From positions 1-32,918 of the forward strand of contig SHUG01000018.1 of the NCBI GenBank assembly GCA_009694735.1: a stretch of 32,918 nt of DNA, written 5' to 3'. How positions within the stretch are numbered: position 1 is the first letter of the stretch; the number at the start of each line of letters is the position of its first letter. This document shows positions 1 through 32,918 of this stretch, piece by piece. The notes beneath the pieces are model-generated. The model was given only the letters and a program-made list of their open reading frames with translations, had not been told where the DNA came from and did no database searches. This stretch comes from Acidobacteriota bacterium (GTDB lineage: Bacteria > Acidobacteriota > Vicinamibacteria > Vicinamibacterales > UBA2999). The position numbers and the translations under genes were made by a program.

Positions 1-2508
<2,508 letters not shown>

Positions 2509-2539
2509 GTTGGAAAAAAGGCGAAATGCCTGTCCCGCG

Positions 2540-2545
2540 ATTATA
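2540..2545 (-). promoter_or_regulatory. Probable -10 box of the secA promoter
   Basis: Read on the minus strand this is a perfect TATAAT, 31 bases upstream of the secA ATG, giving a predicted leader of about 25 bases. I see no good -35 hexamer at 16-18 bases. That position is occupied by a GC-rich inverted-repeat element (2546-2570), so the promoter may depend on the -10 box and its flank, or the hexamer match may be chance. Confidence 0.5.
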
Positions 2546-2570
2546 CCCGCCTTCGCCAAGGCTACGGGGG
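2546..2570. repeat. Short dispersed palindromic element upstream of secA
   Basis: The element contains GCCTT-CGCC-AAGGC, a 5-bp stem with a 4-base loop, followed by CTACGGGGG. A related sequence sharing CCTTCGCC, AGG and CTACGG occurs in-frame in the glycoside hydrolase gene at 28690-28754. It sits between the M23 gene and secA, directly in the spacer/-35 zone of the presumed secA promoter. Its status as a genome-wide repeat family is inference from these two copies. Confidence 0.45.
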
Positions 2571-2598
2571 CTCAAGCCTCAAGCCCCGGGTCGCAAGC

Positions 2599-3519
2599 CT
2601 AATTTCCGCTGGCGCGGCGCGGGTTGAGCAGGAGTTGGAGCGGGTTGAGAATGCGGCCGTTGGCACGCACTTCGTAGTGCAGGTGCGAGCTGGTCGCACG
2701 GCCGGTGGCGCCGACGAGGCCGATCAGGTCGCCGCGCTTCACGGCCTGGCCCTCGCGAACCTTGAACGCCGACAGGTGGCCGTAACGGGTTTCGATGCCG
2801 TAGCCGTGATCGATGACCACCAGGTTGCCGTAGTTGCCGGCCATGGCGGCCGTCGTGATCTTGCCGTCGGCCGTCGCGTAGACCGGGTCGCCCGTGTCGG
2901 CGGAGATATCGAGACCGGGGTGGAAGTCTTTTTCGCCGGTGAACGGGTCGGCGCGGTTGCCCATGCTCGACGAGAGCCAGCCGTGAGTCGGCCAAATCGA
3001 AGGCGTCGCCGCCGCCAGCGAATTGCGCTTGTCGACGTTCGAGCGCACGGTCTGCAGACGGCTCTCGAGACCCTGAAGCAGATCCTTCAACACGCTGAAG
3101 GTGTTTTCAGGGGAGGCGAGTCCGGGCGTCACGCTGGTGAGGGCGACGCCGGCGCTCGGTCCGCCCATCGCGCGGTTCTTCACCACGGTGGGCAGCTTAT
3201 CCATGGAGTTCTGCAGCGCCGGGTCGAGCGCCGCCTTGGCGCCCAGATCCGACATGGTGCTCTGCAGGGCGACGATCTGCCCAGCCAGAGTTTCCGTGGC
3301 GGCGCGGTAATTTGCGTTTTCGATTTCGAGCGTCGTATTCGACGCGTAAAGGTCGGCGACGTCGTACTGCGCCTTGAAGGCCGCACCAAAACCGATCAAC
3401 GCCGGGAGGCAGGTGGCTATCACCACCATGACGACCGCCGCCTTCACGCCGATCGTGAAGCGACGCACGACACCGGTCGTGCGGTCGGCGAGAACAACGG
3501 TGTAGCGCTTCGAAAGCAT
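2599..3519 (-). CDS. Membrane-anchored M23 (LytM-type) peptidoglycan endopeptidase
   Basis: This is a predicted murein endopeptidase of 306 residues acting on cell-wall peptides outside the inner membrane. A positively charged N-terminus is followed by a transmembrane segment at about residues 27-48. A helical region at about 55-165 is likely coiled coil, and the M23 domain covers about 175-295. The zinc and catalytic residues look intact: HPGLD (H200, D204), H248 in RYGHLS, and HLHYEV (H279, H281), so this is an active-type enzyme rather than a degenerate EnvC/NlpD-like activator. I chose ATG 3519 over the TTG one codon upstream because an AAGG lies 6 bases before it. It is followed on the same strand by secA after 90 bases. 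The substrate bond is unknown. Confidence 0.93.
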   Translation of the reverse strand: MLSKRYTVVLADRTTGVVRRFTIGVKAAVVMVVIATCLPALIGFGAAFKAQYDVADLYASNTTLEIENANYRAATETLAGQIVALQSTMSDLGAKAALDPALQNSMDKLPTVVKNRAMGGPSAGVALTSVTPGLASPENTFSVLKDLLQGLESRLQTVRSNVDKRNSLAAATPSIWPTHGWLSSSMGNRADPFTGEKDFHPGLDISADTGDPVYATADGKITTAAMAGNYGNLVVIDHGYGIETRYGHLSAFKVREGQAVKRGDLIGLVGATGRATSSHLHYEVRANGRILNPLQLLLNPRRASGN

Positions 3520-3802
3520 CAAGTACCTTATTTATGTTGGGGTTCCCGTCGTTCGACGCGAACCCGTAAGGCTAGCATGCCCCTCCGGGATCCCGAAGCG
3601 GAAATTGCCGGATTGTGAAAGATTCGCCCGTTGATCGCCCTGGGCCGGGTTAGGCCTGACAGTTAGGGTTCCGCGGTCAGCGGGTCGATCGGCTCCAGAG
3701 CCCTGGCACCTCGGCCACCACCTCTGCCATGACGGCCGTATGGCTTTGCGTCACTGTCTGTGTCGCGCATCTGTCTGCATTATCTCGTGACCGCCGTGAC
3801 CG
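3520..3802. other. Intergenic region between the M23 gene and comM, with a perfect-arm hairpin
   Basis: No coding sequence is convincing in these 283 bases. Positions 3540-3565 form a compact hairpin: GGGTTC pairs with GAACCC and, inside that, CGTCG pairs with CGACG around a TT loop, with one C-C mismatch between the two stems. It lies about 20 bases upstream of the M23 start, so it could be a 5' leader structure of that transcript. It lacks the T-run of a terminator in either direction. The comM side (about 3600-3802) shows nothing I recognise. Confidence 0.5.
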
Positions 3803-5320
3803 TTACGTCATCGATTCAACGAATCGGTATTGCAGCGCTTCCATCAGATGCTCGGTGGCAATCGCCTCGGCGCCGGCCAGGTCGGCAATCGTCCGTGCGA
3901 CGCGGATGATGCGGTGGAAGCCACGGGCCGACAGCTGAAGCTTGTCTGCCGAGCGTTCCAGCAGGCGCCGCCCCGCGACGTTGAGCGGCGCGTGTTTCTT
4001 CAGCTCCGTCCCGCTGAGTTGCGCGTTCACCCGCGCGTGGCCACGACGAGCGAGTTGACAGGCCCTGGCCGCCAGCACGCGTTCGCGAACGGCCGCGGAC
4101 GATTCTCCTGCCGGGCCTTCAGTCAAGGCAGTGATCGGTACCGCTTCGACCTCGACAATCAGGTCCAGCCGATCGCGCAGCGGCCCGGACAGCCGGCCGC
4201 GGTAACGCGCGATCTGTGGCGGCGTGCACTTGCACGCGCGTTTCGGATCGCCCAGGTATCCACACGGACACGGGTTCATCGCGGCGACCAGCACGAATCG
4301 TGCGGGGAAGACGACCGATTGCAACGCGCGCGAGACCGTGATGCGGCCTTCCTCGATCGGCTGGCGCAATGCCTCGAGCACCCGGCGATCGAACTCCGGC
4401 ATCTCATCCAGGAACAACACGCCGTGATGCGCGAGGCTGACCTCGCCGGGCCGCGGGGTGGCCCCGCCACCGACCAGGGCGACATCGGAGATCGTGTGGT
4501 GCGGCGCACGGAAGGGCCGGTCGGTCAGCAGACCGCCGCCCGTGCGCAACTGCCCGGCCACCGAATGAATGGTCGTCGCCTCAATCGCCTCGTCGAATGA
4601 CAGTGGCGGCAGAATGCCCGGTAGCCGCCGCGCCAGCATGGTCTTGCCTGCCCCCGGTGGACCGATCATCAGCAGGTTGTGACCGCCCGCCGCCGCTACC
4701 TCGAGGGCGCGCCGGGCGAACGCCTGGCCGTGAAGATCAGAGAGGTCTAAGTCCAGGGTGCCTGGGGTGCCTGGGGTGCTGGAAGTAGGAAGGACCGGCC
4801 AATCGGCCGGCGATTGGTTCATCCGTGAAACGGCCTCGCTCAGTGTCCGCACCGGCAGCAACCGGAGCCCCGAGACGACCGCGGCTTCGGCGAAGTTCTC
4901 GAAGGGCAACAGCAGCGCGCGCGCCCCGCTACGCCTGGCCTCGGCGGCGATCGCCAGCACACCGCGCGCGGGCTGGATGGAGCCGTCCAGAGAGAGCTCG
5001 CCGACGTGGACGATGCCGGCCAATGCCGATGCCTGAATGACGCCGGTGGCCGCGAGCATGCCCAGGGCCATCGGCAGGTCGAACCCCGGGCCCGCCTTGC
5101 GTACGTCGCCAGGCGCCAGGTTGATGGTGATGCGGTGCGCGGGAAATTCGTAACCTGAGTTCCGAATCGCCGCGCGCACCCGGTCCCGGCTTTCGCGAAC
5201 GCTGGCGTCGGGCAGGCCGACGAGCTGGAAGTGGGGGAGGCCAAAGCTGATGTCGATCTCGACGTGCACACGGCAGGCGTCAATCCCAATCACGGTGGCG
5301 CTCTCGACGGTTGCCAGCAT
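3803..5320 (-). CDS. comM: ComM/YifB-family AAA+ ATPase (Mg-chelatase-like)
   Basis: ComM is a hexameric helicase that promotes branch migration during natural transformation in bacteria where it has been studied. This copy has 505 residues, almost exactly the usual length. An N-terminal Lon-S5-like domain (about 1-170) is followed by the AAA+ core with Walker A GPPGAGKT (220-227), Walker B VLFLDE (301-306) and a four-cysteine cluster in CPCGYLGDPKRACKC (C351, C353, C363, C365). A C-terminal Mg-chelatase domain ends the protein. The frame is open for 36 codons upstream, but the ATG at 5320 begins the conserved MLATVESATVIGID, so I start there. The linker at about 180-189 contains a TPGTPGT repeat encoded by a 9-bp tandem repeat. 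It is divergent from the coiled-coil gene. Confidence 0.96.
   Translation of the reverse strand: MLATVESATVIGIDACRVHVEIDISFGLPHFQLVGLPDASVRESRDRVRAAIRNSGYEFPAHRITINLAPGDVRKAGPGFDLPMALGMLAATGVIQASALAGIVHVGELSLDGSIQPARGVLAIAAEARRSGARALLLPFENFAEAAVVSGLRLLPVRTLSEAVSRMNQSPADWPVLPTSSTPGTPGTLDLDLSDLHGQAFARRALEVAAAGGHNLLMIGPPGAGKTMLARRLPGILPPLSFDEAIEATTIHSVAGQLRTGGGLLTDRPFRAPHHTISDVALVGGGATPRPGEVSLAHHGVLFLDEMPEFDRRVLEALRQPIEEGRITVSRALQSVVFPARFVLVAAMNPCPCGYLGDPKRACKCTPPQIARYRGRLSGPLRDRLDLIVEVEAVPITALTEGPAGESSAAVRERVLAARACQLARRGHARVNAQLSGTELKKHAPLNVAGRRLLERSADKLQLSARGFHRIIRVARTIADLAGAEAIATEHLMEALQYRFVESMT
4755..4779. repeat. 9-bp tandem repeat inside comM, shared with the aldehyde dehydrogenase gene
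   Basis: GGGTGCCTG-type units occur about 2.7 times. They encode the STPGTPGT linker between the N-terminal and AAA+ domains of ComM. The 16-mer AGGGTGCCTGGGGTGC (4755-4770) recurs exactly at 10115-10130, again in a linker-coding part of a gene. Confidence 0.6.
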
Positions 5321-5502
5321 GCGCAGCCAGGTGCAATCGCATTGCCGCGTCGCCGGCCGCCGATTCCGGCGGAAATTCGCGGACCGTGTGGCAACCGGCC
5401 AGTGGGCGTCGCAGAAAGCGACACACAAGCCGTTGGGGAATACCGCAGTTTCCGCGCGCCGCGGCTGTTCCTACTGACGCGCCGCGGTATATACACGCGG
5501 GC
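5321..5502. promoter_or_regulatory. Divergent intergenic region between comM and the coiled-coil gene
   Basis: These 182 bases separate two divergent genes and must hold both promoters. On the plus side a TATATA at 5488-5493 ends nine bases before the ATG at 5503. If it is the -10 box, the leader would be only a few bases. No good -35 match is evident 17 bases upstream. I see no clear promoter on the comM side. Confidence 0.35.
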
Positions 5503-8160
5503 ATGCTCGACGCACTTTTCGGTGGCAACAGCGGCAACAAGAAGCAGCAGCAGGATGAGCTGCAAGCCCTGGTCAACCGGGCGCGCGAAGAGCGCGCGGC
5601 GCTGAGCGCGATGCTCACGCAGATGGCCGGCGGCACTTCGAAGCTCGCACAAACCAGCAAGGCACTCGACCAGGTGGGCCAGAAGGCCGACCTGGCCCTG
5701 AAGAAGCTCGACGAGCTGGGCCACAGGGTCACCGGCTACGACGAGCGCGCCAAGGGGCTCGAGCAGATCGAGACGCGCATCAGCGACGTGCACGACCGGG
5801 TAGCCGAGGCCCAGCGCGTCTCCGAAAAAATCACGGCGCCCGACGGCGAGTTGCAGAAGCATCGCCTGGCCGTCAACCAGCTGGCGTCACAGGCCCTCGA
5901 GAACCAGGTCACCATTGATACCTTGCGCAAGGAGCGCTCCTCATTCGAAGACCTGCGCGGACAGCTCAAGGTGTCGACCGCCGAGGTCGTCCGCTCGGTC
6001 GGCGCCCAGCTGACGCAGGAGTTCCAGCGCATTCGTGAAACCTCGCGCGAGGCCAAGGACGATTCGACCTCGGCCACCGAAGCGGTGAAGGAAATTGAGA
6101 AGAAGCTCGGGCCGCTGGTCCAGCTCCAGGAGCTCAGTAAGAACACCGAAGAACGTCTCACCTCGCTCAATTCGCTGGCCGAACACGTGTCGCAGAAGGC
6201 CAAGGCGCTCGAGGCGCAGAAGCACGCCGTCGAACGCGCCGTCGTCGAGGCCAACCGGCTGAACGAGATGGTGTGGGCCATGGACGGGCAGATCACCAAA
6301 CTCAACGAGGGCAGCAAGCAGGTGGCCCGCGCCGAAGAAACCGTCGAGCGGATGGAGAAGCTGGCGCAGGAAACGACGGCGCAGCTGTCGGCCGCCACCA
6401 CCGCGCGCGAAGAGTTCTCGCGCGAGTTCGGTCGCCTCGACAAGGAAAGCCGCGGCCTGTCGGAGTATTTGAAGACCACGGTCGAGCGCCTGTCGGTCGA
6501 CAAGAAGGAGTTCGACGCGTTCGATCACCGCTTGCGGGGACTCTCGACCGCCGTGGGCGATGCCGAGACGCGCATGGACGGCGTGCTCGGCAAAGACAAG
6601 GCGCTATCGGCGATGAACCAGCGCGCCGACGAGTTGAGCAAGGACTTCCAGACCCTGATGGCGCAGGCCGACGAGATGGCGCGCAAGCAGGGGGCGCTCG
6701 AAGCACTCGGCGAGCGGCTGGCGCAGGTCGACGAGATCAGCCGCCGCACCGTGGCGCAGCACGAAGCCCTCAAGCAGTCGCGCCAGGATCTCGACACGCT
6801 GCGCACGGAGATCGCGGAATTTCACAAGTCGTACGCCGAGGTATCGATGCTGCGCGACAAGCTGGCGGGCGACCGCGCCTCGCTCGAAGCGTTCGGCGAA
6901 CGTGCCACCACGATGCTCAGCCGCACGCCCGAACTCGAGTCGAAGATGGACGCCGTGCTCAGCAAGATGGCGACCGTGGATGAAGGCACCAGGTCGGCGA
7001 CCCGTTTGGGCGAGCTGGCCGCTGAGCTCGACGCGCAGCTCACCCGTGTCGGCGCACGCCTGCAGTTCATCGAGAAGCTCGAAGGCCGCATCAACAACCT
7101 TCACGTCGTGACGTCCGACGTCGACCGCAAGCTGGCCGAACAGCTGGCGCGCCGCAACGAGGTGGAGAGCCTGAAGAGCTTGTGCGACACGCTGGGCACG
7201 CAGGTCGGCGACGCCCAGCAGAAGCTCGACGGCGTGGCCGCCCTGCAGGCACGACTTCTGCCGCTCACCGCGCAGGTGGCTTCGCTCGGCCAGTCGATCG
7301 AGCGGTCGCAGCAGCTGGTCGAAACCGTGAAGCAGGAAGAGTCCACGGTCCACGAGCAGAAGGCCCGCCTGACCGAGCTGGTGGAGCAGAGCAAGACGCT
7401 CGCCTCGGAAACCAGCGAACGCCTCAAGCAGGTGCAGTCGGTCGGCGACGAGCTGGGCCGCGCCGCGGGCATCAAGGAAGAACTGCTCACCGAACTCACC
7501 CGTGTCCAGGCCCGCCAGCGCGATGTCATGACGCAGACCGAAGCGGCGGAAGATCACCTAAAGCGCGCCGAGACCATGGTGAAGCAACTCGAGCAGCGCC
7601 GCACGCAGCTGGCGTTCTCGGAAAAGAAGATCACCACCTTCGAGCAGCGGCTCACCGATCTCACCCGCGCCACCGAGGGCGTCGAGCAGAAGATCAAGCT
7701 GATTGTCGAGAAGGAATCACTGGTCCAGGCCATCAAGGCCGAGGTCGAAAGCGTCCACAAGATCAGCAGCCGCAGCAAGGCCGACCTGCAGTTCGTGACC
7801 GATCATCGCGCCGAGGTGACCGACCTGCGCGGCAAGGTCGAAGACCTGCTGGGGCGCGTCAGCGACACCGACGCCAAGATTGCCGACATCGAGTCGCGCC
7901 GCAAGATGGTGGAAGAGGTGCAGACGCGCGCCAATGCCATCACCAACCTCCTCGACGACATCAACGTCAACCTGGAGATGCTGGGCGAGCAGCGCGCGGT
8001 GATCGACCACGTCGGCGAGAAGCTGGCGCGCCTCGACTTCATGGTGCAGGAAGCGCAGAACACGCTGCGCGCGCTGCAGCGCGAGCGCGAAGTGGCCGCG
8101 CGCATCGAGCAGGGCATCAAGTCCCTGCGGGCACGGTCGGGCGAGTCGAAACTCGCGTAG
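5503..8160 (+). CDS. Large coiled-coil protein of unknown function (885 aa)
   Basis: I do not recognise a named family. Apart from a short N-terminus (MLDALFGGNSGNKK) the protein is almost entirely predicted helix. It is rich in E, K, R, Q, L and A with heptad-like spacing from about residue 20 to the end, and contains many near-repeating stretches built on DEL, RLA, VEQ and KAL. It has no signal peptide, no transmembrane segment and no Walker motifs, so it is not an SMC or Rad50 ATPase. It most resembles cytoskeletal or scaffold-like filament proteins. The frame is open upstream to 5311, but the ATG at 5503 follows a TATATA box and starts a normal-looking protein, while the upstream part overlaps the 5' end of comM. 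Its stop abuts the stop of the convergent mltD-like gene with no gap. Confidence 0.85.
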   Translation: MLDALFGGNSGNKKQQQDELQALVNRAREERAALSAMLTQMAGGTSKLAQTSKALDQVGQKADLALKKLDELGHRVTGYDERAKGLEQIETRISDVHDRVAEAQRVSEKITAPDGELQKHRLAVNQLASQALENQVTIDTLRKERSSFEDLRGQLKVSTAEVVRSVGAQLTQEFQRIRETSREAKDDSTSATEAVKEIEKKLGPLVQLQELSKNTEERLTSLNSLAEHVSQKAKALEAQKHAVERAVVEANRLNEMVWAMDGQITKLNEGSKQVARAEETVERMEKLAQETTAQLSAATTAREEFSREFGRLDKESRGLSEYLKTTVERLSVDKKEFDAFDHRLRGLSTAVGDAETRMDGVLGKDKALSAMNQRADELSKDFQTLMAQADEMARKQGALEALGERLAQVDEISRRTVAQHEALKQSRQDLDTLRTEIAEFHKSYAEVSMLRDKLAGDRASLEAFGERATTMLSRTPELESKMDAVLSKMATVDEGTRSATRLGELAAELDAQLTRVGARLQFIEKLEGRINNLHVVTSDVDRKLAEQLARRNEVESLKSLCDTLGTQVGDAQQKLDGVAALQARLLPLTAQVASLGQSIERSQQLVETVKQEESTVHEQKARLTELVEQSKTLASETSERLKQVQSVGDELGRAAGIKEELLTELTRVQARQRDVMTQTEAAEDHLKRAETMVKQLEQRRTQLAFSEKKITTFEQRLTDLTRATEGVEQKIKLIVEKESLVQAIKAEVESVHKISSRSKADLQFVTDHRAEVTDLRGKVEDLLGRVSDTDAKIADIESRRKMVEEVQTRANAITNLLDDINVNLEMLGEQRAVIDHVGEKLARLDFMVQEAQNTLRALQREREVAARIEQGIKSLRARSGESKLA

Positions 8161-9873
8161 TTACTGCTGGGTGTTGGCGGAGGAGCGCGGCCGCTGCACG
8201 ACGAGGCGGTCGCCGATGGTGAGCTCGGTGCCGCGCATCTTGTTCCAGTTCTTCAGCTGCGCGATGGTCGTGCCGGTCTTGCGGGCGATGGCCGACAAGG
8301 TGTCGCCCGCCCGCACGCGGTAAGTCTTCTGTGCGACGGCCGCCGTTTCCGCCAGCACCTCTTCAACCGTGGCTTCTGCGGCCCTTTCGAGATCCGCTGA
8401 TGAAGCGCGGGCCAGCAGCGCCGACGAAGGCATGCGCGGAATCACGAGCCTGCCACCGGTCGTCACGCGCGAATTGACGCGCAGGTAATTCGCCTCGGCC
8501 AGGTCGATCCGGTTCACCCGCAGCTTCTTGGCAATCGACGCCAGGGTCTCGCCCTTCTTCACCGTGTGCCATTGCATGGCGTTCAGCTGACCTGGCGCCG
8601 AAGCCGCCAGGCCCTCGCGCACGCGCTCGGCCGTTCCCTGCGGAACCCGGATGGAGTAGTTGCCCTTCTTGACCGGCGTCGTCCAGCGGCGGAACTCCGG
8701 GTTGAGCTTTTGGATGTCGTCCACCGGCACGCCGGCCCATTCGGCTACCCGCCGCAGATCGAGCGCCGCTGGCGCGACCACGGTTTCACTGGGCGTCGCC
8801 ACCATGGGGATCACGTCGAAGCCGTACTGCGCCGGGTTCTTGGCAATGATCACGGCGGCCAGGATCATCGGCACGTAGTCGCGGGTTTCGCGCGGCAGGA
8901 ACTGGGTGGTGGCGCTCAGCTGCCAGAAGTCGTCCTTGCGGCTGCGGGTCAGCGCGCGTTTCACCCGGCCAGGCCCGCCGTTGTACGACGCCATGGCCAG
9001 GTGCCAGTCTTCGAACGTGTTGTGCAGGGTCTTGAGGTATTTCGCGGCGGCCAGCGTGGCCTTCTCGGCATCGGCGCGCTCATCGAGGTACCAGTCGGCC
9101 TTCAGCCCGTTTTCGAGCGCGGTGCCGCGCATGAACTGCCACACGCCGCGCGCCTTCGCGCGCGACAGCGCCGATGGCTTGAACGCGCTCTCGATCAGCG
9201 GAATATAGGCGAGGTCCAGCGGCAAGCCTTCGGCCCGGAAGGTGGCCTGGATCATCGGCAGGTACTGGGCGCCGCGCGCCAGCCCGTCGGCCAGGAACTC
9301 GCGCAGCCGCCCCTGGAAGAGTTCCACGTAACGCAGCACGCGGTCGTTGGTCGGGATGGGAATGTCGTGGGTGGTGGTCTCGAGGTCGGCCTCAACCGTC
9401 TCGGCCGTGGCGAGCGCCGGCTTGGCGGTGTCGAAGGTTTCGATCGCCAGCAACGCGTCGATCGACGCCGGCTCGGTCTTGGTTTCGGTGAAGCCGTCGC
9501 CCTTGGCCAGCGCACCCTGCTCTAAGACGCTGATGCGGTCGACGAGGCGGTCGAAGTGCTCGCGCAGGCGGGCATCAACACGGGCGCCGCCGGCTGATTC
9601 CAGCAGGATGTCGAGCGACCGGTCGAACTCGCTACGAGCCCGGTCGAGGTGCCCGAGCGTCAGTTCCTGGTGGCCGGTGGCGAAGTGCCGATCGGACTGA
9701 GCAATGAGGATGGTGACCGGATCGGGCTGGGCGGCGACCACAGGCGGAGCCACCACTGCTACCGGCGGCTGCGGAAGGACCTTGGCCGTTCTCGAACCTG
9801 AGCCCGTGGCGCATCCCGCCAGCACTGATGTGCCGCACAGAAGGGCGATAGCGAGAGAGTTCTTGAACGGCAT
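8161..9873 (-). CDS. mltD: MltD-like membrane-bound lytic transglycosylase with LysM domains
   Basis: This enzyme cleaves the MurNAc-GlcNAc bond of peptidoglycan, forming 1,6-anhydroMurNAc ends. The 570-residue protein starts with a lipoprotein signal (LAGC, lipid cysteine C21), so it is probably membrane-anchored. A helical region (about 55-125) and a linker precede the SLT domain at about 200-345, with catalytic E228 in PLIESAF, GVWQFM, and ASYNGG (295-300). Two LysM peptidoglycan-binding repeats follow at about 435-480 and 516-560. The domain order matches MltD of the family-1D type. It lies downstream of the aldehyde dehydrogenase on the same strand after 65 bases, but nothing ties it to the microcompartment. 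Its stop touches that of the convergent coiled-coil gene. Confidence 0.94.
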   Translation of the reverse strand: MPFKNSLAIALLCGTSVLAGCATGSGSRTAKVLPQPPVAVVAPPVVAAQPDPVTILIAQSDRHFATGHQELTLGHLDRARSEFDRSLDILLESAGGARVDARLREHFDRLVDRISVLEQGALAKGDGFTETKTEPASIDALLAIETFDTAKPALATAETVEADLETTTHDIPIPTNDRVLRYVELFQGRLREFLADGLARGAQYLPMIQATFRAEGLPLDLAYIPLIESAFKPSALSRAKARGVWQFMRGTALENGLKADWYLDERADAEKATLAAAKYLKTLHNTFEDWHLAMASYNGGPGRVKRALTRSRKDDFWQLSATTQFLPRETRDYVPMILAAVIIAKNPAQYGFDVIPMVATPSETVVAPAALDLRRVAEWAGVPVDDIQKLNPEFRRWTTPVKKGNYSIRVPQGTAERVREGLAASAPGQLNAMQWHTVKKGETLASIAKKLRVNRIDLAEANYLRVNSRVTTGGRLVIPRMPSSALLARASSADLERAAEATVEEVLAETAAVAQKTYRVRAGDTLSAIARKTGTTIAQLKNWNKMRGTELTIGDRLVVQRPRSSANTQQ

Positions 9874-9938
9874 TTGGGGGCGAAAAGTTTACCCGGCAGG
9901 GTAACACGACCCAAACTTTAGCGTCAACCCGTTATGGC

Positions 9939-11642
9939 TCAGCTGTTTACAGAAGGCCAGCCCGCCTGTAGGAATATCTTTGTTGCCTCGCCTGCATCGC
10001 GCGCGGCAGGTGTGATGATCGTGCGCTCGCCGACCAGGAGCTTGCGGCCTTCACGAACTGCCGCTCGCACATCCGCTTCACAGATGAATGTCTCCGCCTC
10101 GGCGGACGGTGGCGAGGGTGCCTGGGGTGCGGACGGCCTGCCCTGAGCAACACCCGGATTGCCGGAGTCGAACGGTGCCAACCCGCGGGTGGCGAGGAAC
10201 TTGTCGATCCGGCTGGTCAATGCGTCGGCCGGGATTGAGTCTGGCTGTGGTTTGGTTGGTGCTTTAAGCAATGACGGGGCGCTCGACTGGGGCGCGGGGC
10301 GTAATTCGTAGGCCACCCTTTTGATGTTGAGGAGATGCTTCGGCGAGATGTTATCGGACGTGATGTTGCCGCCGAACCCCCCGCAGCCCAAGGTCATGGC
10401 CGGGTCCAGCCCGGTGGTCAGCCCAATCGCCCCGTGGGTGGTTGGCGTGTTCACGCAAATACGGTAGGCCGGCTTATGGAGGCCAAACTCGAGAATGATG
10501 GCGTCGTTCCGCGAGTGGATCGACATGGTGTGGCCCATGCCGCCGTATTTCAGGATCTGCTTGCAGCGTTCGCAGCCTTCGCGCCAGTCCTTCACCACGT
10601 AGTACGACAAGACCGGGCACAGCTTCTCGATCGATAACGGGAAATCGCGGCCCACGCCCTTCAGCTCGGCGATCAGCGCACGGGTGCCCGCCGGCACCGT
10701 GATGCCGACCTGCTCGGCGATGTAAACGGCTGACTTACCGACGAAGGCCGGGTTGGGCAGCCGCTGCGGCGTCACCAACTGCTTGGCGAGCGTCTCCGCC
10801 TGGGCGGGAGAGAGAAAATAGCCGCCCTGGTCCTTGAACTGGCGCCTGGCTTCTTCGGCGATCGCCTCATCCACGACGACCGAGTTAGGCGACGAACAGA
10901 GCACCCCGTTGTCAAACGACTTGCCGGTCAGGATGTCGTTGGCCGCCTTGCGGATATCGGCGCTCGATTCGATATAGCACGGCGCGTTGCCGGGACCGAC
11001 GCCGTACGCGGGCTTGCCGGCGCTGTAGGCCGCGCGCACCAGGCCCATGCCGCCGGTCGCGAGAATCAGCGACACCTCGCGCGCCTTCATCAGCTCCTGC
11101 GTGCCCTCGAGCGTCACGGTATTCATCCAGCCGATGGCGCCGTCGGGCAGCCCGGCGCGGCCGCCGGCTTCGTTCATGATGTCGGCGGTGCGCGTGATAC
11201 AGCGGGCGGCCGACGGATGCGGCGTCATCACCACCGCGCAGCGCGCCTTGATCGCGATCAGGATCTTGTAGATCGCCGTCGAGGTGGGATTGGTGGATGG
11301 AATCACCGCGGCCACCACGCCGAAGGGCTCGGCAATCTCGATGATCTTGCGGTCGTCGAAGCGGTTGATCACCCCCACCGTCTTCATGGGCCTGATGAAC
11401 TCGTACACGCGCTGCGACGCGAACAGGTTCTTCTGGATCTTGTCGTTCACCACCCCGAACGTGGTCTCTTCCACGGCCAGGCGGGCCAGGGCTTCGGCGT
11501 GCGGCGTCACCGCCGTGGCCATGGCCTCGATGATGCGATCGATCTGGTCCTGGGAAAACTCCGCGAGGGTGGCCTGCGCCAGCTTGGCGCGGCGGGCGAG
11601 CGCCCGGGCCTCTGCTATGGAGGCGAGGTCCTTGTCCGACAC
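9939..11642 (-). CDS. CoA-acylating aldehyde dehydrogenase, microcompartment-associated, with C-terminal extension
   Basis: This belongs to the EutE/PduP/AdhE-N group, which oxidises an aldehyde with NAD+ and CoA to an acyl-CoA. Residues 1-450 form the dehydrogenase: NAD-site ATGGMGLV (about 195-202), catalytic C249 in FDNGVLCSS, and LGCGGFGGN (418-426). Residues 450-567 are an extra tail. It has a Pro/Ala/Ser-rich linker, a short helix-like segment (about 472-488, LTSRIDKFLATRGL), another linker, then a module (about 520-562) with DVRAAVREGRK and ITPAARDAGE. From memory that module resembles the start of EutQ. The helix between linkers is a candidate encapsulation peptide. Start is GTG 11642, 3 bases after the stop of the shell-protein gene. 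The aldehyde substrate cannot be read from sequence. Confidence 0.9.
   Translation of the reverse strand: MSDKDLASIAEARALARRAKLAQATLAEFSQDQIDRIIEAMATAVTPHAEALARLAVEETTFGVVNDKIQKNLFASQRVYEFIRPMKTVGVINRFDDRKIIEIAEPFGVVAAVIPSTNPTSTAIYKILIAIKARCAVVMTPHPSAARCITRTADIMNEAGGRAGLPDGAIGWMNTVTLEGTQELMKAREVSLILATGGMGLVRAAYSAGKPAYGVGPGNAPCYIESSADIRKAANDILTGKSFDNGVLCSSPNSVVVDEAIAEEARRQFKDQGGYFLSPAQAETLAKQLVTPQRLPNPAFVGKSAVYIAEQVGITVPAGTRALIAELKGVGRDFPLSIEKLCPVLSYYVVKDWREGCERCKQILKYGGMGHTMSIHSRNDAIILEFGLHKPAYRICVNTPTTHGAIGLTTGLDPAMTLGCGGFGGNITSDNISPKHLLNIKRVAYELRPAPQSSAPSLLKAPTKPQPDSIPADALTSRIDKFLATRGLAPFDSGNPGVAQGRPSAPQAPSPPSAEAETFICEADVRAAVREGRKLLVGERTIITPAARDAGEATKIFLQAGWPSVNS
10115..10130. repeat. Second copy of the 16-mer found in comM
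   Basis: AGGGTGCCTGGGGTGC is identical to 4755-4770. Here it encodes part of the Ala/Pro/Ser-rich linker (about residues 505-510) just before the final module of the aldehyde dehydrogenase. The reading frame is kept. Confidence 0.55.
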
Positions 11643-11645
11643 GCC

Positions 11646-11927
11646 CTAAGCCTTGGGAAGAATCCGTTCCACTTCGGCATGCGGCCGCGGGATGACGTGC
11701 ACCGACACCAGCTCGCCGACCCGTCGCGCGGCGGCCGCGCCGGCGTCGGTCGACGCCTTGACAGCGCCCACATCGCCGCGAATCAGCACCGTGACGTAGC
11801 CCGCGCCGATGTATTCCGTCCCGATCAGGGCCACATTCGCGGCCTTGACCATGGCGTCGGCCGCCTCCACCGAGCCGATAAAGCCCTTTGTTTCGACCAT
11901 GCCCAACGCGTCTCGTGGAGTGTCCAT
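11646..11927 (-). CDS. Bacterial microcompartment hexamer shell protein (BMC-H)
   Basis: This single-BMC-domain protein of about 93 residues forms hexagonal tiles of proteinaceous organelles. The signature is clear: [20 protein letters not shown] near the N-terminus, then [25 protein letters not shown], and a C-terminal segment ending [16 protein letters not shown]. One BMC domain (CcmK/PduA/EutM type) is present. Neither a tandem-domain shell protein nor a CcmL/EutN-type vertex pentamer is encoded in this window. ATGs at 11927, 11942 and 11978 are in frame. I prefer 11927, which places the domain near the N-terminus as usual; none has a good Shine-Dalgarno. The aldehyde dehydrogenase follows after 3 bases, so the two are almost certainly cotranscribed. 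The divergent lipoprotein gene starts only about 50 bases away. Confidence 0.95.
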
Positions 11928-11978
11928 CGGAATGGACTGCATGATATTCTTGTTTCGAGCCCTATGCAACGGAGACAC

Positions 11979-12857
11979 ATGGTTAAAAGATTGAGGACGG
12001 CTGCTGTACTGGCGATTCTGGCGGTGACCCTGGCGGGATGCGGCAAGGCAGAAGACACCACCCCCCCGGTCGGCACCCTGCAGGTTTCACTGTCGCGGCC
12101 GAAGGTGGCGCTTGGCAGCCCGGTCGAGGTGACCTACAAGTTCACCCCGGCGGCGAACGCCCCCAACTTGGGCGCGCGGCGCCTGTTCGTCCACTTCCTC
12201 GACGCCGACGATGAGTTGATGTGGACCGACGATCACGAACCGCCCACCCCGACCACCGAGTGGAAGGCCGGTCAGACGGTCGAGTACACCCGCACGATGT
12301 TCGTGCAGAGCTACCCCTACGTAGGCGCCGCCAAAGTGGTGGCCGGCCTCTATGCGCCGGGCAACAACGAACGCCTCAAGTTGTCGAACGAGGATCGCGG
12401 CGACCGCTCGTACAAGGTCGTCGACTTCGAGCTGCTGCCGCAGACCGAGAACATCTTCGTCATCTTCAAGGACGGGTGGCACCCCGTCGAAGTGGTTTCG
12501 GACGGCGCCGGCCGCACCGAGTGGCAGTGGACCAAAAAGGAAGCGACCATCGCTTTCCGCAATCCCAAGCGCGACGTCGTCCTCTTTCTGCAAGCGGATA
12601 ATCCGGCCGCCGGACCGAACGCCGCGCAGCAGTTGACCATTACCGTCGGCGACCAGGTGTTGACGACGGTGGCGCTCAGCGCGAGCGAATCCCCTGTGCG
12701 CACGTATCGCATTACCGCGGCCCAGCTGGGCCAGAGCGACATGGTCGAGATGAAATTCACAGCCGACAAGACGTTCGTGCCGGCGCTTGACGCGGCCCTG
12801 AAGAGCGGCGACCCGCGCGAGTTGGGCGTTCGCGTCTTCCACGCATTCATTCAGTAG
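11979..12857 (+). CDS. Putative lipoprotein of unknown function
   Basis: I do not recognise a named family. The 292-residue product has a lipoprotein signal peptide ending LAGC (lipid cysteine C21). The rest reads as beta-rich. The first part (about 35-155) contains [20 protein letters not shown] and [20 protein letters not shown]. The second (about 165-290) contains [29 protein letters not shown] and [14 protein letters not shown], which suggests two Ig-like or jelly-roll modules. ATG 11979 is preceded by GGAG (11971-11974), which decides the start; an ATG at 11964 is an alternative. The lytic transglycosylase gene begins 2 bases after its stop, so the pair is an operon. A surface role linked to the cell wall is possible but unproven. 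Confidence 0.85.
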
Positions 12858-12859
12858 TC

Positions 12860-13552
12860 ATGCGCCGCCTGCTCGTTTCGTTCGTGGTTGTTTGTTCGTC
12901 GTTCGTTGTCGGCGTTCGCGCATCAAGCGCTGACTTGTTGGTTTTCAAGACCGGCCGCACCATGTCGGTTCAGTCGTATCGCGTCGATGGTGAGTTCGGC
13001 ATCGCCCTGCTGCGGGCCGGTGGGGAAGTCACGTTTCCGTCAGCCATGGTGACGCGCGTCGATCCAGACGAGGTGCCCTATCCGATGCCCGTCGCTGACA
13101 TCGTCGGGGTGGCCGAGATGACCCCGGCGCCGGCGTGGGTCGGCGTTCCGCGAACGACGATGGCGGACGCGGTGCTCGCGGCGCGGCCGTTTGCCGAGCT
13201 GATCTCGACCGTGGCGGCCAGCCATCACGTCGACGCCCGGCTCATTCACGCCGTCATCGAGCAGGAATCCAACTATCAAGCCCGCGCCCGATCGAAGAAA
13301 GGTGCGCGGGGGTTGATGCAGCTGATGCCCGCCACGGCCCGGCAGTACGGCGTCCGTGACTCGTACGACCCCAGGTCGAACATCGAGGCCGGCGTGCGCC
13401 ATCTCAAAGACCTGCTGAGCCGGCTCGAACTGCCCACCGCCCTGGCGGCCTACAACGCCGGGGAAGGCACCATCCGGCGCCACGGCGGCCTGCCACCCTT
13501 CCCCGAGACCCAGAACTACGTCCGCCGGATTCTGCAGCGGGCCGGCCAGTAG
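12860..13552 (+). CDS. SLT-family soluble-type lytic transglycosylase
   Basis: This predicted secreted peptidoglycan lytic transglycosylase has 230 residues. A hydrophobic signal sequence (about 1-23) is followed by a short beta-rich segment (about 25-80, LLVFKTGRTMSVQSY), then the Slt70-like catalytic domain at about 110-228. Key motifs are VIEQESNY with catalytic E136, GARGLMQLMPATA (148-160), and LAAYNAGEG (195-203) ending near NYVRRIL. It is short for the family and has no LysM repeats, unlike the MltD-like protein encoded at 8161. It starts 2 bases after the lipoprotein stop and precedes the pilus/secretion operon by 55 bases, so it could help open the wall for that machine. That link is inferred from position only. 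Confidence 0.93.
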   Translation: MRRLLVSFVVVCSSFVVGVRASSADLLVFKTGRTMSVQSYRVDGEFGIALLRAGGEVTFPSAMVTRVDPDEVPYPMPVADIVGVAEMTPAPAWVGVPRTTMADAVLAARPFAELISTVAASHHVDARLIHAVIEQESNYQARARSKKGARGLMQLMPATARQYGVRDSYDPRSNIEAGVRHLKDLLSRLELPTALAAYNAGEGTIRRHGGLPPFPETQNYVRRILQRAGQ

Positions 13553-13607
13553 ACCATTCCGCCAGCGCCTCCGTCTAAAGAGAGTAAAGTAGGTCAATCT
13601 TTTAGGG

Positions 13608-14816
13608 ATGGAATTCCGCTGCCGGCTTGGCACCACATCTGGTGAGATCATCGAGGGCGTTTACGTGGCCCAGAGCGAAGCTGCCCTCAGGCGCGAGCTT
13701 GAGGACAAGGGGCTGCACGTTCTGGCACTGCGTCCCCGGCTCGGTTTTGGCAGTTTCTCGTTCGCCACGAATCGGAAGATCACCCGCCACGAGTTCCTGG
13801 TCTTCAACCAGGAATTGGCCACGCTGTTGAAGGCCGGCATGCCGCTGGTGCAGTCACTCGACATCTTGCGCACGCGTCTGACCAACCCCTTGTTCAAGTC
13901 GGTGCTGGACGACGTGCACGAAAAGGTGCGAAGCGGCACGGCGCTGTCGGACGCGTTCGCGGCCCACGGCGACTTGTTCCCGAGCGTCTACACCGCGTCG
14001 CTGATGGCGGGTGAGCGGGCCGGTAACCTGGATGCCGTGCTGCGCCGGTACGTCGCGTATTCCAAGACCGTCGACACCGTTCGCTCCAAGACCATCTCCG
14101 CCATGATCTATCCGGCGATTCTGGTTGGCCTGGCGGTGGTGCTGGTCTCGATCATCATCCTGAAGGTGGTGCCCACCTTCTCGGAGTTCTACCTCAGCTT
14201 CGGCGCGCAGTTGCCGCTGTCGACGCGCATCATCGTGGCGGTGTCGGATGTCTTGCGTGCCCAGTTCTGGTTCATCCTCATTGCGTTGGGCGCCGCCGTC
14301 GCAGCGTTCTGGAGCTGGGTGAAGCGGCCCGGACACGGCTCGAAGTTCGATGCGCTGTTGCTGAAGCTGCCGCTCGTCGGGTCCAGCTTTCACAAGTTCG
14401 CGACGACCCAGCTGGCGCGCACGCTCGCCACGTTGTTGAGCGGCGGCATTCCGCTGGTCAACGCGTTGGAGATTGCCGCGCGGTCGACCGGCAATCGTCA
14501 CCTGGGCGAAGAGTTGGCGATTGTCGCCACCAAGGTCCGCGAGGGGCAAAGTTTTTCCGCCACCGTGTTCGAGCGCAAGACCGTGCCCGACGTTGCCATC
14601 AAGATGATCGAAGTGGGCGAGTCCACTGGTGCCCTCACGGAAATGTTGAACAGCCTGGCGGATTTCTACGACCAAGAGATTGACACCGACGTGGCCCGCT
14701 TCGTCACCGTGATCGAGCCGGCCATGCTGGTCGTCATGGGCGTCGTGATCGCCGGCATCGTGCTGGCGCTCTACATGCCGCTGTTCCAACTGACGTCCGT
14801 GGTGGGTGGCTCATGA
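13608..14816 (+). CDS. pilC: PilC/GspF inner-membrane platform protein
   Basis: This is the polytopic platform protein on which the assembly ATPase acts in type IV pilus and type II secretion systems. The 402-residue protein has an N-terminal cytoplasmic segment and two T2SSF domains (about 62-185 and 265-387). Three transmembrane segments lie at about 168-188, 219-238 and 371-391, the usual topology. The paired motifs LLKAGMPLVQSLD (73-85) with AGERAGNLD, and LLSGGIPLVNALE (277-289) with VGESTGALTEM, mark the two repeats. It is the first gene of the operon; pilB starts 16 bases after its stop. T4P PilC and T2SS GspF cannot be told apart from this protein alone. The pilM-pilO neighbours favour the pilus-type name. 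Confidence 0.95.
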   Translation: MEFRCRLGTTSGEIIEGVYVAQSEAALRRELEDKGLHVLALRPRLGFGSFSFATNRKITRHEFLVFNQELATLLKAGMPLVQSLDILRTRLTNPLFKSVLDDVHEKVRSGTALSDAFAAHGDLFPSVYTASLMAGERAGNLDAVLRRYVAYSKTVDTVRSKTISAMIYPAILVGLAVVLVSIIILKVVPTFSEFYLSFGAQLPLSTRIIVAVSDVLRAQFWFILIALGAAVAAFWSWVKRPGHGSKFDALLLKLPLVGSSFHKFATTQLARTLATLLSGGIPLVNALEIAARSTGNRHLGEELAIVATKVREGQSFSATVFERKTVPDVAIKMIEVGESTGALTEMLNSLADFYDQEIDTDVARFVTVIEPAMLVVMGVVIAGIVLALYMPLFQLTSVVGGS

Positions 14817-14832
14817 CGAAGGGATGCTTTAG

Positions 14833-16494
14833 GTGGATGTGACCCCGGACGACACGCTCGACCCGGCAGCCCTGATCGACGCCGCCGCCACGCCGGAGGT
14901 GTCGGCCGAAGAGCGCAGCGCCGAAGAGGCCGCGGCCCGCCGCCTGGCCGAGCGGTATCACCTCGACTTCCTGAACATGCACGAATTCCGGATCGATCAG
15001 GAGCTGTTCCGGTCGATCCCAGCGGACTTGATGTTGCGCTACGGCTTCGTGCCGTATCGCCGCACTGGCCGCTCGCTGGTGATCGTCGTCTCCGACCCGA
15101 CCGACCTGCCGATGATCGACGAGTTGGGCGTGATTCTCGGCACGCCGGTGCGAGTGATGGTGGGCGCGCGCTCGGCCATCGAGGGCATGCTGAAGAAGAG
15201 CGAAAGCTCACAGCGCGTGCTCGACGATGCGACCGAGGAATTTCAGATCCAGGTCCTCAAAGACGACGACCTCGGTGACGACAACCTCACCGTCGAACGG
15301 CTCACCAGCGACAGCAGCCCGATCATCCGCCTGGTCGATTCGACCATCTACACCGCCATCCAGCGCCGCGCCAGCGACATTCACATCGAGACGCAAGACG
15401 ATGGCGTCTACGTGAAGTACCGCATCGACGGCGTGCTGCAGTCGGCCATGCGGCCGATTGCCAAGCGGTTTCACAGCTCCATCCTGTCGCGCATCAAGGT
15501 GATGGCGGAGCTCGATATTGCCGAGAAGCGCGTGCCGCAGGACGGTCGTTTCCGCCTGCGCGTGGCCGGCAAGACCATCGACTTCCGGGTCTCGGTGATG
15601 CCGAGCGTGCACGGTGAAGACGCCGTGATTCGTATTCTCGACAAGCAGTCGATGAGCGAGCAGTTCACCGAGCTACGCCTCGACATCCTCGGTTTTCCCG
15701 CGGAAGAACTGAAACGGTTCCGCAAGTACATCCGCGAGCCGTATGGCATGGTGCTGGTGACCGGACCCACGGGCAGCGGCAAGACCACCACCCTGTACGC
15801 GGCGCTCGCCGAGATTCGGACCATCGAGGACAAGATCATCACGATCGAAGACCCGGTCGAGTACCAGTTGAAGGGCATCACCCAGATACCGATCAACGAG
15901 AAGAAAGGGCTGACCTTCGCGCGCGGCCTGCGCTCGATCCTGCGTCACGACCCGGACAAGGTGATGGTCGGCGAAATTCGCGATCCCGAGACCGCGCAGA
16001 TTGCGATCCAGTCGGCGCTCACCGGCCACCTGGTGTTCACCACCGTTCACGCGAACAACGTGTTCGACGTGCTCGGCCGCTTCCTGAACATGGGGGTCGA
16101 GCCATACCAGTTCATCTCGGCGCTGAACTGCGTGCTGGCGCAGCGGCTGGTCCGCAAGATCTGCGCCGCTTGCAAGCATCCGGTGACGATCGATCCGGCG
16201 CTACTGGCGGAGTCGGCGATCGATGCCGCCGTGGCGGCGAAGCACACCTTCCATGAGGGCACCGGCTGCATCGAGTGCAGCGGTACCGGCTTCAAGGGCC
16301 GCATGGCCATTTGCGAACTGCTCGACCTGACCGACCACATCCGTGAAATCATCCTCGACAAGCGCCCGATCTCCGAGGTCAAGCGTGCCGCCAAGGAACA
16401 GGGCATGCGCTTGCTGCGCGAGTCGGCGGTTGAACGCGTGCTCAGCGGCGAGACCACGCTGCGCGAGATCAACAAGGTGACGTTCGTCGAATGA
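14833..16494 (+). CDS. pilB: PilB/GspE assembly ATPase
   Basis: This hexameric secretion ATPase powers subunit polymerisation. It has 553 residues. An N-terminal T2SSE-N/MshEN-like domain lies at about 35-125, followed by the linker and N2 domain (about 160-280) and the RecA-like core. The core shows Walker A GPTGSGKT (311-318), an Asp box around IITIEDPVEYQL, Walker B VMVGEIRD (377-384) and a His box TGHLVFTTVHAN. A tetracysteine zinc site (C444, C447, C479, C482) is typical of the extension class (PilB/GspE) and absent from retraction ATPases (PilT). The start is GTG 14833, with GAAGGGA about 9 bases upstream. The gene overlaps pilM by 4 bases (ATGA). No PilT homologue is in the window. Confidence 0.97.
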   Translation: MDVTPDDTLDPAALIDAAATPEVSAEERSAEEAAARRLAERYHLDFLNMHEFRIDQELFRSIPADLMLRYGFVPYRRTGRSLVIVVSDPTDLPMIDELGVILGTPVRVMVGARSAIEGMLKKSESSQRVLDDATEEFQIQVLKDDDLGDDNLTVERLTSDSSPIIRLVDSTIYTAIQRRASDIHIETQDDGVYVKYRIDGVLQSAMRPIAKRFHSSILSRIKVMAELDIAEKRVPQDGRFRLRVAGKTIDFRVSVMPSVHGEDAVIRILDKQSMSEQFTELRLDILGFPAEELKRFRKYIREPYGMVLVTGPTGSGKTTTLYAALAEIRTIEDKIITIEDPVEYQLKGITQIPINEKKGLTFARGLRSILRHDPDKVMVGEIRDPETAQIAIQSALTGHLVFTTVHANNVFDVLGRFLNMGVEPYQFISALNCVLAQRLVRKICAACKHPVTIDPALLAESAIDAAVAAKHTFHEGTGCIECSGTGFKGRMAICELLDLTDHIREIILDKRPISEVKRAAKEQGMRLLRESAVERVLSGETTLREINKVTFVE

Positions 16495-17444
16495 GCTTCC
16501 GTTCCCTCTTGCAAACCCCGCCGCCCGACGTGGCCATCGAGATCGATCACGCACACGTGGGCGCCGCCCGCCTGGTGTGGCGCGGCCACCAGGCCGTGGT
16601 GGCCGCGCACGCGCAAGAGGCCTTGCCGCCAGGCGCGGTGGTGCCGGCCCTCGCGTCGCTCAACATGGCCGATGTGCCGCTGGTCGCCAAGGTGATTGGC
16701 CGCGTGCTGGCCCAGTTGGGCAGCACGCCGGCGCGGGTCGCGCTGATCGTGCCCGACACGGTGGCGAAGGTCTCGCTGCTGAAGCTCGAGAAGGTCCCGG
16801 CCAAGGCGGCCGACCTGCAGGAGATTGTCCGGTGGCAGGTGCGCAAGACCGCGCCCTTCCCAATCGAACAGGCGGTGCTGAGTGTGTCACCGGGTGTGAC
16901 GGCCGCCGATGGCAGCTGCGAGATGGTGGTATCTCTGGCTCGGGCGGATGTCATTCAACAGTACGAGCACGCCTGCCTGATGGCGGGCGCCGAGGCCGGC
17001 CTGGTCGACATCGCGTCGTTCAGCGTGCTCAACGCCATCCTGGCGGCGCCGGGCGGGCCGTCGGGCGACTGGCTGCTCGTGCACATCACCGATACCTACC
17101 TCACGCTGGCGGTCATGCGCGACCAGTCGCTGCTGTTCTTCCGCCGCCGGGGCGAAGAGGCCGAGGGCACGCTGAACGACCTCATTCACCAGACCGCCAT
17201 GTACTACGAGGATCGCCTTCATGGCGGCGGCTTCGCCCGCGTGCTGATTGCCGGCGCGGCGCGGTTACCCGGCGGTGCCGAGAGCGTGCGGCGCGGCCTC
17301 GAAGAGCGCCTGCGCATCGGGGTGGAGTCGGTGGACCCGCGCAACGCGGCCGTACTGGTGGACCGCATTGGCGCGTCGCCGGAGTTGCTCGACGTGCTGG
17401 CGCCCCTGGTCGGCATGTTGCTGCGCGAAGCAAGGGTGGCGTAG
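16491..17444 (+). CDS. pilM: PilM-like actin-fold cytoplasmic assembly protein
   Basis: PilM is the cytoplasmic actin-like ring protein that binds the N-terminal peptide of PilN (GspL fills the equivalent place in type II systems). The 317-residue product has no transmembrane segment. Family-like features are the early DVAIEIDHAHVGAARL strand pair, the middle region LLKLEKVPAKAADLQEIVRWQ, a nucleotide-site-like DWLLVHITDTYLTLAVMR, and a late VLIAGAARLPGG glycine loop. Sequence conservation in this family is modest, so position carries weight: it lies between pilB (4-base overlap) and a pilN-like gene. It appears somewhat shorter than typical PilM (about 350). Confidence 0.88.
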   Translation: MSFRSLLQTPPPDVAIEIDHAHVGAARLVWRGHQAVVAAHAQEALPPGAVVPALASLNMADVPLVAKVIGRVLAQLGSTPARVALIVPDTVAKVSLLKLEKVPAKAADLQEIVRWQVRKTAPFPIEQAVLSVSPGVTAADGSCEMVVSLARADVIQQYEHACLMAGAEAGLVDIASFSVLNAILAAPGGPSGDWLLVHITDTYLTLAVMRDQSLLFFRRRGEEAEGTLNDLIHQTAMYYEDRLHGGGFARVLIAGAARLPGGAESVRRGLEERLRIGVESVDPRNAAVLVDRIGASPELLDVLAPLVGMLLREARVA

Positions 17445-17448
17445 CGGC

Positions 17449-18108
17449 ATGCTGCATACCAACCTGTCGACGCGGCCGTTCTACAACACGCGCGTCGTGC
17501 GCGCCGGCCTGATTGGGCTGGCCGTGATTGCCGCGAGCCTGACCGTGTTCAACGCGGTTGAGCTCTGGCGGCTGCAGCGCGCGAATCGTGAACTGGGCCA
17601 GTCGGTGAGCCAGAACGAGTCGGTCGCGCGCGACCTGCGGCAGAAGGCGCGTACGGTGCGGCAATCGATCGACAAGCCCCAGCTGTCGCTGGTGGATGCG
17701 GCGGCCCGCGAGGCCAACGAGCTGATCGACCGGCGCGCATTTTCGTGGACCGGGCTGCTCAACCAGTTCCAGGCGACCCTGCCGCCCGACGTGCGGATTT
17801 CATTGGTCCAGCCGCAGGTCGATGCCGAGGGACGGCTGCTGGTCGCCATCACCGTGTTGTCGCGCCGGCAGGAAGACCTCGATAGCTTCATCGCGGCGCT
17901 TGAGCAGACGGGCGTGTTCCAGGATGTGCTGTCGCGCTCGGATTCGAGCGCCGAGGGCGGCACGCTGATGTCGGTGCTGCAGGCCTATTACCAGGCCGCG
18001 CCCTCGGCGGCCCCGGCGGCCACTGCGCCGCCGCCAACGTCTGAACCAGGCAAGGGGTCGCCGGGCAACCGGAGCGCCGCCAATGTGGTGGCGGGAGGAC
18101 GGCCATGA
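17449..18108 (+). CDS. pilN: PilN-like bitopic inner-membrane assembly protein
   Basis: PilN links PilM in the cytoplasm to PilO in the periplasm. The 219-residue product begins MLHTNLSTRPFYNTR, a short cytoplasmic peptide in the position of the PilM-binding motif. One transmembrane segment follows (about 19-40), then a coiled-coil stretch (about 42-75) and a ferredoxin-like periplasmic domain (about 95-185). The C-terminal 30 residues are Ala/Pro/Ser-rich and probably disordered. The frame is open further upstream inside pilM, but ATG 17449 gives the expected topology. The stop overlaps the pilO start (ATGA). Confidence 0.88.
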   Translation: MLHTNLSTRPFYNTRVVRAGLIGLAVIAASLTVFNAVELWRLQRANRELGQSVSQNESVARDLRQKARTVRQSIDKPQLSLVDAAAREANELIDRRAFSWTGLLNQFQATLPPDVRISLVQPQVDAEGRLLVAITVLSRRQEDLDSFIAALEQTGVFQDVLSRSDSSAEGGTLMSVLQAYYQAAPSAAPAATAPPPTSEPGKGSPGNRSAANVVAGGRP

Positions 18109-18707
18109 AGGCGCTGTTTGCGATCGGCGGGGACGTGCCGCTCGCGCGGGTGGTGTCTGAGCATCGCCGCCTGCTGGTGCCGCTAGGCACCCTGCTGGCC
18201 ATCAACATCGGCGTGCTGATGCTGCTGGTGTTGCCGTTGCGCGCGTCGGTGCAAAGTGGTGGGACGCGGGCGCAGGAGTCGAGCCGGGCCCTGACCGAGG
18301 CGCGTGCCGAGTTGGCGACGGCCGAAGCGACCCGGGACGGCCAGGCGCAGGCCACGCGCGACCTCGATCGATTTTATCGCGAGGTGTTACCGGCGGATGT
18401 CAGCGCGGCGCAGCGCCTGACGCATTCGAAGTTGAGCCTGCTGGCGCGTTCCCACGATGTGGTGTTCCTGCAGAGTGCCACCTCGCCGGAGACCTTGGAG
18501 GATTCATCGCTCGAGCGGCTGGTGGTCACCTACAGCCTGAGCGGCGATTGGGAAGACGTGCAGCGGTTCATTCACACCATCGAGACGTTGCCCGATTTCG
18601 TCGTCATCGATAACCTGGCGCTGTCGGAAAGCGGCGAGGACAACGCGCCGCTGAGGCTGACCCTGTCGGTGTCGACATACTTCCGCGCGAGGCGCGATGT
18701 TCGCTGA
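18105..18707 (+). CDS. pilO: PilO-like bitopic inner-membrane assembly protein
   Basis: PilO pairs with PilN in the alignment subcomplex between platform and secretin. The 200-residue product has a short cytoplasmic N-terminus, a transmembrane segment at about 24-45, a coiled coil (about 52-92, rich in Ala/Glu/Arg) and a small alpha/beta periplasmic domain (about 100-195). That domain contains VTYSLSGDWEDVQRFIHTIE and TLPDFVVIDNLAL, a pattern typical of PilO. It overlaps pilN by 4 bases and the next gene by 11 bases, so translation is probably coupled. Confidence 0.87.
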   Translation: MKALFAIGGDVPLARVVSEHRRLLVPLGTLLAINIGVLMLLVLPLRASVQSGGTRAQESSRALTEARAELATAEATRDGQAQATRDLDRFYREVLPADVSAAQRLTHSKLSLLARSHDVVFLQSATSPETLEDSSLERLVVTYSLSGDWEDVQRFIHTIETLPDFVVIDNLALSESGEDNAPLRLTLSVSTYFRARRDVR

Positions 18708-19248
18708 CCGCCGCCGGCTGCTGATCGGCGGCGGCGTGATCGCGGTGCTGGCGCTGGGCATCTGGATGCGGACCGGGTCGGGCCAGGCGACGGCGCCGGT
18801 GGCGGCGCCGGCCAGGGTGCGCGCCGAGCGCAGCGCCCCGGCCGTTGCCGCTGGGCCCGTCGAGCCGCTGCGGCTCGAGGCGTTGACGGCGGCGCGGGGC
18901 GAACCGAGTGGCACGGAGCGGAACCCGTTTCGTTTTCGAGCACGAGTCGTGGCGCCGCCGCCGCGGCCGGTGGCGCCGCCGTCGGGAGAAGAGACGCGAC
19001 CGGTGATGCCGCCGATGCCGAGCGGGCCGCCACCGCCGCCACCGATTCCGCTGAAGTTCATTGCGCTCGTCGAGCGCGCGAACGGCGTGAAATGGGCGGT
19101 GCTCAGTGACGGGAAGGTCACAATGTACGGCAAGGACGGCGATTCCATTGACGGCCGCTACCGGATCGTCAAGATCGGTGCGGAATCAGTCGAGGTCACG
19201 CACATCGATGGCCGCGGCCGGCAGGTGATTCGGCTGACTGGGCAGTAA
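18697..19248 (+). CDS. pilP: PilP/GspC-like periplasmic connector protein
   Basis: The position between pilO and the secretin, plus the domain layout, suggests the PilP/GspC role of linking the inner-membrane subcomplex to the secretin. The 183-residue product has one N-terminal transmembrane segment (about 7-24), not a PilP lipobox, so it is GspC-like in anchoring. A low-complexity Ala/Pro/Arg region follows with ERNPFRF (74-80) and a run of prolines (111-116). The folded C-terminal domain (about 117-181) includes LKFIALVE, WAVLSDGK, GDSIDGRYRIVKI and VEVTHIDGRGRQVI, a homology-region-like beta domain. The sequence is divergent, so the name rests partly on context. Confidence 0.75.
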   Translation: MFADRRRLLIGGGVIAVLALGIWMRTGSGQATAPVAAPARVRAERSAPAVAAGPVEPLRLEALTAARGEPSGTERNPFRFRARVVAPPPRPVAPPSGEETRPVMPPMPSGPPPPPPIPLKFIALVERANGVKWAVLSDGKVTMYGKDGDSIDGRYRIVKIGAESVEVTHIDGRGRQVIRLTGQ

Positions 19249-19253
19249 AGCGA

Positions 19254-20576
19254 ATGATGATGAGGCGTTTGGCAAGCGGTGTCGTGGTGGTGGCCCTGGC
19301 GGCTCTGGTGGCTGCTGGTTGTGCCACCGGCCGCGCCTTCGCGCGTGGCGAGTCGGCGGGGCACGCGGGTGACTGGGAATCGGCGGTCGCCTTCTTCCGC
19401 CAGGCCCTGGATGACGACCCCGATCGGCCCGACTACAAGATCGCGCTGGAGCGGGCGATGACCGCCGCCGCGGCCCTGTACACGGACCGGGGCCGGCAAC
19501 TCGAGGCGGCCGGCCAGCCTGACGAGGCGCTTCGCGCGTACCGCAAAGCGCAGGAATTCGAGCCCTCGAACCGGACGCTGGCCGCCAAATCGGCCGAGCT
19601 CGAACGGTTGTTGCGGGACCGCCTCGAGGCCGCCACGCCGCGGCCCGAGATCGAGAAGATGCGACAGCAGGCGCGCCGCAGCGTCGAAGCGGTGCTCAGC
19701 CCGACCAACCCGGAGCCGTTGATCGTCAACCTGATCAACACCAGCCTGCGCGAGATCCTGAGCTTCATCGGCAACTACAGCGGCATCAACGTCACGTTCG
19801 ATCGCGATTTCCAGGACCGATCGATCACGCTCAAGCTTGAAGGCGTCTCGCTCGAACAGGCGCTGCAACAGATCATGATCTCGAATCAGCTCTTCTACAA
19901 GGTGCTGAACGAACGGACGATCATCGTCGCCGCCGACAGCTCGCAGAAGCGCACGCAGTACGAAGACCAGGTGATTCGCACCTTCTTCATCTCGAATGCC
20001 GACGCGACGGAGATGCAGACCTTGCTCACGGGCCTGATTCGCGTCGCCGGCATGGCGATTCAGCCGCAGATCATCGCCAACAAGACCGCCAACACGGTCA
20101 CCATCCGCGCCACCGGCCCGGTGGTGCAGATCGCGGAGCGCATTCTCGAAGCGAACGACAAGCCGCGCGCCGAGGTGGTCGTCGACGTCACCATTCTCGA
20201 GGTCAGCCGCGAGCGCGCCAAGCGTTACGGGCTCGACCTGGGGAGCTACTCCGCCGCCTTGAATTTCTCGCCGGAGGCGGCGCCCGCCGCCGACGCGAAG
20301 CCGTTCAACCTCAATACCATCTCGCAGGGCGTGAGCACCGCGGACTTCTACCTGTCAGTGCCTTCGGCGGTGGTCCGCTTCCTGGAGACGGATTCGCAAA
20401 CCAAGGTGCTGGCCAAGCCGAACCTGCGGGGTACCGAAGGTCAGAAGTTGACGCTCAACCTCGGTGAAGAGGTGCCCGTCCCAAGCACCACCTTCACCCC
20501 AATTTCACCGGGTCGGTGGGGTCCAACCCTCTCGTCTCGTTCAGCTACCGCCCGATCGGTATCAATGTCGAGATGA
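19254..20576 (+). CDS. pilQ: PilQ/GspD-like secretin, N-terminal part (frameshifted near 20505)
   Basis: Secretins form the outer-membrane gate of pilus and type II systems. This part begins with a lipoprotein-type signal (VAAGC, C23). TPR-like helices follow (about 35-125), then an STN/N0 domain (about 157-228, NLINTSLREILSFIGNYSGI) and an N1-like domain (about 238-310, FFISNADATEMQTLLTGLI). The start of the secretin core shows DVTILEVSRERAKRYGLDLG and TKVLAKPNLRGTEGQKLTLN up to GEEVPVPSTTFTPI. After about residue 418 the frame departs from the family and stops at 20576. The missing core continues in the frame reached by adding one base (next entry), so the two entries are one gene. The ATG at 19254 follows the pilP-like stop by 5 bases. 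Confidence 0.9.
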   Translation: MMMRRLASGVVVVALAALVAAGCATGRAFARGESAGHAGDWESAVAFFRQALDDDPDRPDYKIALERAMTAAAALYTDRGRQLEAAGQPDEALRAYRKAQEFEPSNRTLAAKSAELERLLRDRLEAATPRPEIEKMRQQARRSVEAVLSPTNPEPLIVNLINTSLREILSFIGNYSGINVTFDRDFQDRSITLKLEGVSLEQALQQIMISNQLFYKVLNERTIIVAADSSQKRTQYEDQVIRTFFISNADATEMQTLLTGLIRVAGMAIQPQIIANKTANTVTIRATGPVVQIAERILEANDKPRAEVVVDVTILEVSRERAKRYGLDLGSYSAALNFSPEAAPAADAKPFNLNTISQGVSTADFYLSVPSAVVRFLETDSQTKVLAKPNLRGTEGQKLTLNLGEEVPVPSTTFTPISPGRWGPTLSSRSATARSVSMSR

Positions 20577-21724
20577 CGCCGCGCGTTACCTACGACGGCG
20601 ACGTGATCCTGGAGATCACGGTCGAGAACAGCTCGCGCGGGCAAGACCTGCTGGTCGGCGACCAGAACCTGCCGTCGTTCTTCTCGCGCAAGGTGACGAC
20701 CAAGCTGCGGCTGCGTGATGGCGAGTCGAACCTGTTGGCGGGCCTGCTCCGTGAAGACGAACGTCGGTCGCTACGCGGATTTCCTGGTGTCATGCGATTG
20801 CCGATCGTGAAGCAGCTCTTCTCCGACAACGACAAGAACATCAGGCAGACCGATATCGTCATGTTGCTGACACCGCGCATCGTCCGCACCCACGAACTGC
20901 GGGCGTCTGACCTCAGCCCCATCTACATCGGGACACAGGCCAACATGACGTTGGGAGGACCGCCCGCCGTGATCGGCGGCGACGCTCCACCCGCCACCGG
21001 GGTTATTATCCCGGGCGTGGCACCGTCACCGGCTGCGGCGGCAGGCCAGCCCACGGGTCTTCCACCCGTGGCCGTGACCGGCACTCCGGCGGGGACGAGC
21101 GTGAGGCCGATCGTGCCGCCAGGCAGTTCGCCCATTCCAGGCATGGTCATGGCGCCGTCCGCGCCCGCCGCACCGGCTCCCAGCAACATCGTGGTGTCGC
21201 CGATCGATTTGCCGGTCGTCTCGGCACCGCCGCCAGCGCCTGCGCCGCCGCTACCGCCGACCGCGCCTCCAGCAGCGGCGGTTGCGCCGACGCCCGCGCC
21301 ATCATCGTCAACGCCGGCTCGCGTCACGCTGAGCCCACCGAGTGAAATGCGCATGGGCAGCGGCCCGTACACCGTGCCGATCGCCATCGCCGGTGCGTCG
21401 CGTCTCTCGACGCTGACAATTTCGCTCACCTACAACCCGGCCCTGATGCGGGTTCGCAGCGTGCAGGAGGGCACCTTCATGCGGCAGGGGGGCGTGGCTC
21501 CGGCATTCAGCAGCCAGGTGGACGAGAAGAGCGGTCGCGTCGACATTGTGATCACGCGGCCCGGCGATCAGACCGGCGCATCCACCGCGGGCTTGCTCGC
21601 CGCCCTCCTGGTTGAACCGGTGGCGGCCGGTACCGGTTCGCTCTCGGTGAGCGGTTCGGCCAGTGTGCCCGGCGGCGCCAGCGCACCGCTGCAGTTCCTG
21701 CCAGCCGGGATCACGGTGCGGTAA
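20516..21724 (+). CDS. pilQ: PilQ/GspD-like secretin, C-terminal part, with a cohesin-like domain
   Basis: This is the continuation of the secretin. From SNPLVSFSYRPIGINVEMTPRV onward it has the conserved core: VILEITVENSS, FFSRKVTTKLRLRDGES, LLAGLLREDERRS and TDIVMLLTPRIVR (about 112-124 of this part). A Pro/Ala/Thr/Val-rich linker of about 115 residues follows. A final beta-rich domain (about 266-402) contains TLTISLTYNPALMRVRSVQ and GRVDIVITRPG, the pattern of a cohesin fold. The nominal GTG at 20516 is simply where this frame can open, not a likely natural start. The stop overlaps the first pseudopilin gene by one base (TAATG). Confidence 0.88.
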   Translation: MGSNPLVSFSYRPIGINVEMTPRVTYDGDVILEITVENSSRGQDLLVGDQNLPSFFSRKVTTKLRLRDGESNLLAGLLREDERRSLRGFPGVMRLPIVKQLFSDNDKNIRQTDIVMLLTPRIVRTHELRASDLSPIYIGTQANMTLGGPPAVIGGDAPPATGVIIPGVAPSPAAAAGQPTGLPPVAVTGTPAGTSVRPIVPPGSSPIPGMVMAPSAPAAPAPSNIVVSPIDLPVVSAPPPAPAPPLPPTAPPAAAVAPTPAPSSSTPARVTLSPPSEMRMGSGPYTVPIAIAGASRLSTLTISLTYNPALMRVRSVQEGTFMRQGGVAPAFSSQVDEKSGRVDIVITRPGDQTGASTAGLLAALLVEPVAAGTGSLSVSGSASVPGGASAPLQFLPAGITVR

Positions 21725-22191
21725 TGATGGCGCGCGGGTTCTCCTTCGTCGAATTGCTGGTGGTGACGACCATCGTCCTCATTCTCGCCTCAGCGGTGCA
21801 ACCCCTGGCCAGGGTGACGATTCAGCGGACCCGCGAGGCCGAGTTGCGGCGCGTCCTTCGTGACATGCGGACCGCGATCGACAAGTTCAAGGATGCCGCG
21901 GACTCCGGGCAGATCCCGAGCACCGAGCTGAAGGCCAATAGCGAGGGCTATCCGCCGGATTTGCAGACGCTGGTTGACGGCGTCTCGGTGGCCAACGACG
22001 CGACCGGCCGCAAGCTGAAGTTCCTGCGCCGCATTCCCACCGATCCGACCACCCTTGACGCCGGATGGGGACTGCGGGCTTACCAGGACAAGCCCAATTC
22101 GTCGAGTTGGAGCGGCCAGAACGTTTATGACGTGTATTCCAAGAACCAGGGCACGGCCCTCGACGGCACGAAATACCGCGACTGGGACTGA
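21724..22191 (+). CDS. GspG/type IV pilin-like pseudopilin 1
   Basis: This is a major-pseudopilin-like subunit of 155 residues. It has a four-residue leader (MMAR), a type III signal with cleavage expected in RG/FSFVELLVV, Glu at mature position 5, and a hydrophobic helix of about 20 residues. The C-terminal domain has GspG-like features: YPPDLQTLVDG, RRIPTDPTT, YDVYSKNQGTALDGTKYRDWD. It starts at an ATG overlapping the secretin stop; a second ATG is at 21727. It is a paralogue of the next gene, with which it shares the ALDGTxYxDW ending. A prepilin peptidase must process it, but none is encoded in this window. Confidence 0.9.
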   Translation: MMARGFSFVELLVVTTIVLILASAVQPLARVTIQRTREAELRRVLRDMRTAIDKFKDAADSGQIPSTELKANSEGYPPDLQTLVDGVSVANDATGRKLKFLRRIPTDPTTLDAGWGLRAYQDKPNSSSWSGQNVYDVYSKNQGTALDGTKYRDWD

Positions 22192-22206
22192 CGAGACAGG
22201 GATCAC

Positions 22207-22617
22207 ATGAAGAAGACAGGCTCCCAGTGGGCGCGCGCGCGCGGGTTCACGCTGATCGAAGTGCTGGTCGTCTTGACCCTGATCGTCGTGCTGGCCAGCA
22301 TGGGCATGACGCAGTACCGGAACAGCGTGACGCGGGCCGAAGAAGCCGTGCTCAAGGAAAACTTGTTCCGCATGAACGACGCCATCGACCAGTACTACGC
22401 CGACAAGAACAAGTGGCCGTCAGACCTGGCCGAGCTGTCGTCGGCAGGCTATATCCGCGAAATCCCGATCGACCCGATGACCAAGGCGAAGGACACGTGG
22501 ACGACGACGCAGGCGGAGCCCGACCCGAATAATCCGGCATCGCAGGTCGGCATCTACAGCGTCAAGAGCGGGTCTGACCGAACAGCGCTGGACGGCACGC
22601 GCTACGCGGACTGGTAG
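22207..22617 (+). CDS. GspG/type IV pilin-like pseudopilin 2
   Basis: This is the second major-pseudopilin-like subunit, 136 residues. A leader of 13 residues is rich in Lys/Arg. The cleavage site is RG/FTLIEVLVV, with Glu at mature position 5, followed by the hydrophobic helix. The globular part has the GspG pattern YYADKNKWPSDLAELSSAGYI, IPIDPMTK and GIYSVKSGSDRTALDGTRYADW. AGGGA lies 6-7 bases upstream of ATG 22207. It is the last gene of the compact operon and is followed by a repeat block and a strong hairpin. Confidence 0.92.
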   Translation: MKKTGSQWARARGFTLIEVLVVLTLIVVLASMGMTQYRNSVTRAEEAVLKENLFRMNDAIDQYYADKNKWPSDLAELSSAGYIREIPIDPMTKAKDTWTTTQAEPDPNNPASQVGIYSVKSGSDRTALDGTRYADW

Positions 22618-22621
22618 GGAT

Positions 22622-22649
22622 TCCGGGATCCGGGATCCGGGATCCGGAA
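22622..22649. repeat. 7-bp tandem repeat (TCCGGGA) after the pseudopilin genes
   Basis: Three exact copies of TCCGGGA and a fourth, TCCGGAA, run head to tail. Each junction creates a GGATCC palindrome. The block sits 5 bases after the pseudopilin stop and just before the terminator-like hairpin. It has no coding role. Confidence 0.8.
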
Positions 22650-22653
22650 GACA

Positions 22654-22686
22654 AAGGGCCAGGGTGCGAATTGCACGCTGGCCCTT
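22654..22686. terminator. Hairpin between convergent genes, probable bidirectional terminator
   Basis: AAGGGCCAG (22654-22662) pairs perfectly with CTGGCCCTT (22678-22686). An inner GTGC/GCAC stem closes a GAATT loop, separated from the outer stem by one G-G mismatch. It lies between the end of the pilus operon and the end of the convergent Ig-domain gene. There is no long T-run on the plus side; the minus side continues TTTGTCTTCC, which is somewhat better. Confidence 0.75.
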
Positions 22687-22712
22687 GGTGTATCAGTCGA
22701 AAGCTCTGACTA

Positions 22713-23690
22713 CTACTGTGTGATCAGCTGTCCGGTCGACCTGTTGCCGGCAGAGTCGGTCACGGTCAATGTCAGGATCACGTTTGGGCCGATAGCGGTC
22801 GTCGCAAACGTCCCGCTGCCAGTTCCGTTGTAGAGGGGGTCGCTGACGCCAGGGGCAGTGACGACAACCGACCGGAGGCTAAGGCCAGTTGCAGCACTGA
22901 CGACGACCCTGAAGGTCTTGTTCGCGATGCCGGTGCCGGTCGCTTGATCGAAGGTCGTGATCGTCGGTGCTGTTCCGCGGCCAATTGCTACCTGCGTCGT
23001 GGAGTTGCCGCGTCCACCGCTCTGGTCGGTGACAGTAGCAGTTACCGTATACGTTCCTTCAGCACCGTAGGACTTCGAGAGAGTATTGGCGCTGGAAATC
23101 GCTCCCATGTCGCGGGTGCTACCATCGCCAAAGTCGACCGTCACGTTGGTAATGGGTTGGGGCGGGGTCGGCGCCGTCGTGACCGTGAAGAAGACCGGTA
23201 CCCCGACCGAGCCGCTGTTCGTGGCCGTGGTGATCGAGATGGTCGGATTGACGCGCGTGAGGACAAACGAAATCGACGCGGTACCTCGCTGAGAGTTGAG
23301 GTCGGTCGCCGCAGCCGTCATGGTGTAAGTGCCTGGTGACGTGTAGACATGCGATGCGGACGTGGCACTTGTGCCGCCGAGTGGCTGCTCACCTCTGTTG
23401 TCACCCCAGTTCACAGTGAGGTTCTGGATCGCGGCACCGCCAGTGCTCACCGTCGGAGTGATCGTGCAATTCACCGCGACACCTACGGACTGGGCAGCCG
23501 TGCAAGTCGTAATGGCCACTGTCGGCGCTGCCAGGGCAGTGATCACGACGTTGGCTGTCACGGCCGCGGTGGCACCGGCCGTAGCAACGGTCGCCGTCAC
23601 GGTAGTCGTTTGATTCGTCGTCAGCGAGGTCTGCGCCACGCCGTTTGCATTAGTCTGGGTCGATGGCGAGCCAAGGATGCCCGTGCCTGA
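22713..23690 (-). pseudogene. Downstream half of Ig/PKD-domain lipoprotein gene, after an in-frame TGA
   Basis: This is the same reading frame as the upstream half at 23691-24269, separated from it only by a TGA. It runs for 325 codons without another stop and has no natural-looking start; the first usable GTG is at 23639. It begins with the end of a Big_1-like Ig domain (QTNANGVAQTSLTTNQTTTV). Two PKD-like domains follow, with NLTVNWGDNRGEQ and NVTVDFGDGSTRD, each ending in a SPGTYT or AEGTYT strand. A last beta domain ends TVTDSAGNRSTGQLITQ. Such repeats usually extend surface proteins. If the TGA is a sequencing error, the whole is one 518-residue surface lipoprotein. Confidence 0.75.
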
Positions 23691-24269
23691 TCACGTGCCG
23701 CCGATGGCAAAGGTGACGGGAGCACCTTGAACGGGGGAGCCATTCGTGTCCGCGACGTTCGCGATGATCTGGATGGTGCCGCCGGTCTGCGGAATGTTCG
23801 GCGGTTCGGCGCGAAGGGTGATTCGACTCGCTGCTGCGCCGCCGACCAGAATCGTGAGTGGCGCGCCCGGCGCCGTCGAAGAATTGCCGCTGGTCGTGCT
23901 GCCTCCAGTGGCGGCCGCGCCCGAGTAGGCATTGATACGGACAACGCCGGAAAGGCCGGACGCAAAGAATCGGCTGACGGCCCGACCGTTGACCGTTTGA
24001 GATTCCCGCGGGTCCATTCGGCCAAGATCGGCGCGGAAGACGACTGTCGTACCGTTCTGAACCGCGGTGCCCGCCGACTCCGTGACGGTGGCGGTGATTT
24101 CGGCCGAGCCGTCGATCGGCACGATATTTATGCTGGCGCTCAGCAGAATCGTTGAACCGGTCGGCGAGGTCAGTGGCACTTTGTCGCAGGAGGCAGCGAC
24201 GACCGCTGCGATCACGGCAAAGGCGACCAGGAACGAGCGCGCAGCGTCATTACGGCTAAGCGTGCGCAT
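23691..24269 (-). CDS. Upstream half of Ig-domain surface lipoprotein, ending at a premature TGA
   Basis: These 192 residues start with a lipoprotein signal (AVVAASC, lipid cysteine C28). One Big_1/invasin-like Ig domain follows (about 40-125, INIVPIDGSAEITATVTES and NGTTVVFRADLG). A Ser/Thr/Gly-rich linker leads to a second Ig domain starting at about 155 (ITLRAEPPNIPQTGG), cut short at VTFAIGGT. The TGA at 23691-23693 falls where the family normally reads on into a strand such as SGTG, so the gene looks interrupted. ATG 24269 is preferred to 24341 because it begins the signal peptide. The gene lies between two groups of pilin-type genes but on the opposite strand. Confidence 0.75.
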   Translation of the reverse strand: MRTLSRNDAARSFLVAFAVIAAVVAASCDKVPLTSPTGSTILLSASINIVPIDGSAEITATVTESAGTAVQNGTTVVFRADLGRMDPRESQTVNGRAVSRFFASGLSGVVRINAYSGAAATGGSTTSGNSSTAPGAPLTILVGGAAASRITLRAEPPNIPQTGGTIQIIANVADTNGSPVQGAPVTFAIGGT

Positions 24270-24304
24270 CGAACGCAGGACCAAAAGTTGGAGCGGACGG
24301 AAAG

Positions 24305-24333
24305 GTGACACTGGAAGGCCTGTTAAGGATAAT
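24305..24333 (+). promoter_or_regulatory. Near-consensus sigma-70 promoter abutting the pseudopilin start
   Basis: GTGACA (24305-24310, five of six to TTGACA) and GATAAT (24328-24333, five of six to TATAAT) are separated by exactly 17 bases. The ATG at 24340 lies six bases after the -10 box, so the predicted transcription start falls on or within a base or two of the start codon. Confidence 0.65.
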
Positions 24334-24339
24334 AGACGC

Positions 24340-25056
24340 ATGAAGTTAGCGGGTCAAGGAGGCTATGCGATGGCCGCCCTGCTCGTCGGCATGAGCGTGA
24401 TGGCCGTGCTGCTGGGAGCCTTGCTGCCGCAGTGGACGACGCTGGCGACGCGGGAAAAGGAGCAAGAGCTCGTGTTCCGAGGCAACCAATACGCTCGCGC
24501 GATTGGGCTGTTCCAGCGCAAGTTTGCCAATACGGCACCGCCGACCATCGATGTGCTGGTTGAGCAACGCTTTCTCCGCAAGAAATATAAAGACCCGATT
24601 ACCAACGACGACTTCCAGCCGATCTACGCCAGTCTGGCCCCCCAGGGGCCGAATACGCCGGCTGGCGCTAATCGGCCCGGGCAGCAGGCGAGTGCCAGAC
24701 CGGGCCCCCCTGCCCAACAAACCCCCCAGCCGGGTTCTGGCAATGCCGGCGCCACGAGCGGCGTAGGCATCATCGGGGTCACGTCGAAAAGCACCGAGAC
24801 GTCCCTCAAGCTCTACAACGGCCGCGACAAGTACAACGAGTGGGCGTTCGTCTACGTTCAGACGGCGCAACGCCCTCAAGGGCCGGGCCAAGGCGTGCAG
24901 CCCGGCGCTGGCGGGCCACAGGGCCCCGGGCAGCAGCCCGGTCAACAGCAACGTCCGGGCGGGCCTGGCGGCAGCCCATCAAGTCCCTTTTCGCCGGGTG
25001 CGTCGCAGCCAAATCGCCCGCCGATCCCAGGACAGCCGCGGCCACCGGGCAACTAG
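24340..25056 (+). CDS. Type II secretion/pilin-like protein with a Gly/Pro/Gln-rich tail
   Basis: The 238-residue product has a pilin-type N-terminus. Leader MKLAGQG is followed by GYAMAALLVGMSVMAVLL, a hydrophobic helix with cleavage expected after the second G of QGG. Mature position 5 is Ala, not Glu, as in some minor or tip pseudopilins such as GspK. A conserved-looking segment (about 40-90) contains EQELVFRGNQYARAIGLFQRKF, LVEQRFLRKKYKDPIT. A later segment (about 145-180) contains GVIGVTSKSTETSLK and YNGRDKYNEWAFVYV. Between and after these are Gly/Pro/Gln-rich runs (GPGQQPGQQQRPGGPGG), probably disordered. It lies outside the main operon behind its own promoter and may be a minor subunit of that machine. 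Confidence 0.85.
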   Translation: MKLAGQGGYAMAALLVGMSVMAVLLGALLPQWTTLATREKEQELVFRGNQYARAIGLFQRKFANTAPPTIDVLVEQRFLRKKYKDPITNDDFQPIYASLAPQGPNTPAGANRPGQQASARPGPPAQQTPQPGSGNAGATSGVGIIGVTSKSTETSLKLYNGRDKYNEWAFVYVQTAQRPQGPGQGVQPGAGGPQGPGQQPGQQQRPGGPGGSPSSPFSPGASQPNRPPIPGQPRPPGN

Positions 25057-25059
25057 CGC

Positions 25060-26088
25060 TCAGTCGGAGAGATCCGCCACCACGGCATCGTGAAGCGCGC
25101 GCCGCGCGTCTTGTATCCCCTCGCCGGTCCGCGTGGGATGAACCCGGTTCGACAGCAACACCACATACAAATCCTGCTCGGGATCGATCCACAGCGACGT
25201 GCCCGTGAATCCGGTGTGACCGATCGCGCGGGCGGACAAACTCGTGCCGCATGATGACGCCGGCAGCATGGTGTCCCAGCCGAGCGCGCGCGAACTGCCG
25301 GGCGTCGCGCTCTTGCGCGCGAACGCGGGCAGGGCAGGTGAGGCCAGCCACCAGCGGGCGCACGCGCCGACCGCGGCGGCGGTCCCGAACAGGCCGGCGT
25401 GCCCGGCGACGCCGTCGAGCGCCGCGCAGTTCTCGTCGTGCACCTCGCCGCGCCGCTCGTCGCCGTGAGTGGTGTCCTCGGTGGGCGCGGTGCGCGAGCG
25501 CCAGGTCTCGGGCGGCCGAAACGCGAGCACGACCTCGGGCCCGAGCTCGCGCGATCGCCAGTCATCGAACAGCCGATCGAGCGTCGCCGCGGCCGCGTGC
25601 TCAATCGCAAACCCCAGCAGCATGAAGCCAGGGTCGCTGTAGATCGACTGCGTGCGCGGCAGGTACGCCAGCGGCTCTTCGCCGATCGCCAGCTCGAACG
25701 AGGCGCGGCCGCGGCGATGCTCCCAGTACGGCCGGTGCGCCGGGAGGCCGGAGCAGTGCTCGAGTAGATCCTGGATGGTCACGGGTTGACGCTCGTCGCC
25801 GGTCCACGACGCAATCCAGTGGCGCACGCGATCGTTGGTCCGCATGCGACCGCTGCTCAGTTCGTTCACCATGAGGGCGGTGGTCGCCAGCACCTTGGTG
25901 AGGGATGCGAGATCGTAGATGGTGCCGGGATCGACGCCGCGAGCGCCAGGCCCGTAGCTCAGGGCGCCACGGGCGAGGGTCGCGATCGCCCCGTCCGCAC
26001 GGCCCACCTCAACGATCGCGCCGGGAAAAACGCGGCTGGCGATCGCGCGTTCGAGCACGGTCGCGACGGTCGGAAAGACGTTGGTCAC
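25060..26088 (-). CDS. Serine hydrolase of the beta-lactamase/PBP (S12) fold
   Basis: The 342-residue protein has the three active-site motifs of the class C beta-lactamase / D,D-peptidase superfamily: SLTK (S62, K65), YSD (Y150-D152) in YSDPGFMLLG, and HTG (291-293) in GHTGFTGTSLW. No signal peptide is evident, so it may be cytoplasmic and act on imported muropeptides or other esters/amides rather than on antibiotics. The start is GTG 26088, whose GTGA overlaps the TGA of the symporter gene upstream, a clear sign of translational coupling. The frame is open 40 codons further upstream, but that part lies inside the symporter gene and has no family similarity. The substrate is unknown; the context points to cell-wall salvage. 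Confidence 0.9.
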   Translation of the reverse strand: MTNVFPTVATVLERAIASRVFPGAIVEVGRADGAIATLARGALSYGPGARGVDPGTIYDLASLTKVLATTALMVNELSSGRMRTNDRVRHWIASWTGDERQPVTIQDLLEHCSGLPAHRPYWEHRRGRASFELAIGEEPLAYLPRTQSIYSDPGFMLLGFAIEHAAAATLDRLFDDWRSRELGPEVVLAFRPPETWRSRTAPTEDTTHGDERRGEVHDENCAALDGVAGHAGLFGTAAAVGACARWWLASPALPAFARKSATPGSSRALGWDTMLPASSCGTSLSARAIGHTGFTGTSLWIDPEQDLYVVLLSNRVHPTRTGEGIQDARRALHDAVVADLSD

Positions 26089-27533
26089 GTTCTGGAGGGC
26101 GTCACGGCCGGTCGGGGCATCACCATCGACATCACCAACGCCACGGCGCAGGTCGTGACCGCGCCGATCAACACATACCAGGTGAAGGCCACGGTCGTGC
26201 CCCACCACACGGCCGTCATCACGACCAGCCCAGTCAGCATGCCGGCGAAGGTGTCACGTTCGGTCACCTTCGGGGCGAGTGTGCCGAGCAGGAATGCCCC
26301 GAGTACCGCACCCGACGCAAACGACAACACGGCGAGGCCGGCATCGAGCACCGACCGCTCCATCAGCTGCGCGCCGATGGCGACGGCGACCTGCACGATG
26401 CCCCAGCCGACGGTCGCCTGCTTCGACACGCGCATCTGCGTCGCCTGGTCGGCCGTGGGGTTGACATAGGGCAGGTAGAAATCGCTGACCGTGGTCGCCG
26501 CCATCGCATTGAGCGACGGCGAGAGCGCGGCGGCGACGATGGCAGCGACGATGAAGCCGGCGAGACCGTTCGACAACTCGCTGACCACGAAGATCGGGAG
26601 GATCTGATCCGCGCGCGACAAGGTTTGCGGCACCGGCACGTGCTGGTAATACGCGAACAGCATCACGCCAATCAGCAGGAACAGCACGAACTGCGCGAAC
26701 ACGATGAAACCGCTCAAGATCAGCCCACGCGACGCCTCCTTGGCGCTGCGTGCCGCGAGCAGCCGCTGGACCAGGAACTGATCCGTGCCGTGCGTTGACA
26801 AGGTAAGGGCGACGCCGCCCAGCAGGCCCGCCCAGATCGTGTAGGCCTTGGTCAGGTCGAAGGCGGGGTCGAAGAAGACGAAGCGGCCGGTGTCGTGCCC
26901 GACGCGCACCACTTCCGGCCAGCCGCCGGGAATCCGGTTCAGTAGCGCCATCGCCACCGCCGCGGCGCCGGCGATGTAGACGAACATCTGCACCACGTCG
27001 GTCCAGATCACGGCCGAGATGCCGCCGCGCATGGTGTAGACGATCATCGCCGCGCCCAGCACGATCACCACCGCGGTGACCGGCAGTTGCGTCACGATCG
27101 AGATCACGAGTGCGGTTGTAAACAGGCGAATGCCGTCGGCCAGCGATCGCGTGATCAGGAAGATCACCGCCGCCAGCGTCTTGACCCTGGTGCCGAATCG
27201 TCGCTGCAGCAGCTGGTACGACGTGAATAACTCGCCGCGGAAATACGCGGGGATGAAGAGAATGCTGACCAGCACGCGGCCGATGATGTAACCGATCGCC
27301 AATTGCAGGAACGTCATGTTCCCGCCGTAGGCCTGCGCGGGAATGCCAATGAACGTCAGCGTGCTGGTTTCGGTGGCGACGATCGTGAAACAGATCGCCC
27401 ACCAGGGCACGCTGCGGTCGGTGAGGAAGTAGTCGCGGGTGGTCTTCTGGTATCGCGCGAACCACGATCCGAAGGCGGTGATGGCGAGCAGGTAGACGCC
27501 GATGACGGCGTAGTCGACCGCGGACAGCGACAT
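26085..27533 (-). CDS. Sodium/solute symporter (SSS family), candidate amino-sugar importer
   Basis: This inner-membrane cation-coupled importer has 482 residues and about 13 hydrophobic segments. SSS features are the start VDYAVIGVYLLAITAFG, TTRDYFLTDRSVPWWAICFTIVATETSTLTFIG (TM2 region, in pieces), GGISAVIWTDVVQMFVY and LLGGVALTLSTHGTDQFLVQRLLAARS. The SSS family covers sugars, sialic acid, amino acids and more, so the substrate is not readable from sequence. The neighbours (S12 hydrolase, glycoside hydrolase, amino-sugar kinase, NagB, MurQ) suggest MurNAc, anhydroMurNAc or GlcNAc. In Tannerella forsythia an SSS-type MurT works with a kinase and MurQ. The gene follows the glycoside hydrolase gene after 12 bases and overlaps the next gene by 4. 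Confidence 0.92.
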   Translation of the reverse strand: MSLSAVDYAVIGVYLLAITAFGSWFARYQKTTRDYFLTDRSVPWWAICFTIVATETSTLTFIGIPAQAYGGNMTFLQLAIGYIIGRVLVSILFIPAYFRGELFTSYQLLQRRFGTRVKTLAAVIFLITRSLADGIRLFTTALVISIVTQLPVTAVVIVLGAAMIVYTMRGGISAVIWTDVVQMFVYIAGAAAVAMALLNRIPGGWPEVVRVGHDTGRFVFFDPAFDLTKAYTIWAGLLGGVALTLSTHGTDQFLVQRLLAARSAKEASRGLILSGFIVFAQFVLFLLIGVMLFAYYQHVPVPQTLSRADQILPIFVVSELSNGLAGFIVAAIVAAALSPSLNAMAATTVSDFYLPYVNPTADQATQMRVSKQATVGWGIVQVAVAIGAQLMERSVLDAGLAVLSFASGAVLGAFLLGTLAPKVTERDTFAGMLTGLVVMTAVWWGTTVAFTWYVLIGAVTTCAVALVMSMVMPRPAVTPSRT

Positions 27534-27545
27534 GGCTGGGGCAGT

Positions 27546-28892
27546 TTAGTGCGATCCGGCTCCGAATGCGGCACGGCCCAGCTCGCTCAGGGTCCCGGCG
27601 CTGTTCGGAGGCGCGGTCAGGGCGTCGTATGAAAACAGGATGATGCCGGCGGCCCCAAGCTTCCTGGCCGCGGCGATGCGCTGCAGGGTCTGCGCCGGGG
27701 TGAGGTGATAGGCGCCGATGCCCGCCCACACCGGCACTTCGCCGGCGTAGTCGCGCGCGGCCGTCACCTGTTGCTGGAACACGCCCGCGTCCGTCGTGTA
27801 CGCCATCGGACAGAGCACGTCGAGCAGCGATTGGTCGAGCCACGACCGCCAGTCCTGCAGTCGCGACTCGGTGGCCAGCTTCGCGTCGGGCACGATCGCG
27901 GCACTGACGATGGTGCCGGGCCGCGCCGCCTTCACCGCCGTGCGCACCTTCACGACGAGCTCCGTGAGTCCCGAACGGCGGAACTCATCCCAGCGATCGG
28001 CGAACAGGTTGGGATACGCCGCCGGATCGAGGACTTCGCGCGCGGCCGCCTCGCGCCGTTCCTTCTCGGTCAATCCGGGAAGGATGGTCGTCTTGAACAG
28101 TTCGATCGCCGACGGGCTGTAGTCGAAGCTTTCACTGGGGAACCGGACGTAGTCGAGGTGGACGCCATCGACCGCGTACTTCCGCACCAGTTCGCCGATC
28201 ACCGCCGCCACATGCGCTTGCGCGCCGGGATGGACCGGTGAGGTGTACAGGCCCTCCACCTCCGCCGAATGCGCCCGCGTCCAGCGCGCCAGCCGGCCGA
28301 TGTAGGCCGGGCTGCGCACGTCGACCTTCTTCATTTCAGCAGCCAGTTCGCGCGGGACCATCAACCACTCCGGCGCGCGATAAATCACGTGCTCGCGCGA
28401 CGCTGGCAGACTCACCGAACTCGAGACCAGGTTGACGGCCACCCACGCGTGCACCTTGATCCCGGCCGCGTGCGCCTCGTCCAGGACGGTGGTGAGTGGA
28501 TCGAACGCCGGCTTCGCTGCGAGTTCTGAGGCCCGCGGTTCGAGCGTGCCGCGGTAATACGAATCGCCACGTCCGCGCACCTGCACGATCAACGTGTTGA
28601 AGCCGCCGGCTGCGGCGGCCCGCACCATCTGAACAATGGCCTCAGAGGAGGTGAGGGTGGTCCGCGTCACCCAGAGTGCGCGTGTCTCCACCTTCGCCTC
28701 AGGGGCTACGGTGGACAGGTCGACCTTCGCCTCAGGGGAGAAGGTGGGCAGGTGCTCCGGTGCCACGGCAGTGGTGCTAAACGTAGACGCGGCGATCACC
28801 GCGGCAAACGTCAACCAGAAGGTCGATCGCCGGACCAGGCGCGCCGCGCCGACAGCGGGGCGCGCCACCACGGGGGGAGTGGCGCAAAGCAT
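27546..28892 (-). CDS. GHL10/DUF187-type glycoside hydrolase-like exported protein
   Basis: The 448-residue protein has a long basic N-terminus, a hydrophobic segment (about 24-45, STFWLTFAAVIAAS) acting as signal or anchor, and a TIM-barrel-like domain (about 70-440). Family signatures are ETRALWVTRTTL (69-80), FNTLIVQVRGRGDSYY, GIKVHAWVAVN, and VDGVHLDYVRFPSE (241-254). The family (YngK, DUF187) is thought to act on peptidoglycan-related or other polysaccharides; activity is rarely proven. Residues 52-68 hold a duplicated SPEAKVDLSTV/APEAKVE unit encoded by a 33-bp direct repeat. ATG 28892 is used; a GTG at 28901 is possible. It is the first gene of a three-gene minus-strand unit (hydrolase, symporter, S12 hydrolase) divergent from the kinase. 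Confidence 0.88.
   Translation of the reverse strand: MLCATPPVVARPAVGAARLVRRSTFWLTFAAVIAASTFSTTAVAPEHLPTFSPEAKVDLSTVAPEAKVETRALWVTRTTLTSSEAIVQMVRAAAAGGFNTLIVQVRGRGDSYYRGTLEPRASELAAKPAFDPLTTVLDEAHAAGIKVHAWVAVNLVSSSVSLPASREHVIYRAPEWLMVPRELAAEMKKVDVRSPAYIGRLARWTRAHSAEVEGLYTSPVHPGAQAHVAAVIGELVRKYAVDGVHLDYVRFPSESFDYSPSAIELFKTTILPGLTEKERREAAAREVLDPAAYPNLFADRWDEFRRSGLTELVVKVRTAVKAARPGTIVSAAIVPDAKLATESRLQDWRSWLDQSLLDVLCPMAYTTDAGVFQQQVTAARDYAGEVPVWAGIGAYHLTPAQTLQRIAAARKLGAAGIILFSYDALTAPPNSAGTLSELGRAAFGAGSH
28690..28754. repeat. 33-bp direct repeat within the glycoside hydrolase gene
   Basis: ACCTTCGCCTCAGGGG occurs at 28690-28705 and again at 28723-28738, a period of 33 bases or 11 codons. The flanks are also similar (GGTGGACAGGT and GGTGGGCAGGT). 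It resembles the element upstream of secA at 2546-2570. It adds an Ala/Glu/Lys/Val-rich spacer between the signal sequence and the catalytic domain. Confidence 0.7.
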
Positions 28893-28959
28893 GGAGAACA
28901 CAATAATTTAGCACGCCTCCCATCCGGCGGGGCCACGGTCCGGGTTGTAAGCTAGATGG

Positions 28960-29937
28960 ATGCATGTGCTGGGGATCGATGCCGGGGGCACCAAGACCAC
29001 GGCCCTGCTGGCCGATGCCGACGGCCGGGTCGTGGGTGAGGGCCGCGCCGGCGGCGCTAATCTTCAGGCGCACGGCGAGCTCGAGGTCGAAAAAGTCCTT
29101 CACCACGTCATCGATCTCGCCGTCGAAGGCCATCCGGCGCCGGCGGCGGTCTGCCTGGGATTGGCCGGCGTCGACCGCGAAGGCGATGGAGAGGTGATCC
29201 GCGGCATCATGCGGCGCCTGGGCTTCCGGGCTCACACCGTGATCGTCAACGACGCGCTGATTGCGCTCGTGGCGGGCGTGCCTCTTCGTGAGGGCTCCTC
29301 CGAAGTCAGCCAGGGCCTGGTCCTCATTTCCGGCACGGGATCGATCGCCTATGGCGTGAACCAGCATGGCCTCGCGGCTCGGGCCGGCGGGTGGGGCACG
29401 TCGCTCGGCGATGAAGGGTCCGGCTATTGGATTGGCCGGCGCGCGCTGAAGGCGGTGGCTCGCGACGCTGACGGCCGCGGTCCGCACACTCGGCTCACCC
29501 CGCTCGTGCTCGCGCATTTTTCGCTGTCGCGTCCGGAGCAGCTGGTGTCAGAAATCTACGATCAGGCCCAGGGCAAACGCGCGATCGCGTCGCTTGGTGC
29601 CACCGTCGAGCAAGCGCGGGCCGAAGGCGACATCGTGGCGACCGAGATCATGCGCCAGGCCGCCGACGAACTGACCCTGGCCGCCGCCTCGGTGATCGCC
29701 AGGCTCGACATGCGCGGCGAACAGTTTCCGATCCTGCTGTCCGGTGGCATGATCCGGAGCGCGCACTGGCTGGCCGCCGAGGTCACCGCGCGGCTGGCCG
29801 AAGTGGCCCCGCGCAGCGTGGTCTCCGCTCTTGATGGTGAACCGGTCCTGGGCGCCGTGCGCCTGGCCCTGGCGGAAGCCCGTGGCGGCGTCCGCGTGCC
29901 TCCTTACGTCGATGCCGTCCGTGCGACACCTCAGTGA
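28960..29937 (+). CDS. BadF/BcrA-type amino-sugar kinase (GlcNAc or MurNAc kinase)
   Basis: The 325-residue product is an ASKHA-fold ATP-dependent kinase of the N-acetylglucosamine kinase group. Visible motifs are the phosphate-1 loop GIDAGGTKTT (5-14), VNDA (97-100), the phosphate-2 loop ISGTGSIAYG (123-132), GGWGTSLGDEGSGYWIG (143-159) and a late LLSGGMI adenosine motif. Members phosphorylate GlcNAc at position 6, and some (MurK of Clostridium and Tannerella) also or mainly phosphorylate MurNAc. With nagB overlapping downstream by 4 bases and murQ converging, MurNAc/GlcNAc kinase is the best reading. No strong Shine-Dalgarno is seen before ATG 28960. The 5' region (58-67 bases) is shared with the divergent glycoside hydrolase gene. 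Confidence 0.9.
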   Translation: MHVLGIDAGGTKTTALLADADGRVVGEGRAGGANLQAHGELEVEKVLHHVIDLAVEGHPAPAAVCLGLAGVDREGDGEVIRGIMRRLGFRAHTVIVNDALIALVAGVPLREGSSEVSQGLVLISGTGSIAYGVNQHGLAARAGGWGTSLGDEGSGYWIGRRALKAVARDADGRGPHTRLTPLVLAHFSLSRPEQLVSEIYDQAQGKRAIASLGATVEQARAEGDIVATEIMRQAADELTLAAASVIARLDMRGEQFPILLSGGMIRSAHWLAAEVTARLAEVAPRSVVSALDGEPVLGAVRLALAEARGGVRVPPYVDAVRATPQ

Positions 29938-30665
29938 AGATTGAACGATTTGACAACGACGATGTGCTGGCGGCGACGCTCGCCACTCGCCTGATCGCAG
30001 CCATTTCCCTCAAACCGCGCATTGTCCTCGGCCTGCCCACGGGCCGCACGCCAGTGGCCCTCTATCGAGAGGTCCGTTCGCGCAGTCACCGCGGCCATGT
30101 TGACTGGTCGCAGGTGCGCACGTTCAACCTCGACGAGTTCGTCGGGCTGGGCGCCGGGGATGCGGGTAGTTACCGCTCGTACATGCAGGCCGAGTTGTTC
30201 GACCACGTTCGCATCGAGCCGCTCAACGTGGGCATGCTCGACGGACGGGCCGCCAGCCTGGCAGCCGAGTGCGCGCGCTACGAGCGTGCGATCGAACGGG
30301 CCGGCGGCCTCGACATCCAGATCCTGGGCATTGGGGCCAACGGTCACATTGGCTTCAACGAGCCGGCCGATGCGCTGGATGCAAAGACGCACGTCGCGGC
30401 CCTGCAAGGCGAGACGCGCCGCGCCAACGCCGGATTGTTTGGCGGCGAGCTCGGCCGCGTGCCGACGCACGCGCTGTCGATGGGCATGGCGACCATTCTC
30501 CGCGCGCAGGAAATTGTCCTGATGGCCACCGGTGCCGAGAAAAGCGAGGCGGTGGCGGGGATGATCGATGGCCCCCTCACGACGCGGTTGCCAGCGTCGT
30601 TTCTGCAGGTGCATCCGCGGGTCACGGTGATGCTTGACCGCGGGGCGGCCCGTCGCCTCACCTAG
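29934..30665 (+). CDS. nagB: Glucosamine-6-phosphate deaminase (NagB)
   Basis: NagB converts glucosamine-6-phosphate to fructose-6-phosphate and ammonia, the last step that feeds amino sugars into glycolysis. The 243-residue product has the phosphosugar loop LGLPTGRTPVALYRE (32-46), VRTFNLDEFVGL with general base D67, and GIGANGHIGFNEP (132-144) with H138 and E143. The position of E. coli D141 is Asn here. It is shorter than E. coli NagB (266), with a reduced C-terminus and so perhaps without the allosteric site. The start is GTG 29934 inside the kinase stop (GTGA). Its stop region overlaps the convergent murQ end by 4 bases. Confidence 0.94.
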   Translation: MKIERFDNDDVLAATLATRLIAAISLKPRIVLGLPTGRTPVALYREVRSRSHRGHVDWSQVRTFNLDEFVGLGAGDAGSYRSYMQAELFDHVRIEPLNVGMLDGRAASLAAECARYERAIERAGGLDIQILGIGANGHIGFNEPADALDAKTHVAALQGETRRANAGLFGGELGRVPTHALSMGMATILRAQEIVLMATGAEKSEAVAGMIDGPLTTRLPASFLQVHPRVTVMLDRGAARRLT

Positions 30666-31615
30666 AGAACGCCGCCGATTAACGCGCGCAGCCGAGGCTC
30701 GATGTCTTCGCCGATCGCCTCGCGGATCAGATCGTCGGACTTGCGCAGCCGGGTGATGGACTTGGCATAGGTCAGGCCGGTCTTCTGCATCACGATGGCG
30801 ATCTTGACGTTCCACTTCGCCTTCTTTAGCAGCTTCTCGGCTTCCTCGTAGTCCAGGTCGGTCACGATGTGGACGATGCGGCGGGCGCGGTCGCGGAGCT
30901 TTTCGGACCCGAGGGCGTTCACGTCGACCATCAGGTTGCCGTAGGTCTTGCCGATCAGGACCATCGCCGAGGTCGTCAGCATGTTGAGGACGATCTTGGT
31001 GGCGGTGCCAGCCTTGAGGCGCGTGGAGCCGGCGATGATCTCCGGACCGACGGCCGGCGCGATGGTGAGGTCGACGAATGCCTGCATCTCGTTTCGCGGG
31101 TCGCAGGTCACAAAGACGACGCGTGAGCCCGCCTTGCGGGCGCTGGTCAGGGCGCCGCGCACGAACGGCGTCATGCCGCTGGCCGAGACGCCAATGACGA
31201 CATCCTTCTTGGTGGGGTCGAGCCGCGTGATGGCGCGGGCGCCCTCTTCGTAATTGTCTTCGGACCCTTCCTTGGCGCGGATGATGGCGTTCTTGCCGCC
31301 CGCCATGATGCCTTGCACCAGCAAGGGGTTGGTGCCGAAGGTCGGTGGCATCTCCGCCGACTCGACGACGCCCAACCGGCCGCTGGTGCCGGCGCCGACG
31401 AAGACCAGGCGGCCGCCCTTGCGGAGGGCTTTCGCGCAGATGTCAGCGCCAAGCGCGATGCGGTCGCGCTCTTTCTGCACCGCGGCGAGCATGCGGCGGT
31501 CTTCGGCCAGCATGAGATCGACAATGCCACCGGCCTCGAGCTTGTCGATGTTCAGCGAAGCGGGGTTAATGGCTTCGGTCGGGAGCGACTGCCATCGCGA
31601 ACGGGTTGAAGCCAC
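30662..31615 (-). CDS. murQ: N-acetylmuramic acid 6-phosphate etherase (MurQ)
   Basis: MurQ removes the lactyl ether from MurNAc-6-phosphate, giving GlcNAc-6-phosphate, in cell-wall recycling. The 317-residue product shows the SIS-domain core: LPTEAINPASLNID, GGRLVFVGAGTSGRLGVVESAEMPPTFG (in pieces, 67-94) with candidate catalytic E88, EGSEDN (116-121), GVSASGMTPFV, and the GSTRLKAGTATKIVLNMLTT signature. It is slightly longer than E. coli MurQ (298). There is no in-frame ATG near the start. GTG 31615 places the conserved LPTEAIN near the N-terminus; a TTG at 31678 would add 21 unconserved residues. Neither has a good Shine-Dalgarno. It lies opposite to the kinase-nagB pair. Confidence 0.95.
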   Translation of the reverse strand: MASTRSRWQSLPTEAINPASLNIDKLEAGGIVDLMLAEDRRMLAAVQKERDRIALGADICAKALRKGGRLVFVGAGTSGRLGVVESAEMPPTFGTNPLLVQGIMAGGKNAIIRAKEGSEDNYEEGARAITRLDPTKKDVVIGVSASGMTPFVRGALTSARKAGSRVVFVTCDPRNEMQAFVDLTIAPAVGPEIIAGSTRLKAGTATKIVLNMLTTSAMVLIGKTYGNLMVDVNALGSEKLRDRARRIVHIVTDLDYEEAEKLLKKAKWNVKIAIVMQKTGLTYAKSITRLRKSDDLIREAIGEDIEPRLRALIGGVL

Positions 31616-31701
31616 TAGCGTGTCTTTGTCTCGACCACGGGAAAAGCTGATGCTAGTCCCCGGTGTTCCTGCTGTCAATGACGCATCGGCTTAGATGTGG
31701 C

Positions 31702-31719
31702 GTCCGGCTTGAGCCGGAC
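31702..31719. repeat. Palindromic hairpin element upstream of xerD (REP-like)
   Basis: GTCCGGCT and AGCCGGAC form a perfect 8-bp stem with a TG loop. It lies between the divergent murQ and xerD genes, immediately upstream of TATCCT (31720-31725), which ends six bases before the xerD GTG. A GTGGCG precedes the palindrome at 31696-31701 at -35 spacing, but matches TTGACA at only three of six positions. A dispersed REP-type element is the simplest reading. Confidence 0.6.
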
Positions 31720-31731
31720 TATCCTTGAACT

Positions 31732-32619
31732 GTGAGCGCGCTGGTCGACGCCTATTTATCTCACCTGGCCGTGGAGCGCCGCCTGTCGCCCAACACGGTG
31801 GAGAGCTACGGCCGCGACCTGTCCCACCTCCAGCAGTTTGCCGCCGGTCTGGACCGGCCGGTCGCGGATCTCGACCGCCGCGGTCTCGAAGCGCTAGTTC
31901 GCCAGTTGATGGGCGAAGGCCGGTCGCCAACGTCGGTCGCGCGCGCCGTGGCGTGCTTTCGTGGTTTCTACCGGTTCCTGGTGGTGTCGGGTCACCGCAT
32001 CGTCAACCCGGCCGACGACCTGCGCGCGCCGCGGGCCTGGAAGACGCTGCCTAAGTTCCTGTCGGTCGATGAGGTCGATCAGTTGCTGGCGGCGCCCGAC
32101 ACGACGGTACCGCGCGGCCTTCGCGACCGGGCGCTGATCGAGGTGCTCTACGCCACCGGCCTGCGTGTGTCGGAGTTGATCAACCTGAAGCCACAAGACG
32201 TGAACCTCGAGAGCGGCTACCTCACCACCACCGGGAAGGGACGCAAGCAACGGCTGGTGCCGCTCGGCGACGAGGCGGCATCCTGGGTGGTGCGGTATCT
32301 CCAGGAGTCGCGCCCGGCGTTGCTCAAGAAGCGACCGTCGCCGCGGCTGTTCGTGAACGCGCGCGGCGGGACGGGGCTGACACGGGTGGGGTTCTGGAAG
32401 ATCCTGACGGCCTACGGCCGGCAATGCGGAATGACCGCGTCGCTCAGCCCGCACGTCCTACGGCATTCGTTCGCGACGCATCTGCTCGACCGCGGCGCCG
32501 ACCTACGGGCCATCCAGATGATGCTTGGCCACAGCGATCTGTCGACCACTCAGATCTATACGCATGTTCTGGAAGCGCGGCTGCGGGCGGTGTACGACAA
32601 GTTTCATCCGCGTTCCTGA
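31732..32619 (+). CDS. xerD: Tyrosine recombinase XerD
   Basis: XerD-type recombinases resolve chromosome dimers at dif together with XerC. The 295-residue product has the SAM-like N-terminal core-binding domain (about 1-85, LAVERRLSPNTVESYGRDL) and the catalytic domain with the full set of residues: R145 (ATGLRVSEL), K169 (GKGRKQRLVPLG), H241 and R244 (LSPHVLRHSFATHLL), H267 (MMLGHSDLSTTQIYTH) and nucleophile Y276. The length and the Xer-type HVLRHSFATHLLDRGADLRAIQ stretch (in pieces) argue for a housekeeping Xer protein rather than a phage or integron integrase. It starts at GTG 31732. XerC and XerD are hard to separate by eye, so the letter is tentative. Confidence 0.93.
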   Translation: MSALVDAYLSHLAVERRLSPNTVESYGRDLSHLQQFAAGLDRPVADLDRRGLEALVRQLMGEGRSPTSVARAVACFRGFYRFLVVSGHRIVNPADDLRAPRAWKTLPKFLSVDEVDQLLAAPDTTVPRGLRDRALIEVLYATGLRVSELINLKPQDVNLESGYLTTTGKGRKQRLVPLGDEAASWVVRYLQESRPALLKKRPSPRLFVNARGGTGLTRVGFWKILTAYGRQCGMTASLSPHVLRHSFATHLLDRGADLRAIQMMLGHSDLSTTQIYTHVLEARLRAVYDKFHPRS

Positions 32620-32641
32620 ACACCGATGCCGAGATGAGTAA

Positions 32642-32696
32642 GCGCCGCAGATGACACAGCGCCGCAGATGACACAGATGACACAGATGCCGCAGAT
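32642..32696. repeat. Tandem repeat (17-bp unit and 9-bp subunit) before the PHP gene
   Basis: A 17-bp unit, GCGCCGCAGATGACACA, is repeated exactly at 32642-32658 and 32659-32675. It continues as ATGACACAG subunits and a further CCGCAGAT. The block fills the gap after xerD and supplies several ATG triplets; those at 32668, 32677 and 32686 are in frame with the PHP-domain gene. Confidence 0.75.
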
Positions 32697-32918
32697 ATTT
32701 TATCGACGTGGGGCGTGGGCGGCGGCTGTCCTGGCGGCCATGATCGGCACTGCGTTGCTGGTGCTGGTGCCGCCGGCACCCATGCTCACGGCCCCGTTGA
32801 CGGGCGGCGACCCGACCGTGCGTGGGGCGTATCACATTCATTCCGATCGTTCGGACGGGAGCGGATCGGTTGACGACATCGCCGCCGCCGCCGCGCGTGC
32901 CGGGCTCCAGTTCATCAT
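32686..32918 (+). CDS. Membrane-anchored PHP-domain phosphoesterase (5' part only)
   Basis: Seventy-seven codons are present before the window ends. The product starts MPQIFYRRGAW, has a transmembrane or signal segment (about 10-31), and then enters a PHP domain with metal-binding motif GAYHIHSDRSDGSGS (H50, H52, D54, D57). The PHP fold covers histidinol phosphatase-type and other metal-dependent phosphoesterases; more cannot be said from the fragment. The start is uncertain: ATGs at 32668, 32677 and 32686 are all in frame and lie in the tandem repeat. No Shine-Dalgarno separates them. Confidence 0.82.
   Translation, partial: MPQIFYRRGAWAAAVLAAMIGTALLVLVPPAPMLTAPLTGGDPTVRGAYHIHSDRSDGSGSVDDIAAAAARAGLQFI

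Follow-up and report, generated by a model that had tools for sequence, protein, structure and literature searches.

We report that an acylating aldehyde dehydrogenase (AldDH) of an acidobacterium ends in a tail that carries a conserved helix and, behind it, a compact module that recurs on other proteins of bacterial microcompartments (BMCs) and that sequence comparison supports well as a homologue of the N-terminal region of EutQ. Our reading, to which we give a probability of roughly 0.6 for the mechanism as a whole, is that this enzyme has a built-in linker between shell and core. It would serve an acidobacterial microcompartment of the ACI type as its core aldehyde dehydrogenase, encoded with one BMC-H on a satellite locus, and its tail would hold two targeting elements on flexible linkers. 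The helix, which resembles an encapsulation peptide (EP), would attach to the enzyme core or to a receptor of EPs, and the C-terminal module to the shell, where the co-encoded BMC-H may be its docking site. One chain would then do what the separate EutQ, and probably PduM, does. The evidence comes from the anatomy and conservation of the tail, the homology of the module, its recurrence on BMC cargo and its association with shell genes at the level of whole genomes. The window, meaning the whole stretch of DNA that was analysed, is 32,918 nucleotides long.

The gene and its surroundings

The AldDH reading frame (9939-11642, minus strand) encodes 567 amino acids, and Aldedh is the sole Pfam family found in the protein. 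Residues 3-448 match TIGR02518 (acetylating acetaldehyde dehydrogenase), the best NCBIfam model over that span, with 596.5 bits, a score just below the equivalog cut-off of 620.1 for the type I BMC AldDh (IPR013357/TIGR02518). Cys249 is invariant among the 28 full-length proteins compared and, judged by its motif FDNGVLCSS, is presumably the expected catalytic cysteine. The features of the gene are collected in Table 1.

Table 1. Features of the AldDH gene and of the neighbouring shell gene, in window coordinates
Feature	Position	Strand	Evidence
BMC-H shell protein gene, directly upstream of AldDH	11646..11978	minus	PF00936 97.6 bits, translation
Acylating aldehyde dehydrogenase body, residues 1-448	10299..11642	minus	TIGR02518 match, invariant Cys249
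Linker 1, residues 449-471, of variable length	10230..10298	minus	28-tail alignment, low pLDDT
Candidate encapsulation peptide helix, residues 472-485, ADALTSRIDKFLATRG region	10188..10229	minus	Tail model, conserved RIDxFLxxRG, analogy with type I AldDhs
Linker 2, Pro/Ser/Ala-rich, residues 486-518	10089..10187	minus	Highly variable in 28 tails, pLDDT about 35 (full-length model)
Terminal module, about 42 aa, residues 519-560, FICEADVRAAVREGRKLLVGERTIITPAARDAGEATKIFLQAG, probable homologue of the EutQ H1/H2 region	9963..10088	minus	Profile A5 match at exactly these bases, hhalign, pLDDT
Last residues (WPSVNS) and stop codon	9939..9962	minus	ORF end

Only 3 bases separate the stop codon of the BMC-H gene, whose ATG is probably at 11942, from the GTG start of AldDH. 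Of 31 related loci, counted without the Brevibacillus one, 28 have the same neighbour just upstream of their AldDH gene. Two of the three exceptions (L033 and L036) start inside AldDH, and the third (L023) has upstream sequence in which no BMC-H was found. The related set consists of 32 loci, collected with search patterns of which one was taken from the tail itself. They are titled Acidobacteria (some of them gp6, Vicinamibacteria or Luteitalea) except for the Brevibacillus one and L040; the latter is titled Acidimicrobiia, and its AldDH is identical to that of a genome (G078) ranked in the window's genus. Across the window's order an AldDH match at E 1e-60 or better occurs in 141 of 162 genomes; the weaker of these matches (32-44% identity) belong to other AldDH families. 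The AldDH of this soil bacterium probably works inside a protein-shelled compartment.

A cluster resembling those for type II secretion or type IV pili adjoins the AldDH/BMC-H pair (13608-22617, plus strand; GspF, GspE, PilM, PilN, PilO, a secretin and two pseudopilins). Its secretin gene (GspD/PilQ-like, 19254-21724, plus) is apparently split into two overlapping ORFs, which correspond to positions 301-460 and 470-594 of TIGR02517; a frameshift, an assembly error or a real split would each account for this.

The ACI microcompartment of the genome

The window's genome (85.7% complete, 182 contigs) matches the published ACI type. In this type the main locus holds a class II aldolase with a C-terminal EP, a BMC-H, a BMC-P triplet and a 2-hydroxyacid dehydrogenase, the AldDh is placed on a satellite locus, and the hosts are Acidobacteria, mainly of subdivisions 4 and 6 (PMC8217296). 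In our genome contig C15 carries, in a row, a class II aldolase (PF00596), a BMC-H (PF00936), three BMC-P (PF03319) and a 2-hydroxyacid dehydrogenase (PF00389/PF02826), and in this draft assembly the AldDH and its BMC-H lie apart from them on contig C129, as expected of a satellite locus. The host group agrees as well, as judged from the taxa of the related loci. The aldolase of the main locus (L008) ends in a C-terminal helix, recognized by eye, with a moment above that of 99.4% of shuffles. The module was not found in this aldolase, so it is not required by all cargo. There are three BMC-H genes in the genome, on three contigs, and the third (L003, G000:C140:24794-25021) has no further shell gene within the 3.2 kb examined.

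Both the ACI loci and the C-terminal EPs of the type I AldDh class are already known. The type I BMC AldDh with a C-terminal EP in ACI (Sutter et al. 2021, PMC8217296) is like the window's enzyme in its best match to TIGR02518, its C-terminal helix, its satellite locus and the ACI gene set on another contig; what that source says of the ACI EP includes no mention of a module behind it. Other type I AldDhs (L078, L079, L082 and L083) end in the EP and, unlike the window's AldDH, gave no module in the profile scan described below.

Anatomy of the tail

The TIGR02518 match stops at residue 448 and about 119 residues remain, close to the tail of about 117 residues that a preliminary description of this DNA had proposed from the letters alone. 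Its order of linker, short helix, Pro/Ser linker and module is confirmed in the ORF and in an alignment of 28 tails (the window's and those of 27 of the 32 loci), and the peptides that it named, LTSRIDKFLATRGL, DVRAAVREGRK and ITPAARDAGE, all stand in the ORF in the order claimed. The alignment has two conserved islands amid variable Pro/Ala/Ser linkers. The first, GIxAxxLxxRIDQFLASRG, covers the helix, in which D35 and L38 (tail numbering) are invariant; the second, FVCEDDVRxAIxxGRKLxIxERTIVTPAARDLGE, covers the module, in which F74, C76, E77, D79, A83, I97, T99, P100, A102 and F112 are invariant. Profile A1, built from the modules of 27 ACI AldDHs, finds the terminal module in 30 of the 32 related loci, a count to be read in the light of the profile having been built from the same family. 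The two loci without it are L015, which stops at a contig end, and L041, the distant Brevibacillus AldDH.

An AlphaFold2 model of the tail alone (mean pLDDT 75.0, pTM 0.41) shows tail residues 27-40 as helical (pLDDT blocks 73 and 85) and folds the module as a compact strand-helix-strand-strand-helix-strand unit with pLDDT 92-96 over tail residues 71-110; confidence is low between the two. The full-length model (mean pLDDT 71.2) gives 79-87 for the module, 53-57 for the helix and 31-39 for the linkers. It is poor in the C-terminal third of the dehydrogenase (residues 391-470, mean pLDDT 28-42), and the position of the tail on the enzyme is therefore not readable from it. As to whether the tail packs as an ordinary part of the dehydrogenase fold, the finding that the preliminary description had named as contradicting it, the tail-only model thus speaks for a separately folded module between low-confidence linkers, but the full-length model is too poor to argue against docking on the enzyme.

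The helix at residues 472-485 is a candidate EP. It had been called amphipathic-looking, which holds in part. Large hydrophobic residues do cluster on one face (a median of 4.5% of shuffles are as good, with a range of 1-33% over 28 helices), but the Eisenberg moment is not above that of shuffles, 56-70% of which are equally high for the three ACI helices. A strongly amphipathic EP by Eisenberg moment was thus not borne out, and it is the cruder count of large hydrophobics that favours an amphipathic face. An EP at the C-terminus is published for type I AldDhs (PMC8217296), so the helix would be a known kind of thing, though its sequence is atypical. The suggestion that a C-terminal EP is unusual has to be given up for the same reason; what is unusual is the module behind the helix.

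Searches for a known fold of the module gave little. Foldseek against the PDB returned 194 matches at E up to 10, the best at 0.33 and none at 0.001 or better, and the matches of VIA-align over 957 chains, with a best Z of 5.0 (7tzi_B) followed by IF2/eIF5B domains at Z 4 or less, are not informative. A PDB sequence search with A1 brought up designed TIM barrels and similar proteins, which matched through repeat effects at E values no better than 0.0016. We also considered a circularly permuted E2 peripheral subunit-binding domain, an idea that arose from the TPxxRxLAxExGI and ITxEDV pieces of the E2 domain, which resemble pieces of the module in swapped order. E3_binding (PF02817, 36 positions) is matched at only 3-17 (2-18), also with the module halves swapped; it fits the first half only, the swapped halves give no longer match, and the candidate was rejected.

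Relatives of the module among microcompartment proteins

The preliminary description had likened the ITPxAR pattern to the N-terminus of EutQ, and the likeness stands up to profile comparison: A1 aligns with the EutQ N-terminus at an hhalign probability of 89.9% (E 1.7e-6, 38% identity over 34 columns). The search that it had proposed against EutQ, EutT and other BMC proteins was also positive: A1 against A3, a profile of 11 non-AldDH BMC accessory proteins, reaches 98.2% (E 4e-14) with a score of 59.5, compared to 17.8 for the best of 200 column shuffles and 9.3 for the reversed profile. The members of A3 were picked from A1's own matches with boundaries cut by eye and this comparison is thus not blind; the EutQ comparison was set beforehand by the earlier idea. 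As single sequences against A1, the Enterococcus EutQ scores 53.8 and the remaining proteins 16.9 to 33.5, PduM being the lowest. The PduM score lies within the shuffle range and is the weakest link among the relatives of the module.

The scan with A1 covered 4963 unannotated ORFs of at least 30 aa from 10 BMC regions chosen by shell-gene similarity. Its nine top-ranked matches are all BMC-operon proteins. Four have E below 0.01, namely an Enterococcus cupin of the EutQ type (E 1.2e-8), a small hypothetical protein from a BMC locus in Rhodococcus (E 9e-5), EutQ of Klebsiella (E 0.0018) and a flavoprotein of Rahnella (E 0.007). They are followed by a Cetobacterium protein beside AldDH and PduL (E 0.042), a flavoprotein of Ilyobacter (E 0.11), EutT of Klebsiella (E 0.14), PduM of Citrobacter (E 0.75, 7.7 bits) and a PduL extension of Acetoanaerobium (E 0.84). 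Reversed ORFs reach 7.5 bits and 20 shuffled sets 5.9-14.1 bits, and with one of the 20 shuffles at 14.1 bits only the three best matches (32.7, 20.2 and 16.1 bits) singly exceed every shuffle. Among 3912 ORFs of the ACI loci, no protein other than AldDH scores above 9.1 bits. When A1 was run on whole records (8 of the 10, 10.6 Mb, L082 and L083 left out) there were 7 matches at E up to 1. Five are BMC genes already found; the other two are at W03:471936 (E 0.046), an unassigned place outside the fetched region, and within the gene of a carboxyltransferase (E 0.2). This whole-record scan missed PduM, EutT and the Ilyobacter flavoprotein. A tblastn search of a plasmid collection with the tail gave no match, as expected at that sensitivity.

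Two further small proteins were seen in these regions. In the Acetoanaerobium BMC region a 106-aa frame (L082:19989-20306, plus) has the module and a second helical part and no cupin, as if it were the EutQ N-terminus alone. The small protein of the Rhodococcus BMC locus (L080:15167-15550, plus) has the module followed by a Pro/Ala-rich tail.

EutQ of the ethanolamine microcompartments is a close known counterpart. Its N-terminal region would contain a homologous module of about 40 residues, in which the two helices follow each other as they do in the AldDH, and beside it lies a further region, H3/H4, that meets EPs (PMC12487888). The AldDH tail differs in that the module stands at the C-terminus of an enzyme and has neither a cupin domain nor H3/H4 beside it. 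The EutQ cupin (PF06249) is absent from the AldDH protein and the tail is thus not EutQ as such; PF06249 has no match in the genome, at its 85.7% completeness. The N-terminus of EutQ is uncovered by the reported Pfam models, PF06249 starting at residue 81 in the Klebsiella protein.

What is published on EutQ supplies the functional part of our proposal. In Salmonella, EutQ without residues 9-41 (H1/H2) stays with the cargo and away from the shell, EutQ without 62-99 (H3/H4) stays with the shell, and residues 2-62 show no NMR change on adding the EutC EP; the shell binding of H1/H2 is known from localisation, not from a structure (PMC12487888). EutQ without residues 1-100 no longer binds EutM, a BMC-H (PMC4827028). 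In EutQ numbering the module is 9-41, as checked on the 229-aa Klebsiella protein. The Gram-positive EutQs of E. faecalis and L. monocytogenes are reported to be without the first three helices (PMC12487888).

PduM (PF15953 PDU_like, TIGR04493) would, like the AldDH, join EP and module in one chain, and it differs in being a separate structural protein with its EP at the N-terminus, the loss of which protein partly separates shell and core (PMC12108088). The first hint of the BMC nature of the module came from here, as the tail weakly matches the end of PDU_like (11.8 bits, cut-off 27; E 0.24 in Pfam), of TIGR04493 (13.6 bits, cut-off 50; E 0.047 in NCBIfam) and of TIGR02536 (E 0.2). It is the end of the PDU_like profile, positions 112-152 of 153, that aligns with the module, and an RpiB module (see below) scores 25.3 bits (E 1.6e-5), the AldDH tail and RpiB matches being below the family cut-offs and those of the tail in the C-terminal part only. 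These weaker similarities suggest that PduM may carry the module at its C-terminus. EutQ and PduM each contact the core with one part and the shell with a different one, and we therefore read the AldDH tail as the same device placed on an enzyme.

The module across acidobacterial genomes

The preliminary description had made recurrence in BMC loci a touchstone, and the module does recur, on the BMC-operon proteins listed above and in acidobacterial genomes with shell genes. The combined profile A5 (E up to 0.001) finds it in 104 of 297 acidobacterial genomes, most matches being AldDH-sized frames, and PF00936 shell genes (E up to 1e-8) are found in 127 of the same genomes. All but three of the module-positive genomes (101 of 104) are also BMC-positive, with a Fisher p of 4e-50 that overstates independence because the genomes counted are related; the three are G213, G235 and G333. 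In 38 regions with other frames or lone matches the carriers were assigned by motif, with Pfam added for four: 27 are RpiB, 7 DeoC, 3 class II aldolase and 1 (G333) a broken AldDH-like frame. Taken alone, the non-AldDH carriers occur in 36 genomes, 34 of them with shell genes (p 4e-12). Compared with A1, the RpiB group (28 rows, that of the window's genome included) scores 49.1, the DeoC group 38.6 and the aldolase group 40.3, against 19.0, 17.6 and 17.2 for the best of 100 shuffles.

These results bear on an alternative in which the tail is an ordinary lineage-specific extension, packed on the dehydrogenase or idle, and its EutQ likeness is convergence. Docking on the enzyme would be compatible with the poor full-length model, short helix caps such as ITxxDV and TPxAR are common, and E3_binding half-matches the second helix. 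However, the module is conserved while the linkers vary freely, four profile comparisons exceed every shuffle, and shell genes accompany nearly all carriers. We regard this alternative, already disfavoured, as highly improbable.

An EP-like helix stands ahead of the module in the DeoC and several RpiB carriers and at the C-terminus in the aldolases; in some RpiB carriers, such as L121, none is visible before the module. Two of the aldolase carriers sit within full BMC loci. The SPU-type RpiB and DeoC proteins have the same module at their N-terminus, before the enzyme and not after it as in the AldDH, and no shell gene was found near RpiB and DeoC carriers within the few kb fetched (18 of 20 regions examined for neighbours). 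Carriers of the L121 kind could be taken to mean that the module is itself the cargo tag, a folded encapsulation signal additional to the EP and directed at the enzyme core instead of the shell, and most carriers are indeed cargo-type enzymes. Such a role is quite unlikely given that EutQ lacking H1/H2 is still found with the cargo and that its N-terminal residues do not respond to the EutC EP (PMC12487888).

Judging by its distribution, the module may be a docking domain common to many compartment enzymes. Going further, we put forward tentatively, at somewhat less than even odds, that encapsulation signals come in two classes: besides the EPs there would be this module, a folded and mobile domain for docking in BMCs, joined to the N- or C-terminus of unrelated cargo (AldDH, RpiB, DeoC, class II aldolase, PduL and EutT) and of the linkers EutQ and PduM. 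Alternatively, the module might be associated with BMCs yet serve some other purpose (contact with a metabolite, a cofactor or a different luminal enzyme, or dimerisation) and be carried into the lumen by the EP helix or the enzyme. Its presence on chemically unrelated proteins (the adenosyltransferase EutT, PTAC, isomerase and aldolases) would fit this, as would the small alpha/beta unit of the AlphaFold model, the weak fold matches also being alpha/beta domains. The carriers are linked by no common ligand or chemistry, however, the common property found being BMC association, and the region of EutQ is needed for shell association (PMC12487888); we consider another job unlikely.

The module bears on how cargo is attached to the shell of microcompartments. 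EPs are known, and the linkers EutQ, PduB and PduM have each been reported separately, from one system at a time (PMC12487888, PMC12108088); in the open-access literature we found no description that brings EutQ, EutT and PduM together or gives a shared domain of this kind a name. A shared module behind EutQ and, less securely, PduM, together with the enzyme fusions, would turn these cases into one testable rule, and a mobile docking domain, if true, would account for the link between core and shell in microcompartments of many kinds. If confirmed, the shared domain would be a larger result than the AldDH variant itself. It would also offer a folded tag for engineering besides EPs, and a sequence marker of cargo genes outside the BMC loci and far from shell genes, as with the module-RpiB proteins of acidobacteria.

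One of two RpiB paralogues in the window's genome may be such a case. L141 (G000:C33:7774-8190) is plain, and L142 (G000:C57:46411-46821, minus) has an N-terminal extension, MKAFDIITEADARGLAIGSSVTLNTGGHVTPLAADTLKARRITV, that resembles the module. L142 scores weakly against the profile, with 11.7 bits (E 0.013 in a small set), and does not appear in the A5 genome listing; it aligns with the RpiBs of the relatives G109, G053, G013 and G090, whose own matches have E values of 5e-6 to 3e-5 or better. We regard L142 as a candidate for extra cargo of the ACI compartment, and a module-RpiB there would point to sugar-phosphate chemistry in this cryptic compartment. A separate RpiB-like protein (L147:5469-6263, minus) has the module and has its usual RpiB motifs replaced, and it may be a degenerate, perhaps structural, copy.

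Follow-up and report, generated by a model that had tools for sequence, protein, structure and literature searches.

How is MurNAc from the cell wall taken up and broken down when the genes for its catabolism lie beside a sodium symporter and not a PTS transporter, and what do two hydrolases encoded in the same gene group contribute? The question is raised by a contig of 32,918 nucleotides from an Acidobacteriota bacterium (the whole stretch is referred to here as the window), part of which an earlier note had read as an amino-sugar salvage cluster of six genes. All six open reading frames were found to belong to the families named there, five of them by Pfam matches, and MurQ and NagB score over curated cut-offs. 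The features are as follows.

25060..26088, minus strand: S12 (beta-lactamase/PBP4B-like) serine hydrolase, 342 aa (PF00144, 2.6e-40)
26085..27533, minus strand: SSS/SSF sodium:solute symporter (PF00474, 9.8e-37; TIGR00813, over cut-off)
27546..28901, minus strand: GHL10 putative glycan hydrolase, DigH-like (PF02638, 1.9e-33)
28960..29937, plus strand: BadF/NagK-type sugar kinase, MurK-like (PF01869, 1.9e-38)
29934..30665, plus strand: NagB-like glucosamine-6-phosphate deaminase (PF01182, Glucosamine_iso, 5.1e-23; TIGR00502)
30662..31678, start perhaps at 31615, minus strand: MurQ, MurNAc-6-phosphate etherase (TIGR00274; NF003915)
31732..32619, plus strand: XerD-type tyrosine recombinase, a conserved neighbour beyond murQ (PF00589, 4e-48)

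We consider it highly probable that the cluster as a whole, leaving aside the step assigned below to the S12 hydrolase, is a pathway for the uptake and catabolism of MurNAc. It is not one operon, because the GHL10, symporter and S12 genes lie on the minus strand, murK and nagB on the plus strand and murQ on the minus strand, i.e., murK-nagB is divergent from the GHL10 gene, and murQ is convergent with nagB. At two junctions the genes overlap as GTGA: between murK and nagB, and between the symporter and S12 genes, where the likely S12 start codon (GTG at 26088) overlaps the TGA of the symporter, which confirms the translational coupling that had been noticed before. The XerD-type recombinase is not thought to be part of the pathway. 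Secretin-like and pseudopilin-like frames beside the cluster (window 19254-25056) point to a group of genes for type II secretion or a type IV pilus; three relatives (L033, L045 and L047) have frames of this kind after the cluster.

Whether the six genes stay together in related genomes had been put forward as a check, and in public genomes of relatives holding murQ, nagB and murK the order (xerD)-murQ-nagB-murK-(GHL10)-SSS-S12 is identical at 20 of 20 loci, so that the arrangement cannot be put down to chance. GHL10 is encoded at 11 of these syntenic loci and is to be regarded as accessory, since it is missing from the other nine. The xerD gene is seen at 18 of the 20 (the contigs of the other two stop at murQ) and near the symporter at 18 of 80 homologous loci. 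Almost all records of the related loci are MAGs of Acidobacteriota; the few labelled Cyanobacteria, Acidimicrobiia or Arcobacter are taken to be mislabelled bins. Of 119 related genomes, 70 encode the kinase.

The catabolic enzymes are assigned with differing margins. MurQ reaches 332 bits with TIGR00274 (cut-off 302) and 356 bits with NF003915 (cut-off 168); its frame is open to 31678, and a GTG at 31615 is a plausible start, the one that the earlier note had implied. NagB passes TIGR00502 marginally (239.2 bits, cut-off 236.9), and its best-scoring model, NF001684, is under cut-off (267.6 versus 326). The solved protein that the kinase matches best, along almost its whole length, is the MurNAc/GlcNAc kinase in PDB entry 8zo3 (1.4e-52 with the single sequence, 1.7e-82 with a profile), which from its molecule name we take to be Clostridium acetobutylicum MurK. 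With the same profile, the match is at 1e-31 for human NagK and at 1.7e-10 for Tannerella MurK, so that the kinase is much closer to the dual-specificity MurNAc/GlcNAc type, the Clostridium acetobutylicum type, than to its Tannerella counterpart. We infer that it is a candidate ATP-dependent MurNAc/GlcNAc 6-kinase; given its closeness to the dual-specificity type, GlcNAc may be a second substrate.

This resemblance to NagK and to a dual-specificity kinase, together with the coupling of nagB to the kinase gene, could also be expected of a cluster for the utilisation of chitin-derived GlcNAc, in which the symporter would carry GlcNAc and MurQ would be incidental. We regard such an explanation as improbable: MurQ, which by family definition acts on MurNAc-6-phosphate, is kept in the conserved order, and NamZ and S12 genes recur beside members of the symporter family across Acidobacteriota.

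The symporter itself (PF00474, and over the TIGR00813 cut-off) has the sialic acid symporter SiaT (5nv9) as its nearest solved structure. Around 80 homologous symporters, an S12 gene lies nearby in 52 cases, NamZ in 27, MurK in 25 and MurQ in 21. No rival catabolic pathway recurs among the 28 of these 80 loci that have no S12 gene nearby, several of which are short contigs, and a consistent link of the symporter to another pathway was not seen among the 80. In one relative (L073) the order is murK-murQ-SSS-GH3-[S12-NamZ], the last two being domains of one protein; at other loci the neighbour of the symporter is an S66 LD-carboxypeptidase or, in L069 and similar Bryobacterales loci, an amino acid permease, whose gene follows that of the symporter directly and is followed in turn by a convergent gene for S12-NamZ. 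Two unusual frames were also seen: one of 1328 aa that holds symporter, S12 and NamZ domains (L106:8974-12960), either a true fusion or the result of a missing stop, and one of 841 aa in which the symporter runs on into an HlyD-type membrane-fusion domain (L060:2041-4566).

In the symporter alignment, the SiaT carboxylate ligands S60 and T63 are conserved as S57 and T60, and arginines 86, 129 and 136 are invariant, a pattern that would fit an acidic sugar as cargo and is compatible with it without being proof. Because the carboxylate-binding Arg135 of SiaT is replaced by Ala in all 80 symporters, however, the argument from the SiaT site is only suggestive. The exact TM3 motif RxLADGxRLF, considered as a signature of the family, is held in just 30 of the 80 homologues and was dropped. 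Taken with the families of its neighbours, the kinase match and the linkage to MurK, MurQ, NamZ and S12, these features lead us to propose that the symporter imports MurNAc or MurNAc-peptides, and they support the previously suggested sequence of SSS import, ATP-dependent phosphorylation and passage through MurQ and NagB.

Partner enzymes of such a pathway are encoded elsewhere in the genome, which is about 86% complete, so that the absence of any single gene carries little weight. Both nagA and nagZ, which the earlier note had suggested might lie outside the cluster, were found there. NagA scores over the cut-off of TIGR00221 on another contig (PF01979 is too broad for picking it out, and TIGR00221 was used instead), and one GH3 protein over the cut-off of the beta-N-acetylhexosaminidase model is a cytosolic-looking NagZ. 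The nagZ gene lies side by side with genes for an S66 LD-carboxypeptidase and an Mpl-like ligase (contig C90), the ligase just under its cut-off (388.0 versus 388.7). There are two NamZ proteins. One has no leader, and the other is fused to an S12 domain with a hydrophobic leader; the fusion (834 aa; contig C54, L131:7860-10364) is encoded apart from the cluster. No PTS_EIIC match was found in the roughly 86%-complete genome, although a PTS enzyme I is present, and the description of the cluster as having no PTS is correct. AmpG was likewise not found in this genome and is patchy in relatives, being over cut-off in 15 of 60 genomes.

AnmK, which had been considered as a further gene that might lie elsewhere, was found neither in this genome nor in any of the 60 genomes searched, while the positive controls matched. 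The cargo had been put as free MurNAc or an anhydro-sugar; the first half of this stands, and the second is disfavoured because of the absence of AnmK here and in all 60 genomes. A role for the cluster in handling anhydro-MurNAc released by lytic transglycosylases is accordingly very improbable, the known ring-opening kinase being missing, and the one point in its favour is that a distant Streptomyces homologue of the symporter adjoins anmK, a linkage that also counts towards the MurNAc pathway as a whole. This homologue (36% identity; Streptomyces sp. SAT1 plasmid, L141:7962-11018, beside an annotated anhydro-MurNAc kinase gene) came from a plasmid search for outside relatives, most of whose hits were distant symporters; two were examined, and the neighbouring gene is anmK in one case and a dihydrodipicolinate synthase family gene in the other.

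The earlier note had called the roles of the GHL10 and S12 proteins unclear. This was overstated, since for each of them a counterpart is known from murein metabolism: DigH for the former and, for the latter, E. coli PBP4B, encoded beside murP. Their roles are less obscure for that reason. The GHL10 protein (116.4 bits to PF02638, cut-off 27.9) is the sole match to its family in the genome. It shares 26% identity with E. coli DigH (pair E-value, 4e-18), and its N-terminal segment is hydrophobic, as would suit an exported protein. DigH is reported to work on denuded glycans during cell separation (PMC12288456); by analogy with this member of its Pfam family, we propose that GHL10 would cut peptide-free glycan strands.

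From its likely GTG start at 26088, the S12 gene encodes 342 aa with no signal peptide. The open frame reaches upstream to 26208, but this extension was rejected, as it runs into the coding sequence of the symporter and supplies no signal peptide. The protein scores 139 bits to PF00144 (cut-off 27). Its best NCBIfam model is PBP4B (NF002968), at 105 bits and under the cut-off of 385, and we regard it as related to PBP4B without classing it as such. Its identity is 31% with E. coli YfeW and 34% with the S12 domain of the S12-NamZ fusion of its own genome, and the SxxK, YxD and HxG motifs (S62, K65, Y150, D152, H291 and G293) are invariant or nearly so in 20 sequences. In the window, and in 24 relatives where the S12 gene comes immediately after that of the symporter, S12 is predicted to start at the symporter stop codon or close to it, and 20 of the 24 show an overlap of exactly 4 nt. 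None of these proteins was seen to have a strongly hydrophobic N-terminus (best 12-residue mean hydropathy, 1.0-2.1). At five other Acidobacteriota loci (L081, L099, L100, L108 and L111) the S12 protein has a hydrophobic leader (2.3-2.9), and four of the five are fused to NamZ. Leaders were called by a simple hydropathy measure, with some start codons chosen, not proven. As far as this measure goes, the S12 protein beside the symporter here seems to stay inside the cell, unlike the leader-bearing S12 proteins at other Acidobacteriota symporters, and this contrast in probable location is the most surprising thing about the locus. That the S12 protein lacks a signal peptide had gone unnoticed in the earlier note.

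A leaderless hydrolase coupled to an importer suggests, but does not prove, that amide cleavage follows import, and we infer that the S12 protein is a candidate cytosolic MurNAc-peptide amidase. It is possible, though on the unlikely side, that in this group of Acidobacteriota the symporter imports peptide-linked MurNAc and that the co-transcribed S12 protein cuts off the peptide in the cytosol, an AmpG/AmpD-like step carried out by unrelated families. A further-reaching version, likewise possible but on the unlikely side, is that the cargo is muropeptides (MurNAc-peptide or GlcNAc-MurNAc-peptide) rather than mainly free MurNAc, with S12 as a cytosolic amidase replacing AmpD and with NagZ, the LD-carboxypeptidase and the Mpl-like ligase recycling sugar and peptide inside. 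The leaderless S12 proteins starting at or near the symporter stop, the grouping of the nagZ, S66 and Mpl-like genes and the distribution of AmpG all point this way. However, we know of no SSS protein that carries peptides as large as muropeptides, the missing AmpG is only suggestive at this level of genome completeness, and AmpG coexists with MurK in other members of the family.

The structural evidence is equivocal on this point as well. A search with the AlphaFold model of S12, which is a confident one (mean pLDDT, 89.9), matched esterases, acyltransferases and class C beta-lactamases (AmpC) alike, which weakens the case for an amidase and would equally suit an esterase or other acyl hydrolase that is merely co-transcribed in an otherwise correct MurNAc pathway and acts outside cell-wall sugar use. 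We think this rather unlikely, in view of the sequence likeness to PBP4B and to the NamZ-fused S12 domain and of the linkage between S12 and symporter, which recurs across distant Acidobacteriota.

In the MurNAc pathway that we favour, secreted enzymes (GHL10 from this locus and the S12-NamZ fusion encoded elsewhere) would trim murein fragments in the envelope, and the SSS protein would take up MurNAc, possibly still bearing peptide, with sodium. Inside the cell, the leaderless S12 hydrolase would strip any remaining peptide, MurK would phosphorylate MurNAc with ATP, MurQ would remove the lactyl ether to give GlcNAc-6-phosphate, and NagA and NagB would pass this product into central metabolism.

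Searches of the literature on NamZ with AmiE and on MurNAc recycling in Acidobacteria found no description of this cluster, but the type of pathway is already known. In Tannerella forsythia, a transporter reported to be in the sodium symporter superfamily (MurT), an ATP-dependent MurNAc kinase and MurQ are encoded together with no PTS (PMC5790795), which makes the analogy drawn earlier with murT-murK-murQ apt; it holds for MurNAc, with the symporters alike at the superfamily level, and nagB, S12 and GHL10 are additions here. E. coli murQ-murP-yfeW likewise sets MurQ and an S12/PBP4B-type protein beside a MurNAc transporter, but MurP belongs to the PTS and phosphorylates its sugar as it enters, a task that would fall here to symporter and kinase. 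The Bacillus subtilis cluster murQ-murR-murP-amiE-nagZ-ybbC(namZ), in which amiE encodes a MurNAc-L-Ala amidase (PMC5061867), has a similar set of activities, and the order at the L073 locus may be set beside it; it differs in its PTS transporter and extracellular AmiE and NagZ, as opposed to the symporter, kinase and leaderless S12 protein found here. What is new is that the S12 gene, which encodes a protein with no apparent leader, shares 4 nt with the end of the symporter gene.

Acidobacteriota are plentiful in soil, and few of them have been cultured. A conserved route for murein sugar such as the one described here suggests that they consume cell-wall material, or recycle it, with no PTS involved. 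In the symporter family, together with the S12 and NamZ proteins linked to it, the route also offers testable candidates for transport of MurNAc and for a murein amidase that would act in the cytosol and come from an unexpected family.
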